DNA of 51,670 nucleotides, taken from the NCBI GenBank assembly GCA_028821475.1, contig JAPPGB010000144.1:1-51670 (forward strand), in the 5' to 3' direction. The translations under genes were made by a program, and so were the position numbers. This stretch comes from Spirochaetaceae bacterium (GTDB lineage Bacteria > Spirochaetota > Spirochaetia > SZUA-6 > Bin103). Positions 1-51,670 of this stretch are shown piece after piece (within the stretch, counting starts at the first letter, position 1; each line of letters begins with the position of its first letter). The notes under the pieces are model-generated. The model worked only from the letters and a program-made list of their open reading frames with translations. It ran no database searches and was not told the origin of the DNA.

Positions 1-176
1 GCCGACTCTGCGCTCCTCTCAATCCTCCTCCCCACCGTTAAACCGAATGTTTACCAGCCGAAGCGGTTAGTTGTTTCTCGTATAAAGAGTTGCGGGGGGA
101 GGGGGGGGGCGGAGACACACCGGTCCATTCAACCGGTGGCGCCTTCAGGTGCTTACGATGATGTATCGTCCACATC

Positions 177-307
177 AGCCAGATCTCCAGCCGACAGCCA
201 CCATAATCCACGCGCGGTGAGCTGTCAAATGCCTTTCTCGGGCTGGTCAGGCTGGAGCAAGGCGGGCGGATCGGGGTGGCAACCATCTCCCGGCCCGGGT
301 AGGATGG
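177..307. repeat. Dispersed ~130 bp repeat, copy 1
   Basis: About 131 bases match 5923-6053 in the same orientation at roughly 90% by eye, with two single-base indels. Shared blocks include CAGCCAGATCTCCAGCCGAC, CTTTCTCGGGCTGGTCAGGC and CGGGTAGGATG. Similarity stops abruptly on both sides. The right end lies 7 bases before the start codon of the broken ATPase gene at 314, so the repeat may be the 5' region of a multicopy gene family rather than a mobile element; that reading is inference. Confidence 0.8.
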
Positions 308-313
308 GCGGTA

Positions 314-480
314 GTGAAGCGCAGACTGCCGCTCGGCATCCAGACCTTCCGCGAGATTCGCGAGCGGAACTGCTACTATGTGGCAAGTCCGGCTATCTGG
401 GCAAGCCGATCCACTTGGTGGGGGTGGAGTTCAGCCGCGCCACCCACAACGTGACCGCGTTCGCGGTGGCGTCGGGCTGA
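314..480 (+). pseudogene. Remnant of an AAA-ATPase-like/DUF1703 gene (frameshift plus internal deletion)
   Basis: Reading from GTG 314 gives KRRLPLGIQTFREIRERNCY, the typical N-terminus of the AAA-ATPase_like (DUF1703, PD-(D/E)XK-tailed) family, which normally continues YVDKTGYI. Here one base seems to be missing near 381. The next frame then gives KSGYL and jumps straight to GKPIHLVGVEFSRATHNV, which resembles the C-terminal nuclease end of the same family, ending at TGA 478-480. The P-loop core of several hundred residues is absent. I infer a one-base frameshift plus a large internal deletion. Family proteins are usually over 500 residues; about 55 codons survive here. The family is common and multicopy in spirochaetes and Bacteroidetes. 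Confidence 0.75.
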
Positions 481-551
481 CATCCACGCGACGCAGTGGG
501 TAGGCGGTGGAACTGTAGCCAAACGTCCAACGCGTCAGCGCCGATTATTCT

Positions 552-602
552 GCACGCCAGTGCGGAATTCTCTGGATTATTCCGCACTGGCGTGCGTAAT
601 AT
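552..602 (+). promoter_or_regulatory. Perfect 17-bp inverted repeat plus -10 box: operator/promoter of the ATPase gene
   Basis: Arms 552-568 and 579-595 are perfect reverse complements of 17 bases with a 10-base spacer. Immediately after lies TAATAT (597-602), a good -10 hexamer, and the GTG start is 7 bases after its last base. No T-run follows, so it is not a terminator. The right arm fills the -35/-10 spacer, so a bound protein should block the promoter. No convincing -35 box is visible. Confidence 0.6.
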
Positions 603-608
603 CAAAGC

Positions 609-1808
609 GTGGCGACGATTGCCAGAATATATCGCGCGATTCTGAGCGACGCGCTTGGTGAGCATAGGCAGATGGCGCTGGTGGCCGGCCCACGGCAGGT
701 CGGAAAGACCACTACCTGTCGCGAGCTCGCCGACGTCTACCTGGACTGGGACAACGAGGATCACCGCGAGCTGATTCTTGCTGGCCCCGCCGCCGTCGCC
801 GCCCGCGCAGGACTCGACAGACTCGCCGATCGACCGATCAGGATCGTGTTCGACGAACTGCACAAGTACAGGCGATGGAAGCAATTCCTCAAGGGCTTCT
901 TCGACACCTACGAGGATCGCGTCCGCATCATGGTGACAGGCTCGTCGCGGCTGGACGTCTACCGCAGGGGCGGCGACAGCCTGATGGGACGGTACTTCCT
1001 CTACCACATGCATCCGTTGAGCGTGGCGGAGTTGGCGGGGCGGCCGCTGTCGAACGCCACGCACGTCGCGCCGGTGCGGCTCCCCGAGGCGGAGTGGCAG
1101 GCGCTCCGTGTGTTTGGCGGCCATCCGGAGCCGTTCGTCAAGCGCTCGCCGCGATTCTCGCTTCGGTGGCGCGAGCTGCGTGCACAGCAACTCCTGCGCG
1201 AGGATATCCGCGACATGACCGGCGTTCAGGACATAGACCGGCTGGCGGTCCTGGCGCGCCTGTTGGCTACGCGCAGCAGCGATCAGCTCATCCATTCGAG
1301 CCTGGCAAAGCAGGTGCGCGTGAGTGAGAACACCGTGCGCAGTTGGGTGGCGACACTCAGCTCATTCCACTACGGATTCCTGGTCAGACCGTGGTTTCGA
1401 AACGTAGCCAAGGCGTTGCGCAAGGAGCCGAAATGGTTCTTGCGGGATTGGAGCGGCATTGCTGACGCCGGCAAGCGCGCCGAGACCTTCTGTGCCTGCC
1501 ATCTCCTGAAGGCGGTCGAGGGCTGGACCGATCTCGGACTAGGGTCGTTCCGGCTGCACTACCTGCGTGATACCCAGAAGCGCGAGGTCGACTTTCTCGT
1601 GGTCCGTGACGAAGAGCCCTGGTTGCTGGTGGAGGCCAAGCAGGGCGCTGCCGGGCTGTCACCCCACCTGGATCACTTCCAGAGGCAGACGCGTGCCGAG
1701 CACGCGTTCCAGGTGTCGATGGATGCCGACTACGTAAACACCGATTGCTTCTCGCGCACTGAGCCCGTCGTCGTGCCAGGCAGGACCTTCTTCGCGCAGT
1801 TGCTCTAG
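609..1808 (+). CDS. AAA+ ATPase with DUF4143 C-terminal domain
   Basis: A 399-residue protein of the AAA_14/DUF4143 family, cytoplasmic ATPases of poorly defined role. Walker A is GPRQVGKT (27-34), Walker B IVFDE (79-83), and the sensor-like TGSSRLD is at 110-116. Residues about 230-250 look like a winged-helix segment. The C-terminal part carries EVD (326-328) and LLVEAK (339-344), the pattern of a PD-(D/E)XK-type nuclease fold. Length is normal. The GTG start at 609 is chosen because the family N-terminus begins there and because it falls at the predicted transcription start, implying a leaderless mRNA. It stands alone and ends convergently with transporter locus 1. Being adjacent to a wrecked gene of another ATPase family suggests an accessory insertion site. 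Family call is firm, biological role unknown. Confidence 0.9.
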   Translation: MATIARIYRAILSDALGEHRQMALVAGPRQVGKTTTCRELADVYLDWDNEDHRELILAGPAAVAARAGLDRLADRPIRIVFDELHKYRRWKQFLKGFFDTYEDRVRIMVTGSSRLDVYRRGGDSLMGRYFLYHMHPLSVAELAGRPLSNATHVAPVRLPEAEWQALRVFGGHPEPFVKRSPRFSLRWRELRAQQLLREDIRDMTGVQDIDRLAVLARLLATRSSDQLIHSSLAKQVRVSENTVRSWVATLSSFHYGFLVRPWFRNVAKALRKEPKWFLRDWSGIADAGKRAETFCACHLLKAVEGWTDLGLGSFRLHYLRDTQKREVDFLVVRDEEPWLLVEAKQGAAGLSPHLDHFQRQTRAEHAFQVSMDADYVNTDCFSRTEPVVVPGRTFFAQLL

Positions 1809-1812
1809 TGTC

Positions 1813-1892
1813 CCGGAAGCCGCGCCTTGCGGCGCCGCTTCCGGCCCAGCCGGCCTACCTAGGAGCCTGCCGGAATCCGACAGGCTCCTAGG
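1813..1892. terminator. Two hairpins between convergent genes
   Basis: Hairpin A (1813-1844) has an 8-bp outer stem (CCGGAAGC/GCTTCCGG), one C-C mismatch, a 5-bp inner stem and a TTGC loop. Hairpin B (1858-1892) has perfect 12-base arms (CCTAGGAGCCTG/CAGGCTCCTAGG) with an 11-base loop, and overlaps the stop codon of the minus-strand permease. Neither has a long T-run. Position between converging genes suggests bidirectional termination. Confidence 0.6.
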
Positions 1893-2787
1893 TCGCGCCG
1901 CGCAACCGCGGGTCGAGCAGGTCGCGCAGGGCGTCGCCGAACATGTTGAGACTGTAAACGGTAATAGTCAGGCAAAGACCAGGCCAAAGAGCCAGCCATG
2001 GCCCCTGTTCCATGTATCTGCGCCCTTCCCTGCTCAGCAGCCCGCCCCACTCAGGAATCTCCAATGGCAGACCGAATCCGAGGAAGCTCAGAGCGGCCAC
2101 ACTCAGGATTACGCCCCCGATGCTGATGCTGAATGTGATGATTACGATAGGCATGATATTGGGCAGGACATGTCGGATCAGTGTTCTCCCGTTCGAGCTG
2201 CCAATCGCCGCCGCTGCCTGAAAATAGACATTCTCTTTGACACCAATAACCGAGCCTCTGACTGTTCTTGAGCCGACGATGCCTCCTGTTATCCCCAGGA
2301 CCACTATCATCTGTGGCATACCCCGCCCCACTATGGACATCACGGTCAACAACAGGAGCAGTCCCGGGAAAGCCATCCAGGCATCGACGAATCTCTGCAC
2401 CACCAAGTCCAGTTTACCACCAACGAATCCCGAAATGCCGCCTATCAGGACAGCCACCACAACATTGACAGCGGTCGCCGCCAGACCGACAAGTAACGAA
2501 ATGCGAGCTCCGTAGATAAGGCGGCTCAAAAGATCTCGCCCCAAGTGGTCGGTCCCCAGGAGATACTGGGCTGATGAGCCCTGCAGCCTGTCTACTACGT
2601 GTTGTTCCCAATATGGATAAGGAGCCAGGAAATCGGCAAAGATAGCCACAAGAATCAATAGCAATACGACAATCCCGCTGGCCATACCCATCGGCTTCTC
2701 GTGCCACAGCCTGATGAAGAAATCAGCCAACCCGGTACGTCTCTTTGGATCGCTTGCTGTTGATGGTATCCCCAGGTCGCTACTCAT
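1888..2787 (-). CDS. ABC transporter permease, DppC/OppC type (locus 1)
   Basis: Inner-membrane permease of 299 residues for a peptide/opine/nickel-family importer. A short cytoplasmic N-terminus is followed by a first membrane helix near residues 35-55, then the LLGTDHLGRD motif that marks OppC-type subunits. The BPD_transp_1 core contains SFLGFGLP and the ending LLDPRLRG. It starts 10 bases after the DppB-type stop, so the two are cotranscribed with the binding protein at 3895-5697. It closely resembles the permeases at 11194-12120 and 46976-47986. Base composition is lower in GC than in the other loci. No ATPase gene follows; the next gene is convergent. Confidence 0.93.
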   Translation of the reverse strand: MSSDLGIPSTASDPKRRTGLADFFIRLWHEKPMGMASGIVVLLLILVAIFADFLAPYPYWEQHVVDRLQGSSAQYLLGTDHLGRDLLSRLIYGARISLLVGLAATAVNVVVAVLIGGISGFVGGKLDLVVQRFVDAWMAFPGLLLLLTVMSIVGRGMPQMIVVLGITGGIVGSRTVRGSVIGVKENVYFQAAAAIGSSNGRTLIRHVLPNIMPIVIITFSISIGGVILSVAALSFLGFGLPLEIPEWGGLLSREGRRYMEQGPWLALWPGLCLTITVYSLNMFGDALRDLLDPRLRGAT

Positions 2788-2797
2788 ACTCGCTCTT

Positions 2798-3751
2798 CTA
2801 TTTATAACGGACCCTGGGATCCAAAACAGGATACATCAGGTCGATCAATAGATTGATCCCCATAACCATGGTGGCGAAAAACAGGTTGACTCCGGAGACC
2901 ACCGGGTAGTCTCTGTCTTCGAGTGCCGCCACCATGAGGCGACCCAGCCCCGGCAGGTTAAATATGTTCTCCATGATAACGGAGCCGCCTACCAGGATAG
3001 GCATCTGCAGGCCGATCAGGGTAACTACCGGGATGAGGGCATTCTTGACGGCGTGTCTGATAATAACGACCCTCTCCTTCAGCCCCTTGGACCAGGCCGT
3101 CCTGATATAGTCCTGCCTGAGCACCTCCAGCATCATGGTGCGGGTCATCCGCATGGTGGCTGCAGAGAGGTAGGTGCCAAGGATCAAGCTGGGAATGATG
3201 AGCACCGCGAGATTCCCCAGCGGGTCTTCCGTGACAGGAACCCACTGCATCGGTGGCGACCAGCCCCACCAGATTGCCGGGTAGAGCATGACCATCAGGG
3301 CCAGCCAGAAGTTAGGCGTTGCCAGGCCGATGATGGCAACCGAGCGCCCCATGTAATCGGCGGCCGTATCCTGACGAATCGCGGAGTAGATGCCGACGGG
3401 CAGGGCTATCACCAGCCCGATCGCGATCGCCAGGACACCAAGCTGAATGGTTACCGGCAATCTATCCAGTATCTTTTCCTCCACCGAAAAAGCGCCGCCA
3501 AACAGTGATTTGCCAAGGGTGCCGTGCAGGAAAATACCTCCCATCCAGCGTCCATACTGCACGTAGAAAGGCACGTCCAATCCCAGTTCACGCTCCAGAG
3601 CTTCACGGTCTACCTCGCCGCTCCCGTACTCCATCGTCATCAGGTCTATTGCATCGCCGGGGATGAAGCGGACCGAGAGAAAGACCAGTACGGTCAATAT
3701 AAGCAAGCCAGGGACCATCAACAATAAACGCCTGATGATATAGGCTCTCAT
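2798..3751 (-). CDS. ABC transporter permease, DppB/OppB type (locus 1)
   Basis: A 317-residue integral membrane subunit with the N-terminus MRAYIIRRLLLMVPGLLILT typical of DppB proteins. The long periplasmic loop holds ERELGLDVPFYVQYGRW, and the cytoplasmic coupling region is YIRTAWSKGLKERVV followed by VIMENIFNLPGLGRL. It pairs with the DppC-type subunit 10 bases downstream. A gap of 143 bases with strong hairpins separates it from the binding-protein gene upstream. Paralogs lie at 12113-13072 and 46024-46983. Substrate cannot be told from the permease. Confidence 0.93.
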   Translation of the reverse strand: MRAYIIRRLLLMVPGLLILTVLVFLSVRFIPGDAIDLMTMEYGSGEVDREALERELGLDVPFYVQYGRWMGGIFLHGTLGKSLFGGAFSVEEKILDRLPVTIQLGVLAIAIGLVIALPVGIYSAIRQDTAADYMGRSVAIIGLATPNFWLALMVMLYPAIWWGWSPPMQWVPVTEDPLGNLAVLIIPSLILGTYLSAATMRMTRTMMLEVLRQDYIRTAWSKGLKERVVIIRHAVKNALIPVVTLIGLQMPILVGGSVIMENIFNLPGLGRLMVAALEDRDYPVVSGVNLFFATMVMGINLLIDLMYPVLDPRVRYK

Positions 3752-3825
3752 GTGATACTTCCCCCTGTAACCGGGAGCCCTTCTACTGAAAGCGTGGCAA
3801 TGTCGTCGCCCTCTCCAGGAGCATC

Positions 3826-3897
3826 GGGAGCCGGCAGGTTTGCACCTCCCCGGCTCCCTCTTTCCCTAAGGCCAGTAGCAAGGGGCTGAAGCCCCTA
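3826..3897 (-). other. Intercistronic stem-loops between binding protein and permease (locus 1)
   Basis: On the minus strand the first hairpin starts in the binding-protein stop codon (AGGGGC, loop TTCA, GCCCCT; 3882-3897). It is followed by a larger one with 9-bp arms at 3826-3834 and 3851-3859 and an inner 4-bp stem. There is no T-run. Structures here commonly protect the abundant binding-protein mRNA or cause partial termination before the permease genes. Confidence 0.65.
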
Positions 3898-5697
3898 TTG
3901 ACCCATTGCGCTCTTCAGCTCACTATCAATCCAGAGGCGGGCCAACATCTGATAAGCTTGACCGTAACCCAGCTCGGTTTCACCGCTATAACCTATGACC
4001 CACGGCTGATTCCAGTTAAACCGTGGGGACTCGGGCCCCCATATATACCAGTGCTTCTCAGTCGCGTACATATCCAGCTCTCTAAACAGCCTCTGGTACT
4101 CGTCGAGGTCAGTAGTAGCTCGCATGGTCTCAAGCTTGGCGTCAAAAGTCGGGTCCGAGAATTGGCCGGCGGGGTTCCACACGTTGCCGGACCAGCGACC
4201 CACAAGGTGCTCTGCGAGATAATGATGGCTCATCTCCCCGCTGCGCATATCTTCATGCATTGAGGAGCTCGCTATTTTGGCTAACTGAGCAGGCTCCATT
4301 GCCTCGATCTCTACAGCAACGCCAATCTCACGCCAGTATGCAGAGGCCAATTCATGATAGCCTGTGGGGTTGTGCCCCCAGGCAAGGCTGGTAGTCTTGA
4401 ATCTCATGCCGTCGGCACCACGAGGAAATCCGGCCTCATCGAGTAACGCTTCTGCCGCTGCCGGATCATAGGTATAGCGTTCCTTGATCTCTTCAGGCCA
4501 CTCCTCATATGGAACGTAATACCCTTTGAGAGAATCCCCCACTACCCCGCGAGGTTCCCAGTTTGCATGACCCTTAAAGAAGGTATTGGCAATTGTCTCG
4601 AGGTCCAGCGCCTTCTGCAACGCTATACGCACCCGAATGTCGCTAAAGAGTGGGTTATTCAGGTTCATACTAAAAGCATGATTAGACCGGGTCCAAGTCT
4701 TGTGCAGCTCGATTTCGGGATTGCTCCGCTGGAGGCTCTCTACCTGGTCGATAGAGTTGATGGAAGAGGCCATAGTGCCCGCCGAAATTCCCAGATCAAC
4801 CTTACCCGAGCGGATTGCTGCCAGACGTGTTGTTTCGTCTGGCATAACGAGGGCCTTTAACTCGTCAGCATAGGGCAGGCGGTTCTGCGGGTATTTTTCG
4901 TCGTAGCCCCAGTAGTCAGGATTCTTGGTGAAGTTATAGGAACTGGCCTCGACCCATTCAGTCAGCATCCAGGGCCCGGTGCCGACCAGGTTCCTCCAAT
5001 CCTTGGCGTCGCCGTATTGCTCGATTACCTCGGGGGGATATATGTAATTGGTCCACCAGTCCGTGATAAGCGGGAGCGGATTGATGTGTGGCCGCTTCAG
5101 CTTGAAAACGACGGTATAGTCGTCTGTGGCTGTTATCGATTCGAATTGCACAGACTTCATATCATGTAATGATGGGCTAGGTTCGGTGAAGCCGCTGCCC
5201 ATACCCAATATGCGGTGATAGTTGTATTCGATATCCTTGGCAGTTAGCTCCCTCCCGTTCATCGGCGGCTTATCATGCCAGTGAACGCCTTTACGGATAT
5301 TGAACACATAAGTTGTGTCGTCAGGCTGTTCCCAGCTTTCCGCCAGCTGCCCTATCAAGTATTCTGGGGGTACGTTTGGACCTCGCCAGCCCCATTCGTC
5401 CCTATCTACTGCCCAGTCTCCGATAACTAGCTTCTCTAAAACGCCAGAGACGAACGAACTGGCGTTGCCACTGATGAACCAGGCGTCGGCAATGTCAAAC
5501 TCCTTGGTAGTGGGGAAGGTCAATGTCCCGCCGTACTCTGGCGCGACCACTACCTCCCCTGTGCTGGGGTCCGTCACATACTTCTTGTCGGCGGCGGCTG
5601 CCGGTGCCTCTTCCGTGCCAGCGGCCCACAGGCCGGTTGCGGTCAGGGCGAATCCAATCAGGATCGCCACGCTCTCTATTCTTAGCAAATTACTCAT
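3895..5697 (-). CDS. Extracellular solute-binding protein, family 5 (locus 1)
   Basis: A 600-residue periplasmic binding protein of the SBP_bac_5 (DppA/OppA) family. The N-terminus has a hydrophobic signal segment ending near TATGLWAAGTEE, with no lipobox cysteine. A short acidic linker with a DPSTGEVV motif follows, then YGGTLTFP, where the mature fold begins. Family landmarks include TYVFNIRKGVHWHDKPPMNG, TGPWMLTEW and RIALQKALD. AGGAG followed by ATAAACC precedes the ATG, supporting this start. It is the first gene of an operon with two permeases and resembles the proteins at 13227-15068 and 44104-45909, but its upstream leader is different. The ligand is probably a peptide or similar small compound, not determinable here. 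Confidence 0.93.
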   Translation of the reverse strand: MSNLLRIESVAILIGFALTATGLWAAGTEEAPAAAADKKYVTDPSTGEVVVAPEYGGTLTFPTTKEFDIADAWFISGNASSFVSGVLEKLVIGDWAVDRDEWGWRGPNVPPEYLIGQLAESWEQPDDTTYVFNIRKGVHWHDKPPMNGRELTAKDIEYNYHRILGMGSGFTEPSPSLHDMKSVQFESITATDDYTVVFKLKRPHINPLPLITDWWTNYIYPPEVIEQYGDAKDWRNLVGTGPWMLTEWVEASSYNFTKNPDYWGYDEKYPQNRLPYADELKALVMPDETTRLAAIRSGKVDLGISAGTMASSINSIDQVESLQRSNPEIELHKTWTRSNHAFSMNLNNPLFSDIRVRIALQKALDLETIANTFFKGHANWEPRGVVGDSLKGYYVPYEEWPEEIKERYTYDPAAAEALLDEAGFPRGADGMRFKTTSLAWGHNPTGYHELASAYWREIGVAVEIEAMEPAQLAKIASSSMHEDMRSGEMSHHYLAEHLVGRWSGNVWNPAGQFSDPTFDAKLETMRATTDLDEYQRLFRELDMYATEKHWYIWGPESPRFNWNQPWVIGYSGETELGYGQAYQMLARLWIDSELKSAMGQ

Positions 5698-5922
5698 GGT
5701 TTATCTCCTTGGAGAAAAGCCAGTTGAGAGCACTGATTCCACTGCCGGCCCCTCGCAACGCTCGCGACGGTCGCAAGCGAGCGCACTCTCGTCGAACGAG
5801 GGCGACACCCTGTAGCGGCCGCAGCCGCTCGGTCTCTCGTGAGTCTCTTATCGCGTGCCTCCTTTGGCGCGCGCCGCGCCGAAAAGCAGCCATGCGCGCC
5901 GCCACGCGTGGTGGCGGTGCTG
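5698..5922. other. Intergenic region upstream of transporter locus 1
   Basis: Non-coding as far as I can see. It should hold the promoter of locus 1 on the minus strand, but no convincing -35/-10 pair was found. The stretch 5755-5810 is rich in small dyads built from CGCTCGC, GCGAGCG and CTCGT/ACGAG. The dispersed repeat begins at 5923. Confidence 0.5.
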
Positions 5923-6053
5923 CAGCCAGATCTCCAGCCGACAGCGACCATACTCCCTGCGCGGCGAGCTGTCAAACTCTCTTTCTCGGGCTGGTCAGGC
6001 TGGAGCACGGCGGGCGGATCGGGTGGCAGCCATCACCCGGCGCGGGTAGGATG
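5923..6053. repeat. Dispersed ~130 bp repeat, copy 2
   Basis: Same orientation and about 90% the same as 177-307. Unlike copy 1, no ATPase-like coding sequence follows: after CGGGTAGGATG the sequence is unrelated. It therefore looks like an orphan 5' region or an independent repeat unit. Confidence 0.8.
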
Positions 6054-6138
6054 CGCCACATACCTGTCTGGAAATCAAGTCGCGAACAGCCCCTTTGGAT
6101 CATGCCGACCGACAATGTACGCCCGCGTCGGACCTTCC

Positions 6139-6498
6139 TCAACGCCGGATTCGAACGCGCTGCTCGTCCACAATCCACAGCGATTCAGCGAGCGAGAGCG
6201 TCTTCAGCAAGGAAATCAGGCGTCGCGTCAGCGCGACGATCGTGTCGATGTCTTGATTCCGAGGCCGGAGGACCACGATGCCGTGGTACTCTGGCGGGGG
6301 GTACGCCCGGATGTCTCCTAGCCCACGATCAAGTGTCACAATCGCGCGTCCTTCGGCTTGACAGACAGCCGCCAGTCTTGGATCCCCAGCGCCGCCGAGA
6401 CCTTCCTCAATGGCAGTGGTGACGTTGTGCCCGGCCGCCCGCAAGACTTCAGCCGTGGTCCCCGGGAGATTCTCATCGATCTTGATCTTGACAGCCAC
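6139..6498 (-). CDS. DUF5615 PIN-like toxin candidate
   Basis: A 119-residue protein of the DUF5615 family, PIN-like putative ribonucleases. Visible landmarks are KIDENLP near the N-terminus (a conserved acidic residue), AAGHNV, GDPRLAAVC and AIVTLDRGLGDIR with the paired aspartates expected for metal binding. Length is typical. It lies 18 bases downstream of a DUF433 gene on the same strand, the standard arrangement for this toxin-antitoxin-like pair. Toxicity is inferred from family knowledge. The ATG at 6498 is the only reasonable start. Confidence 0.88.
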   Translation of the reverse strand: MAVKIKIDENLPGTTAEVLRAAGHNVTTAIEEGLGGAGDPRLAAVCQAEGRAIVTLDRGLGDIRAYPPPEYHGIVVLRPRNQDIDTIVALTRRLISLLKTLSLAESLWIVDEQRVRIRR

Positions 6499-6516
6499 GT
6501 TTGCCGGTATGCGCGC

Positions 6517-6744
6517 TCATGCGTGCAGAGCAAGGGTCTGCTCGCGGGCCAACTCCGCCGCGTATGCCAGCGCCGCTCTGATCGCGTCTGGCGTGAGCGG
6601 CGGATACTCCGCAAGAAGGCGCTCCTCTGGCACCCGAGCAGCCAGATTGTCCAGAACGACCGAGACGGGGACCCGCGTACCTGCGATACACGCAACGCCG
6701 TGCATCACATTCGGGTCAACTGAAATGTAGTCGCGCCAGTTCAT
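6517..6744 (-). CDS. DUF433 antitoxin-like protein
   Basis: A 75-residue DUF433 protein. It shows the family opening WRDYISVDPNVMHGVACIAG, followed by TRVPVSVVLDNLA, the YPPLTPDAIRAAL helix-turn-helix stretch and an alanine-rich C-terminal helix. DUF433 proteins usually precede and neutralise DUF5615 proteins and probably bind DNA. GGGAGG sits about 8 bases before the ATG. It is the first gene of a two-gene operon. Confidence 0.9.
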   Translation of the reverse strand: MNWRDYISVDPNVMHGVACIAGTRVPVSVVLDNLAARVPEERLLAEYPPLTPDAIRAALAYAAELAREQTLALHA

Positions 6745-6874
6745 CGTTTCGACCTCCCAATCTGCCGGGGCATAACGTCATAGGTTCTCTGCGGGTTAAC
6801 CGACGGCATGAGCTGCACGGCCTGTTCGTAAGTCGCTATGGTAGCCGGGAGAGTGCAAGGGGAGCAACGCGACC

Positions 6875-6903
6875 TTGACCGCCAATGGGCCGGCCCGTAT
6901 AGT
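6875..6903 (+). promoter_or_regulatory. Sigma70-like promoter giving a leaderless transcript
   Basis: TTGACC (6875-6880), a 17-base spacer and TATAGT (6898-6903). The seventh base after the -10 box is the A of the ATG at 6910, and no Shine-Dalgarno sequence can fit, so the mRNA is predicted to be leaderless. Confidence 0.75.
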
Positions 6904-6909
6904 CCGCCG

Positions 6910-7977
6910 ATGCATCGATTCACGGCCGGTCATCTGCACTCGATCACGCGGCGGGCTTTCCGGGCCGCGGGCGCCACGGACGCCATCGCGGACGAGGTGG
7001 CAGGGATCCTGGTCGGCGCCAACCTCGCCGGACACGACTCCCACGGTGTGCTGCGCATTCCGGAGTACCTGCGGCATGCGGAACGCGGCAACCTGAAAAT
7101 GGATGCCGAACCGACGGTCCTGGCGGAGACCGCCACCACCCTGCTGATCGACGGCAACGACGGCTTCGGCCACTACACGGCGCGCCGTGCCATGGCGCTG
7201 GCGATCGACAAGGCGCGCGGCGCGGCGGTGTGCTGCGCGAGCCTGGTGCGGACCGGACACATCGGCCGGTTGGGCGAGTACGCGGAGCAGGCGGCGCGGG
7301 CCGGCTGCATCGGCATCGTCACGGTCGGCTGGGGCCAGACCGGCAGCGGCAGCACCACGCCGTACGGCGGCGCGCGCGGCGCATTCGGCACCAATCCGAT
7401 CGCGTTCGGCGTACCGACCGGGGACGATGTTCCGTTCATCGTCGACTATGCCACCAGCATGGTGGCCGAAGGCAAGCTGCGCGTCGCCCGCAGCAAGGGA
7501 GAGGACCTCCCGGAGGGCTACATCGTCGACCGCAACGGTCTCCCGAGCGTCAAGCCGGAGGACTTCTACGAGGGCGGCTTCCTGCTGCCGTTCGGCAATC
7601 ACAAGGGCTACGCGCTGGCGATGCTGACCTGTCTGCTCGGCGGGTTGTCGGGCCGCTTCGACGTCGAGCAGGGCACCATGGGCGGGGCATACCTGCAGGT
7701 GATCGACGTAGCCGCGCTCACGCCCCTGGAGACCTATCAGCAGGGGGTTCGGGCGTTCCTCGACGGCATCAGGCAGACACCGCCGGCGCCCGGCTTCGAC
7801 GCGGTGCTGGTGCCGGGCGACTTCGAGCATCGCTCCCGCGCATGGCGTCTTGCGCACGGGGTCGAGGTGCCGGAGGCGATCTTCCGGCAGATCGAAGCGT
7901 GCGCCGCGAAGCTCGGCGTGGCGCTGGGAGAGGACGCGGTCGGGGCGTCCGACCTGGAACGCTACGCGACCGAGTAG
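6910..7977 (+). CDS. Ldh/MDH-family NAD(P)-dependent dehydrogenase
   Basis: A 355-residue cytoplasmic oxidoreductase of the Ldh_2 fold (malate/L-lactate/ureidoglycolate/2-hydroxyacid dehydrogenases). Diagnostic stretches are AGHDSHGVLRIPEY with the conserved histidines, DGNDGFGH, GAFGTNPIAFGVP, DYATSMVAEGKLRVA and GNHKGYALAMLTCLLGG. Length is normal. An in-frame ATG at 6838 exists, but the family N-terminus (MHRFTAGHL) and the promoter at 6875-6903 favour 6910. It is followed after 68 bases by the gamma-glutamyltranspeptidase-like gene on the same strand, so both may be cotranscribed. The exact 2-hydroxyacid substrate is unknown. Confidence 0.92.
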   Translation: MHRFTAGHLHSITRRAFRAAGATDAIADEVAGILVGANLAGHDSHGVLRIPEYLRHAERGNLKMDAEPTVLAETATTLLIDGNDGFGHYTARRAMALAIDKARGAAVCCASLVRTGHIGRLGEYAEQAARAGCIGIVTVGWGQTGSGSTTPYGGARGAFGTNPIAFGVPTGDDVPFIVDYATSMVAEGKLRVARSKGEDLPEGYIVDRNGLPSVKPEDFYEGGFLLPFGNHKGYALAMLTCLLGGLSGRFDVEQGTMGGAYLQVIDVAALTPLETYQQGVRAFLDGIRQTPPAPGFDAVLVPGDFEHRSRAWRLAHGVEVPEAIFRQIEACAAKLGVALGEDAVGASDLERYATE

Positions 7978-8045
7978 GCGCCGAGCTTGCCTCCCCACGC
8001 CACCAGAGGGCCGCGCGCCTTCCGTCCCCATCCCGGCGGCGCGGC

Positions 8046-9698
8046 ATGAGTCCCTCGACGCCGCACGGCGTCGGTCATCCGGCCTACCGTCCGTCGTTAT
8101 CAGGCCTCAATGGCATGGTGGCATCCGGTCACTCGCTCGCCTCGCAGGCGGGCGTGCGCGTCATGCAGGAGGGAGGCAACGCGATCGATGCGGCGATTGC
8201 GGCGGCGGCGGCGGTGGGCGTGGTGGAGCCGGCGATGTCGGGCGTCGGCGGCGACGGCTTCATCCTGATCTTCGACGCCGCGACGGGACGGCCGTACGGG
8301 GTCAACGCCACCGGCCCGGCGCCGGCACGCGCGACGCGGGAGCGCTACCTGGAGCGCGGCGGCATTCCGATGCACGGCATGCTGAGCGTGTCGGTGCCGG
8401 GCCTGGTCGACGGCTGGCTGCTGGCGCAGCGCCGGTTCGGCAAGCTGGGCCTGGCCCAGGTGCTCGCTCCCGCGGTCGAGCTGTGCGAGCGCGGCTTCCC
8501 GGTGAGCCACAAGCTGGCCGCCGCCCTGGAGGCCGAGCACGGGCCACTGGCGGCGGACGCCCCGGCCGGAGCGGTGTTCGCGCCGCGCGGGCGTCCGCCG
8601 CGCGCGGGCGAGATCCTGGTGCAGCGCGACCTGGGCACCACGCTGCGCCGAATCGCCGAGCAGGGTCGCGCGCCGTTCTACGAGGGCGAGATCGCGCGCC
8701 GCATCGGGGAAGCCAGCCGCACGCTCGGCGGCGTGCTGGACGAGGACGACCTGGCCGCCTACCGCGCCCGCTGGGACGAGCCGATCCACGTGGACTACCA
8801 CGGCCACCGGGTGTGCGAGATGCCGCCCAACTCGAGCGGCCACGTGCTGCTGCAGGCGCTCAACCTGGTGGAACGGTTCGACCTCGCCGGCATGGGCTGC
8901 CTGTCGACCGACGGCATTCACGTCATGGTGGAAGCGATCCGGCTCGCCTTTGCCGACCGCGAACGCTATATGGCCGATCCCGACTGGATCGACGTGCCGC
9001 TCGACCGCCTGCTGGGCAAGGACTACGCCCGGCACCGGGCCGCCGCGATTGACTTGGCGCGCACCACTCCCGGCGTCGGCCCCGGCTCACTGCCCGGCGC
9101 GGACCAGGCCGGCGACACCACGTGCCTGTGTGCGGCCGACGGCGCCGGCAACGCGGTGTGCCTGCTGCAGAGCATCCAGACCGCGTTCGGCTCCTGCGTG
9201 GTCGCCGGCGGCACCGGCATCCTGCTCAACAACCGCATGACCTACTGGCACCTCGAGGCGGGGCATCCGAACGTGCTGGCGCCCGGTAAGCGGGTGCGCC
9301 ACACCATGAACCCGGTCATCGCCACGCGCGCCGGCCGCCCGGTGATCGTGTGCGGCACGCCGGGCGCGGACACGCAGGTGCAGACCAACCTGCAACTGCT
9401 CACCGGCGCCATCCACTTCGGCATGACCCCGCAGGAGGCGGTCGAGGCACCGCGCTGGCGGAGCTGGCAAGACCCGATGGAGTCCACCCTCCCCCACACC
9501 TGCGAGGACCGGCTGGACCTGGAAACCCGCTTCCCGCCGGCGGTGCGGGCAGCCCTGGAGAGCAAGGGCCACCGTATCCATACCGTCGGCCCCTGGGGCG
9601 GCCCCGGCAACGCCCAGTTCATCGGCATCGATCCCACCACCGGCGTGCTGCAAGGCGGCTCCGACCCGCGCCGCGACGGCTACGCTGCCGGCTTCTGA
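8046..9698 (+). CDS. Gamma-glutamyltranspeptidase-family N-terminal nucleophile hydrolase
   Basis: A 550-residue protein of the gamma-glutamyltransferase family, which self-cleaves ahead of a threonine to give two subunits and hydrolyses or transfers gamma-glutamyl or related amide groups. The N-terminal region has GMVASGHSLASQAGVRVMQE and GGNAIDAAIAAAAAVGVVEP. The predicted nucleophile is T358 in GDTTCLCAADGAGNAV, where the family usually has TTH. Later come FGSCVV, LLNNRM and VCGTPGADTQVQT. No signal peptide is visible, so it is probably cytoplasmic. Related oxamate amidohydrolases share this fold and remain possible. The neighbouring convergent M20 amidohydrolase and transporter suggest catabolism of glutamyl or peptide compounds. 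ATG 8046 fits the family start. Confidence 0.9.
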   Translation: MSPSTPHGVGHPAYRPSLSGLNGMVASGHSLASQAGVRVMQEGGNAIDAAIAAAAAVGVVEPAMSGVGGDGFILIFDAATGRPYGVNATGPAPARATRERYLERGGIPMHGMLSVSVPGLVDGWLLAQRRFGKLGLAQVLAPAVELCERGFPVSHKLAAALEAEHGPLAADAPAGAVFAPRGRPPRAGEILVQRDLGTTLRRIAEQGRAPFYEGEIARRIGEASRTLGGVLDEDDLAAYRARWDEPIHVDYHGHRVCEMPPNSSGHVLLQALNLVERFDLAGMGCLSTDGIHVMVEAIRLAFADRERYMADPDWIDVPLDRLLGKDYARHRAAAIDLARTTPGVGPGSLPGADQAGDTTCLCAADGAGNAVCLLQSIQTAFGSCVVAGGTGILLNNRMTYWHLEAGHPNVLAPGKRVRHTMNPVIATRAGRPVIVCGTPGADTQVQTNLQLLTGAIHFGMTPQEAVEAPRWRSWQDPMESTLPHTCEDRLDLETRFPPAVRAALESKGHRIHTVGPWGGPGNAQFIGIDPTTGVLQGGSDPRRDGYAAGF

Positions 9699-9726
9699 AG
9701 CAGGTCGAACGCGCCCGAACAGCCTC

Positions 9727-11169
9727 TCAGCGCAGGGGGTGCGGGCAGGTGGGTGGATCGACGTCGGCCGGAATCGGACACACGTAGGGGGTTCCGTTGG
9801 CGGCCGCCGCCAACTCGGCCTGCGCGTTGCGCAGGTGCTCGGGATCCAGGTACAGGTCCAGCGCCGCGACGGCCATCACCTTGGCGGAGTGCATCATTCC
9901 CTTGTGACCGATTGAGGTAGCCCCGGTGGCGACGATGCCCCAACTGTGGCCGGGGGCTTGGGTGGCCCAGCAGGCGGTGCGCAGCATGCTCAACGGCGTG
10001 ATCCAGCTCACGTCGCCCACGTCGGTGGAGCCGGTGCCGACCCAGTCCGCGTCCCACGCCGGGAAGTTGTCGCCGATCAGCGGTTCGTGCGCCAGTCGCT
10101 GCAGCCGCGGCTGTTCCTCCGCCGGCGTCTGCCAGCCGGCGAACATCTCGTCGGCGCCCCGCGCGCGGAACGCCGCGTTGACCTGCGCCGCGTACGCCTT
10201 CTCCTCGGCGGTGAACTCGATCGGACCGACCAGTTGCATCGCCTCGTACTGCAGATCCGCCAGGTGAGCGTTGTTGAGCACCCGCGAGCAGGCGCCGCGC
10301 ACCCGCATCTCCACGGTGGTGTCGGTCATCAGCGCCGCGCCGCGGGCGCAGTTGCGGACCCGCTCGGACACCTCCTCGATCTCGGCCCGTTCCAGGGCGC
10401 GCACGAAGTACCACACCTCGGCGGTGTCGGGAACCACGTTGGGCAGCTTGCCGCCGTCGGTGATCACGTAGTGGATGCGCACCTTGTCGGTGACGTGCTC
10501 GCGCAGGTAGTTGACGCCGACGTTCATCAGTTCCACCGCGTCCAGCGCCGAGCGCCCCTCGTGCGGCGCGCCGCCGGCGTGGGCGGTGCGGCCGTGGAAG
10601 CGGAACACCAGGTCGTTGACGCCGACGCAGGTACCCTTGGACGGAGCGTTGACATTGGACGGGTGAAAGTTGAACGCGGCATCCAGGTCGTCGAACGAGC
10701 CGGTGCGCGCCATGAACGCCTTGCCGCTGATCTGCTCCTCGGCCGGGCAGCCGTAGTAGCGCACGGTGCCGGCGGTGCCGGTGGCCTGCAGCCATCGGGC
10801 CACGGCCACCGCCGCGGCCAGGCCGCCAGTGCCGAGCAGGTTGTGCCCGCAGCCGTGGCCGGGGCCGCCCTCCACCACCGGCTCCTGGGTCGGCTGGCGC
10901 TTCTGTGACAGCCCGGCCAGGGCATCGTACTCGCCCAGATAGCCGATGATCGGGCCGCCGGAGCCGGCCTCGGCGCAGAACGCGGTGGTGATGCCGCCCA
11001 GGTCCCAGGTGACGGCAAACCCCTCGGCGGCCAGGAAGTCCGCCTGCAGCTTGGAGGAGGCGAACTCCTCCCAGGCCACCTCCGGGTTGGCCCACAGTGT
11101 ATCGGCCATGTCCGTGAACCGCCGCCGGTTCCGGTCCAGCCACGCGATGACGTCCTGTTTGCTGTGCAT
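9727..11169 (-). CDS. M20 amidohydrolase, AbgB-like (aminobenzoyl-glutamate hydrolase type)
   Basis: A 480-residue cytoplasmic M20-family metallo-amidohydrolase, about the length of p-aminobenzoyl-glutamate hydrolase subunit B. Metal and catalytic landmarks are GEYDAL (79-84), GHGCGHN (104-110), CPAEEQ (141-146) with the general-base glutamate, and FHPSNVNAPSKG. GRTAHAGG belongs to the dimerisation domain, and GSTDVGDVSW is typical of AbgB. It starts 24 bases after the stop of the DppC-type permease of locus 2, so it is the last gene of that operon. AGGAG lies about 10 bases before the ATG. The arrangement implies that a compound imported by locus 2 is cleaved by this enzyme. Other N-acyl amino acid substrates are possible. 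Confidence 0.9.
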   Translation of the reverse strand: MHSKQDVIAWLDRNRRRFTDMADTLWANPEVAWEEFASSKLQADFLAAEGFAVTWDLGGITTAFCAEAGSGGPIIGYLGEYDALAGLSQKRQPTQEPVVEGGPGHGCGHNLLGTGGLAAAVAVARWLQATGTAGTVRYYGCPAEEQISGKAFMARTGSFDDLDAAFNFHPSNVNAPSKGTCVGVNDLVFRFHGRTAHAGGAPHEGRSALDAVELMNVGVNYLREHVTDKVRIHYVITDGGKLPNVVPDTAEVWYFVRALERAEIEEVSERVRNCARGAALMTDTTVEMRVRGACSRVLNNAHLADLQYEAMQLVGPIEFTAEEKAYAAQVNAAFRARGADEMFAGWQTPAEEQPRLQRLAHEPLIGDNFPAWDADWVGTGSTDVGDVSWITPLSMLRTACWATQAPGHSWGIVATGATSIGHKGMMHSAKVMAVAALDLYLDPEHLRNAQAELAAAANGTPYVCPIPADVDPPTCPHPLR

Positions 11170-11193
11170 TGGGTTGGCGCTCCTCTCCGTATT

Positions 11194-12120
11194 CTACCTA
11201 TCGGCGCCGCCGGGCCGAATTCCACGTCCCCTGAGCCGCGGGTCCAGCAGGTCGCGCACGGCGTCGCCGAACATGTTCAGGCTGTAGATGGTAACGGTTA
11301 GGCAAAGACCTGGCCAGAGAGCCAGCCACGGCGCCTGTTCCATGTACTTGCGCCCTTCCCGGCTGAGCATGCCTCCCCAGTCGGGAATGGCGGGCGGCAA
11401 ACCGAATCCCAGGTAGCCCAGAGAAGCCAAGGCCATGATTACGCCGCCGACACTGGTGCTGAATGAAATGATTATGACGGGTGTGATATTGGGCAGGACG
11501 TGGCGCATGAACGATCGCCATCGCGACGAACCAACCGCCTCCGCAACCTCGAAGTAGATACTCTCCTTGATACCGATCACCGCACTTCTGATTACGCGTG
11601 CGCCAGCTATGCCTCCCGATATCCCCAGGATCAGGATTATCTGCACGAGACCCTTCCCCACCAAGGAGATTATCGTCAACATGAGCAGCAATCCCGGAAA
11701 CGCCATCCAGGAATCGACAAACCTCTGCACGATCAGATCCAGTTTGCCACCCACGAATCCGGAAATGCCGCCTACCAGGGTACTGATGATTACGCTGAGA
11801 GTGGTCACTGTCAGACCGACAAGTATGGAAATACGAGCCCCGAATATGACGCGGCTGAGAACGTCTCTCCCGGTCTGGTCGGTACCCAGAAGATATTGCG
11901 ATGATGGGCCCAAGAGCCTGTCTGCCAGGTGCATTTCCTTGTATGGATACGGGGCCAATTTACCGCCGAATATCGCCACCACGATCAATAGCAATATGAC
12001 AACTCCGCTGGCCATGCCCAGTGGCTTCTGGGTGGCCAGCCGGACAAAGAAATCAGCCACGGCGTTACGTCTCCTTGGCGCACCTGCCGGTGAGGATGGC
12101 GCCATGGCATCGCTACTCAT
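11194..12120 (-). CDS. ABC transporter permease, DppC/OppC type (locus 2)
   Basis: A 308-residue inner-membrane permease with LLGTDQTGRD after the first helix, the EAA-loop region around VGSSRWRSFMRHVLPN, SLGYLGFGLPPAIPDW and the ending LLDPRLRG plus about 10 residues. The ATG at 12120 is preferred over an in-frame start 42 bases upstream: its ATGAGTAG sequence overlaps the DppB-type stop by 8 bases, exactly as in locus 3, which implies translational coupling. Close paralog of the locus 1 and 3 subunits. Followed by the M20 amidohydrolase. Confidence 0.93.
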   Translation of the reverse strand: MSSDAMAPSSPAGAPRRRNAVADFFVRLATQKPLGMASGVVILLLIVVAIFGGKLAPYPYKEMHLADRLLGPSSQYLLGTDQTGRDVLSRVIFGARISILVGLTVTTLSVIISTLVGGISGFVGGKLDLIVQRFVDSWMAFPGLLLMLTIISLVGKGLVQIILILGISGGIAGARVIRSAVIGIKESIYFEVAEAVGSSRWRSFMRHVLPNITPVIIISFSTSVGGVIMALASLGYLGFGLPPAIPDWGGMLSREGRKYMEQAPWLALWPGLCLTVTIYSLNMFGDAVRDLLDPRLRGRGIRPGGADR

Positions 12121-13072
12121 AGCGGATCCTAGGATCCAAGTAGGGATAGAGCATGTCGACAAGGAGAATGTTGAGCAGGACGACGGTGGACAGAATCAGG
12201 TTTATTGCTGAAATTACCGGGTAGTCGCGTTTGTCGAGTGCGTCCAGAAACATACGGCCGAGTCCCGGCAGAACGAATATGTCTTCCATGATGACCGAGC
12301 CGCCTATCAGGATGGGCAGATGCAGGCCGACCAGCGTCACGATCGGAATGAGTGCATTCTTGATGGCGTGTCGGGCAACGACGACCCTCTCCTTGAGGCC
12401 CTTCGACCAGGCGGTCCGGATGTAGTCCTGCCTGAGCACCTCCAGCATCATGGTGCGCGTCATCCGCATTATGGCGGCCGACATGCCGGTGCCCAGAATC
12501 AGGCCTGGAATGAAGAACATGCCGAGATTCCCCAGTGGATCGTCCGTGAACGTGATCAGCTCTACCGAGGGCGACCAGCCCCACCAGATCGCCGGGAACA
12601 GCATGATCATGATTCCCAGCCAGAAGTTGGGCGTTGCCATGCCAATCACGGCGACGGTGCGGCCCAGGTAGTCGGTGGCCGTATCCTGGCGAATCGCCGA
12701 GTAGATGCCGACCGGAAGGGCTATCACGAGCGCGATTGCGATTGCCATGGCACCGAGCTCAATGGTGACCGGCAATCTACCTAGTATCCTCTCCTCTATC
12801 GACCACTGGCCAATGAGCGATTCACCAAAGGTGCCGTGCAGAAAAATGTCTCTCATCCAGCGTCCATACTGGACGTGGACGGGCACGTCCAACCCCAGCG
12901 AACGCCGAAGCGCCTCCTCGTCGACTCGCCCTCCCGTCTGCGGCCCCAAGGAAGTCACGAGATAGTCCACTACATCGCCGGGGATGAAGTGGGCCGCGAG
13001 AAAGACCAGGATGGTCAGCATGAACAGGGCCGGGATGGTCAGCAACAACCGCCTGATGAGATAGGCTCTCAT
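12113..13072 (-). CDS. ABC transporter permease, DppB/OppB type (locus 2)
   Basis: A 319-residue DppB-type subunit beginning MRAYLIRRLLLTIPALFMLT. It has the RSLGLDVPVHVQYGRWM loop, YIRTAWSKGLKERVVVARHA as coupling region and VIMEDIFVLPGLGRM. It overlaps the downstream DppC-type gene by 8 bases and is separated from the binding-protein gene upstream by 154 bases holding a long imperfect hairpin. Confidence 0.93.
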   Translation of the reverse strand: MRAYLIRRLLLTIPALFMLTILVFLAAHFIPGDVVDYLVTSLGPQTGGRVDEEALRRSLGLDVPVHVQYGRWMRDIFLHGTFGESLIGQWSIEERILGRLPVTIELGAMAIAIALVIALPVGIYSAIRQDTATDYLGRTVAVIGMATPNFWLGIMIMLFPAIWWGWSPSVELITFTDDPLGNLGMFFIPGLILGTGMSAAIMRMTRTMMLEVLRQDYIRTAWSKGLKERVVVARHAIKNALIPIVTLVGLHLPILIGGSVIMEDIFVLPGLGRMFLDALDKRDYPVISAINLILSTVVLLNILLVDMLYPYLDPRIRYE

Positions 13073-13136
13073 GGGACCCGCCTCATTGCACTTCCCGGGG
13101 CCAGCCGCAATCCACTTGGACAGTACCGTTCACTGA

Positions 13137-13191
13137 ATGAAAGGAGCCGGGAAGCGCGCCTGCAAGCGACGGTATCCCAGCTCGCTTTCAT
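13137..13191 (-). other. Intercistronic stem-loop between binding protein and permease (locus 2)
   Basis: Arms at about 13137-13153 and 13174-13191 pair over some 15 positions (ATGAAAG and GAGC blocks against GGAGCCGGGA) with one bulge and a G-T pair. It matches in position the hairpins found in loci 1, 3 and 4, suggesting a shared means of expressing more binding protein than permease. Confidence 0.55.
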
Positions 13192-13226
13192 GCCCTGAAA
13201 TCAGTCACGGCAGAGAGCGGACCGCA

Positions 13227-15068
13227 CTACAAGCCCATTGCTGCCTTCAGGTCCTGGTCAATCCAGAGGCGGGCAAAGAGCGTATTGCGTTCCGCGCGTC
13301 CCATGTTCCATTCGCCGTTGTAACCCTTGACCCACGGTTGATTCACGCTATAGATGGGACTGGTGGACTTGGTCAAGCCCCAGTGCTCCCTTACCATGAT
13401 CTCATCGGCCTGTCTGATAATGCTCTTCATCTCGTCCATGTCGATCGGCTCTACGTCCGGAAACTCCGAGTGCCACCCGCCGCCGGTCGCACGATACAGG
13501 GCATCCACCCGCGGGTCGGTAGCCTTGTTGAAGCAAACTCTGCAATAGCTGGTCTTCGTGCCAAGGTTCCAACGCATGCCGAAGGTGCCCGCGAAGCCCT
13601 GGTATGTCCCACTCAACAGGTGCCATTCCGCCGTCTTCGCGGCGTTTCTGGCGCCGGACTCGGCATTGGACTGCAAGACGAGCTCGCTTTCAACGCCAAT
13701 GGCCTCAAAGTAGCCCATGACGATCTCGGCGTAGGTCGGGTCGAACCTGTCGTGCAGGGCCAACGCGATCTTGAATCGATAGCCGTCGTCGCCGCGCGGG
13801 TGTCCGGCCTCATCGAGCAGAGCTTCCGCCGCGGCGGGGTCGTACCGGTATTCTCCCTTGATCTCTTCGGGCCATTCCTCATATGGCCAGTAAAATCCTT
13901 CCGCCACGTTTTGCGAGACCAACCCGCCCGGTGTCGGATCTCCATAACCCCGGAAGTAGTTGGCGGAAATGCTCTCGCGGTCCACCGACATCTGCAGTGC
14001 CTTGCGCACGTTGGGATCGTCAGTGGGTGCCAACGCCCAGTTGAAATTGAACTGGCCCGATGGCCCCCCATAGAAGCTCCACGCCTCGATTTCAGGGTTG
14101 GTCTTCTGCAGGGTCTCCAAATCGTCGATCGAGTAGATGTTTACGTCGCCGGTGTTACCCATGTAATCAACTTTGCCCGTGCGCAGTGCGGCCAGACGTG
14201 TTGACATGTCCGGCATGAGGAGGGCCCGGTACTCGTCGATATAGGGCAGGCGGTTGTCCGGGAATTTCTCGTCGTAGCCCCAATAGTTGGGATTCTTCTG
14301 CCAGGTAACGGAGCTGCCCTCTACCACGTCAGTCAGTCGCAACGGCCCGGTACCGACCACGTTCCTCCAGTCCTTCATGTCTCCGTATTCCTCGACGACC
14401 TCGCGTGGGACCGCAAACCAGAAGTTGTTGAGCATACTCTCCAGCATGGCGACGACAGGGTTCGTCAGCTTGATCTCAACCGTCCATTGGTCAGTCGCGG
14501 TTACCGACTCGACCGGTACACCGAGCAGAAACCCGTGGGCGCTCGGTCCGTCTTCGGCGAAGTCTCCCAGACCCAGATAGCGATGAAAGTTCCACTCGAC
14601 GTCGTAGGCATCGAACCCCCGACCGTTCACCGGTGCCTTGTCGTCCCAGGAGACGCCCTCGCGGATGCTGAAGATCAACGTGGTGTCGTCGGGCATGGAC
14701 CAGCTTTCGGCCAGAGCCCCTCTACTGTACTCGGGCGGTCGGTCCCAGGATCCGAGATTGAACGAGTCCCTCGATACTCCCCAGTCGGAGAAGGCGAGAG
14801 GCTCATTGACGCCACTGATGAAGTGGGCCGCCCAGCCACCACCAATCAGGAAGGGGTCAGGATTTTCGGCAAGAGCCTTCGTCGGCCAGGTGATTGTCCC
14901 GCCATACTCCGGCGCAGTCACCATCTTGCCGGTGGTGGGGTCGAGCACCATCTCTTTCTCGGCGGCCGCGGCCGGCACCTCTTCCGCCGCCGCGGCCCAG
15001 AGACCGGTTGCGGTCAGGACGAGGACCAACGCAAACCCTAAGGTCCGTGCGATCTTTACAACGTGCAT
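13227..15068 (-). CDS. Extracellular solute-binding protein, family 5 (locus 2)
   Basis: A 613-residue SBP_bac_5 protein. The start at 15068 (MHVVKIARTLGFALVLVLTA) is chosen over a much longer open frame because it begins the signal peptide and is preceded by ACGGAGTTACGT. The same leader precedes the start of the locus 3 protein. The signal region ends around TGLWAAAAEE, then DPTTGKMVTAPEYGGTITWP opens the mature fold. Landmarks are TLIFSIREGVSWDDKAPVNG, VGTGPLRLTD and VRKALQMSVDRESI. It heads an operon with two permeases and an AbgB-like hydrolase, which points to a peptide or N-acyl-glutamate type ligand (inference). Confidence 0.93.
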   Translation of the reverse strand: MHVVKIARTLGFALVLVLTATGLWAAAAEEVPAAAAEKEMVLDPTTGKMVTAPEYGGTITWPTKALAENPDPFLIGGGWAAHFISGVNEPLAFSDWGVSRDSFNLGSWDRPPEYSRGALAESWSMPDDTTLIFSIREGVSWDDKAPVNGRGFDAYDVEWNFHRYLGLGDFAEDGPSAHGFLLGVPVESVTATDQWTVEIKLTNPVVAMLESMLNNFWFAVPREVVEEYGDMKDWRNVVGTGPLRLTDVVEGSSVTWQKNPNYWGYDEKFPDNRLPYIDEYRALLMPDMSTRLAALRTGKVDYMGNTGDVNIYSIDDLETLQKTNPEIEAWSFYGGPSGQFNFNWALAPTDDPNVRKALQMSVDRESISANYFRGYGDPTPGGLVSQNVAEGFYWPYEEWPEEIKGEYRYDPAAAEALLDEAGHPRGDDGYRFKIALALHDRFDPTYAEIVMGYFEAIGVESELVLQSNAESGARNAAKTAEWHLLSGTYQGFAGTFGMRWNLGTKTSYCRVCFNKATDPRVDALYRATGGGWHSEFPDVEPIDMDEMKSIIRQADEIMVREHWGLTKSTSPIYSVNQPWVKGYNGEWNMGRAERNTLFARLWIDQDLKAAMGL

Positions 15069-15170
15069 ACGTAACTCCGTATGTTGGTTTGTTGAGAGTG
15101 TTGCGGAGCGCCGTGCCGCTCTCTGGCCACGCTCGCACCCGCAACGCAGGCAGCCAGTCAGAGTCAGATT
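15069..15170 (-). promoter_or_regulatory. Conserved 5' leader of the locus 2 binding-protein gene
   Basis: On the minus strand the last bases before the ATG read AACATACGGAGTTACGT, identical to those before the GTG of the locus 3 gene, and GGAG serves as ribosome-binding site. Further upstream TGCGTTGCGGG(T/C)GCGAG is also shared. The unrelated spacer between these blocks suggests selection on the blocks or a fairly recent duplication. Confidence 0.6.
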
Positions 15171-15565
15171 GGTTACGGGCGCGGCGTGTGACTCACCGGG
15201 TTCACCCGGGCTCACGCCGCGCCCGCGTGCGGTTCCTTGAGTATCATCCTGCACGTCGTGTGCGCCGGCATGAACCTGCGTCCCAACGCCACGCTGGATC
15301 GCAGTCGGCCAAGGCGACGGCGTGCGCGGGAGCGCGTACCGGAACACTCAGCCGGAGCGGATAATGGCCTTTGGTATAAGAGTTGCCGAGGGGGGATTGT
15401 ACCGGCGGCGTCACAACCGTCGGGTTACCGGGCACAGGGTCGTGATGGCGCATGATCCGCATCCGTTCAATCCTTGACCTGCTCACCGTCGCACGCTCGC
15501 CCCGAGGTGTCAAGCGCGCGCGGACTCGACAAGTCTTATGTTGGCTTGACCAACTATATTTATTG
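15171..15565. other. Intergenic region without recognisable gene
   Basis: No convincing coding sequence. It includes a direct CGGGTTCACCCGGG-like dyad near 15198-15212, a TATAAGAGTTGCCGAGGGGGG stretch near 15375 that resembles the sequence near 80-105, and a small GTTGG-CTTGA-CCAAC inverted repeat at about 15540-15554 just ahead of the toxin-antitoxin pair, a possible operator. Confidence 0.4.
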
Positions 15566-15580
15566 ATGGACAATGCCTGC

Positions 15581-15823
15581 ATGGCAACAAGACCCGTCCA
15601 AGTCTCGATCGACGAGGAGTTGCTGCGCCGCCTGGACGCCGATCCGGACGCTCGGCAGCGGGGCCGGTCGGCTTTCGTGCGCACGGCGCTACGCTTCTAC
15701 CTGGAGGCGAAACAGCGGCGGGAGTTGGAAGCTCAGCTCGGGCGAGCGTACCGGGGCCGCGCGGACGACCTGCTCGGCGAGGTGGCGGATATGCTCACCG
15801 ATCAGCCATGGCCCGCGAACTGA
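15581..15823 (+). CDS. Ribbon-helix-helix antitoxin (MazE-like)
   Basis: An 80-residue protein opening with RPVQVSIDEELLRRLDADPD, the beta strand and first helix of a ribbon-helix-helix DNA-binding domain. RSAFVRTALRFYLEAKQ and an acidic toxin-binding tail follow. It overlaps the downstream MazF-like gene by 16 bases. ATG 15581 begins the family N-terminus; ATG 15566 in the same frame is a possible alternative, since TATATT (15555-15560) sits just upstream. It probably represses its own operon. Confidence 0.85.
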   Translation: MATRPVQVSIDEELLRRLDADPDARQRGRSAFVRTALRFYLEAKQRRELEAQLGRAYRGRADDLLGEVADMLTDQPWPAN

Positions 15824-16134
15824 ACCGCGGGGAGATCTGGCTGCTCGACCTCCCGCGCCCGGACAAGCGCCGCCCGGTATTGATCCTGACGCGGCGCTCA
15901 CTGATCGGCCTCCTGCACACCGTTACGGTGGTCGCCATCACCTCGACCCTCCGCGGCGCGCCCACCGAGGTAGAGTTGGGTACCGCCGAGGGGCTCAAGG
16001 GAAGTTCGTGCGCCAACCTGTGCAACCTGTTCACGGTGGAGCAGCGCCGGCTGCGAACCTTCGTGGGAAGCGTCGATGCGGACAAGATGCGCCAGGTATG
16101 CCGGGCGCTGCTCGTCGCCAGCGGGTGCGACTGA
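15808..16134 (+). CDS. MazF/PemK-type endoribonuclease toxin
   Basis: A 108-residue PemK/MazF protein. The hallmark N-terminus is present as LNRGEIWLLDLPRPDKRRPV, followed by VVAITSTLRG, the LKGSSCANLCNLFTV segment that matches the family active-site loop, and a C-terminal helix. These toxins cut mRNA at short sequences. It overlaps the antitoxin gene by 16 bases, so the two are translationally coupled. Length is normal and no damage is visible. Confidence 0.92.
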   Translation: MARELNRGEIWLLDLPRPDKRRPVLILTRRSLIGLLHTVTVVAITSTLRGAPTEVELGTAEGLKGSSCANLCNLFTVEQRRLRTFVGSVDADKMRQVCRALLVASGCD

Positions 16135-16170
16135 ACCGGGCACACGAACGCCGTGGCGGCGGGGGCCGGG

Positions 16171-17010
16171 TCAGGCGAAGTTGACGCCGGTGATCCGCGG
16201 CCACTCCGCGACCGGCGGCGGCGGGGCGTTGTTGGCTCCGGGCACCGTCTGATCGAAGTCGACCAGCGAGCCGGTCATCATGCCGGACTCGCCGGAGGCC
16301 AGAAAGGCGACGGTGCGGGCGATCTCGTCCGGCTTGAGGAGGCGCCCGAACGGCCTGGATGCCTCGGCTGCCTGCAGCCAGCCGTCGCCGGCGCCGTGGT
16401 AGCGGCGCTGGATGGCGTCCTCGGCCGGGGTGTCCATGGAGCCGACGTGGATGGCGTTCACCCGGATGCGACTGTGCATCACCGCGTTGGCGACGTTCTT
16501 GGTGAGCACGTCGAGGGCGCACTTGGACATGGCGTAGCTCATCAGGAACGGCGGGCCGCAGCGTGCCACCACGCTGGAGATGTTGACGATCGATCCCTCC
16601 ACCCGCTCGCGCTGCATCAGCTTGACGGCATCCTGCATCAGCAGCAGCGGCGCACGGGCGTTGACCGCCATCATGCGATCGAACTCGTCCGGGCTCGCGC
16701 TCCAGATGCTGTCGCGATCGGTGACCGCGGCGGCGTTCACCAGCACGTGCAGGGTGCCGAACCGCTCGTCGGCGGTGGCAACCAGGCGGCGGCAGTTGGC
16801 GACATCGGCAAGGTCGCCGGGCACGTAGTACGCGCGGCAGCCACCGGCTTCCAGGTCCGCCGCTACCGCCTCGCCGCGCGCCACGTCGCGCCCGCTCAGC
16901 ACGATGCCGGCGGCCCCGCGCGCCGCGAACAGGCGCGCCACAGCCTCGCCCAGTCCCTGGCTGCCGCCGGTCACTACCGCAAAGCACCCCTGCAAGGAAT
17001 CATCACTCAT
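16171..17010 (-). CDS. Short-chain dehydrogenase/reductase
   Basis: A 279-residue classical SDR. Cofactor loop TGGSQGLG is at 14-21, NAAA near 92-95, catalytic serine in NISS (142-145), and Y159-x3-K163 in SYAMSK. The substrate is unknown. It begins 7 bases after the stop of the BatE-like gene and so is probably the last gene of the Bat operon transcript, although its function has no evident link to it. Opposite-strand MazF ends convergently 36 bases away. Confidence 0.93.
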
Positions 17011-17017
17011 GGCGGCG

Positions 17018-18124
17018 CTACCATAGCCGGGCGCCGGCCCCCTCGCCTACCACGGCGACCGCGTCCTCCGGCAGCCAGGCGCGGCGACCGTCGGCCAGCA
17101 CGACTTGGTACCAGTCGTTGCGCCGCTCCACCACCACCAGTTCGGTACCCGCATGCAGGGCGCCGTCGAAGCTGGCTTCGTAGGCAGCTCCGTCGCCGCG
17201 CCTTGCCACCACCTCAGGCGCCACGACGACCGCCACGTCTTCCTGCGAATCGACCAGGTCCGCCGCTACCGAGCCACCCATGGCTACCGCAACCACCGCC
17301 GCCACCGCCACCACCGTCCCGAGCACCGGGCGGCGCACCCGCTGCCAGCCGCGCGTCGCGTGCAGCCGTTCACGCAATCGCCGAGAGCGCGCGCTGACGG
17401 TGGCCAGGGCGGGCAGCAACGCGAGCAGCCACAGCAGGTTCCACGCACCCAGCAGCAGGCCCGCGCGGACCCGTAGCGGCACCGTGAAGTGCCAGAAGAA
17501 CAGCACGCGCACCACGCCGCCGGCGGCGGTGGGTTCGATCCGGTCGCGGCGCAGGGAGCGGGCGTGGCGCAGGCTCTGCTGCAGGTTGGGGTCGGCCGGG
17601 ATCAGTTGCTGCGCCTCTCGGTAGTACAGGATGGCGCGGCCGACGTCTCCGAGCCGGAAGTAGGTGTTGCCGATGTTGTACAGCAGGTAGCCGTTGCCGC
17701 CCCCGAGCGCGGCGGCGGCTGCCTCGTAGCGCAGCAGCGCGGCGCGAAACTGCTCTGCCGCCTCCGCCGAGCGACGCTCGCCTGCCAGCCGGTTGCCATC
17801 GGCAAAGTGACGCTCCGCTTCGGCGAGCAGCACAGCCGGCGCGGCGGCCGGGGTCGGTGTTGCCGCCGCCTGCGCCACCGCCGGCAAGGCGGCTCCCAAG
17901 CCGCACAGCGTGGCAAGCAGAGCTACCCGCCAACGGAAGCCGGCAAGCGCATCGCGGGTGCCGTGCAACAGCGCAATTCCGGTGCCACGCCGCCGGCCCC
18001 GGAAGGCGCGGCCGCGGCTCCGAAGCGTATCGCGGGTGCCGTGCAACAGCGCAATTCTGGTGCCACGCCGCCGGCCCGGGAAGGCGCGGCCGCGGCTCCG
18101 GGACTGGTCACGCACGTGGCTCAT
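17018..18124 (-). CDS. batE: BatE-like protein: TPR repeats, membrane helices and SH3 domain
   Basis: A 368-residue protein. An arginine-rich N-terminus made of two 26-residue repeats is followed by a signal-like helix ([20 protein letters not shown]) and TPR motifs including [20 protein letters not shown]. Two membrane helices follow (around [18 protein letters not shown] and [20 protein letters not shown]), then a bacterial SH3 domain near the C-terminus ([20 protein letters not shown]). This is the BatE layout of the Bat operon, a membrane complex tied to stress or aerotolerance. The ATG overlaps the BatD stop (ATGA). The doubled N-terminus is odd: no start codon exists between it and the signal helix, so it must be translated or the start is mis-set. 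Confidence 0.8.
17945..18100. repeat. Two tandem copies of a 78-bp unit inside the batE-like gene
   Basis: Units 17945-18022 and 18023-18100 differ at only a few positions. The period of 78 is divisible by three, so the repeat stays in frame, encoding two copies of SRGRAF(P/R)GRRRGT(R/G)IALLHGTRD. It precedes the signal-like helix of the BatE-like protein. Confidence 0.85.
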
Positions 18125-20025
18125 CGGCGCAGTTCCTCTTCCACATCGGCAGCCCAGGCGCGCAGATCGGCCGTCACGTCGGCGGTCACGCCGCCGCCGT
18201 AGCGGGCCGCTTCCAGGCCCGCGAACAGAAAGCGGAGTTGTTCGACGTGGTGATCCGATACGCCGCGTTCGCGCAAGAGGCCGGCGACGTCGGCGAAGCC
18301 GTGCACGGGGCTACCCGCCGCGAATCGATCGGCCAAGTAGCTGCGCAGCGCGAGGTGCTGTTCCGATGGATCGGCGTGCGCCGCGTCTCCGCCTGCCTCC
18401 AGGGCGCGGCGCAGCCGGCTCAGGGCGGCGGCGGGGCTGGCCGATCGTCGCCGGCGGCGGCGGACCGCGGCCCACCCGGAGAGCCCGGCCAGCAGCAGCG
18501 GAGCCACCAGCAGGGCGGCCAGCCCGCCCGGCGACGTGACAAAGGCGGCCGCGTCGAAGCGCTGCTCCTTGAGCAGCCGGGCGCCGGAGTAGTTGTGCGC
18601 AATACCCTCCTCACGGCTGGCGACCGCGGCGCTCGGCACCGCCGCGGCGCCGTCGCCCTCGACGTCCAGCATGGTCACCTGGCGGGTCGGCAGCACACTG
18701 AGCGGTATCGCTTCGCTGGCCAGTTCCACGTACCGTCCGCTCGCGGCATCGAACACCACGATGCGCACCGGCGGGATGGCGGTGGTGTGGTGACTGAGTG
18801 CGCGCAGGGTGCGGCGAATGGCGGCGCGATCGAAGGTGGCCGCGGCGACCGGCGCATCGCCGATGCGAAACGCTTCGAAGCCGTCCATCCGGCTGAAATC
18901 GAGGGGCGGCAGGCGGCGCAGGTCGCCGCTGCCGGAAATGGTCACCGTGAGATCGATCGGATCCCCCACCTTCACTTCCAGAGGCGCCGCCTCTGCGCTG
19001 ATGGTGAACTCGCCCACCAGACCGGTAAAGGCGCCGGGCCGCCCCGCGTCCGGCAGTGGCTTCGCTTGCAGCGCCAACTCGTTGGACGGCAGCACGAAGC
19101 GTTGCGAGACCGCCTGCCGGACGGCGCGCCCGAAGACGTCCCGCGTATTGCGAAAACCGGCAATGCCCTCGAACACCAGTGTCGCCTTGGGAATGGTCAG
19201 CTCGCCGGAGCGTTGTGGAATCAACGTGGTGGTGAAGCTCAGCGTCCGGTAGCTCTCTCCGTCAACCGCGGCCTCTCCGCGCTGCCAAATGACCTCCTGT
19301 CCCGATACTTCGAGGCGCACCGGGTCGTCCTCCAGCGTGGCCGGCCGCCGGTGTTCGTAGGTCACGCCGGTATCGGAGCCGTCGAACAGGGGAACGCTCA
19401 ACTGGTGGAAGCGCTCCGGCCCGAGGCGCGGATCCCACATCCAGGTGGTGGTGAGCACCACCGGTTGGCCGACCCAGACCTGCCCTTTATCCAGCGCCAA
19501 GTGCAGGCGGTATCCGTCCACGATGCCGGGCTCGTTCACCTCCACGGTGATCTCCGGCGTGTACCGCTGTGCACCGCCGGCAATCACCGGCAGGGCCGGA
19601 ATGGTGAGCGTACCGGCACGATTGGCGGTGAGCTGATAGGTCATTACATAGCCACGGCGCACCTCGCGGGTGGTATTGCCGTTGATTACGGTCACGCTCT
19701 CGCTGTTGTTGGGGCCCGCCGCCAGCGGACGGACGGTGAAGTCACGCAGCGAGCCGAGGTCGGGCGGCGTTACCTGGTCGGTGCCGCCCACGGCGATCTG
19801 GTAGCGAAACGGGTCGCCTACGTCCACCGCTTGCCGGTCGACGCCGGCCCGCACGGAGATCTCCTGAGCGCCCGCGCCGACCGCGGCCACGACCAGCGTG
19901 AACACCAGCGCGGCGCGGGTCAGCCGGGGCCAGAGAACGCTGCTCACCATCCCGCTTCCGGCCGCGACGCCGCGCAAACGGCGGCGTACGGACCGCACCA
20001 CGCGAAGGGCCAGACTGCCACTCAT
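18121..20025 (-). CDS. batD: BatD-like membrane protein
   Basis: A protein of about 634 residues of the BatD family. A signal peptide lies around LTRAALVFTLVVAAVGAGAQ, followed by a large beta-rich periplasmic region with repeated oxygen-tolerance domains (VDRQAVDVGDPFRYQIAVGG; AEAAPLEVKVGDPIDLTVTI). A membrane helix (GLAALLVAPLLLAGLSGWAA) and a cytoplasmic helical tail follow. The start is uncertain: GTG 20028 overlaps the BatC stop, ATG 20025 follows it, and ATG 19950, preceded by GGAAGCGGG, would give a cleaner signal peptide. It overlaps the BatE-like start by ATGA. It probably forms a complex with the BatA and BatB VWA proteins. Confidence 0.88.
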   Translation of the reverse strand: MSGSLALRVVRSVRRRLRGVAAGSGMVSSVLWPRLTRAALVFTLVVAAVGAGAQEISVRAGVDRQAVDVGDPFRYQIAVGGTDQVTPPDLGSLRDFTVRPLAAGPNNSESVTVINGNTTREVRRGYVMTYQLTANRAGTLTIPALPVIAGGAQRYTPEITVEVNEPGIVDGYRLHLALDKGQVWVGQPVVLTTTWMWDPRLGPERFHQLSVPLFDGSDTGVTYEHRRPATLEDDPVRLEVSGQEVIWQRGEAAVDGESYRTLSFTTTLIPQRSGELTIPKATLVFEGIAGFRNTRDVFGRAVRQAVSQRFVLPSNELALQAKPLPDAGRPGAFTGLVGEFTISAEAAPLEVKVGDPIDLTVTISGSGDLRRLPPLDFSRMDGFEAFRIGDAPVAAATFDRAAIRRTLRALSHHTTAIPPVRIVVFDAASGRYVELASEAIPLSVLPTRQVTMLDVEGDGAAAVPSAAVASREEGIAHNYSGARLLKEQRFDAAAFVTSPGGLAALLVAPLLLAGLSGWAAVRRRRRRSASPAAALSRLRRALEAGGDAAHADPSEQHLALRSYLADRFAAGSPVHGFADVAGLLRERGVSDHHVEQLRFLFAGLEAARYGGGVTADVTADLRAWAADVEEELRR

Positions 20026-20027
20026 CA

Positions 20028-20915
20028 CTACCAGTCCCGCGCCACCGGCTCCATCTCCTGCCGGCGGCGCTCCATCATGGCGGCGAGCGCTTCTTCGGCG
20101 GCAATGATCTGCCGCGCCACCGCGTCAGCCTCCTCGTCGGAGCGCAGGTCCGCGGCCATTTCCTCCTGCGTGCCGGTGTCCTGCTCCCCGGCGTCTTGCG
20201 GCGGTGCCCCTTGCTGCTGTTGCTGCCCCTGTTGCGGCTGGTCCGGATCCTGGCCGGACTCGGCTTCCTGCTGTTCCTGCTGTTCCTGCTGCTGTTCCTG
20301 CTGCTGCTCTTGCTGCTGCCGCGATTGTTCCTGCTGCTGCCGCTGCGCTCCGTTGTCCTGTGAGTCGGTGCTGTCCTGCGCCATCTGCCGGCGCAACTCG
20401 TCCAGCATGGCGCGAGCCCGCTCCAGGTGGTAGGCGGCTTGGACTCGATCGCCATTCAGCCGCAGAGTACGCTCGTAGCTCTTGATGGCGGCCTCCAGCG
20501 CGGCCGGCACAGCCGCGGGATCGGTTTGGGCGAGTTGCTCCGCCTCCGCCATCCAGGAGTGACCGACCGCCAAGTGCCCGGCCGCGGCGAGCCGATCGTC
20601 GTCGGCGCCGTTGATCGAAGCCTGCAAGAGCCGCCGGGCGGCGCCATAGCTGCCAAGCCGGTACGCGGCCGCGCCGGCGTTGTACAACAACCCCGCGTTG
20701 CCGGGCCGCAACTCGGCGGCGCCGGTGAAGGCACTGGCCGCGGTCTCGAAGTCGCCGCCGCGATACGCGGCCATGCCGGCTCGCGCCGCGCGTTCCGGTT
20801 GGCCGATCGCCGCCGCCCCGCCGCCGCCGACGGCCAGCCAAACCGCCACCGCCAGCATGCCAGACACCGGCAAGCTGATGCGCCTGCCTCGATTCCGGCG
20901 GGGAAGCGGCCTCAT
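20028..20915 (-). CDS. batC: BatC-like TPR protein with glutamine-rich tail
   Basis: A 295-residue protein with a signal-like helix (SGMLAVAVWLAVGGGGAAA) and TPR repeats such as ARAGMAAYRGGDFETAASAF and LLYNAGAAAYRLGSYGAARR. A low-complexity stretch of mostly Q and E (residues about 195-245) and an acidic helical end follow. TPR proteins of this kind sit between BatB and BatD in Bat operons. ATG 20915 is chosen because the signal peptide starts there; the open frame continues 300 bases upstream into sequence without family features. It lies about 300 bases after the BatB-type stop, the largest gap in the operon. Confidence 0.82.
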   Translation of the reverse strand: MRPLPRRNRGRRISLPVSGMLAVAVWLAVGGGGAAAIGQPERAARAGMAAYRGGDFETAASAFTGAAELRPGNAGLLYNAGAAAYRLGSYGAARRLLQASINGADDDRLAAAGHLAVGHSWMAEAEQLAQTDPAAVPAALEAAIKSYERTLRLNGDRVQAAYHLERARAMLDELRRQMAQDSTDSQDNGAQRQQQEQSRQQQEQQQEQQQEQQEQQEAESGQDPDQPQQGQQQQQGAPPQDAGEQDTGTQEEMAADLRSDEEADAVARQIIAAEEALAAMMERRRQEMEPVARDW

Positions 20916-21214
20916 CCGACCACCGCCGGCCCGCCCGTTCCACCCATGCGCCGCCGTTACTGCGCGCCGGTCGGCCCGGTCCCGAACGACCGCGAGCGGC
21001 CCGTGGCGGAACCCGGCATCACACCGAAGGCGGCCAGGCGCCGCGGCGGCAAGGCGCGGCGACCGAGCAGTTCGGCCACTTGAGAGCGAGGAGTGACGCG
21101 GCCAGCCCGCATGTAACGCCGCTCGAATGCGGCCGGCGTTTGGGCGTGAGTTGCCCGGCGCAGGGAGGTCGCTCCGGTTCCGCCGAGGCCCATCGCAATG
21201 CCTGAACGGTCTGC

Positions 21215-22366
21215 TCATCCGGACGCCGCTCCCCGTACCTGGTGAGGCGTCGAGCGTCGGCGAGCGGCCGCGGTCGGTTGAACCACCGGTGTGCGCTGAC
21301 GACGCCTGAGGTCGCCGAGGCGCCCCACGAACAGGCGCGGCAGCCGCAACCGGTCCGGCACGGCGGCGGTGACGGCGAACAGCAGCAGGGCGAGGCCGAG
21401 GAAGATCTGAAACCGCTCGTTGATCAGTTCGACCGCCTCCGCCTCCAGCAGGCGGCCCGGGGCGGCGGCGATCATCTCCCGGTACAGGCGTCCCAGGTCC
21501 AGGTTGCCGGTGGCCCAGTGCACGTAGCGGCCCGCCGGGGTGGCGCCGGCCACCGCGCGCAGCAGGTCGGCGTCCAGCGCGCTGAGCACGATCTGGCCGT
21601 CATGCTCCACGTAGACGGCGTCGGCGCGCCCGGACCGCCGCAGGTCGGGGATCGGCTGTCCCGCGGTGTCGTCACCGAGGCCGATGGCCAGGATCCGGGC
21701 ACCGCTCTGGCCGAGCGCCTCGGCGGCCTCGACCGGGAAACTGTCGTGGTCGCCGCCGTCGGTGATCAGCAGCACGTCCTTGAACTCGCGTACCTGGTTG
21801 TCAAGTACGTCATCGTGTACGGTCCGCAACGCATCGCCGAGCAGCGACCCGCCGCGGCTCACGCTGGTTGCCGACAGTTGCCGCACGGCCATGCGGAAGA
21901 ACCCGTAGTCGAAGGTCAGCGGGCTCTTCACCACCGCGCTGCCGGCATACGCCACCAGCGCCACCCGGTCCCCGTCCAACTTCTCCACCGCGTCCAGGAT
22001 CGCCAGTTTGGCGCGTTCCAGCCGGTTGGGGGCCAGATCCTCGGCCAGCATGCTGCGCGAGGTGTCCACCACGAACACCACGTCGCGCCCGCGCCGCTCC
22101 ACGGTGGTGGGACTCGACTCCCAGCCGGGCCGGGCGATGCCGATCACCAGCAGTGCCATCCCGGTCAAGGTGAAGACCGTCAGCAGCGGGCGGGCGCCCG
22201 ACGGCGGCGTCCCCTGCTCCGGCACGGCGCGGAAGCGGCGGGCGTCGCGCCGCCGGGCGCGCCCGGCCAGGTACAGCGCCGCCGCCAGCGGCAGCAGGAG
22301 CCACAGCAACAGGAACGCCTCGGGATGCACGAAGCGCAGCGCGCCGCCGGTTGCAATGAGCGGCAT
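21215..22366 (-). CDS. batB: BatB-like von Willebrand factor A membrane protein
   Basis: A 383-residue protein with membrane helices near residues 15-35 and 60-78 and a VWA domain with intact MIDAS motif DTSRS (101-105). LLITDGGDHDSFPVEAAEAL supplies the second metal-site aspartate. A helix near the C-terminus (FQIFLGLALLLFAVTAAV) precedes a basic tail. The ATG overlaps the BatA stop as TGATG, so 22366 is preferred over a start 54 bases upstream. VWA proteins of this operon are thought to assemble at the membrane with the MoxR ATPase as a metal-dependent chaperone-like system. Confidence 0.88.
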   Translation of the reverse strand: MPLIATGGALRFVHPEAFLLLWLLLPLAAALYLAGRARRRDARRFRAVPEQGTPPSGARPLLTVFTLTGMALLVIGIARPGWESSPTTVERRGRDVVFVVDTSRSMLAEDLAPNRLERAKLAILDAVEKLDGDRVALVAYAGSAVVKSPLTFDYGFFRMAVRQLSATSVSRGGSLLGDALRTVHDDVLDNQVREFKDVLLITDGGDHDSFPVEAAEALGQSGARILAIGLGDDTAGQPIPDLRRSGRADAVYVEHDGQIVLSALDADLLRAVAGATPAGRYVHWATGNLDLGRLYREMIAAAPGRLLEAEAVELINERFQIFLGLALLLFAVTAAVPDRLRLPRLFVGRLGDLRRRQRTPVVQPTAAARRRSTPHQVRGAASG

Positions 22367-23418
22367 CACGGGCTCCGGCGCAACACGGTTGCGCTCAGCA
22401 GGACGGCCGCGAACATGCACGCGGCGGCGGCCAGGGCCCAGGGCACGAAGCGCTCGCGGTAGCTCACGTAGCGCACCGACTCGATCTCGCTGCGCTCCAG
22501 GGCGTCGATCTCGCGGTACACCTCGTGCAGCGCACGCGCGTCGCCGGCAATGCGGAACAGGCCGCCGGTGGTCTCGGCGATGGCGCGCAGGGCCGCCTCA
22601 TCGATCTCGCGACGGCCGAGCCGGAACAGGGTGGTGTTGCCGGAGGAGCGGACCGTCTCGTCCGCGGCAATGCCGATCGCGTGCACGGTGATACCCCAGT
22701 CACGCGCCAGTTCGGCGGCGGCGAGCGGCTCGCGGGTGCCGGTGTTGTTGATGCCGTCGGTGAGCAGCACGATCACCTTGCTCTTGATCTCGTAGGTGGC
22801 GGCGGCGCCCGACGCGCGCAGCTCTTCCTCGGCGGTGTGCAGGCGGGCGGCGGCCAGCGCGATGGCGTCGCCGATCGCGGTGCCGTCCTCGGCGCTGCCC
22901 TTGCCGGCCAGCTCGATGCCGCCCAGGAAGCCGTCGGCGGCGTCGTGGGCCAGGGTGAGCGGCAAAATGGTCTCTGCGTAGCGGGCGAAGGTGACCAGTC
23001 CAATAAGGTCCTGGGAACGCCCCTGCAGGCCGGAGTCGTCGCCGCGAATGAACCGCGCGAGCACCGCCTTGGCGGCCTGCAGGCGGCTCGGGCTGTCCGG
23101 CCCGGCGGCCATCGGCACCCGCATGCTCGACGAGCGATCCACTACCAGCTCGATCGCCACCCCGCGGCTCACGTCCACCACCTGCTCCTGCCCCTCGCGC
23201 GGGCGCGCCAGAGCCACCACCAGCAACAGCAGGGACGCGACCTGCAGCGCCAGCGGCAGCCACGCCAACCGCTGCCGCCACGACGGCGTCACCGCGGCCG
23301 GCAACGCCGCGGAGGAAAAGGTCAGGCCGGCCTGCCGACGCCCGGCCCAGTGGCGCAGCAGCGGCAGCGCCGCCACCACCGGTGCCAGCAGGAACGCCCA
23401 CGGCGCTTCAAACTGCAA
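22366..23418 (-). CDS. batA: BatA-like von Willebrand factor A membrane protein
   Basis: A 350-residue protein beginning LQFEAPWAFLLAPVVAALPL, the usual BatA N-terminus, followed by a helix near residues 52-70. The VWA domain has MIDAS DRSSS (94-98), VIVLLTDGINNTG and a C-terminal helix (PWALAAAACMFAAVLLSATV). The TTG start at 23418 is preferred because GAGGAGGA lies 6-7 bases upstream and it matches the family start; a longer frame to 23469 has no such support. It overlaps the upstream lipoprotein gene by 11 bases. Confidence 0.88.
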   Translation of the reverse strand: MQFEAPWAFLLAPVVAALPLLRHWAGRRQAGLTFSSAALPAAVTPSWRQRLAWLPLALQVASLLLLVVALARPREGQEQVVDVSRGVAIELVVDRSSSMRVPMAAGPDSPSRLQAAKAVLARFIRGDDSGLQGRSQDLIGLVTFARYAETILPLTLAHDAADGFLGGIELAGKGSAEDGTAIGDAIALAAARLHTAEEELRASGAAATYEIKSKVIVLLTDGINNTGTREPLAAAELARDWGITVHAIGIAADETVRSSGNTTLFRLGRREIDEAALRAIAETTGGLFRIAGDARALHEVYREIDALERSEIESVRYVSYRERFVPWALAAAACMFAAVLLSATVLRRSP

Positions 23419-24448
23419 CGGCGTCCTCCTCGGACTCCTCCGCCGGCACCAGGCGCAGTGCGGTAACAAGGTCGGACGCCTTGTCGATCAAGCCGCGGGC
23501 GGCGGCCGCCGGCGGGCGCGCGCCGGCAAACTTGACCTGGTCACAGCTTGCAAGGAAGGCGTGCAGGGCGTGCCGTTGCACGTTGTCCAGCCAGTCAGCG
23601 TCGGCGGCGATCAGCATCAACTCCTCGGTGGTGCGCTCCGGCGCGCGCACCGCGAAACGTTGCTCCAGGTAACGGCGCAGGATATCGGCGACCGCATGGT
23701 GAAACGCCAGCGGATCGCGCTCCGGCAGGTCACCGGCCGCCAGCTCCTGCAGCGCGCGCAGCGCCGCCTCGTGCGGCGGTACCAGCGCCTCGCGGGCACG
23801 GATGCGTGCTGCCCGGCGCCGCCACCAGAACGCGGCGCCGGCCGCGGCGCCGGCCACCCCCAGACCGGCCGCGGCAACCAGCACAATCTGGGCCGTACGC
23901 GGCGCCACCGCCACCGGATCCGCTACCTCGCGCGGACGCGGCGCCGCTTCCGACGGGTCGATCACCGACACCACGGTCACCGGGATCGGCTCCGAGGTCA
24001 GCCAGGTTTCCTCCCCGGCGTCCCCGGCGGCAGCGGGCGCACCCGCGACCGCCACCTGCAGGGCGGGAACGGCATAGTCGCCGGCCAGGAACGGCTGCAG
24101 TTCGAACCGCCGCAGCCAGCGCACCGTGCCGTCTTCCACCAACTCGGGCGGCTCGGTCTGCATCCGTTCCACGCGCAACGAGCCGGCCTCCAATTCGGCG
24201 GACGCGGGCAGCCGCACGGCCCGTCCCTCGGCGGCGTGGACTTCGACCTCCAGGGCGAGCCACTCGGCCGTGGTGATGCGGTCTCGGTCCAGCCGCACCG
24301 CCAACGCGGCGCCGTCCGCGCCGTCCGACCGTTCCACCTGCCAACCGACCACCGCACCCTGCTCCTCCGCGGCCCCGCCGCTACAGCCGGACACCAGCGC
24401 CAGCCACGCGCCGAATACACCCCACGCAATGCCGCGCCCCCAGGTCAC
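23408..24448 (-). CDS. Putative lipoprotein with DUF4381-like membrane segment, Bat operon
   Basis: A 346-residue protein. The first 22 residues form a lipoprotein signal peptide with lipobox VSGC (C22). A beta-rich periplasmic region follows, then a membrane helix at about 186-209 and a cytoplasmic part with DILRRYLEQRFAVRAPERTT. Between DUF58 and BatA, many Bat operons carry a protein with one helix and such a cytoplasmic tail (DUF4381 type). Having both a lipid anchor and a transmembrane helix is unusual. It begins 4 bases after the DUF58 stop. Confidence 0.75.
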   Translation of the reverse strand: MTWGRGIAWGVFGAWLALVSGCSGGAAEEQGAVVGWQVERSDGADGAALAVRLDRDRITTAEWLALEVEVHAAEGRAVRLPASAELEAGSLRVERMQTEPPELVEDGTVRWLRRFELQPFLAGDYAVPALQVAVAGAPAAAGDAGEETWLTSEPIPVTVVSVIDPSEAAPRPREVADPVAVAPRTAQIVLVAAAGLGVAGAAAGAAFWWRRRAARIRAREALVPPHEAALRALQELAAGDLPERDPLAFHHAVADILRRYLEQRFAVRAPERTTEELMLIAADADWLDNVQRHALHAFLASCDQVKFAGARPPAAAARGLIDKASDLVTALRLVPAEESEEDAVAV

Positions 24449-24452
24449 CTTG

Positions 24453-25340
24453 CTACCGCCCGCCCGCGGCGCGCCGCTCGCGCGCCTTGAAGAATCGCAC
24501 CAAGTCGCGCGTCCAAGACTGGTCGGTGTGGATGGGAATCTGGTCGACCCCGAGCCGGCGCAATTGCGCGGACAGCTCTTGCTGCCGCTCCCGCCCGCGC
24601 CGCTCGTAGTCCGCGCGCACCCGGCGGCTGGAGGTGTCGATCAGTACCCGCCGACCGGTCTCCGCGTCCTGCAGGTCGAGCAGCCCGGCACGCGGCAACG
24701 CCATCTCGTGCGGATCGACGATCGACGCGGCGATCAGGTCGTGCCGCGCCGCCGCCAGCCGCAGCGCCGGCTCGTAGTCCGCGGCGAGAAAGTCGGAAAC
24801 CAGGAACACCGTGGCCCGGCGCCGCTGCACGCGGCTGACGAAGCGCAGCGCGGCGCCGATGTCGGTGCGCGTGCCCTCCGGCTCGAAGAACAGCAGCTCC
24901 CGGACCAGTCGCAGCACATGGGTCACCCCCTTCTTGGGCGGGATGAACAGTTCGACGCCGCCGGTGAACGCAACCAGGCCGACGCGGTCGTTGTGGCGGA
25001 TTGCCGAGAACGCCAGCAGCGCGGTCAGTTCCGCGGCCACCTCGGTCTTGCTCTTGGCGATGGAGCCAAACGCTCCGGAAGCGGACAGATCGACCACGAA
25101 CAACACTGTCAGCTCGCGTTCCTCCACGAAGCGCTTCACGTAGGGGTGCCCCATGCGCGCGGTCACGTTCCAGTCGATGCTGCGAATCTCGTCGCCGGGC
25201 TGGTAGTCGCGCACCTCCTGGAACTCGATGCCCTGGCCCCGAAAGACGCTTGCGTACTCGCCGCCGAACACGGTGTCCACGGCGCGCCGGGCGCTGATCT
25301 GGATGTAGCGAATCTGGCGCGCCAACTCCGGGGAGATCAC
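24453..25340 (-). CDS. DUF58 domain protein
   Basis: A 295-residue DUF58 protein, the VWA-like partner of MoxR ATPases. Landmarks are GGEYASVFRGQGIEFQEVRD, YQPGDEIRSIDWNVTARMGH and YVKRFVEERE. A VWA-like core follows with LFVVDLSASG (metal-site DxSxS) and FLVSDFLA. The GTG at 25340 overlaps the MoxR stop (GTGA). The much longer open frame upstream runs antiparallel in frame only and overlaps the MoxR gene, so it is not used. Confidence 0.93.
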   Translation of the reverse strand: MISPELARQIRYIQISARRAVDTVFGGEYASVFRGQGIEFQEVRDYQPGDEIRSIDWNVTARMGHPYVKRFVEERELTVLFVVDLSASGAFGSIAKSKTEVAAELTALLAFSAIRHNDRVGLVAFTGGVELFIPPKKGVTHVLRLVRELLFFEPEGTRTDIGAALRFVSRVQRRRATVFLVSDFLAADYEPALRLAAARHDLIAASIVDPHEMALPRAGLLDLQDAETGRRVLIDTSSRRVRADYERRGRERQQELSAQLRRLGVDQIPIHTDQSWTRDLVRFFKARERRAAGGR

Positions 25341-26320
25341 GGCACCGGGACAGCGTCCAGAATCTCCGCCACCAGGTCGTCGGCGGTGCGCTCCTCGGCT
25401 TCCGCCTCGTAGCTGAGTATGACGCGGTGGCGCAGCACGTCGGGCGCCATCGTCTTGACGTCCTGTGGCGTCACGTAGCCACGCCCGTGCAACAGGGCGT
25501 GCGCCTTGGCGGCCAGGGTCAGGTAGATGGTGGCACGCGGCGAGGCGCCGTACTCTATCAGGCCGTCCAGCTCCAGCCCGAAGGTGGCCGGCTCGCGCGT
25601 CGCGTACACCACGTCGACGACATATTCCTCCACCTTCTCCTCCATGTGGATCCGTTCCACGAGGGCGCGCAGGCGGCCGAAGTCGGAGGGCTGCAGAATC
25701 GGCTCCACCCGCGGCGCCGCGGCGGTGCGCGCCATCTGGCGCAGGATGCGCAACTCCTCGTCGCGGCTGGGATAGCTGACCTGGACCTTGAGCATGAAGC
25801 GGTCCACCTGCGCCTCCGGCAGCGGGTAGGTGCCTTCCTGCTCGATCGGATTCTGCGTGGCCAGCACCATGAACGGATCGTCGAGCGCGTGGCTGTCGTC
25901 GCCGATGGTCACCTGCCGCTCCTGCATCGCCTCCAACAGGGCGCTCTGCACCTTGGCGGGGGCGCGGTTGATCTCGTCCGCGAGGATGATGTTGGCGAAG
26001 ATCGGCCCGCGCTTGGTGGTGAACTCGCCGCTGCCGGGGTGGTACACCAGCGTGCCGATCAGGTCGGCAGGCAACAGGTCGGGCGTGAACTGGATGCGCC
26101 GGAAGTGGGCGTTGATCGCCTGCGCCAGGGTAGTGATGGAGAGCGTCTTGGCGAGGCCCGGAACTCCCTCGATCAGGAGGTGGGCATTGCAAAGGAGTCC
26201 GATCTGCAGCCGTTCGAGCAGATAGCCCTGCCCAATGATCACCTTCTCGAGCTGCTGGCGGACCCCTTGCAGCAGCCCGCTCTCGCGCTCCACCTGCGCG
26301 CCAATCTGCGTGACGTCCAC
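25337..26320 (-). CDS. MoxR-family AAA+ ATPase
   Basis: A 327-residue AAA+ ATPase: Walker A GVPGLAKT (52-59), Walker B ILADEINRA (112-120), sensor ATQNPIEQEG (154-163), PEAQVDRF and a C-terminal lid with TPQDVKTMAPDVLRHRV. MoxR proteins act with VWA and DUF58 proteins in assembling or metal-loading complexes. The GTG start at 26320 matches the family N-terminus, with AGAGG about 7 bases upstream. It is the first gene of the Bat operon and lies about 100 bases after a good promoter. Confidence 0.94.
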   Translation of the reverse strand: MDVTQIGAQVERESGLLQGVRQQLEKVIIGQGYLLERLQIGLLCNAHLLIEGVPGLAKTLSITTLAQAINAHFRRIQFTPDLLPADLIGTLVYHPGSGEFTTKRGPIFANIILADEINRAPAKVQSALLEAMQERQVTIGDDSHALDDPFMVLATQNPIEQEGTYPLPEAQVDRFMLKVQVSYPSRDEELRILRQMARTAAAPRVEPILQPSDFGRLRALVERIHMEEKVEEYVVDVVYATREPATFGLELDGLIEYGASPRATIYLTLAAKAHALLHGRGYVTPQDVKTMAPDVLRHRVILSYEAEAEERTADDLVAEILDAVPVP

Positions 26321-26429
26321 GATGCCTCTACCCTTCTCACTCTGCGTGTTGCTGCGGCAGCGGATCGCGCTCACAGCCGGGCCGCCGTGCCCGGACCATC
26401 CGGTCCGCCAGAGCGGCACAAGTATTCTC

Positions 26430-26459
26430 AATGTAGTTGACCGCCCGCCGCGAAATCAA
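26430..26459 (-). promoter_or_regulatory. Sigma70-like promoter of the Bat operon
   Basis: On the minus strand TTGATT (26459-26454), an 18-base spacer and TACATT (26435-26430). Predicted transcription start is near 26423, about 100 bases before the MoxR gene. Confidence 0.5.
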
Positions 26460-26564
26460 CACGACCGGAGCAGCGCGAAGCAGCGCGAGCAGCCGACGTG
26501 CGATGGCACGGCGCACTGCTGACTCGGGTTGCTGGCGCCACGCATGCGTGCAACAGTAGGAGCC

Positions 26565-26906
26565 ATGAGTGAACCCACCCTGCAGGACGTGCTCAAGCGT
26601 CTGGACCGGATCGACGGTCGCCTGGACCGGGGCGACCACGTGCAGCACGGCCAGGGCGGCGTCAGCCAGCGGCTCTCCGCAATCGACCAATCTCTGGACG
26701 AGATGGAAAGGCGCACCGATGCTCGGGTGGGTGTCGTGAGGGCCGAGCTAGCTCAGCTACGCGCCGACGGCGGCGACCGTCTCCGCCAGACGGAGGATCG
26801 GATCAACGCTCGGCTCGACGCGATGAGTGCCCGGCTCGACCAGCTACGGAAGGAACTGCACGCCGACCTTTCGACGTTACGGGCGGCGATGAACGATCGC
26901 CGGTGA
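26565..26906 (+). CDS. Small coiled-coil protein of unknown function
   Basis: A 113-residue protein rich in charged heptads: LKRLDRIDGRLDRGDH, then SQRLSAIDQSLDEMERRTDA and repeated ARLDAMSARLDQLRKEL. The whole chain looks like a continuous coiled coil with no membrane helix and no signal peptide. AGGAG sits 3-7 bases before the ATG at 26565, which settles the start. It is divergent from the Bat operon. No family is recognised beyond generic coiled-coil or phage-tail-like helices. Confidence 0.75.
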   Translation: MSEPTLQDVLKRLDRIDGRLDRGDHVQHGQGGVSQRLSAIDQSLDEMERRTDARVGVVRAELAQLRADGGDRLRQTEDRINARLDAMSARLDQLRKELHADLSTLRAAMNDRR

Positions 26907-27069
26907 GGCTCCTACTCGTGGCCGCGCTGCTGCGCACTCGCACCCGGAGCAGCCGGTCGCGGGACCCGGCGTCGCCGCACTCAGTCCAGCAGGTTTCGTC
27001 GCGGGCTGCCGGTCCCGGCGGCGCACTGCGGCGGTGGACCAGTTGCGTCTCTCCGTGATTGGGTAAGAC

Positions 27070-28089
27070 ATGCAAACGGCAACCCTGGGGCGCACCGGCG
27101 TCGAACTCACCCGGCTCGGTCTCGGCTGCGCGCCGATCGGCGACCTGCTTGGCTCGGTCAGCGACGCGACCGCCCGGGATGTGATGCAGAGCGCCTGGGA
27201 CGCTGGCGTTCGCTACTTTGACACCTCGCCTTTCTACGGCCACGGCAAAAGCGAACATCGCCTCGGCGAATTCCTGCGCGGCCGCCCGCGCGAACAGTTC
27301 AAGGTCTCCACCAAGGTGGGCCGCGTGCTGCGTCCCACCACCCGGCCCGACCTGCTCGACCAGGAGTACTGGCGCGACCCGCTGCCGTTCACGCTGCACT
27401 TCGACTACAGCTACGACGGCATCATGCGCTCCTACGAGGACAGCCTGCAGCGGCTCGGCCTCGGCTCGGTCGACCTGCTGGTGATCCACGATCTCGACCA
27501 GATGTTTCATCACTCCGAGCAGCGCATCGCCGCGCTGATGCAGGAAGTGGCCACCAGCGGCTGGCGTGCGCTCGACCAGTTGCGTTCAAGCGGCGCCGTC
27601 TCCGGGGTGGGCGCCGGCATCAACTTCGTCGGCCTGATTCCCCGTTTCCTGGACCTGATGGAGCTCGATTTCTTCCTGGTCGCCCAGGACTACAACCTGC
27701 TCGACCACGACGTGCTCGACCACGACTTCCCGCGCTGCGCCGCGGCCGGCGTGAGGATCATCGTCGGCGCCCTGTTTGCCTCCGGCATCCTGGCCACCGG
27801 GGGCCGCGGCAACGCCACCTACCGCTACGCCGCCCCGCCGCCCGAAGTGGTGCAGCGCGTGCAGGCGATGGCGGCGGTGTGCCACCGCCACGGCGTCGAC
27901 CTGGCCACCGCCGCCCTGCAGTTCCCCCTCGCCCACCCGCTTGTCACCGCCGTCATCCCTGGCGCCGCCCGCCCCGAATACGTCACCGGCAACGTCCAGC
28001 GCCTGCAAACCCCCGTCCCCGCCGACCTCTGGACCGACCTCAAGTCCGAAGCCCTGCTCCGTCCCGACGCTCCCGTACCGTGCGGCTGA
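27070..28089 (+). CDS. Aldo/keto reductase (sugar/L-fucose dehydrogenase-like)
   Basis: A 339-residue cytoplasmic aldo/keto reductase. The catalytic tetrad is visible: D51 and Y56 in YFDTSPFYGHGKSEHRLGEF, K82 in VSTKVGR and H140 in DLLVIHDLD. The subgroup resembles D-threo-aldose/L-fucose dehydrogenases, which begin with RTGVELTRLGLGCAPIG and carry a YDYS stretch. The C-terminal AVIPGAARPEYV is the cofactor-binding end. The substrate is probably a sugar, given neighbouring ThuA-like and epimerase-like genes. Convergent with the epimerase at 28111. Confidence 0.9.
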   Translation: MQTATLGRTGVELTRLGLGCAPIGDLLGSVSDATARDVMQSAWDAGVRYFDTSPFYGHGKSEHRLGEFLRGRPREQFKVSTKVGRVLRPTTRPDLLDQEYWRDPLPFTLHFDYSYDGIMRSYEDSLQRLGLGSVDLLVIHDLDQMFHHSEQRIAALMQEVATSGWRALDQLRSSGAVSGVGAGINFVGLIPRFLDLMELDFFLVAQDYNLLDHDVLDHDFPRCAAAGVRIIVGALFASGILATGGRGNATYRYAAPPPEVVQRVQAMAAVCHRHGVDLATAALQFPLAHPLVTAVIPGAARPEYVTGNVQRLQTPVPADLWTDLKSEALLRPDAPVPCG

Positions 28090-28110
28090 GACGCCCCGGA
28101 CCGACGGCTG

Positions 28111-28890
28111 TCAGCCGGTCTCGTCGGGGGGGCGGATCCAGAACTGTTCGAGGTGGTAGGCGGGTTGCCAGCCGAGGATGCGGGCGATCTTGTCGCTGGA
28201 GAACTTGCGGTGGGGGCTGCGGGCGAACGTGAAGTAGGTCTCGCAGCGTGACGGCAGGCGGGCCAACTCGACCTCCAGGGCGGCGCGCACGGCGGTCCCG
28301 GTGTCGGGCCAGGCGATCACGAACGGCCGCTCCAGGTCCTGGCCGAGGATTGCTTTGTCACCGGGTTGGTGGCGGTTCCATAGCCAGGTGCCGGGGTGGC
28401 GCATGCCCATGAACAGCAGCGTCTGCACGTACAGGTCATGCCGCTCGCTGAACACGCGCAGCACCTCCTGGCCGAGCGCCTTGGTGAGCGCGTACAGGCG
28501 GGTGCCCGGCTGCGGCGGCATGTCCGGGTTCAGGTCGAAGTCCCAGTCCTCGTACTGCTGGCCGGCGAGCTGGTAGTGGGGGCCGGTGTTGACGATGCGC
28601 CGGATGCCGTGCCGGACCGCCGCCACCGCCAGGTTGTAGTTGCCCTGCACGTTCACCTCGAACGCCTGCGTCCGGTCTTCCCGCAGCACCGACAGGTTGA
28701 CGATGGCGTCCATCCCCTCCGCGGCCGCGGCCACGCCGTCCCGGTCGGCGACGCTCAGGCGACGGTACTCGTGAGCGAAGTCGGGCGGCGCCTCGTTGAT
28801 GTCGGTCACGCGCAGGGTATGCCGGCCAGCGAGCGCTTCGATCACCCAAGGACCCATCATGCCGTTGCCACCGAGAATGAGCACGTTCAT
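28111..28890 (-). CDS. NAD-dependent epimerase/dehydratase family protein
   Basis: A 259-residue Rossmann protein. The nucleotide loop is LILGGNGMMGPWV, D33 lies in VTDINEAP, and the active-site region has NTGPHYQLAG and RLYALTKALGQEV (Y-x3-K). The end DKIARILGWQPAYHLEQFW is typical of extended SDR epimerases. GGGGGCGG lies 5-12 bases before ATG 28890, and the start overlaps the stop of the gene upstream (28887-29561) by ATGA, so the two form a coupled operon. Sugar substrate likely but undefined. Confidence 0.9.
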   Translation of the reverse strand: MNVLILGGNGMMGPWVIEALAGRHTLRVTDINEAPPDFAHEYRRLSVADRDGVAAAAEGMDAIVNLSVLREDRTQAFEVNVQGNYNLAVAAVRHGIRRIVNTGPHYQLAGQQYEDWDFDLNPDMPPQPGTRLYALTKALGQEVLRVFSERHDLYVQTLLFMGMRHPGTWLWNRHQPGDKAILGQDLERPFVIAWPDTGTAVRAALEVELARLPSRCETYFTFARSPHRKFSSDKIARILGWQPAYHLEQFWIRPPDETG

Positions 28891-29561
28891 GATACCGCCC
28901 CCTCGCTGTCCGCGCTTGGGAACGCCAACAGCCTCTCGGCCTCGCGCATCAGGTAGCGGGCTCTTGGCCCGGGAGACTGCACGTGTACCTCCTGCCACTG
29001 CGCCAATTCCGCCGCCAACGCACGTGCAATGGCATCGGCGGCATCCGAGGCGGCTATCGCCGCCGGACCATGCTTGCCGCTCAACGCACCGCGGTCGCCA
29101 ACGACCTCCGGGAATCCGAGGCGTAGCGTGAGCACCCGCATGAGACGGTCGCGGGCGCACTCCTTGGCGATGATCTCGCCGAGATGGCACGCCAGCAGCG
29201 CCGGATCGTCGCTCGGCGGCCGTGAACGCCACTGTTCGGTAACCGTGAAGTGGGCGGGCAGCGCCTCGAACAGGCGCAGGGTGCTGACGCAGATGCATCG
29301 TTCCGCCCCGGCAGCCACGGCCGCCAGCAGCAGGTTGTAGGTGCGCCGCGTGGCGTGATCGATCAGGTCGTTGGCGTCGCCTCCAGCCCGCGGAAGTGCG
29401 AAGTGGACCACGGCCTCGATTCCGGCTACCACTTGATCGGTCGCGGCATCCGCCTCCAGCGGTTCCTCCCACCCGATGCGCCGCACCGCGTGGTGCTCGG
29501 CGAGCCGATCGGCAACGGCACCCGCGAACGGGTTGTCGGCGTTGGTCACCAGGATGTTCAT
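28887..29561 (-). CDS. Divergent NAD(P)-binding epimerase-like protein
   Basis: A 224-residue protein with the outline of an extended SDR: NILVTNADNPFAGAVADRLA at the N-terminus, VEAVVHFALP-like IEAVVHFALPRAG, and NLLLAAVAAGAERCICVST, with a shortened C-terminus. The glycine loop is degenerate (TNADNPFAG instead of GxxGxxG), and no clear Y-x3-K is seen, so catalysis is doubtful. It may be a regulatory or structural partner of the coupled epimerase downstream. Start ATG 29561 is chosen at the beginning of the first beta strand; 29579 is possible. Confidence 0.75.
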   Translation of the reverse strand: MNILVTNADNPFAGAVADRLAEHHAVRRIGWEEPLEADAATDQVVAGIEAVVHFALPRAGGDANDLIDHATRRTYNLLLAAVAAGAERCICVSTLRLFEALPAHFTVTEQWRSRPPSDDPALLACHLGEIIAKECARDRLMRVLTLRLGFPEVVGDRGALSGKHGPAAIAASDAADAIARALAAELAQWQEVHVQSPGPRARYLMREAERLLAFPSADSEGAVS

Positions 29562-29820
29562 CTCGTGATTGGCCTCCATGACGGCGCGGCGTACCACAAC
29601 TCGGGTAGTTCCCGGAGGTGGTGGCCGGCAAGCCGTCACGGGGCTGCCGGCCGACCCGGCGCCGGAGGGTCGTGCCGCAATGGATGACTACAGCCCGTGC
29701 CGGCCCGCGCCCGGGTTCGTTTCCGCGGCACTGTACCGGAAACGTGGGCGTGGCGCCATCGCGGGTAACGTCGCGGCCCAATTCCGCAACCTGCGCGATT
29801 CGTGTAGTCTCCGCGCCAGT

Positions 29821-30468
29821 ATGCGAACGCTGGTACTGTGCGATGACCGCGCCCACCCCGCTTCCCTGACCCGGGGTGGGCTCGCTCCCCTGGCCGGCAG
29901 CGGCTACGAATTCGACTGGATCGAGGATCCCGACACCTGGTCAGCCGAGGCGATGCGACAGTACCGCGTGGTGGTGTTCTCCAAGGCGAATAATCGCTCC
30001 ACCACCGACGCGGCGCCGTGGGCCGCCGAGCAGGAGGGAAGCGCGTTCGCGGATTACGTTGCGGCCGGCAACGGCATCCTGTTTCTGCACTCCGGCACCG
30101 CGCTGTACGACGACTCGCCGTCGCTCAGCCGGCTGATGGGCGGCACGTTCGCGGGGCATCCGCCACAGACCGAGGTAACCGTGGAGCCGGCCGGGGGACA
30201 TCCGCTCACCGCCGGATGCACGCCGTTCTCCGGCCGCGACGAGCACTACCAGATGGCGATGAACGATCCGCACGTGGACCTGTTCCTGCACACGGCCTCG
30301 GAGCACGGCACCCAACCGGGCGGCTGGACGCGCACTCATGGCAAGGGCCGCGTGTGCGTACTCACGCCGGGCCACAACCTGCCGATCTGGCTGCAGCCTT
30401 CGTACCAGCGGCTGCTGCGCAACTGCCTGGCGTGGTGCGCCGGCAACCCCGATACAGGAGTCTCATGA
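29821..30468 (+). CDS. ThuA-like (trehalose-utilization) domain protein
   Basis: A 215-residue class I glutamine-amidotransferase-like fold protein of the ThuA family. Landmarks are RTLVLCDDRAHPA, YRVVVFSKANN, DYVAAGNGILFLHSG, GRDEHYQM and KGRVCVLTPGHNLPIWLQ. ThuA-like proteins are linked to sugar metabolism but their reaction is unclear. The ATG is 11 bases after TAGTCT (29805-29810), so the leader is at most a few bases. Its TGA overlaps the ATG of the next gene (ATGA). Confidence 0.87.
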   Translation: MRTLVLCDDRAHPASLTRGGLAPLAGSGYEFDWIEDPDTWSAEAMRQYRVVVFSKANNRSTTDAAPWAAEQEGSAFADYVAAGNGILFLHSGTALYDDSPSLSRLMGGTFAGHPPQTEVTVEPAGGHPLTAGCTPFSGRDEHYQMAMNDPHVDLFLHTASEHGTQPGGWTRTHGKGRVCVLTPGHNLPIWLQPSYQRLLRNCLAWCAGNPDTGVS

Positions 30469-31415
30469 TGATCCAAGCTGACCTGCCCGACGTGCCGCGC
30501 CGCGTACTCGGCAAGACCGGGCTCTCGATCCCGGTCATACCGTTCGGCACCCAGGGATTCGGCAACCACTTCGGGTTCGTGGCCGACGAGGATGCCGTGG
30601 CGCTGGTGAAGCACGCCGTCGCGCTTGGGGTGAACCACTTCGACTGTGCGCGCTGCTACGGCGACTCGCTGCGCAAGCTCGGCCTGGCGCTGCGGGAGAT
30701 CTCGCGCGGGGACGTGATCGTCACCGGGCGGCTGTGCTGCCACTCAGGAGCGTCGTGGGGCGGCTATGGCGACGGTGAGCCGGATTTCTCGGCCGAGCGC
30801 GTGGTGCGCGACGTGGAGGATCAGCTCGCCCTGCTCGGCACCGACCACTTCGACGGCATGCTGATCCACGACCCGCCGCGCATGGAGCCGACGCTGGCCA
30901 AGGACGGCACCCTGGCCGGACTGTTGAGCCTCAAGGCGCGCGGCCTGGTACGCAACGTCGGCTACGGCATGCGCCCGCACGAGTTCCACCGGCAGGCGAT
31001 CGCCACCGGCGACGTCGACTTCCTGCTGTGCTTCAGCGACTACCACCTGCTGCGGCAGAGCGCCGCCGACGGGGTGCTTCCGGCCGCCGCCGCCGCCGGC
31101 GTGGGCGTCATGAACGGCTGGTCGATCCTGCGCGGACTGCTGACCGGCGGCGACCCGGCAGAGACTGCGCGGCTCGGTAACTACCGGCACGAAGAGGACA
31201 TCGCCGCGGCGCGCGAGCGCTGGCAGTGGTGCCGCGACCGCGGCATCGACCTGCTGCAGCTCGCCCTGCAGTTCTGCCTCCGGGAGCCGCGCATCCACGG
31301 CAACCCGATCGGCAGCCTCAACGCCGCCCAACTGGAGCAGAACATCCGCGCCGCCGCCACCCCGCTCGACGAGGCGACCTGGACCGCCTACCAGGAGGCA
31401 TTCCCCGACCGGTGA
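30465..31415 (+). CDS. Aldo/keto reductase homolog lacking the catalytic lysine
   Basis: A 316-residue aldo/keto reductase-fold protein. D60 and Y65 of the tetrad are present in NHFDCARCYGDSLRKLG, and a histidine is present in MLIHDPP. However, the strand that normally ends TK reads VIVTGRLCC, with G88 where the lysine should be. This suggests altered chemistry or loss of activity. AGGAG lies 4-8 bases before the ATG, and the start overlaps the ThuA-like stop, implying joint function. The C-terminal half has NPIGSLNAAQLEQNI as cofactor end. Confidence 0.85.
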   Translation: MMIQADLPDVPRRVLGKTGLSIPVIPFGTQGFGNHFGFVADEDAVALVKHAVALGVNHFDCARCYGDSLRKLGLALREISRGDVIVTGRLCCHSGASWGGYGDGEPDFSAERVVRDVEDQLALLGTDHFDGMLIHDPPRMEPTLAKDGTLAGLLSLKARGLVRNVGYGMRPHEFHRQAIATGDVDFLLCFSDYHLLRQSAADGVLPAAAAAGVGVMNGWSILRGLLTGGDPAETARLGNYRHEEDIAAARERWQWCRDRGIDLLQLALQFCLREPRIHGNPIGSLNAAQLEQNIRAAATPLDEATWTAYQEAFPDR

Positions 31416-31457
31416 CCGCGCCGAGCGCGGCGACCGCGGCTGGCTGAGAACGCTTCC

Positions 31458-31946
31458 GTGCCGAAGATCGAAGTGAGGCGCATGCTACCCGCCGAGTTGG
31501 CCCCGGCAGCCGACTTGTACCTGCGGAGCATCACCGGCCTGTTGCAGGGCATCCTGAAGCCGGAACAGATCCGGGCCGACCACGAGTACCGCCGCTACTT
31601 CACCAACGTCGTCGCCCGCGACCACGAACTGTGGGTGGCGGTAAGGGATGGCCGTCCGGTCGGCGTGATGGCGATCGCCAATGAATGGATCGATCAACTC
31701 TACGTCGATCCTCCGGAGCAGCGCCGGGGAGCCGGCTCGGCGATGCTCGCGCAGGCCAAGACCTTGTCGCCCAAGGGTCTTCGCGTGCTCACCCTGCAGC
31801 GCAACGCCGCCGCCTGCCGATTCTACGAGGCCCATGGCTTCGAAGCCTACGACCGCGGCCGCAGCCCACCCCCGGAAGACGAGCCCGATGTCAGCTACCG
31901 GTGGCGCCCGCGCACGGACGACCACGCGGGTAAGGCGCGCCGCTGA
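31458..31946 (+). CDS. GNAT-family N-acetyltransferase
   Basis: A 162-residue acetyltransferase. Motif A is QLYVDPPEQRRGAGSAMLAQ (acetyl-CoA loop QRRGAG), and motif B is LRVLTLQRNAAACRFYEAHG. Length is typical. GTG 31458 starts the first beta strand (PKIEVRRMLPAEL); ATG 31482 is possible. The acceptor is unknown. It lies 42 bases after the aldo/keto reductase homolog on the same strand. Confidence 0.87.
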   Translation: MPKIEVRRMLPAELAPAADLYLRSITGLLQGILKPEQIRADHEYRRYFTNVVARDHELWVAVRDGRPVGVMAIANEWIDQLYVDPPEQRRGAGSAMLAQAKTLSPKGLRVLTLQRNAAACRFYEAHGFEAYDRGRSPPPEDEPDVSYRWRPRTDDHAGKARR

Positions 31947-31947
31947 C

Positions 31948-32655
31948 CTACAGTTTCCGGATCCTGCGCACCAGGTCGCGGAGCGGGCTGGATGTGCCTT
32001 GGGTAAGGTGGTGATCGAGGACGGTCAGGAGGTCGCGTTGGAACGCGGTTACCTGGCGGAACACGGCAGCCGCGGACACGCCGAATTCGACGGCGAATCC
32101 GCAGGCTTCGCGCTCCAGCCTGGTGCTCCCGATGCTGTAGACCAGCGTCTCGCCGGTCACGCCGCCGTCTACCGTGCCGGCGAGCTCGATCAGGTCCGGC
32201 AGCGCCCGGTCGGGGAATGCATCGCACAGCCAGATCAGGTCATACAGATCCTTCTCGCTGCACCTCGACACGAGCGTGGCGGCCTTCATGGCGAGCAGCC
32301 CGGACAGGCCGGCCACCACCACGTCGCCGGATCGGTTCGTGTCGGTGATGCCGAACACATGCTCGTCATGCACGACGTCCACGGTAAACGAGAGTTCCCG
32401 GTGGTGGCACACGGCACGGAAGTACTGGTTGCTGTGGGCCGCCTCGACCAGTTCGACTCCGAGCGACCGCAAGGTGCGCACGGCGAGCACGGTCTCGGTA
32501 AAGGCGGCTGCGCTGCCGGTAAACAGGTCGAGATCATCGGAGCGCCGGTGACCCGCATAGAAACCCGCCAGCGCGGTGCCGCCGACCAGCATGCAGCCGC
32601 TGATCCGTTGCGCGAACACGTGCCTGAGCGCCTGCAGCAGCGGCCGCGGCAGCAC
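31948..32655 (-). CDS. Nucleotidyltransferase toxin candidate (AbiEii/MenT-like fold)
   Basis: A 235-residue protein with the polymerase-beta-type nucleotidyltransferase motif: GGTAL (25-29), followed by HRRSDDLDLF with the D-x-D metal pair (D41, D43). Later SEKDLYDLIWLCDAF is typical of AbiEii-type proteins. It starts (GTG 32655) 8 bases after the stop of an HTH gene on the same strand. Such pairs act as toxin-antitoxin or phage-defence modules in which the toxin modifies tRNA or other targets; activity here is inferred. The longer open frame to 33153 overlaps the HTH gene and is not used. Confidence 0.8.
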   Translation of the reverse strand: MLPRPLLQALRHVFAQRISGCMLVGGTALAGFYAGHRRSDDLDLFTGSAAAFTETVLAVRTLRSLGVELVEAAHSNQYFRAVCHHRELSFTVDVVHDEHVFGITDTNRSGDVVVAGLSGLLAMKAATLVSRCSEKDLYDLIWLCDAFPDRALPDLIELAGTVDGGVTGETLVYSIGSTRLEREACGFAVEFGVSAAAVFRQVTAFQRDLLTVLDHHLTQGTSSPLRDLVRRIRKL

Positions 32656-32663
32656 GCGGGCCG

Positions 32664-33137
32664 CTAACGACGGCTCAAATCGCCGTGAATCTTCCACACG
32701 GCATCGACCACGGCACGTCTCGCCGCCGGCAACCTCGAGCGGAGATCGGGATAAGCGTCCCACACCTGTGGCCCGAGCACGGCGGCCGCCTCGTATATTC
32801 CGCGGCTCTCGATCAAGCGTGCCACTGCGCGGGGTTGTCCCGCGGCCAGCGCCGCCAGAAACCGATAGATGTCGGGAAAGGAACGGTCCCAACAGAACTC
32901 CGCGTACAACCGCCTCTCCTCGGCGCGACCCTCCAATCCAAGCAGCGGCTGGAGCAACTCGGCGGGCGCGATGCCGAGACCGGCGCTCAGGTTCAGCAGG
33001 TTGGCGACATGCACATTGCGAAAATCCCCTTCGGCGGCGAACCACAGCGACACGGCCTGCCGGCTGACCGCCGCGGCCTTCGCCACGTCTGCCTGCCGAT
33101 ACCCATTCTTCCCCATCGCAGCCTTGAGCACGCTCAT
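32664..33137 (-). CDS. HTH-domain antitoxin/regulator of the nucleotidyltransferase pair
   Basis: A 157-residue protein with an N-terminal helix-turn-helix (YRQADVAKAAAVSRQAVSLW, residues about 13-32) and a helical C-terminal half of unknown fold. ATG 33137 is preferred over a TTG at 33194. The TTG lies inside the palindromic operator, and the promoter -35/-10 pair places transcription start within a base of 33137, i.e. a leaderless mRNA. ATG 33116 is a less likely choice. It is probably an autorepressor and antitoxin for the downstream nucleotidyltransferase. Confidence 0.8.
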   Translation of the reverse strand: MSVLKAAMGKNGYRQADVAKAAAVSRQAVSLWFAAEGDFRNVHVANLLNLSAGLGIAPAELLQPLLGLEGRAEERRLYAEFCWDRSFPDIYRFLAALAAGQPRAVARLIESRGIYEAAAVLGPQVWDAYPDLRSRLPAARRAVVDAVWKIHGDLSRR

Positions 33138-33144
33138 GTACACG

Positions 33145-33190
33145 ATGATGCAAGATGCTACCACTTGCGTCAACTCGTCAAGTATACTTG
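33145..33190 (-). promoter_or_regulatory. Promoter with palindromic operator for the HTH/nucleotidyltransferase operon
   Basis: On the minus strand a perfect 12-base palindrome CAAGTATACTTG (33190-33179) lies just upstream of TTGACG (33173-33168), a 17-base spacer and CATCAT (33150-33145, 4 of 6 consensus bases). The ATG at 33137 is at about +2. The palindrome is a natural binding site for the HTH protein. Confidence 0.6.
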
Positions 33191-33318
33191 TCAAACTCCA
33201 ATCATGTCACCGGGTGCGCCAACTCTCGTAGCAGTCCCCCTCCAAGCTCCAGGCATGTAAGCTGATGGATGTACCACAACTGCGCTCACGGGTCGATGCT
33301 GATGCCAAATGAAAGCCC

Positions 33319-33347
33319 TTGACGGCTCCCCAATCGCGGCGTACTAT
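33319..33347 (+). promoter_or_regulatory. Sigma70-like promoter for the small RNA/NYN unit
   Basis: TTGACG (33319-33324), a 17-base spacer and TACTAT (33342-33347), one of the best promoters in the window. The predicted start at about 33352-33354 coincides with the 5' arm of the folded RNA. Confidence 0.7.
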
Positions 33348-33351
33348 CTGA

Positions 33352-33427
33352 TAGTCCAGCGGCTCCCGAAATACTACCTATAGGTTGGAGCGTGGACTAC
33401 TTCGGGGCCCCACGGGGCCCTTTTTTT
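33352..33427 (+). ncRNA. Candidate small structured RNA ending in an intrinsic terminator
   Basis: Predicted transcript of about 76 bases. Closing stem P1 pairs TAGTCCA (33352-33358) with TGGACTA (33393-33399). Stem P2 pairs GCTCC (33362-33366) with GGAGC (33387-33391). A palindromic ACCTATAGGT (33376-33385) can form a small hairpin inside. The terminator is GGGCCC-CACG-GGGCCC (33405-33420) followed by seven T. An alternative 6-bp pairing CCCGAA (33365-33370) with TTCGGG (33401-33406) would form a pseudoknot or antiterminator excluding P2 and the terminator base. The NYN gene begins 20 bases after the T-run. It may be an independent small RNA, an attenuator leader or an RNA antitoxin. Confidence 0.6.
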
Positions 33428-33446
33428 AGGATTGAGGTACGGAACT

Positions 33447-34250
33447 GTGCGTACTGCTGTGTTTGTTGACGCCGGCTACCTCTACTTCGCTGGCGCTATC
33501 GCTGTCAGCGGCCAAAAACTACGCAGGAAAGACGTCAAACTTGACGTCCCAAACACGCTCGCCAAGCTCAAGGAGACCGCGTCCGTCCTGACCGATCGAC
33601 GTCCGTTGCTCCGTATCTACTGGTACGATGGAGCCCTGGCTCGCGGACTCTCGTCAGAGCACGAGGAATTGGCTGATTCAACTGACATCAAGCTGCGGCT
33701 TGGCGCGATATCGCAAGCCGGCAGGCAGAAGGGTGTCGATTCCCTCATTGTGGCGGACCTGATTGACTTGGCGCGTAATCACGCGATTGCGGACGCCGTT
33801 TTGCTGTCTGGAGATGAAGATACGCGAATCGGTGTTCAGATAGCGCAGAGCTTCGGAGTTCGAGTTCATCTTGTGGGCATAAGGGTGCCGGATGGGAATC
33901 AATCTCTCTCTCTGAAGCGGGAGTCGGACACGACGACCGAGTGGGGCTCCGACGAGATCAGCGGATTCATGACACGTACGCGTACGCCTGATGTCGACGC
34001 TGATATCCGAGGTACAGGAGACGAAGATCTCGCTGAACTCGCGGAATGTGTTGCCGAGTTCGTGTCCTCATGTTCTGCAAAAGAAATCGCGGACATCACG
34101 GCTCTCGGATCGAACGAACCGGTTCCTTTCTTGCTGGATCGCCAGCTTCTCCGGACTTGCAGCGCCAAGCTGGGTCGCCAGTTGGACGAACCCGAGAAAC
34201 ACCGGGCTCGCAGAGTGCTGAAGGAGCGAGCTCGGTCCACGCGCCGATAG
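33447..34250 (+). CDS. NYN-domain (PIN-like) putative ribonuclease
   Basis: A 267-residue protein with an N-terminal NYN domain (LabA/DUF88 type). Acidic residues sit at the expected places: D8 in AVFVDAGY, D98 and D104 in KGVDSLIVADLIDLA, and D123/D125 in LLSGDEDTRIG. Then come VRVHLVGIRVP and a C-terminal region (residues about 190-267) with mixed helices of unknown family, ending in a basic tail. GTG 33447 is preferred over TTG 33432 because TGAGG lies 8 bases upstream. GC content is visibly lower than in flanking genes, a sign of transfer. It sits directly behind a promoter, folded RNA and terminator. It most likely cuts RNA, perhaps controlled by that RNA (inference). Confidence 0.85.
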   Translation: MRTAVFVDAGYLYFAGAIAVSGQKLRRKDVKLDVPNTLAKLKETASVLTDRRPLLRIYWYDGALARGLSSEHEELADSTDIKLRLGAISQAGRQKGVDSLIVADLIDLARNHAIADAVLLSGDEDTRIGVQIAQSFGVRVHLVGIRVPDGNQSLSLKRESDTTTEWGSDEISGFMTRTRTPDVDADIRGTGDEDLAELAECVAEFVSSCSAKEIADITALGSNEPVPFLLDRQLLRTCSAKLGRQLDEPEKHRARRVLKERARSTRR

Positions 34251-34337
34251 TCTCCCAGAGCCGCGGGCTCCAGAGGCGGACTCGGTCACGCTCGCCAACA
34301 GGGCAGACGACACCGAATGCGCGGCACGAGATGACGG

Positions 34338-35768
34338 TTACGAGTCTTCGGCGTACGTTTGCCAGCGTCGGCGGAGGCGGGCGCCCCATTGGTCTACCAC
34401 GTCGCGCGGCCGGCCGGGTTCGAGCGGACGCCTCTCCAGGCGGCGCTCTTCGGTGGCAAGTGACGCGCGCAACGCGGCCAGGGTCGCCGCCTGCGCCGGG
34501 TCGGAGGCCAGGTTGCGGGTCTCGCCGGGATCGGCCTGCAGGTCGAAGAGCTGCTCCAGGCCGCGCTCGGCGGTGTCCGGCCCCGGCGGCACGTAGTCCT
34601 CCACCTGCTTCGGGCGGTACTCGGTGACGTACTTGTGGGTGGCGGTGACCAGGGCGCGGCCCCAGTAGTTGGACTCGATGTACACCCCGTCCCGCCAGGG
34701 CACCTCGCGGCCCTCGACCAGGGGCCGCAGGCTGCGCCCGAGGCAGCGCGGCGGAGCGGGAATGCCGGCGTAATCGCATATCGTTGCCGGCAGGTCGACG
34801 CCGGACACCAGGTGGTCGAGCCGGCTGCCCTTCTCCACCGGCAGCCGGTCGCCGAGGCTGGCCACCACCAGCGGCACACGCACGCTCTCCTCGTACAGGG
34901 TGAACTTCTGGAACATCTGGTGCTGACCGGCCGCCTCACCGTGGTCGACGGTGAAGATCACGATGGTGTCGTCGCGGAACCGGCTGGCGGCCAGGGCATC
35001 GAGCACCAGGCCGATCTCGGCGTCCACCTTCTCCACGAAGCGGTACAGGTTCCAGGCGAACGAGCGCCAGTCCAGGGCGGAGAAGCGGCGCGTCTTGCGC
35101 AGGATCTTCCAGTGGATGAGGCACTCGTCGTCACGCCGGATCACGCGGTGCTGCAATGGCTCGCGCGGGTCGTAGTCGAAGTTGTCCGGCAGCGGCGGCA
35201 GCTCATCCTCGCGCAGGATGCCCTGGGCGACCGCGTCGGGAATCTCCTTCTCCTCGTAGTTGTGGCCGTACTCGCACACGTCGTGCGGATTGACGAACGC
35301 AAGTTGCAGGTAGAATGGCGCCTCGCCGTCGTGGGTGGTCAGGAACTGCAGCGCGGCGTGGGTGATGGCGGGGTCGTAGAATTCGCCGGTGCTGGCGCCG
35401 ATACGGCGCGCACCGTAGTACAAGGTGTCGAAGCTGCGGGTGACGTCGCGGCCGTCGACGTGCCACTTGCCGCCGTGGAAGGCGCCGTAGCCGCCGGCCC
35501 GCAGGAGCTGGCCCAGGTCGGGGATGTCGTCGTGCAGATGGCCGCCGTTGAACGGCACGCCGGCTTCCGAGGTGTAGCGCCCGGTGGCCCAGCTCGTGCG
35601 CGCCGGGGCGCACACCGGGTCGGTGCAGTAGGAGCGCATGAACGACGTCCCGGAGGCCACCAGGCGGTCCATGTTGGGCGTGTTCAGCCAGCGGTTGCCG
35701 TAGGCGGAAACAGCGTCCCAGGTCTGCTGGTCGGTGTTGATGAACACGATGTTCGGATGTGTGCTCAT
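34338..35768 (-). CDS. Sulfatase (type I, formylglycine-dependent), paralog 1
   Basis: A 476-residue alkaline-phosphatase-superfamily sulfatase. The first metal site is NTDQQT (D13), and the formylglycine signature C53-A-P-A-R57 lies in DPVCAPARTSWATGR. Metal ligands DHGE are in IVIFTVDHGEAAGQH, and HGGKWHVDG supplies a catalytic lysine and histidine. No signal peptide is seen, so it is cytoplasmic or exported by other means. ATG 35768 overlaps the stop of the unknown gene upstream (ATGA). Very close to the sulfatase at 37754-39190. Likely substrates are sulfated carbohydrates; choline-sulfatase-like or phosphonate hydrolases are alternatives. Confidence 0.9.
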   Translation of the reverse strand: MSTHPNIVFINTDQQTWDAVSAYGNRWLNTPNMDRLVASGTSFMRSYCTDPVCAPARTSWATGRYTSEAGVPFNGGHLHDDIPDLGQLLRAGGYGAFHGGKWHVDGRDVTRSFDTLYYGARRIGASTGEFYDPAITHAALQFLTTHDGEAPFYLQLAFVNPHDVCEYGHNYEEKEIPDAVAQGILREDELPPLPDNFDYDPREPLQHRVIRRDDECLIHWKILRKTRRFSALDWRSFAWNLYRFVEKVDAEIGLVLDALAASRFRDDTIVIFTVDHGEAAGQHQMFQKFTLYEESVRVPLVVASLGDRLPVEKGSRLDHLVSGVDLPATICDYAGIPAPPRCLGRSLRPLVEGREVPWRDGVYIESNYWGRALVTATHKYVTEYRPKQVEDYVPPGPDTAERGLEQLFDLQADPGETRNLASDPAQAATLAALRASLATEERRLERRPLEPGRPRDVVDQWGARLRRRWQTYAEDS

Positions 35769-36565
35769 GCCTCGCCCTCCCCGTCTCCGGGAGCGCGCAG
35801 CACCATGGTATGGAACATGCTGGTGACCACGCACACGGTGCCGCCCTCGTCCAGCCACCAGTAGCTGGGCAGCATGCCGGCGCCATGCTGGCAGTATCCG
35901 CGCAGCCGATGGCATGCTATCTCTATCGGCCCGTCGGTGAGTGGGCGGATGGTGCACGGCGCTCGCAGCTTCTCCAGGTCCTCCAGCACGGCGAACGGCG
36001 CCGCTTCGTCGGCGCCTGCCACGATAGACGGCAAACCGTCGAACAACGCCCACCAGGAGGTCAGCGGCACCGCGGCATCCATCTCGCCGGTGCGCAATTC
36101 GACGCCGTTGATCCTCAGCGACACCACCCGCCGGCCGGCGTCCACGGCGGTCGATCCCGCGACCTCGATCCCGCGGTACCCGTCGCCGGCGGAGTTGGTT
36201 GTGGTCACGCTCCAGGCGCCGGTGAGCCTGGGCAGCGGATCGCCGGTGGTATGGAAGTCGAGCGCTACCCGTTCTCCGCTGGTGGCGTTGTCGTGGGAGA
36301 CCCGGTAGTGCGCGCCGCCGGAGGAATCGGGGCCGCGCGCGATCTCGGCGCCGCCGATGCGCAGCTCGCCGCCCCCGTCCAACCACCCCTGGTGCCAGCC
36401 GGCGGCGTAGTTCGGCAGCAGCTCGTAGCGGCGCACGGCGCCGTCGTGCGCGGTACCGGGAGCCCAGCTCTCCAGGACGGCGCGCAACGCGTTCCCGAAG
36501 TAAGGGCGTTGAAACCCGGTGTCATGATCGATCGACCAGTGCATCTGCTCGCCGGCGGTCGGCAT
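35765..36565 (-). CDS. Unknown 266-residue protein coupled to sulfatase 1
   Basis: No family recognised. The protein lacks a signal peptide and membrane helices and seems rich in beta strands: YELLPNYAAGWHQGWLDGGG, then AHYRVSHDNATSG, VVSLRINGVELRTGEMDAAV, and a C-terminal half with SYWWLDEGGTVCVVTSMFHT. The many tryptophans and strands suggest a lipocalin-like or small-molecule/sugar-binding barrel, which is speculation. GGAGG lies 6-10 bases before ATG 36565. Its TGA overlaps the sulfatase ATG, so the two are made together. It probably acts on or binds the same substrate. Confidence 0.75.
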   Translation of the reverse strand: MPTAGEQMHWSIDHDTGFQRPYFGNALRAVLESWAPGTAHDGAVRRYELLPNYAAGWHQGWLDGGGELRIGGAEIARGPDSSGGAHYRVSHDNATSGERVALDFHTTGDPLPRLTGAWSVTTTNSAGDGYRGIEVAGSTAVDAGRRVVSLRINGVELRTGEMDAAVPLTSWWALFDGLPSIVAGADEAAPFAVLEDLEKLRAPCTIRPLTDGPIEIACHRLRGYCQHGAGMLPSYWWLDEGGTVCVVTSMFHTMVLRAPGDGEGEA

Positions 36566-36837
36566 CGGCTATCCTCCAAACGCCCGCGCAACGGAATTGG
36601 CTGGAGTCGCGAACTGCGCGGCGCCTTAGCAACTCGTGGAGGAACCCCGCGCCGCACCTCGAATGCAACCGGAGTTTCGCCACGGGCTGCTATAGTGTAT
36701 CCCGAACGCGCCGGCCTGCCCAACCAGAAATCAGCGCGCCGCGTCCGCTCCTCGCGTGCTGGCTTGCTGGTTCGGGAGTGCCGCGGACTACCTGAACGGC
36801 GGCGGCGGCAGATGCCGACGAAGGCGGCCTGAGTCCC

Positions 36838-37134
36838 TCATAGCGAAGACTCGGAGTCGATCCAGTCTTCCAGCGTGACGCTTATCGTCTCACCGCGCCG
36901 CGAAAGAACATTGAAGAACGCCCATACGTCGGTGCCGAGTCGGGATGCGGCCTGTGAAAGAGAGATGCTTCCGGAACGATACGCGGCCAGCACCTCGTCC
37001 TCCCGATCGCGCGCCAAAGCGTCCCGAAGCAGCTCCCGCAACAACGTCGCACGATCCTTGCCGCGCGCCCGGGCGCGGCGATCAAGCTCGCTCAAGATCT
37101 CCTCAGGCAGACGGATCGTCGTTGGTTTGGTCAT
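36838..37134 (-). CDS. Ribbon-helix-helix/UPF0175-like antitoxin
   Basis: A 98-residue protein. The N-terminal PTTIRLPEEILSELDRRARA is a ribbon-helix-helix strand and helix. The C-terminal half GSISLSQAASRLGTDVWAFF resembles the UPF0175 antitoxin domain. It overlaps the PIN-domain gene by 32 bases and lies downstream of it on the same strand, the reverse of the usual antitoxin-first order. Confidence 0.82.
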   Translation of the reverse strand: MTKPTTIRLPEEILSELDRRARARGKDRATLLRELLRDALARDREDEVLAAYRSGSISLSQAASRLGTDVWAFFNVLSRRGETISVTLEDWIDSESSL

Positions 37135-37639
37135 CTTGACGCACCTCCTGCAACGCCACCATTGCGGCAGCGATCATGTCGCGGCCATAGTGTCCGGTCA
37201 CCGCCAGCACCTCGAGGGCCCGCCGCGCTCTAGGCAAGGTGACTGCTCCCGTGCGGTAGAGGTCGACAACAACCCTCGGCGAACTCGTAAACGGGATCCC
37301 CAAGATTCTACACGCCCGGATAGCGCGACCATCGTCGGACAACACCAAGTCGGCATCGGCCTCAAACCAAAGTCGGATCGCCGCGGCTTCGCCACGCCCC
37401 AGTGCGCGCGGAAGATCCCGGTGCTTGGTTCCCGTGACCACACGTATCGAACCATCCCGGGCAAGCTTGGCAACAAGCGCCGCATCGTCGTATCGGCGCA
37501 CAAGCGACGCAGATGCGACCTCTTCAAACGCCTGCCGCGGAACCTGCAAATTCACTCCCCGAGAATACTCAGTCAGCATCGAACACTTGGCGAGCAGAAT
37601 GAGCGAGCTGGCGTCGGCGACGACTACTCGCATACGCAC
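37103..37639 (-). CDS. DUF3368-type PIN-domain toxin candidate
   Basis: A 178-residue PIN-fold protein of the DUF3368 group. It shows VVADASSLILLAK with the first aspartate, LGRGEAAAIRLW with the conserved glutamate, LVLSDDGRAIRACR with paired aspartates, and VVDLYRTGAVT. DUF3368 proteins pair with UPF0175 antitoxins, as here. ATG 37639 or 37633 could start translation. The pair sits between two paralogous sulfatase genes, as if inserted within a duplicated region. Confidence 0.85.
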   Translation of the reverse strand: MRMRVVVADASSLILLAKCSMLTEYSRGVNLQVPRQAFEEVASASLVRRYDDAALVAKLARDGSIRVVTGTKHRDLPRALGRGEAAAIRLWFEADADLVLSDDGRAIRACRILGIPFTSSPRVVVDLYRTGAVTLPRARRALEVLAVTGHYGRDMIAAAMVALQEVRQDDQTNDDPSA

Positions 37640-37753
37640 AGATTACAAATGTATTCTGTCGCCGTCAACTGCTCTGCCGCCTCGACTCGACGAATCTCGA
37701 TCTCCGATCCGCCGCGTTGCCACAAGAGCCGGCGCCCGCGTTCGGCTCTCCGC

Positions 37754-39190
37754 TCACCGCTGCTGAGCCTGCCAGCGTGCGCGGAGGCGGGAGCCCCACT
37801 GGTCGACGATCGCGCGCGGCCCGCCGGGGACGAGCGGACGGCGCTCCAGGCGGCGCTCCTCCGAGACAATTGCAGCGCGCAGCGCGGCCAGGGTCGCCGA
37901 GAGCGCTGAATCACCGGACAGGTTGCGAGTCTCGCCGGGATCAGCCCGGAGGTCGAACAGTTGCTCCAGGCCGCGCTCGGCGCTGTCCGGCCCCGGCGGC
38001 ACGTAGTCCTCCACCGCCTTCGGACGGTACTCGGTGATGTACTTGTGGGTGCCGGTGACCAGGGCGCGGCCCCAGTAGTTCGACTCGATGTAGACGGCGT
38101 CGCGCCAGGGCACCTCGCGCCCCTCGACCAGGGGCCGCACGCTGCGCCCGAGACAGCCCGGGGGAGCGGGCATGCCGGCGTAGTCGCACACCGTGGCCGG
38201 AAGGTCGACGCCGGACACGAGGTGGTCGAGCTGCCTACCCTTCTCTACCGGCAGCCGGTCGCCGAGAGTGGCCACCACCAGCGGCGTGCGCACGCTCTCC
38301 TCGTACAGGGTGAACTTCTGAAACATCTGGTGCTGGCCAGCCGCCTCGCCGTGATCGGAGGTGAAGATCACGATGGTATCGTCGCGGAACCTGCTGGCGG
38401 CCAGGGCGTCGAGCACCAGGCCGATCTCGGCGTCCACCTTCTCGACCAGGCGGTACAGGGACCACGCCAGGTAGCGCCATTGCAGCGCGGAGAACTTGCG
38501 CGCGTGGCGCAGGATGTTCCAGTGGATCAGGCAGTCGTCGTCGCGCCGCGCCACCCGGTGCTGCAGCGGCTCGCGCCGATCGTAATGAAAGTTCGCCGGC
38601 AGCGGCGGCAGCTCCGCCTCTCCCAGGATGCCCTGGGCGACCGGATCGGGCTTCTTCTTCTCGGAGTGGTAGCGCCAGTGCTCGCACACGTCATGTGGAT
38701 TGACGAGCCCCAGTTGCAGGTAGAAGGGCCGCGAGCCGTCGTAGCTGGTGAGAAACTGCAGCGCGGCGTGGGTAGTGGCGGAGTCGTAGAACTCGCCATT
38801 GCCGGCGAGAATCCGGCGCGCCCCGAAGTAGAGCGTGTCGAAGCTGCCGGTGACGTCGCGGCCTTCGACGTGCCACTTGCCCGCGTGGTATGCGCCGAAT
38901 CCGCCGGCGCGCAGGAGTTGTCCCAGGTCGGGGATGTCGGCATGCAGGAGGCCGCCGTTGAACGGCACGCCGGCTTCCGAGGTGTAACGCCCGGTCGCCC
39001 AACTCGTACGCGCCGGAGCACACACCGGATCGGTACAGTAGGAGCGCATGAACGAGGTGCCGGACGCCACCAGCCGGTCGATGTGCGGGGTGCTCAGCCA
39101 GCGGTTGCCGTACGCGGAAACCGCGTCCCAGGTCTGCTGGTCGGTGCTGATGAACAGGATGTTGGGGCGTTCGGTCACTGATTCGGTCAC
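37754..39190 (-). CDS. Sulfatase (type I, formylglycine-dependent), paralog 2
   Basis: A 478-residue sulfatase, clearly a close paralog of the one at 34338-35768 over its whole length. Formylglycine signature C57-A-P-A-R61 and the metal motif SDHGE are intact. GTG 39190 overlaps the stop of the DppC-type permease of locus 4 (GTGA); GTG 39178 is an alternative. Translational coupling to a transporter operon implies that the imported compound, or a product of it, carries a sulfate ester. Requires a formylglycine-generating enzyme encoded elsewhere. Confidence 0.9.
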   Translation of the reverse strand: MTESVTERPNILFISTDQQTWDAVSAYGNRWLSTPHIDRLVASGTSFMRSYCTDPVCAPARTSWATGRYTSEAGVPFNGGLLHADIPDLGQLLRAGGFGAYHAGKWHVEGRDVTGSFDTLYFGARRILAGNGEFYDSATTHAALQFLTSYDGSRPFYLQLGLVNPHDVCEHWRYHSEKKKPDPVAQGILGEAELPPLPANFHYDRREPLQHRVARRDDDCLIHWNILRHARKFSALQWRYLAWSLYRLVEKVDAEIGLVLDALAASRFRDDTIVIFTSDHGEAAGQHQMFQKFTLYEESVRTPLVVATLGDRLPVEKGRQLDHLVSGVDLPATVCDYAGMPAPPGCLGRSVRPLVEGREVPWRDAVYIESNYWGRALVTGTHKYITEYRPKAVEDYVPPGPDSAERGLEQLFDLRADPGETRNLSGDSALSATLAALRAAIVSEERRLERRPLVPGGPRAIVDQWGSRLRARWQAQQR

Positions 39191-40293
39191 TGGTAGGGGT
39201 CGGCGGCGTCGCGCAGGCCGTCGCCGAGCAGGTTGAACGCGAGCACGGTGACGATGATGAACACGCCCGGCAGCATCAGCCACGGGGCCAGCGCGATGGT
39301 GTGGATGTTCTGCGCCTCGCCGAGCAGCACGCCCCAGCTCACCACCGGCGGACGCAGGCCCAGACCAAGGAAGCTGAGCGCCGTCTCCGCCAGGATCATC
39401 TCCGGTACCGCCAGGGTCAGCGCCACGATCACGTAGCTGAGAAACGACGGGATCAGGTGCCCGGCGATAATCCTCGTGGCACTGGTGCCGGCCACCCGCG
39501 CGGCCATCACGAAGTCCTCCTCGCGCAGGCTGAGCAGCTTGCTGCGCACCACCCGCGCCAACCCGGTCCACCCGATCAACGACAGGATGATGGTGATGCC
39601 GAAGTAGACGCGCAGCGCCGGCCACTGCGGCGGCAGGGCGGCCGCCAGCGCCATCCACAACGGCAGCACGGGAATGGAGCGCAGGAACTCGATGACCCGC
39701 TGAATGAGGTTGTCCGCGGTGCCGCCGAAGTAGCCCGATATGCCGCCAATGCCGAGCCCCAGGATGAAGCTCAGCAGCACGCCGATCAACCCGACCGACA
39801 GCGACACGCGCGCGCCGCACACCAGCCGGCTGAACACGTCGCGCCCGATCTGGTCGGTGCCCAGCAGCAGCAGCGTCCCTTCGCGGACCGAGAACAGGTG
39901 CACGCGTGCCGGAAACAACCCCCAGAACCGGTACTCGTCGCCCGGCTCGAGCAGGTAGATCGGCCGCCGGGCGCTCAGGTCCTCGCCGTACGACTTGCGC
40001 CAGGTGACCGGATCCTCCACCAGCGTGAAGTCGTACACGAACGGGCGCAGGTGGAAACGGCCGTCGTGGAAGAAGTGGATACGCTGCGGCGGCGCCAGCG
40101 GCAGCTCCGAGAAGCGCGTGCGGATGTCGTAGGGCGCCACCACCTCGCAGAACACGCCGACCAGGTACATCAGGCCCAGCACCACGCCGCCGGCGATGGC
40201 CAGGCGGTGCTTGCGGAACCGCTGCCACATGAGCTGGTACTGGGAGGCGATGAATGCCTGCTCCGGGTCCACCCGGCGGCGTGCGCGGCTCAT
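39187..40293 (-). CDS. ABC transporter permease, OppC type with periplasmic insertion (locus 4)
   Basis: A 368-residue permease. After a cytoplasmic segment (FIASQYQLMWQRFRKHRLA) and the first helix, an extra stretch of about 100 residues (RIHFFHDGRFHLRPFVYDFT onwards to FWGLFPARVHLF) precedes LLGTDQIGRDVFSR. This insertion is absent from the locus 1-3 permeases but present in the permease at 50574-51670. The ending [14 protein letters not shown] is typical of this subgroup. ATG 40293 overlaps the DppB-type stop (ATGA), and its own stop overlaps the sulfatase start. Confidence 0.92.
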   Translation of the reverse strand: MSRARRRVDPEQAFIASQYQLMWQRFRKHRLAIAGGVVLGLMYLVGVFCEVVAPYDIRTRFSELPLAPPQRIHFFHDGRFHLRPFVYDFTLVEDPVTWRKSYGEDLSARRPIYLLEPGDEYRFWGLFPARVHLFSVREGTLLLLGTDQIGRDVFSRLVCGARVSLSVGLIGVLLSFILGLGIGGISGYFGGTADNLIQRVIEFLRSIPVLPLWMALAAALPPQWPALRVYFGITIILSLIGWTGLARVVRSKLLSLREEDFVMAARVAGTSATRIIAGHLIPSFLSYVIVALTLAVPEMILAETALSFLGLGLRPPVVSWGVLLGEAQNIHTIALAPWLMLPGVFIIVTVLAFNLLGDGLRDAADPYQ

Positions 40294-41279
40294 TGCTCCA
40301 GCCGGATACGCGGGTCGAGCGCCGCGAGCAGCAGGTCGGAAATGAAGGTACCCACGACGGTCAATACGCTCAGCAGCAGGATGAACGCGCCAGCGAGCAG
40401 CATGTCCTGGCTCAGCAGGGCGCGCAGCATCATGGCGCCGGTGGTGGGCAGGCTCAGCACCACCCCGACGATCGGCGCCCCCGAGATGATGGTGGCAAGC
40501 TGCCAACCGATGGTGGCCACGATCGGGTTGAGCGCGATGCGCACCGGGTAGCGGAACACCAGCCGCTGTTCCGACAGCCCCTTGGCGCGCGCGGTCACCA
40601 CGTACTGCTTCTTGAGCTCGTCGAGCAGCATGCCGCGCATGATGCGGATGATCGACGCCGTGCCGGCGGTGCCCAGGACGACTACCGGCACCCAAAGGTG
40701 GGAAAGCAGGTCCAGCAACTTGCGCAGACTCCACGGCGCGTCGGCGTATTCGGGCGAGAACAATCCGCCGACGCTCTGCCCGAACACCTTGAAGCCCATG
40801 TACATCAGCAGCAGGGCGAGAAAGAAGTTGGGCGTGGCCAGGCCCACGTAGCCGATCACGGTGAACGAGAAGTCGAACGGGGAATACTTGTGCAGCGCCG
40901 AGTAAATCCCGATCGGGATCGCGACCGCGTAGGTGAACAGCAGCGAGCCCAGGGCCACCACCATGGTCCACCCCATGCGCTCCCAGATCAGCTCGCTCAC
41001 CCCTACGTTCCACAGCAGCGAACGGCCGAAGTCGCCGCGGCTGACGATGCCCCAGATCCACTTCAGGTACTGCACCATGACCGGCTGGTCGAGCCCGAAC
41101 TGGCGCCGCAGGCCCTGCAACTCGTATTCGGACACGGTGGATCCCTGGTTTTCGAGCTGAATGACGTAGGTGGTGAGGTAGTCGCCGGGCGGCAGCTGAA
41201 TCAGGACGAACGCCACCACCGAAACCACCGCCACGGTGATCAGCAGGTAGAACGAGCGCCTGATGAAGTAGGTGAGCAT
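40290..41279 (-). CDS. ABC transporter permease, DppB/OppB type (locus 4)
   Basis: A 329-residue DppB-type subunit: FIRRSFYLLITVAVVSVVAF at the N-terminus, LRRQFGLDQPVMVQYLKWIW loop, KQYVVTARAKGLSEQRLVFR coupling region and LLLAALDPRIRLEQ end. It overlaps the OppC-type gene by 4 bases and follows the binding-protein gene after 68 bases that contain a 7-bp hairpin. Confidence 0.93.
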   Translation of the reverse strand: MLTYFIRRSFYLLITVAVVSVVAFVLIQLPPGDYLTTYVIQLENQGSTVSEYELQGLRRQFGLDQPVMVQYLKWIWGIVSRGDFGRSLLWNVGVSELIWERMGWTMVVALGSLLFTYAVAIPIGIYSALHKYSPFDFSFTVIGYVGLATPNFFLALLLMYMGFKVFGQSVGGLFSPEYADAPWSLRKLLDLLSHLWVPVVVLGTAGTASIIRIMRGMLLDELKKQYVVTARAKGLSEQRLVFRYPVRIALNPIVATIGWQLATIISGAPIVGVVLSLPTTGAMMLRALLSQDMLLAGAFILLLSVLTVVGTFISDLLLAALDPRIRLEQ

Positions 41280-41287
41280 TGCCGCAC

Positions 41288-41315
41288 GGGCCGCCCGCCA
41301 CGCGGCAAGCGGCCC
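41288..41315 (-). other. Intercistronic stem-loop between binding protein and permease (locus 4)
   Basis: GGGCCGC (41288-41294) pairs with GCGGCCC (41309-41315) around a 14-base loop, with no T-run. The position is equivalent to the hairpins in loci 1-3. Confidence 0.5.
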
Positions 41316-41347
41316 ATGATCTCAGGTCCCGAGCGGCACGCGCGCGC

Positions 41348-43393
41348 TTACTGGCGGATGAACCACTGCTCGGGAATGGTGTTGTTGAACCAGCGGCCCT
41401 CCGGCCACCACCAGTCCACGTCCGGCACGTTGATCAGGTCGTTGCGCACGATCACCGGGACGGGCGCCTGCGACACGGTGCCGATTCCGTACAGTTGCCG
41501 CACCATCCTGGAGGAGTACTCGTTGCCGATGGCGGTCGACTCCGGCGTGAACAGCGGCGTCTGCAGGTAGCGGTCGAGCAGCGCGTAGATCTCCTGCACC
41601 TCCTGCGGCGGCACCACGCCGGATGCGCCGCCCGACATCCACCAGTCGTCCCACCCGCGGTTGCTGATGTCGCCGGGCCGGAACTGGCCCGCCTCGCGCA
41701 GCGCGAAGCCCACGTCCGTGGTCAGGTGCGCGGGATGATGGGCCACCTGTACCTGGCCGGCGGCGTTGCGGGTCGAGTACAGCCGGTCCTCCTCCACCTT
41801 GAGCGTGATCTGGACGCCGACCGCCTCCCAGTACTCCTTGACCAGTTCGAAGATCGGCTTGCGGTCGCCACGGTCGTAGTACTCCAGCAGCAGGCTGAGC
41901 GTTTCGCCGTCCGAACGCGTGCGCCACTGGCGATTCTCGTCCCAGGCCAATCCGATCTCGTCGAGCAGCGCATTCGCCTGGTCGATGTCGTACTCGGCGA
42001 AATGGTCGGTCATCCACGGCTCGTGGTAGGTGGCCAGGGGCGGCGGCGCCACCTGGCTGGTCACGGCACGCCCGAAGAACACCAGGTCGTTGATCTCGTC
42101 GCGGTTGATGGCCAGCGACATCGCCTGCCGGAAGCGCAGGTCCTGGAACAGGTCGCGCAGCACCGGATCCTCTTCGTAGAGCTGGTTGAAGGCGAACCGC
42201 ATCTCGTTCCCCACCGGGGAATTCCACAGCAGCGCCCGGTACCCGCCCTGCTGCTCGTTCTCCTTGTACAGCGTCCAGTTCTTGAGTTGCAGGTGGGCCC
42301 GCCCGGTGTGAAACTCGCCGGCGATCGTCTTCAGCTCCGCGACATCGCGGCTCTCGACCAGAATCCGCGCCATGCTGTCCATGTAGGGAAGCTGGCGGCC
42401 GGCGGTGTCGACCTTCCAGTAGTACGGGTTACGGTGGAAGAAGCGGCTGCCGAACTCATCTTCACGCGCCAGGTCCCAACCCTCGATGGTGGGAAAGTCG
42501 ACGTCGTTGCGGTCGTCGGACTGGCTGGCGAGAATCGCCAGGAAGTGCTGCGTCCAGCCCTCGAAGCCGGCCTCCTTGGCGTTCGCCTCGGCGTCGTCGT
42601 TGTAGTCGGCGTGGAACCGGCTCAGGTAGTGCTTGGGTGTGACCGGGAACGTGGACCGGCTGCGCGCATAGGGCGAGAATGCGATCTTGTCCACCACGAT
42701 CGGGTACGGCACCGCAAACTGCATACGTACCGTGGTGTCGTTCACCTTGGTCACCGTCATCGGCGTGCCGCCCGGCTTCCAGGCCACGTTGACCGCCTGG
42801 CTGAGGTTCTCGTTGGTGGCATAGTCCTCCCACCAGAACAGGAAGTCGTCGGCCGTGAAGGGGGCGCCGTCGCTCCACTTCATGTTATTGCGCAGCGTCA
42901 GGGTGAGGGTCTTGAAATCCTCGGTCAGGTCCCAGTCGAGGGCCACGTTGGGAATGGTGGAATCGATCTCCGGGCTCACCGTGAGCAGGTTCTGGAAGCG
43001 CGTGAACATCACTTCGAAGTCGCCGCAGCAGCCGGGCGTGATGGTTGCCGCGCGGTACTCGCCGCCGTAGATCCCCATCTCGTCGAGCGGGTCGACCACC
43101 ACCACCTCGTCAGGCAGGCGGTCCTCCACCGGCGGCAGGTCGCCCGCGGCCACCATCGCGGCCAGCACCGGCGCTTCCGTGAACGCCGGCAGGCTGTTGC
43201 CGGTGTCGGCCTCGAAGGCGGCCTGCGACCCCCACACCACGGTGCGTCCCGGCACCAGCACCTCCAGGTCGGACGCCGCCGCCGAACCCGCCTGCGAACC
43301 GGACTGCTCTTCCGAACCCGATGCCAACGCGGTACCGGCTGCGAGCAACGCCAATCCCGCCGCCAGCGCGAATCGAACAATCAGTGTCACCAT
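41348..43393 (-). CDS. Extracellular solute-binding protein, family 5, large type (locus 4)
   Basis: A 681-residue SBP_bac_5 protein. Signal peptide LIVRFALAAGLALLAAGTAL is followed by ASGSEEQSGS. An N-terminal segment EADTGNSLPAFTEAPVLAAM and IYGGEYRAATITPG lead into the fold, and LTLRNNMKWSDGAPFTADDF and RFRQAMSLAINRDEI are family landmarks. GGAGG with TACA precedes ATG 43393, which rules out the longer frame. It resembles the protein at 48170-50191 more than the three smaller ones. Its operon includes a sulfatase, so a sulfated glycan or glycopeptide ligand is plausible. Confidence 0.92.
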   Translation of the reverse strand: MVTLIVRFALAAGLALLAAGTALASGSEEQSGSQAGSAAASDLEVLVPGRTVVWGSQAAFEADTGNSLPAFTEAPVLAAMVAAGDLPPVEDRLPDEVVVVDPLDEMGIYGGEYRAATITPGCCGDFEVMFTRFQNLLTVSPEIDSTIPNVALDWDLTEDFKTLTLTLRNNMKWSDGAPFTADDFLFWWEDYATNENLSQAVNVAWKPGGTPMTVTKVNDTTVRMQFAVPYPIVVDKIAFSPYARSRSTFPVTPKHYLSRFHADYNDDAEANAKEAGFEGWTQHFLAILASQSDDRNDVDFPTIEGWDLAREDEFGSRFFHRNPYYWKVDTAGRQLPYMDSMARILVESRDVAELKTIAGEFHTGRAHLQLKNWTLYKENEQQGGYRALLWNSPVGNEMRFAFNQLYEEDPVLRDLFQDLRFRQAMSLAINRDEINDLVFFGRAVTSQVAPPPLATYHEPWMTDHFAEYDIDQANALLDEIGLAWDENRQWRTRSDGETLSLLLEYYDRGDRKPIFELVKEYWEAVGVQITLKVEEDRLYSTRNAAGQVQVAHHPAHLTTDVGFALREAGQFRPGDISNRGWDDWWMSGGASGVVPPQEVQEIYALLDRYLQTPLFTPESTAIGNEYSSRMVRQLYGIGTVSQAPVPVIVRNDLINVPDVDWWWPEGRWFNNTIPEQWFIRQ

Positions 43394-43465
43394 TGTACCT
43401 CCAGGAGCGACGCACGTGCGGCGCATCACGATGACCAACGCCACGTCCGTCCACTGTTGTCCGCG

Positions 43466-43494
43466 ATGGTAGAGGCCACCCGGACAGCGGTCAA
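43466..43494 (-). promoter_or_regulatory. Sigma70-like promoter of locus 4
   Basis: Minus strand TTGACC (43494-43489), 17-base spacer, TACCAT (43471-43466). Predicted start near 43459, giving a leader of about 66 bases to the binding-protein ATG. Confidence 0.6.
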
Positions 43495-43599
43495 GCCGGC
43501 TGACCGGAACGGCCGAAGCTGAGCCGAGCCACCTGGGCTCCGTCGCCGCAGCGGCCCGGGGCCGCGCATCCCACCGCGACACACAGCCACGACACGCGC

Positions 43600-43628
43600 T
43601 TGACGGCTGTTGCAGAGTCGGCTATGGT
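43600..43628 (+). promoter_or_regulatory. Sigma70-like promoter facing locus 3
   Basis: TTGACG (43600-43605), 17-base spacer, TATGGT (43623-43628). If it serves locus 3, the leader would be about 470 bases long. Shortly downstream is a tandem ATGATGC run (ATGCGCATGATGCATGATGCAT). Confidence 0.5.
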
Positions 43629-44074
43629 GACCGCCTTGGGATCGCGACCGATGCGCATGATGCATGATGCATGACGACACGTACCCGCGCAGCCACGGGT
43701 CAGCGCCGCAAAACCGACGCCCGAGGCGCCGCCCCACATCCGGTAGATCATTAACCGTAACCGCTCGGGCTGATCGCGCCGCGGGCGCTTTCGCCTTCAG
43801 CACCGGGGTAGCGGGCGGCTGCGCCGGGCGCCGGCTCAGTCCACGTTCGTTCACTCGTTCACTGACGCCCGCCACGGTCCTGGATCCCCCTTCCACTGGT
43901 CAATCACGTCATCGCATCGACAACAACCCTGCCGGTATTCCCGGCGCACAGGAGGTGCAAGCGAGACGCAAAGAACCGCACGCGCACGGGGCGTGAGCCC
44001 CGATTGCCGTCTCTGTCTGGCCGCGTGCGTTGCGGGCGCGAGAGTAGGCAGGGCCCGGCAATTCGTTACTCGAT
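43629..44074. other. Long untranslated region upstream of locus 3
   Basis: No convincing gene on either strand. It would be the 5' leader of locus 3 if the promoter at 43600-43628 is used. The part around 44000-44050 shares TGCGTTGCGGG(C/T)GCGAG with the upstream region of the locus 2 binding-protein gene. Confidence 0.45.
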
Positions 44075-44103
44075 ACACTCAAACCAAACATACGGAGTTA
44101 CGT
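44075..44103 (+). promoter_or_regulatory. Conserved leader and ribosome-binding site of the locus 3 binding-protein gene
   Basis: CAAACCAAACATACGGAG followed by TTACGT precedes the GTG at 44104. The last 16 bases are identical to those before the ATG of the locus 2 gene, which fixes both start codons. TACACT just upstream could be a -10 box, but no -35 fits. Confidence 0.6.
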
Positions 44104-45909
44104 GTGAACATTATGAACATCGTAAGAATCAGAATGACCTTCGCGGTTGCGCTGGTCCTGGTTCTGACCGCCACCGGCCTGTGGGCCGCCCCCGCGGAGG
44201 AGGAGCCGGCCGCGGCGATGGAGAAGGAAATGGTGATGGACCCCACCACCGGCGAGATGGTGGAGGCGCCACGGTACGGCGGCACGTTGACCTACGCCGA
44301 GCGGATCGAGCCGCCGGGTACCGACCCCTTCGACCAGGGCGGCGCGCCACGGGGCGTCGATAGCGTTTTGGAGAAGCTCTCCATCGGCAACTGGGGCATA
44401 AGCAGGGACGAATTTGCCTTCTCCACCAGGTACGTGCCGCTGTGGGCCATGAAACCGAACCTCGCGGAAAGCTGGGAAACGCCCGACCCCACCACGATCG
44501 TCATCAACATCCGCCCCGGCGTTCGCTGGCACAACAAGGCGCCGATGAACGGTCGGGAGCTGACCGCCCAGGATGTCGAATTCAACTTTCACCGGTATAC
44601 GGGTCTGGGCAGCGGCTTCACGGAACCGAGCCAATTCAACTCGATGAATGCCGCGACCTGGGAATCGATCACGGCCACCGACGATGCCACGGTGGTGTTC
44701 AAGCTGAAGGTGCCTCGCAGCGACGGGCTGGAGGTCATCGTCACCCACTGGTTCCATTTCATTCTGCCTCCCGAGGTAGTCAAGCAGCATGGCAACATTC
44801 ACGATTGGAGGAACCTGGTCGGCACCGGGCCCTACATGCTGACGGACTGGGTCAAGGGCAGCTCCCTGACCTATACCAGGAACCCGGACTACCGGGGCAC
44901 CGACGAGAAATACCCACAGAACCGGTTGCCCTACATCGACGAGTTACGGCGCGTGGTCATGCCCGAACAAGCAACCTGGCTGGCGGCGCTGCGCTCGGGC
45001 AAGCATGACATTACCGGCTTGTTCGGCGACACGCAATTGGGCGATGTCAACCAGGTAGAGAGCCTCCAACAGAGCAACCCCGAGATCACGTTGCACCCGT
45101 GGTACTTTCGCTCGGAGACCTCCGTTCTTTTCAACCTGCGCAACCAGCCGCCATTCGACGACATCCGGGTGCGCAAAGCCATGCAGATGGCCATCGACCT
45201 GGAGACCATCAACAACACCTACTACAAGGGTCTTGCCAAGTGGCAACCCCAGGGGATTATCGGCGACAGTCTGAAGGGGTACCATGTCCCCTTTGAAGAG
45301 TGGCCCGAAGCCGTGAAGCAGGGCTACCGGTATGATCCGGAAGGGGCGGAAAAGCTTCTGGATGAGGCGGGGTATCCGCGCGGCGCGGATGACGTTCGAT
45401 TCAAGACCTTCCTGCACCACTTGCAGCGATTGGACGTCGGCTATCAGGAAATAGCCGTCCAATACTGGGCGCAGATTGGCGTCGACGTGGAGATTCAGCA
45501 ACATGACAACACTCCGCATGCGGCGCTGAAGAGGGAAGGCAATTATGAAGGGATGGCGTCTTCGGTGCTCGGCGTCGACCAGGCGCCCCTCCCGATGATG
45601 GGATGGATTCACTCGAGAAGACCGGACGCGAACTCCGGCGGACACCAGGATCCGGTGATGGACGCCAAGGCGGAAGCCGCCGAAACCGCTGCCAGCACCG
45701 AGGACCAGCAGAGGCTGGTTGGAGAGGCAGACATGTACTTTGTCGCGCAGCATTACAACCTGTGGGGTCCCAAGGTTCCGTTGTTCAATGCAACCCAGCC
45801 ATGGGTCAAGGGCTATAACGGCGAAGTCGAGCTGGGACTGGCTCGCGCAATTGCCATCCTGGCCCGCATCTGGATCGATAGTGATCTGAAGCAAGAGATG
45901 GGCGGCTAG
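44104..45909 (+). CDS. Extracellular solute-binding protein, family 5 (locus 3)
   Basis: A 601-residue SBP_bac_5 protein, paralog of the locus 1 and 2 proteins. The signal peptide ends near LVLTATGLWAAPAEEEPAAA, then DPTTGEMVEAPRYGGTLTYA opens the mature fold. Landmarks are IVINIRPGVRWHNKAPMNG, LVGTGPYMLTDW, VRKAMQMAIDLETI and EKLLDEAGYPRGADD. The GTG start at 44104 aligns with the locus 2 start and has the same ribosome-binding site; the open frame reaches back to 43993 without family similarity. Two permeases follow on the same strand. Confidence 0.93.
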   Translation: MNIMNIVRIRMTFAVALVLVLTATGLWAAPAEEEPAAAMEKEMVMDPTTGEMVEAPRYGGTLTYAERIEPPGTDPFDQGGAPRGVDSVLEKLSIGNWGISRDEFAFSTRYVPLWAMKPNLAESWETPDPTTIVINIRPGVRWHNKAPMNGRELTAQDVEFNFHRYTGLGSGFTEPSQFNSMNAATWESITATDDATVVFKLKVPRSDGLEVIVTHWFHFILPPEVVKQHGNIHDWRNLVGTGPYMLTDWVKGSSLTYTRNPDYRGTDEKYPQNRLPYIDELRRVVMPEQATWLAALRSGKHDITGLFGDTQLGDVNQVESLQQSNPEITLHPWYFRSETSVLFNLRNQPPFDDIRVRKAMQMAIDLETINNTYYKGLAKWQPQGIIGDSLKGYHVPFEEWPEAVKQGYRYDPEGAEKLLDEAGYPRGADDVRFKTFLHHLQRLDVGYQEIAVQYWAQIGVDVEIQQHDNTPHAALKREGNYEGMASSVLGVDQAPLPMMGWIHSRRPDANSGGHQDPVMDAKAEAAETAASTEDQQRLVGEADMYFVAQHYNLWGPKVPLFNATQPWVKGYNGEVELGLARAIAILARIWIDSDLKQEMGG

Positions 45910-45933
45910 CGCCCCACTGACCTCCCTGCACAG

Positions 45934-45983
45934 GGGCTGGGATGTTGCGTTCGGAGCGCCGCTTCAGAGCGCGCTCCCAGCCC
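45934..45983 (+). other. Intercistronic stem-loop between binding protein and permease (locus 3)
   Basis: GGGCTGGGA (45934-45942) and TCCCAGCCC (45975-45983) are perfect 9-base arms, with GC-rich inner pairing possible. A direct repeat ACTCATTGCAT (45986-45996 and 46002-46012) follows, ending at the ribosome-binding site of the permease gene. Confidence 0.6.
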
Positions 45984-46023
45984 TCACTCATTGCATCCTT
46001 TACTCATTGCATAAGGTGTCCCA

Positions 46024-46983
46024 GTGAGAGCCTATATCATCAGGCGCTTGTTGCTGGTCATCCCCACCCTGTTTCTCCTGAGCATCATCGTCTTTCTCAC
46101 CGTGCGCTTCATCCCCGGCGACGTCGTAGACGCCATGTTGAGCGAGATGCAATGGGAGGGTGGCGGAGATCTGGACCGTGCAACGCTTGAGCGTCGGCTG
46201 GGATTGGACGTGCCGGTCTGGATGCAGTATGGACGCTGGATCGGCGACATGTTCCGGCACGGCAGCCTCGGCCGATCACTGTGGCGCGACTTGCCGGTAG
46301 AGGAGGAGATACTCTCCCGGTTGCCGGTCACCATCGAGCTAGGCCTCCTGGCCATCTTCATCGGGCTCGTGATCGCGCTGCCGGTGGGCATCTACTCGGC
46401 GGTGCGCCAGGATACCGCCGCCGACTACCTGGGACGCTCGGTCGCCATCATCGGCCTGGCCACGCCGAACTTCTGGCTGGCCATCATGGTATTGATCTAT
46501 CCGACCATCTGGTGGGGCTGGACCCCGCCGCTGGAATACACCCCTTTCAGCGAAGACCCGCTGGGCAATCTCGCGGGGTTCTTCATCCCCAGCCTGATCC
46601 TGGGGACGGCCATGGCTGCCGCCACCATGCGGATGACGCGCACCATGACGCTGGAGGTGCTGCGGCAGGACTACATCCGCACCGCCTGGTCCAAGGGGAT
46701 GGCGGAGCGGGTGGTGATTGTCCGGCACACCCTCAAGAATGCCCTCATCCCGGTGGTGACCCTGGTCGGCCTGCAGATGCCGATCCTGGTCGGAGGCGCG
46801 GTGATCATGGAGAACATCTTCGCCCTGCCGGGACTCGGTCGCCTCATGCTCGATGCCCTGCAGAGCCGTGACTACCCGGTGGTGCAGGGAACCAACCTGT
46901 TCTTCGCCACCGGCGTGGTGCTGCTCAATCTCCTCATCGACCTGATCTATCCCTACCTGGACCCGAGGGTACGGTATGAGTAG
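46024..46983 (+). CDS. ABC transporter permease, DppB/OppB type (locus 3)
   Basis: A 319-residue DppB-type subunit starting at GTG 46024 (RAYIIRRLLLVIPTLFLLSI), with AAGGTG about 6 bases upstream. Loop RRLGLDVPVWMQYGRWIGDM, coupling region YIRTAWSKGMAERVVIVRHT and VIMENIFALPGLGRLM match the locus 1 and 2 paralogs. It overlaps the next gene by 8 bases (ATGAGTAG). Confidence 0.93.
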   Translation: MRAYIIRRLLLVIPTLFLLSIIVFLTVRFIPGDVVDAMLSEMQWEGGGDLDRATLERRLGLDVPVWMQYGRWIGDMFRHGSLGRSLWRDLPVEEEILSRLPVTIELGLLAIFIGLVIALPVGIYSAVRQDTAADYLGRSVAIIGLATPNFWLAIMVLIYPTIWWGWTPPLEYTPFSEDPLGNLAGFFIPSLILGTAMAAATMRMTRTMTLEVLRQDYIRTAWSKGMAERVVIVRHTLKNALIPVVTLVGLQMPILVGGAVIMENIFALPGLGRLMLDALQSRDYPVVQGTNLFFATGVVLLNLLIDLIYPYLDPRVRYE

Positions 46984-47986
46984 GAACAGGGATGCGCAGA
47001 CAGCACCCGCCGGTCAGCTTGATCGGACCGGTGACTCCAGGCGGCGGGGCTGGCTGGCTGATTTCTTGATCAGGTTGTGGCAGGAGAAGCCCCTGGGCAC
47101 CGCCTGCGGGATTCTCGTCGTGATCCTGGTTCTCGTCGCGATGCTTGCCGAGCGTCTGGCGCCCTACCCCTACCAGGAAATACACCTGCCGGACATCATG
47201 CAGGGCGCATCCGCCCGCTATCTGCTGGGGACCGACCACCTGGGGCGAGACTTGTTGAGCCGCATCCTCCATGGAGCTCGCATCTCCTTGACCGTCGGCC
47301 TGGCGGCAACGGCACTGAATGCGCTGGTCGCCGTGCTGATCGGCGGGACTTCCGGGTTCCTGGGGGGCAAGGTGGACTTGGCGGTGCAGCGGTTTGTCGA
47401 TGCCTGGATGGCGTTCCCGGGGCTGCTGCTGTTGTTGACCATCATGTCGATCGTGGGACAGGGGCTGCTGCAGATCATCCTGGTGCTGGGGATCGCCGGC
47501 GGCATCGGCGGCTCCCGCGTCATCCGCAGCGCCGTGCTCGGGGTCAAGGAGAACGACTACTTTCAGGCCGCCCGGGCCGTGGGCACGCGCACCAGCCGGA
47601 TCCTGGTGCGCCACGTGGTGCCCAACATCATGGCGCCGATCATCATCATCTTCTCGATCAACATCGGCGGCGTCATCATTGCCGAGGCCAGCTTGAGTTT
47701 CCTGGGATTCGGGCTGCCGGTCCAGGTTCCGAGCTGGGGAGGGATGCTCAGCCGCGAGGGACGCCAATACATGGAGCAGGCGCCCCGGCTGGCGTTGTGG
47801 CCCGGGCTCTGCCTGACCATCGTGGTCTACGCGCTCAACATGTTCGGCGACGCGGTCCGCGACCTGCTCGACCCCCGGCTGCGCGGCGGCCAGGGAAGTT
47901 ACGGCACCTCGGGTAACCGCCAGCGAGGCCTCCTGCGGCGTGGCGGTCACGCTGCTTCCGCATCGCCACCGGACTCGCGCGTTTGA
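46976..47986 (+). CDS. ABC transporter permease, DppC/OppC type (locus 3), with odd C-terminal tail
   Basis: A 336-residue permease with LLGTDHLGRDLLSR, SFLGFGLPVQVPSW and LLDPRLRG. Its paralogs end at or within about ten residues of DPRLRG, but this one continues for some 30 residues of arginine- and glycine-rich sequence unlike any permease. Directly after the stop, the same frame carries an aldo/keto-reductase-like scrap. The tail may therefore be a product of a recombination junction. ATG 46976 overlaps the DppB-type stop by 8 bases. Confidence 0.92.
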   Translation: MSRNRDAQTAPAGQLDRTGDSRRRGWLADFLIRLWQEKPLGTACGILVVILVLVAMLAERLAPYPYQEIHLPDIMQGASARYLLGTDHLGRDLLSRILHGARISLTVGLAATALNALVAVLIGGTSGFLGGKVDLAVQRFVDAWMAFPGLLLLLTIMSIVGQGLLQIILVLGIAGGIGGSRVIRSAVLGVKENDYFQAARAVGTRTSRILVRHVVPNIMAPIIIIFSINIGGVIIAEASLSFLGFGLPVQVPSWGGMLSREGRQYMEQAPRLALWPGLCLTIVVYALNMFGDAVRDLLDPRLRGGQGSYGTSGNRQRGLLRRGGHAASASPPDSRV

Positions 47987-48080
47987 TCCCGGCAGCCCGA
48001 GCGCGACGGCACCCTGGCCGCTACCGAGGCGCGCGGACTGGCGTTCATCCCCTGGAGTCCCTGGAGCGCCACCCCTGGCC
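47987..48080 (+). pseudogene. Possible scrap of an aldo/keto reductase gene
   Basis: In the frame of the preceding permease, after its stop codon, the sequence reads ERDGTLAATEARGLAFIPWS plus PW, close to the aldo/keto reductase stretch that ends in GIAFIPWSPL. No start codon and no further reductase motifs are present. The stop comes at 48113-48115. Evidence is one motif only. Confidence 0.4.
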
Positions 48081-48111
48081 GGAGGAGAGCGACGCACAGC
48101 CACGGCGACGT

Positions 48112-48141
48112 TTGACGCGCGGGCGCGGGCCACGATAGGTT
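48112..48141 (+). promoter_or_regulatory. Possible promoter of the orphan binding-protein gene
   Basis: TTGACG (48112-48117), an 18-base spacer and TAGGTT (48136-48141). The -10 box is weak. Predicted leader about 22 bases, containing AGGAGGAG before ATG 48170. Confidence 0.4.
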
Positions 48142-48169
48142 GTGCGACGTTCCCAACAAGGAGGAGTAG

Positions 48170-50191
48170 ATGAAAGTGAAATGGCGGCTCGTACCGGCCG
48201 CCCTGATCGCCGGCTTGGCGGCGTCTGCCGCGTTCGCCGGCGGGGATGGCGAAGGCGAGGTACAGATGTCCGCGCCGGCGGCCGAGATGATGGCCGAGTA
48301 CGGCGACGTGTGGCAGTGGGACACCGTGCAGGAGTACGAGGCCGACACCGGCAACAAGATCACCCAGTTCGGCGAGGCGCCGATGCTGGCGGCGATGGTG
48401 GCGGCCGGCGAGTTGCCTCCCGTGGAAGAACGGTTGCCCGAAGAACCGCTGGTATTCAACGTGTTCGAGGGCATCGGCACCTACGGCGGCACCCTCAAGG
48501 CGGCCTCGATCGGTACCGAGTACACCGAACTGACGCCGATCCGCGGGTTGGCCGGCGCCGTGCAGACCGCCAACCGCGGTCCGGGAAACCCGATCGACAT
48601 CGTGCCCTATGCCCACAAGGGCTGGGAGATGTCGGAGGACCAGAAGACGGTCACCATGTACCTGCGGCGCGGCATGAAGTGGTCCGACGGCCACCCCTAC
48701 ACCGCCGACGACGTGATGTTCTCGTTCGAGGACTTCATACTCATCGACGAGTTCCCGTCCGGCTGGCATCGCAGCGGCTGGGGGCCGATGTCGCACGCCG
48801 AGAAGGTGGACGAATTCACGGTGCGGCTGCACTACACCGATCCGTTTCCGACGCTGCCGGGCTGGTACGAGTTCTGGGGCGGCTGGCAGCCTCACTCCTA
48901 TCCCAAGCACTACCTCTCCAAGTACCATGCCAAGTACAACGACAACGCCGACGCCCTGGCCAAGGAGGAAGGCTACGACAACTGGGTGCAGGCGGTGTGG
49001 GCGAAACAGGCCAGCACCAGCGACTTTCGGGTGGAAGACCTGAACACCCCGAGCGTCAATCCCTGGAACCACGAGGAGATCACCACCACCTACGTGCTCC
49101 ACGTGCGCAATCCCTATCACTTCGCGATCGACCCGGCCGGCAACCAGCTCCCCTACATCGACCGCCTGCGCGTGGAGACGGTGGCCGACGCCGAGACCCT
49201 CAACCTGAAGGTGATCTCCGGCGAGCTGTCGGTGGCCGCCATCGGACTGTCCACTCCCGACTTCCCGCTGTTCAAGGAGAACGAGGAAGCGGGCGACTAC
49301 GAGACGCTGATGTGGCCGCGCGCCGCGGGGGCGGAGAGCTTCTACGCCTTCAACCTCACGCACCAGGACCCGGTGCAGCGCGAGATTTTCCAGGACGTGC
49401 GCTTCCGGCAGGCGATGTCGCTGGCGATCGACCGCGAGGAGATCAACAAGGTGCTGTTCTTCGGGCTGGCGGTGCCGCGACAGGCGGCGATGGACCCGGA
49501 GAACTCCTTCTACAAGGAGGAGTGGGCGACCCGCTACGCGGAGTACGACCCCGATACCGCCAACCGGCTGCTCGACGAAATGGGCCTTGAGCGCGGTGGC
49601 GACGGTTTCCGCCTGCGCCCCGACGGCGAGGTGTTGACGGCCCAGATAGTGATCCCGCTGGAGTGGCCGAGTCACGTGGCGGTCAGCGAGCTGGTGGCCG
49701 AGTACTGGGGGGACGTGGGCGTCAAGGTGGACCCGCGCTCGTACAGCATCGACCTGGTAGTGGAGCGGCTGACCACCAACGACTATGACGTTTCCGTGTG
49801 GTTCCTGCGCCGCACCAACGCGAGCAAGGGCTATCTGCCGTCCAACAAGTTCACCTCCAACGACGGCTGGTACGCGACCCAGTGGTGGGCCTGGCACCAC
49901 TCCGGAGGCGAGCAGGGCGAGGAGCCGCCGCCGGAGTTCCAGGAGTACTTCAAGCTGGCCGACCGGTGGTACATCACGGCCGACAAGGCCGAACGCGACC
50001 GCATTGCCACGCAGGTGTTCGACTTCGCCTCCGAGCAGGTGCTGCTGATCGGCACGGTCGGCTATGCCCCGGTGCCGGTCGTAGTGAGCAACCACTTGGG
50101 CAACTTTCCGCATGACGTCCGGTTCGCCGGCGACGACGCGCATTCCCTCCGCGACGTCAAGCCCGACCAGTGGTATATCAAGAGCCAGTAG
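48170..50191 (+). CDS. Extracellular solute-binding protein, family 5, large type (orphan)
   Basis: A 673-residue SBP_bac_5 protein with signal peptide WRLVPAALIAGLAASAAFAG followed by GDGEGE. It shares EADTGNKITQFGEAPMLAAM, VAAGELPPVEERLPE and GTYGGTLKAASIG with the locus 4 protein, and has MYLRRGMKWSDGHPYTADDV and RFRQAMSLAIDREEI. AGGAGG lies 4-9 bases before the ATG. No permease follows on its strand; instead there is a hairpin, an ABC ATPase scar and a convergent permease. Its partners have been lost, inverted or lie elsewhere. Confidence 0.92.
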   Translation: MKVKWRLVPAALIAGLAASAAFAGGDGEGEVQMSAPAAEMMAEYGDVWQWDTVQEYEADTGNKITQFGEAPMLAAMVAAGELPPVEERLPEEPLVFNVFEGIGTYGGTLKAASIGTEYTELTPIRGLAGAVQTANRGPGNPIDIVPYAHKGWEMSEDQKTVTMYLRRGMKWSDGHPYTADDVMFSFEDFILIDEFPSGWHRSGWGPMSHAEKVDEFTVRLHYTDPFPTLPGWYEFWGGWQPHSYPKHYLSKYHAKYNDNADALAKEEGYDNWVQAVWAKQASTSDFRVEDLNTPSVNPWNHEEITTTYVLHVRNPYHFAIDPAGNQLPYIDRLRVETVADAETLNLKVISGELSVAAIGLSTPDFPLFKENEEAGDYETLMWPRAAGAESFYAFNLTHQDPVQREIFQDVRFRQAMSLAIDREEINKVLFFGLAVPRQAAMDPENSFYKEEWATRYAEYDPDTANRLLDEMGLERGGDGFRLRPDGEVLTAQIVIPLEWPSHVAVSELVAEYWGDVGVKVDPRSYSIDLVVERLTTNDYDVSVWFLRRTNASKGYLPSNKFTSNDGWYATQWWAWHHSGGEQGEEPPPEFQEYFKLADRWYITADKAERDRIATQVFDFASEQVLLIGTVGYAPVPVVVSNHLGNFPHDVRFAGDDAHSLRDVKPDQWYIKSQ

Positions 50192-50295
50192 GCTGGCGGA
50201 TTACGACAGGCTACTGGCCCAGGGACGGGATGGGCCAAGAGCGGCGCCGACAGGCGGCGGTCTTGGGGCGGTAGAAGTTTCAGGCGATGATCGCT

Positions 50296-50325
50296 GCAGA
50301 AGGCCCGCTCGCGCGGGCCTTCTGC
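50296..50325 (+). terminator. Strong hairpin after the orphan binding-protein gene
   Basis: Perfect 13-base arms GCAGAAGGCCCGC (50296-50308) and GCGGGCCTTCTGC (50313-50325) around a 4-base TCGC loop, about 105 bases after the stop. No T-run follows, so termination may be partial or Rho-assisted. Confidence 0.65.
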
Positions 50326-50347
50326 TGACCGCGTACGTGCCGCGCCG

Positions 50348-50560
50348 AGTGTTCTACATGATGGTCACCTCGAGGTGGAGCACCTCAAGCGCTACCCCCA
50401 CGCGTTCAGCGGCGGCCAACGACAGCGTATAGGCATTGCTCGCGTGTTGGCACCCAGTCCCGAGTTCGCGGTGTGCAACGAGGCGGTGTCAGCGCTCGCC
50501 GTGTCGATTCAGGCGCAGATCCGCAACCTTCTGGAGGACCTGCAAGCGGAGCCAGTCGAC
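50348..50560 (+). pseudogene. Fragment of an OppF/DppF-type ABC transporter ATPase
   Basis: About 65 codons read [20 protein letters not shown], then [28 protein letters not shown] and [18 protein letters not shown] is the ABC signature, and the following part is the Walker B and D-loop. The usual CDEPVSALDVS has become [11 protein letters not shown], losing the Walker B aspartate, the proline and the D-loop aspartate. The N-terminal half with Walker A and the C-terminal third are absent. A complete protein has about 330 residues. It lies in the orientation of the orphan binding-protein gene, so it is probably what remains of that operon's ATPase. Confidence 0.85.
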
Positions 50561-50573
50561 CGGGCGACCGGCC

Positions 50574-51670
50574 TCAACGATAAGGGTCGGCTGCATCCCG
50601 CAGCCCATCGCCCATGAAATTGAACAGCAGCACCGTCACCACCACAAACAGACCAGGTATCAACAGCCAGGGATGAAGGGCAACGGCGCGGAAGTTCTGC
50701 GCCTGGCTCAGCAGGACTCCCCAGCTCACTACCGGAGGTCTCAAGCCCACGCCGATGAAGCTCAGCGCCGTCTCCCCAAGGATCATGCTCGGAACCGCAA
50801 GGGTTAGGCTGACGATCAGGTAGCTCATAAATCCCGGCAACAGATGCCCGGTGATGATACTCCGCTCATTGGCAGCGGAAATCCGCGCCGCAAGCACGTA
50901 GTCCTCCTCCCGTAGCTGGATGATCTTGCTGCGAACCACCCGCGCGAGCTCGGTCCAACTGACGATGGAGAGAATGACGGTCACCAGGAAGTACAACCGC
51001 ACCGGCGGGAAGCGCGGGGGCACGGCCGCGGCGAGGGCCATCCACAGCGGAATCTGCGGCAGCGACTGCAGGAACTCGATGAGGCGCTGGATGAGCAGAT
51101 CCACCGTTCCGCCGAAGAACCCGGAGACTCCTCCAAGAATGGCACCGATCACAAAGCTCAGCGCCACTCCCACGAGTCCCACCGAAAGCGACACCCTGGC
51201 GCCGGCGAGAATACGGGAGTACACGTCACGACCGAGGTGATCTGCACCGAACAGGTACAGCTTGCCCGGCTCATCCACACCGAAGAGGCGCGTGCGAGCA
51301 GGGAACAAACCCAGCAGCTTGTATTCCTCCTCCCCGCGGACGAAGAGGCGAATGGGATAGACTTGAGACTCGTTTATCTCGAACAATTTGCGCAGCGTCT
51401 CAGGATCCCTGCCGGGCACAAGCCCATAGACAAAGGGCCGGACAAGCCTGCCGTCGTGAAAGATCCTGACCCGTGTCGGCGGTGCAAAAACATGATCCGA
51501 GCTGCGCTGAAAGGTGCCCCAGACGGAGAAGAAACCGGCAAATGCAGCGCCGAGATAGAGCACAGCGAGTCCGGTAAGCCCCACCAGAGCGAGCTTATGC
51601 TTGAAGAACTTCCGCCTCAGCAGCGCCACGAATATCGATGGGATAAGCGTGATTCTGGGTCGAGCTGATT
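50574..51670 (-). CDS. ABC transporter permease, OppC type with periplasmic insertion (partial at window edge)
   Basis: At least 351 residues of a permease closely related to the locus 4 OppC-type subunit, with the same inserted region ([20 protein letters not shown] to [12 protein letters not shown]), [30 protein letters not shown] and [18 protein letters not shown] at 51629 could start translation, but the frame stays open to the window end. The locus 4 homolog has about 25 more residues before the equivalent position, so the true start is probably outside. It converges on the ATPase fragment. Its DppB partner would lie beyond the window. Confidence 0.88.

Follow-up and report, generated by a model that had tools for sequence, protein, structure and literature searches.

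What is the dispersed sequence that stands before a broken ATPase gene at the left end of this DNA and occurs again farther along? We studied it in the window, i.e., the whole stretch of 51,670 nucleotides, which is contig C144 of its own genome (G000). When copy 1 was used as a query against the own assembly (5.73 Mb in 183 contigs), copy 2 was recovered with E = 3.5×10−44; because this value holds against the whole genome, the similarity is not due to chance. The direct repeat of about 90% identity that an earlier note had placed at 177-307 and 5923-6053 is thus real, with slightly different limits (Table 1). Each copy has 134 bp, and the two are 90% identical with two compensating 1-nt gaps. 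The flanks of the two copies are unrelated, and the edges of the ~133-bp unit are sharp. These are the only full copies in the own assembly, which is fragmented and may therefore lack additional copies located at the ends of contigs. Among 98 genomes (the own one included), the whole unit is absent from the relatives searched, and the sole relative with a partial match, to window 261-315, is G002, a sister species in the same genus. Nothing similar to window 1-330 was found in phage and plasmid collections. Pattern scans gave three single matches, in unrelated taxa, in a genome contig collection and zero matches in a viral contig collection. The earlier note would have given up its ideas if there were only two copies genome-wide and no link to ATPase genes. 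This is half the case: the count is indeed two, yet one ATPase gene is linked to the repeat.

The repeat is a composite of two halves, the left of the type of transporter-operon promoters and the right of the type of an ATPase-gene 5' flank. We consider it probable that it is an old, duplicated divergent control region, with the promoter of a peptide transporter on one side and that of an ATPase/DUF1703 gene on the other. What looked like a puzzling repeat would then become an ordinary divergent promoter region.

Table 1. Positions of the features discussed in the text (window coordinates)
Feature	Position	Strand	Remarks
Leader left of copy 1	50..176	-	Hairpin, C-tract and element AAACAACTAACCGCTTCGGCTGG; common to leaders of other SBP operons
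Repeat copy 1	176..309		Divergent segment: transporter-type predicted promoter leftwards, ATPase-type predicted promoter rightwards
Predicted promoter in copy 1	200..228	-	TTGACA (228-223) N17 TATGGT (205-200); promoter scan and family alignment; points left off the contig
TAGGAT, predicted -10 of ATPase gene	300..305	+	8 nt before GTG 314, leaderless-type
Remnant of AAA-ATPase_like/PDDEXK_9 (DUF1703) gene	314..480	+	About 28 first and 26 last codons; internal deletion, 1-nt frameshift
AAA_14/DUF4143 ATPase gene	609..1808	+	Intact neighbour, different family from the remnant
OppC-type permease	1888..2787	-	
OppB-type permease	2798..3751	-	
SBP_bac_5 solute-binding protein (SBP)	3895..5697	-	Opens the operon that lies behind copy 2
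Repeat copy 2	5923..6056		Same segment, upstream of SBP operon; right side without ATPase gene
Predicted promoter in copy 2	5947..5975	-	TTGACA N17 TATGGT; promoter scan and family alignment; points at SBP gene
TAGGAT in copy 2	6047..6052	+	No gene after it
Structured leader RNA R1	15090..15247	-	Before SBP gene of transporter locus 2; covariance model, E = 3.8×10−50
Weaker copy of R1	43961..44084	+	Before SBP gene of transporter locus 3; covariance model, E = 2.2×10−20

The identity of the right half follows from the sister species. G002 has an intact homologue of the remnant, a gene of 527 aa with PF09820 followed by PF08011 (the DUF1703 architecture). Its DNA matches the window in two parts: 261-398 (91% identity), which takes in the upstream flank, the start and some 28 codons, and 372-480 (85% identity), which takes in the last codons. 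Compared with the G002 gene, the remnant lacks about 1.4 kb internally and has lost one base in the 5' part. The first 23 residues of the remnant match positions 1-18 of PF09820 weakly (E = 0.003, below the curated cut-off), and the PF08011 profile has no hit in 314-480. The remnant is thus homologous to both ends of a DUF1703-type gene but has neither domain at full strength, and, unlike the members of that family, it is what a deletion has left. Judged by its sequence, it is a pseudogene of the AAA-ATPase_like/PDDEXK_9 family, not a member. The claim that copy 1 lies before a broken AAA-ATPase/DUF1703 gene is therefore borne out, the copy ending a few bases before the GTG. The intact AAA_14/DUF4143 neighbour is preceded by a perfect 17-bp inverted repeat (552-568 and 579-595); the 21-base pattern of its right arm, with up to 3 mismatches allowed, occurs nowhere else in the own genome.

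The own genome bears about 27 AAA-ATPase_like (PF09820)/DUF1703 genes, plus fragments. DUF1703 has been analysed as a family (PMC1913061), and a similar expansion, to at least 25 paralogues, is known from Cardinium cCpun (PMC6387759). An in-frame start is preceded by TANNNT at a distance of 4-9 nt in 14 of the 27 genes; at displaced gaps the count is 0-6. The other ATPase genes of the own genome share with the repeat only this short core near the start codon, and the -35 of the predicted ATPase promoter is weak. Because the -10 box is so near the start codon, the mRNA would be nearly leaderless. In this respect the 14 genes, and the remnant, resemble, at the level of sequence, known leaderless genes with a -10 box beside the start codon (PMC3160421; PMC12340547; PMC3898074). 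The suggestion that a spreading gene family carries the repeat as its conserved 5' region survives in part: window 261-313 is a DUF1703-type 5' flank and the family is large, but the left half is of the transporter-promoter type and the copies do not consistently precede ATPase genes. A systematic link between the repeat and AAA-ATPase_like genes was dropped, since the others carry only the short core.

The left half is to be read leftwards. In the own genome it has a family of partial matches (C34:51, C30:57273, C30:55390, C30:50627 and, at a contig end, C64:15921), and their minus-strand alignment shows TTGACA, a 17-base spacer, a -10-like hexamer and then a leader in common. Two of them, C30:50627 and C30:55390, sit directly before SBP genes. 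The promoter block TTTGACAGCTC is found on the minus strand in both window copies and at C30:55486, C30:57370 and C34:149, as well as at C30:50722 with 3 mismatches. A promoter scan of window 1-7000 gave 4 hits versus 2.9 in shuffled sequences (sd 1.7), i.e., no excess, so the case for a promoter here rests on the conservation of hexamers and spacing. These results point to a promoter-like site of a small family before peptide-type ABC transporter operons (SBP_bac_5/OppBC).

It is also evident that copy 2 is not an orphan. The earlier note had stated that no gene lies behind it, and this has to be corrected: an intact minus-strand SBP_bac_5/OppB/OppC operon (5697 to 1888) begins about 225 bp beyond copy 2, and the TTGACA-N17-TATGGT site, read on the minus strand from 5975 to 5947, points at the SBP start. 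As in the promoter and leader regions of peptide/oligopeptide ABC transporters, a sigma-70-like site and a 5' leader precede an SBP and two permease genes. What differs is that the TTTGACAGCTC-type block is restricted to about six places, in a genome where the locus 1 SBP protein has 77 matches at E = 1×10−60 or better in the own genome (a few of them fragments). On the other side of copy 2, just upstream, two genes adjoin, DUF5615 and DUF433 (6139-6498 and 6517-6744, minus strand), in a layout reminiscent of a toxin-antitoxin pair.

Given this operon, it is unlikely that the repeat is only the 5' region of AAA-ATPase/DUF1703 genes, with a dead promoter in copy 2 and transporters nearby by coincidence. 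Such a reading accounts for the conservation of 261-313 upstream of the intact ATPase of the sister species and for the -10 core that recurs before ATPase genes, but the left part is common to upstreams of SBP operons and not to those of other ATPase genes, and copy 2 keeps its promoter hexamers and spacing in front of an intact SBP operon.

Copy 1 points off the contig, and the leader behind it is of a kind shared with other SBP operons. It has a conserved hairpin whose arms lie at 118-124 and 132-138, a C-tract seen as the G-tract 94-109 on the plus strand, and the element AAACAACTAACCGCTTCGGCTGG in the 76-50 region of the minus strand, which elsewhere begins 307-623 bp upstream of SBP genes. 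The AAACAACTAACCGCT element is present in 13 of the 71 SBP upstreams fetched from the own genome and in 1 of 15 from G002, and shuffled and reverse-complement controls have none; in the window, searched on the minus strand, it has a single place. We infer from these that another SBP operon, driven by copy 1, would lie just beyond window position 1. As the contig ends there, the position of copy 1 before an SBP gene is taken from its leader, and its operon lies beyond the contig end, a difference from known transporter promoter regions. We considered whether a leader peptide (MWTMHYQKHL...) is encoded behind the promoter and rejected this, because the frame is lost in C30:57273 and the substitutions, inspected by eye, are not coding-like.

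Both copies span the junction of the halves, which suggests that the composite formed once, as an ancestral divergent intergenic control region, and was duplicated afterwards. Its leftward promoter, sigma-70-like, would have served a peptide-type ABC transporter operon (SBP, OppB and OppC), and its rightward promoter the ATPase/DUF1703 gene. Copy 2 would still drive transporter locus 1, having lost its ATPase gene and having a different leader, whereas copy 1 would drive the operon past the left contig end, with the SBP-type leader kept and the ATPase decayed. The ATPase genes of the own genome are not significantly enriched beside SBP genes (5 of the 27 within 2 kb versus 2.7 expected, P = 0.12), so the divergent pairing appears to be a one-off, and adjacency as a general rule was dropped. 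Furthermore, the ATPase gene of G002 adjoins a different permease gene, and an ancestral ATPase/SBP pairing is therefore not found in the sister species.

The transporter side belongs to a large set of paralogues. At the same threshold (E = 1×10−60 or better), the locus 1 SBP protein has 26 matches in G002, and the window itself holds three SBP_bac_5-type transporter loci. A comparison of the 71 SBP upstreams of the own genome reveals mosaic sharing, with a conserved stretch of about 160 nt whose end, in many operons, lies a short way ahead of the SBP start. Perhaps, as a tentative reading, the upstreams of the many peptide-transporter operons of this genus are built of exchangeable modules (promoter blocks, a C-tract element and a structured leader RNA), of which the repeat would be one promoter block and the leader RNA may control expression of the SBP gene. 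Shared promoters, mosaic upstreams and a recurrent structured leader RNA would then be a possible wiring of the whole transporter set.

The same mosaicism bears on how the two copies arose. It is rather improbable that the copies reflect repeated exchange and not one duplication, the repeat being a promoter cassette that recombination or gene conversion shifts between paralogous transporter operons. Segments of one SBP upstream do find their best matches in different paralogues, and copies 1 and 2 share the promoter while their leaders are unrelated just beyond GGCTG; but for two copies this pattern could also result from a simple duplication with indels afterwards. Least probable of all, and very doubtful, is a non-autonomous (MITE-like) mobile element inserted twice, as the earlier note had also proposed: a discrete, sharply bounded unit of 133 bp in two contexts, its copies 90% identical between unrelated flanks, would suit one, but there are two full copies instead of multiple dispersed ones, its ends (CAGCCAGATCTCC and GGGTAGGATGGGC) show no terminal inverted repeats and no duplicated bases are common to the two flanks of either copy (both by eye), the unit is absent from the relatives searched and from the phage and plasmid collections, and each half has homologues of its own, linked to a different gene family.

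The structured leader RNA, R1, lies before the SBP genes of transporter loci 2 and 3, and its model has no match in the locus 1 leader. The alignment has 23 sequences, and the covariance model was built without the pseudoknot. The structure comprises seven helices, one crossing as a pseudoknot, with standard pairs in 92.7% of cells; slid versions of it pair at 25-53%. Seven pairs are changed on both sides, compared with 1.8 in shuffles (1 of 500 reaches seven); the covariation is limited, since the paralogues differ little from one another and the same sequences served to draw the structure. Across 61 genomes, under stricter filters, 34 copies are in the own genome, 4 in G002 and 0 elsewhere, and 32 of the 34 own-genome copies lie upstream of a same-strand SBP match, mostly 24-62 nt away. 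Rfam has no match in 11 leader-bearing loci, and in window 1-7000 it gives one hit only, at chance level. R1 thus resembles the known structured cis-regulatory leader RNAs of Rfam in being conserved, structured and close to the gene that follows; unlike them, it has no Rfam match and was seen only in the own species and one sister species among the 61 genomes. It appears to be a previously undescribed leader RNA without an Rfam entry, and the simplest guess is that it affects how the SBP gene is translated or how stable its mRNA is.

Poly-G/C tracts were also considered as phase-variation switches and rejected, because most of the long tracts lie at the ends of contigs or within G000 sequence of low quality. 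C-runs of at least 7 in gene sense occur in 16 of the 71 SBP upstreams (e.g., L163, L167, L169, L183 and L211), and G-runs of this length in none; the C-runs are no more frequent than in shuffles (15.4 genes), and a modest excess is seen only from a length of 9 upwards (7 genes versus 1.9). Many G000 contig ends (e.g., C34:1-50, C8 and C21) have GC-rich sequence of low quality and G or C runs of 30-50 nt, probably an assembly artefact. Other repeats in the window are two head-to-tail 78-bp copies of 96% identity at 17945-18100 and a direct repeat of at least 300 bp and 85% identity (34360-34659 and 37770-38069).

Follow-up and report, generated by a model that had tools for sequence, protein, structure and literature searches.

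The AAA_14-DUF4143 ATPase gene at positions 609–1808 of the window, the whole stretch of 51,670 nucleotides analysed and one contig of a 5.7-Mb genome, is preceded by two symmetric elements that lie over its promoter, and gene and site probably form a self-regulated single-gene unit, in which the ATPase would bind and repress its own promoter. This reading draws on four features of the sequences, namely the geometry of the site, its recurrence in the clade, the placement of promoter and start codon, and the covariation of the half-sites with the recognition helix of the encoded protein. The protein matches the profile of the PADLOC phage defence candidate PDC-S01 (AAA_14 with DUF4143), so far a candidate for an anti-phage role. 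In the available part of one report, PDC-S01 is an ATPase fused to a PD-(D/E)XK domain, S01 is the fourth most common defence across prokaryotes, and most PDCs of the core set still await validation (PMC12988326). Within the partial PDC-S01 literature covered, mostly outside subscription papers, no operator, leaderless start or self-recognition is mentioned; all three are added here for the family as predictions.

Operator and promoter of the window gene

A perfect 17-bp palindrome had been described upstream of the gene in a first-pass annotation. Its reverse-complement arms occupy 552–568 and 579–595 with a gap of 10 nt, where base composition predicts 3.3e-4 such pairs in the window (arms of at least 17 bp, gap 0–20); the remaining perfect pairs of at least 13 bp at a gap of up to 20 nt have arms of 13 bp. 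The 17-bp perfection is partly accidental, and the underlying element is a set of two 22-bp dyads, 32 bp apart, composed of four 9-bp half-sites (547–555, 560–568, 579–587 and 592–600). Dyad A reads ATTCTGCAC-GCCA-GTGCGGAAT (547–568) and dyad B ATTCCGCAC-TGGC-GTGCGTAAT (579–600); the palindrome consists of the central half-site pair plus complementary gap letters and half-site ends. The features of the region are as follows.

547–555, plus strand: half-site 1, ATTCTGCAC, left arm of dyad A (sequence, pattern match 547–568)
560–568, minus strand: half-site 2, ATTCCGCAC as read on the minus strand; serves both as right arm of dyad A and as left side of the central palindrome
552–595, no strand: 17-bp perfect palindrome, arms 552–568 and 579–595
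573–578, plus strand: putative −35 box position, TGGATT where many relatives have TTGACT, in the loop of the central palindrome; placed by comparison with relatives, a weak match here
579–587, plus strand: half-site 3, ATTCCGCAC, left arm of dyad B
592–600, minus strand: half-site 4, ATTACGCAC as read on the minus strand, right arm of dyad B, overlapping the −10 box
597–602, plus strand: −10-like box TAATAT (alternative register CGTAAT, 595–600), containing the in-frame stop TAA (597–599)
609–1808, plus strand: AAA_14-DUF4143 ATPase gene, GTG start, 399 aa, PADLOC PDC-S01 family (open reading frame, profiles)
1813–1844, plus strand: GC-rich hairpin past the stop codon, a possible terminator without a T-run; its sequence is largely kept in a 97%-identical copy

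The window half-sites are without the GACT end of the family consensus. In a congeneric copy of the gene with 97% identity, the 9-bp arms are retained except for one letter in half-site 2, and the 4-nt gaps are AGCA and TAGT where the window has GCCA and TGGC, so that this copy has no perfect long palindrome. Among named copies of the gene, the closest is that of the MAG 'Spirochaetaceae bacterium bin103', at about 96–97% identity. Elsewhere in the genome of the window, the exact palindrome was not found at up to 2 mismatches, and this site therefore has no regulon; nor does the two-dyad pattern occur a second time in that genome.

The overlap with the promoter stands as first proposed, with half-sites covering the −35 position, the spacer and the −10 box. 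Likewise, TAATAT at 597–602 followed by GTG at 609, at the position of the expected transcription start, fits a putative leaderless transcript. GTG 609 is the only ATG, GTG or TTG start before Met22, because TAA 597–599 closes the frame, and its distance to the P-loop (−78) resembles that in relatives. The plus-strand −35 box of the window gene, TGGATT, is poor. A consensus promoter scan omits this plus-strand promoter and lists a sigma-70-like one on the opposite strand over the same operator (576–605, minus strand, TTGATA-18-AATAAT, 10/12).

Geometry and leaderless starts among relatives

Relatives were assembled in two sets. The discovery set combined a class sample, in which 34 of 394 sampled genomes had a relative at E <= 1e-30, with 80 loci kept of 509 from named genomes. 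The 54 places of the class sample were reduced to 50 (G019:C166:51079 left out; L047, L067 (internal stop) and L074 without a P-loop by pattern) and the 80 named loci to 72 (L127, L154, L171, L180, L192 and L193 omitted for a late match start or too little upstream sequence, L140 and L195 for open ends); removal of four duplicates gave 118 distinct genes. Most of the separate set derives from the phylum to which a Syntrophorhabdus relative belongs, sampled at 395 genomes of which 70 contributed; ten genomes with named loci were added. Here, 110 of 120 phylum-sample places were used (30 as loci, 80 fetched), making 125 with the named-genome loci; one had no start candidate and the rest were filtered to less than 85% identity to any discovery gene, leaving 94. 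The two sets share ancestry. Starts were chosen with the promoter in view for the arm-agreement, covariation, core-offset and inverted-repeat counts, and by a blind rule for the leaderless count only.

The spacing seen at the window gene recurs upstream of AAA_14-DUF4143 relatives with gene-specific half-site letters, most commonly GACTATTTTGCA, and with a TTGACT −35 box at the centre; by eye, many upstream regions follow the plan GACTATT..N..AATAGTC TT GACTATT..N..AATAGTC gt ATG. A TTGA/TTGC −35 box is present in 77 of the 118 distinct genes (41 are without one by this scoring) and in 67 of the 94 genes of the separate set (27 without). In the former 77, the two central arms agree within a gene at positions 8–12 with frequencies of 0.58, 0.65, 0.75, 0.71 and 0.81, compared with 0.33, 0.42, 0.31, 0.31 and 0.55 between genes. 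The corresponding values for the latter 67 are 0.69, 0.64, 0.55, 0.69 and 0.69 within and 0.61, 0.54, 0.28, 0.28 and 0.51 between genes, and the within-gene gain in symmetry in this set lies mainly at half-site positions 10 and 11.

When copies of each gene's own half-site core were counted by offset in 143 genes (both sets, TTGA/TTGC −35 required, the window gene not included), they peaked at −20 inverted (43), −32 direct (29) and +12 inverted (17), against means per offset of 0.79 inverted and 0.42 direct; the window operator shares the 32-bp period. By a 6-of-8-letter criterion, half-sites 2, 1 and 4 occur in 75, 71 and 52 of these genes, compared with 15%, 17% and 17% when the core of another gene is used. 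At least three half-sites are present in 60 of the 143 (control 11.6%) and all four in only 24 (control 3.3%). A TTGA/TTGC −35 box was scored in 40 of the 68 named genes that are non-redundant, and 24 of those 40 carry half-site 2 (at least 6 of 8). Record titles of the named loci with the geometry span many phyla; many loci come from metagenome bins, and taxon labels may be wrong. The plan fits by eye in a Rhabdochlamydia plasmid copy, which is a complete record, and less well in a Bandiella plasmid copy.

The best inverted-repeat score in the 87 nt upstream, with clade starts selected with the promoter in view, reached at least 12 in 30% of 207 clade genes, 0.9% of 110 control ORFs from the window's own genome and 0.2% of 621 shuffles. 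A palindrome general to DUF4143 genes was considered and set aside, the signal being weak in the own genome, to which this count is confined: 9 of 33 other DUF4143 genes scored at least 8, against 4.7% of shuffles (36 loci, less three whose best reading frame lacked a P-loop). The expectation of a palindrome near homologs has to be taken as one of geometry: clade members repeat the spacing, each with letters of its own, and the exact letters are unique in the genome.

Other repeats were seen as well. Loci L042–L044, L082–L085, L152, L170, L177 and L183 appear by eye to have half-sites of type ATGAGTAAA, and in some clade members of this type the ATG start adjoins or lies inside the last half-site. 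The own genome has 42 DUF4143 matches, a large expansion, and some other DUF4143 subfamilies in it have start-proximal repeats: a direct repeat, GGCAATTGGACG, several times at L005, inverted repeats ending 3 nt before the ATG at L013, and inverted repeats near the start at L029.

Leaderless expression of the clade genes is a well supported prediction from the sequences, because start codons lie at the expected transcription start and Shine-Dalgarno motifs remain at shuffle level. Starts were picked blind to the promoter and had to be ATG, which places the window gene, with its GTG, outside the count; an ATG candidate was present in 198 genes and was the only one in 162. With the spacing at which transcription would begin at the ATG, a −35 box of at least 5/6 was found in 64.8% of the 162 genes (shuffles 3.6%) and a −10 box of at least 5/6 in 34.6% (shuffles 7.3%). 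For all 198 genes the figures were 56.6% and 31.3% (shuffles 4.5% and 6.6%). Shine-Dalgarno motifs were near shuffle level in the relatives (5.6% vs 4.7% and 4.2% in shuffles, 4.7% being the shuffle figure for the 162 genes under the ATG rule).

The encoded protein and its covariation with the half-site

The window protein matches DUF4143 with 84 bits (curated cut-off 28.1), AAA_14 with 82.7 bits (cut-off 27) and the PDC-S01 profile over residues 3–359 (E = 3e-48). Its AlphaFold2 model (mean pLDDT 94.3) has AAA+, winged helix and PD-(D/E)XK-like domains.

666–1034, plus strand: AAA+ domain, residues 20–142, with GPRQVGKTT and VFDELHK, which we take to be Walker A and the Walker B region
1233–1442, plus strand: winged helix domain, residues 209–278 (AlphaFold2 model, named from secondary structure)
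1326–1364, plus strand: predicted recognition helix, residues 240–252, of which 240 and 241 covary with the half-site
1467–1718, plus strand: residues 287–370, presumably a PD-(D/E)XK-like nuclease fold, so named from its motif and after PMC12988326; E292, D328, E342 and K344 conserved

A PD-(D/E)XK domain is defined by a D...(D/E)xK motif in an alpha-beta-beta-beta-alpha-beta core. In the model, the window protein appears to have both, with the order H287-308 E314-320 E326-333 E336-344 H352-361 E365-370 in the nuclease part; D328 is invariant, and E342 and K344 are present in at least 90% of 73 sequences. Sequence searches for solved homologs returned none with a meaningful E-value, and the best matches in PHROGs and NCBIfam had E = 0.065 and 0.1. 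The 50 matches listed in each fold search were mostly AAA+ and STAND ATPases, RuvB among them; Cdn1 (9u49) had a TM-score of only 0.20. The best aligned among the top-ranked Foldseek chains were the archaeal AAA+ ATPases PABY2304 (2qen, Z 14.3 over 256 residues) and SSO1545 (2fna, Z 14.1 over 244), which cover the AAA+ and winged helix part; these alignments stop at residue 287 and 286 of the window protein, respectively, and barely cover the nuclease part. We know of no operator for PABY2304 or SSO1545. Cdc6/Orc1 on origin DNA (2qby) is a further structural match that shares an AAA+ domain plus a DNA-reading winged helix; the TM-score is low (0.28), and nothing at the window suggests an origin function.

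Covariation was analysed in genes whose central arms agree at no fewer than 8 of 14 positions (58 discovery genes and 48 of the separate set). In a first analysis of 52 genes, residue 241 ranked first and residue 240 second. Summed over positions 8–12, residue 241 ranked first of 365 columns in both the discovery and the separate set; residue 240 ranked second in discovery and 37th in the separate set. At single positions in the separate set, residue 241 came third at 10 and 11 and 21st at 12; it carried no information at 8 or 9. In the model, residue 241 is the second residue of the recognition helix, which begins at 240.

Closest non-overlapping pairs were also compared (n=53, of which 38 could be scored at position 10). 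At position 10, pairs with the same residue 241 had the same base in 24 of 25 cases and pairs with different residues had different bases in 10 of 13, for which residue 241 was the best of 367 residues (p = 6e-6, or ~0.002 once corrected for their number); next came V376, which lies in the C-terminal part (1.6e-5). At position 11, residue 241 gave p = 0.04 and another column was better; N241 occurs there with C in 40 of 41 genes and K241 with G in 13 of 19. A rule on residues 240–241, learned on the discovery set and applied to scorable test genes, predicted position 10 in 24 of 27, compared with 23 for the relative nearest in the remainder of the protein and 16 for the majority letter, and position 11 in 24 of 28, compared with 22 and 14. 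Residue 241 alone predicted position 10 in 23 of 32, against 25 of 32 for the nearest neighbour. The signal is therefore located where the recognition helix should read DNA, and prediction alone cannot separate it from common ancestry.

That half-site letters tend to change together with the predicted DNA-reading part suggests that each such gene controls itself. Since it is the recognition helix of its own winged helix that covaries with the site, the ATPase is the likely regulator. The idea that the ATPase might be its own regulator thus gains a modelled winged helix at 209–278 and the covariation of residue 241, the latter a statistical association in sets of shared ancestry.

Regulation, mobility and possible function

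A repressor of its own gene should have a symmetric operator over its own promoter, which is found at the window gene and in relatives, and a DNA-binding domain matched to that operator, to which the statistics of residue 241 point, with nearest-relative prediction almost as good. Under such control, the winged helix of the ATPase would bind the half-sites at its own promoter, four of them at the window gene, and the bound protein would block RNA polymerase, because the −35 box, spacer, −10 box and transcription start lie inside or adjoin the operator. With four half-sites in the window operator, a single dimer is less likely than two dimers, or a larger assembly, spaced 32 bp (about three turns); of the tight control by a dimeric repressor first suggested, the operator-like overlap with the promoter is what is retained. 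Because the mRNA would be leaderless, the control region would amount to an operator-promoter of ~60 bp. Gene and operator would travel together between distant bacteria while the recognition letters coevolve, and ATP or a phage- or DNA-derived signal may relieve repression. Self-control of this kind fits a costly nuclease or ATPase that needs a low level and quick release. A comparable arrangement is seen in the available part of a study on RptR, which represses the promoter of a defence island by binding repeats within it, one of several autorepressed defence operons (PMC12255303). As described there, RptR is a separate small regulator, whereas the window protein is apparently regulator, ATPase and nuclease in one, and the operator letters vary from gene to gene in the clade.

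We infer repression from the position of the site, and an unlikely variant is that the protein binds there as an activator or a sensor of DNA structure. AAA+ winged-helix proteins such as its fold neighbours Cdc6/Orc1 and RuvB also open or remodel DNA, and the −35 box of the window is weak, as in activated promoters. However, half-sites over −35, spacer and −10 occupy a typical repressor position, and most relatives (77 of 118) possess a TTGA/TTGC −35 box.

A distinctly unlikely reading makes the palindrome a mobile-element end or target site, with the ATPase and nuclease moving the gene and promoter control being secondary. The 97%-identical congeneric copy does lie in a different place: BLAST aligns it with no part of the window upstream of position 531, and the neighbouring dpp-type genes of the window have their best match on another contig of the congeneric genome. 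The scatter of relatives over phyla and the nuclease-like fold of the modelled protein also point this way. Against it, the half-sites have a fixed position relative to −35, −10 and start codon, as in an operator, and a half-site 12-mer (at most 1 mismatch) occurs elsewhere in 4 of 114 loci within the flanks covered. Recombination in shared DNA would be enough to account for the different places, because both copies adjoin the 3′ end of a permease gene downstream (~50 bp past the stop are shared, followed by the permease gene at lower identity). Transposon terminal inverted repeats were looked for in the flanks and rejected as the rule, because the 12-mer lies on the 3′ side in only 2 of the 114 loci (L076 at +33, L081 at +1200).

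Several observations concern the surroundings. A near-perfect inverted repeat at 1857–1893, between the convergent ATPase and permease genes (core 1861–1889, AGGAGCCTGCCGGA A TCCGACAGGCTCCT), is a dispersed terminator-like or REP-like element, given its 9 places in the genome at up to 2 mismatches; none was seen at the corresponding place in the congeneric copy. Positions 176–275 and 5923–6023 of the window are two copies of one stretch (54 nt at 91%, 43 nt at 98%), 5.7 kb apart, which flank the ATPase and dpp-type transporter genes and may be the remnant of a repeated element. A phage collection gave four distant matches (identity up to 27%) and a plasmid collection two at E < 1e-20. The clade members of Candidatus Bandiella numerosa (L329) and Candidatus Rhabdochlamydia oedothoracis (L330) are on endosymbiont plasmids near integrase genes; toxin-antitoxin genes are also found around the former, which is annotated as two pieces.

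It is very unlikely that the operator belongs to another regulator of the host and that the ATPase merely stands behind it. A palindrome over a promoter would be expected from any dimeric repressor, but here the geometry follows the gene, with inverted half-sites (at least 6 of 8) in 24 of the 40 named loci that have a TTGA/TTGC −35 box, from many phyla by title, and on the Rhabdochlamydia plasmid; half-site letters follow a residue in the recognition helix that the gene itself encodes, and the unit is found nowhere else in its own genome. Nor did the neighbours in 114 loci include a regulator as recurrent as DUF4143 paralogs (14 loci by profile, 17 neighbour ORFs) or ABC-transporter ATPases (7 loci, read by eye). 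A conserved partner gene was likewise discarded, no toxin-antitoxin partner in the 114 loci being as recurrent as these two. The DUF4143 neighbours (e.g., at L068, L079, L125, L183 and L189) look as if the genes gather in small clusters.

Action of the palindrome in RNA, as a leader hairpin or a terminator of an upstream gene, is extremely improbable: its perfect arms would fold, but a transcript from this promoter would exclude them, because the last half-site already extends into the −10 box, with the start codon following, a terminator scan of 400–2000 found none at the palindrome, and many relatives have a TTGACT −35 box at the centre of symmetry.

Building on self-repression by the ATPase, it is conceivable, in a more speculative extension, that the clade consists of portable one-gene switches. 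One protein would serve as sensor ATPase, as nuclease and as the sequence-specific repressor of the leaderless promoter that drives it, and residues 240–242 would form a readable recognition code; each paralog in a genome would read letters of its own and so stay insulated from the others, and the protein would be dislodged by infection or DNA damage, causing derepression and freeing the nuclease.

Candidate anti-phage ATPase-nuclease genes in different bacteria appear to share a repeated DNA switch at their start, of which the window palindrome is one example. In the accessible accounts of PDC-S01, it is reported among the most frequent candidate defence genes of prokaryotes, and its mode of action is absent from them. 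A self-operator with a partly legible code would name the binding site, contact residues, transcript start and paralog insulation as testable predictions, and the operator could help to recognise true family members and their starts in genomes. It may also suggest how one gene can serve in many hosts, needing no Shine-Dalgarno sequence and carrying its own promoter and regulator in ~60 bp.
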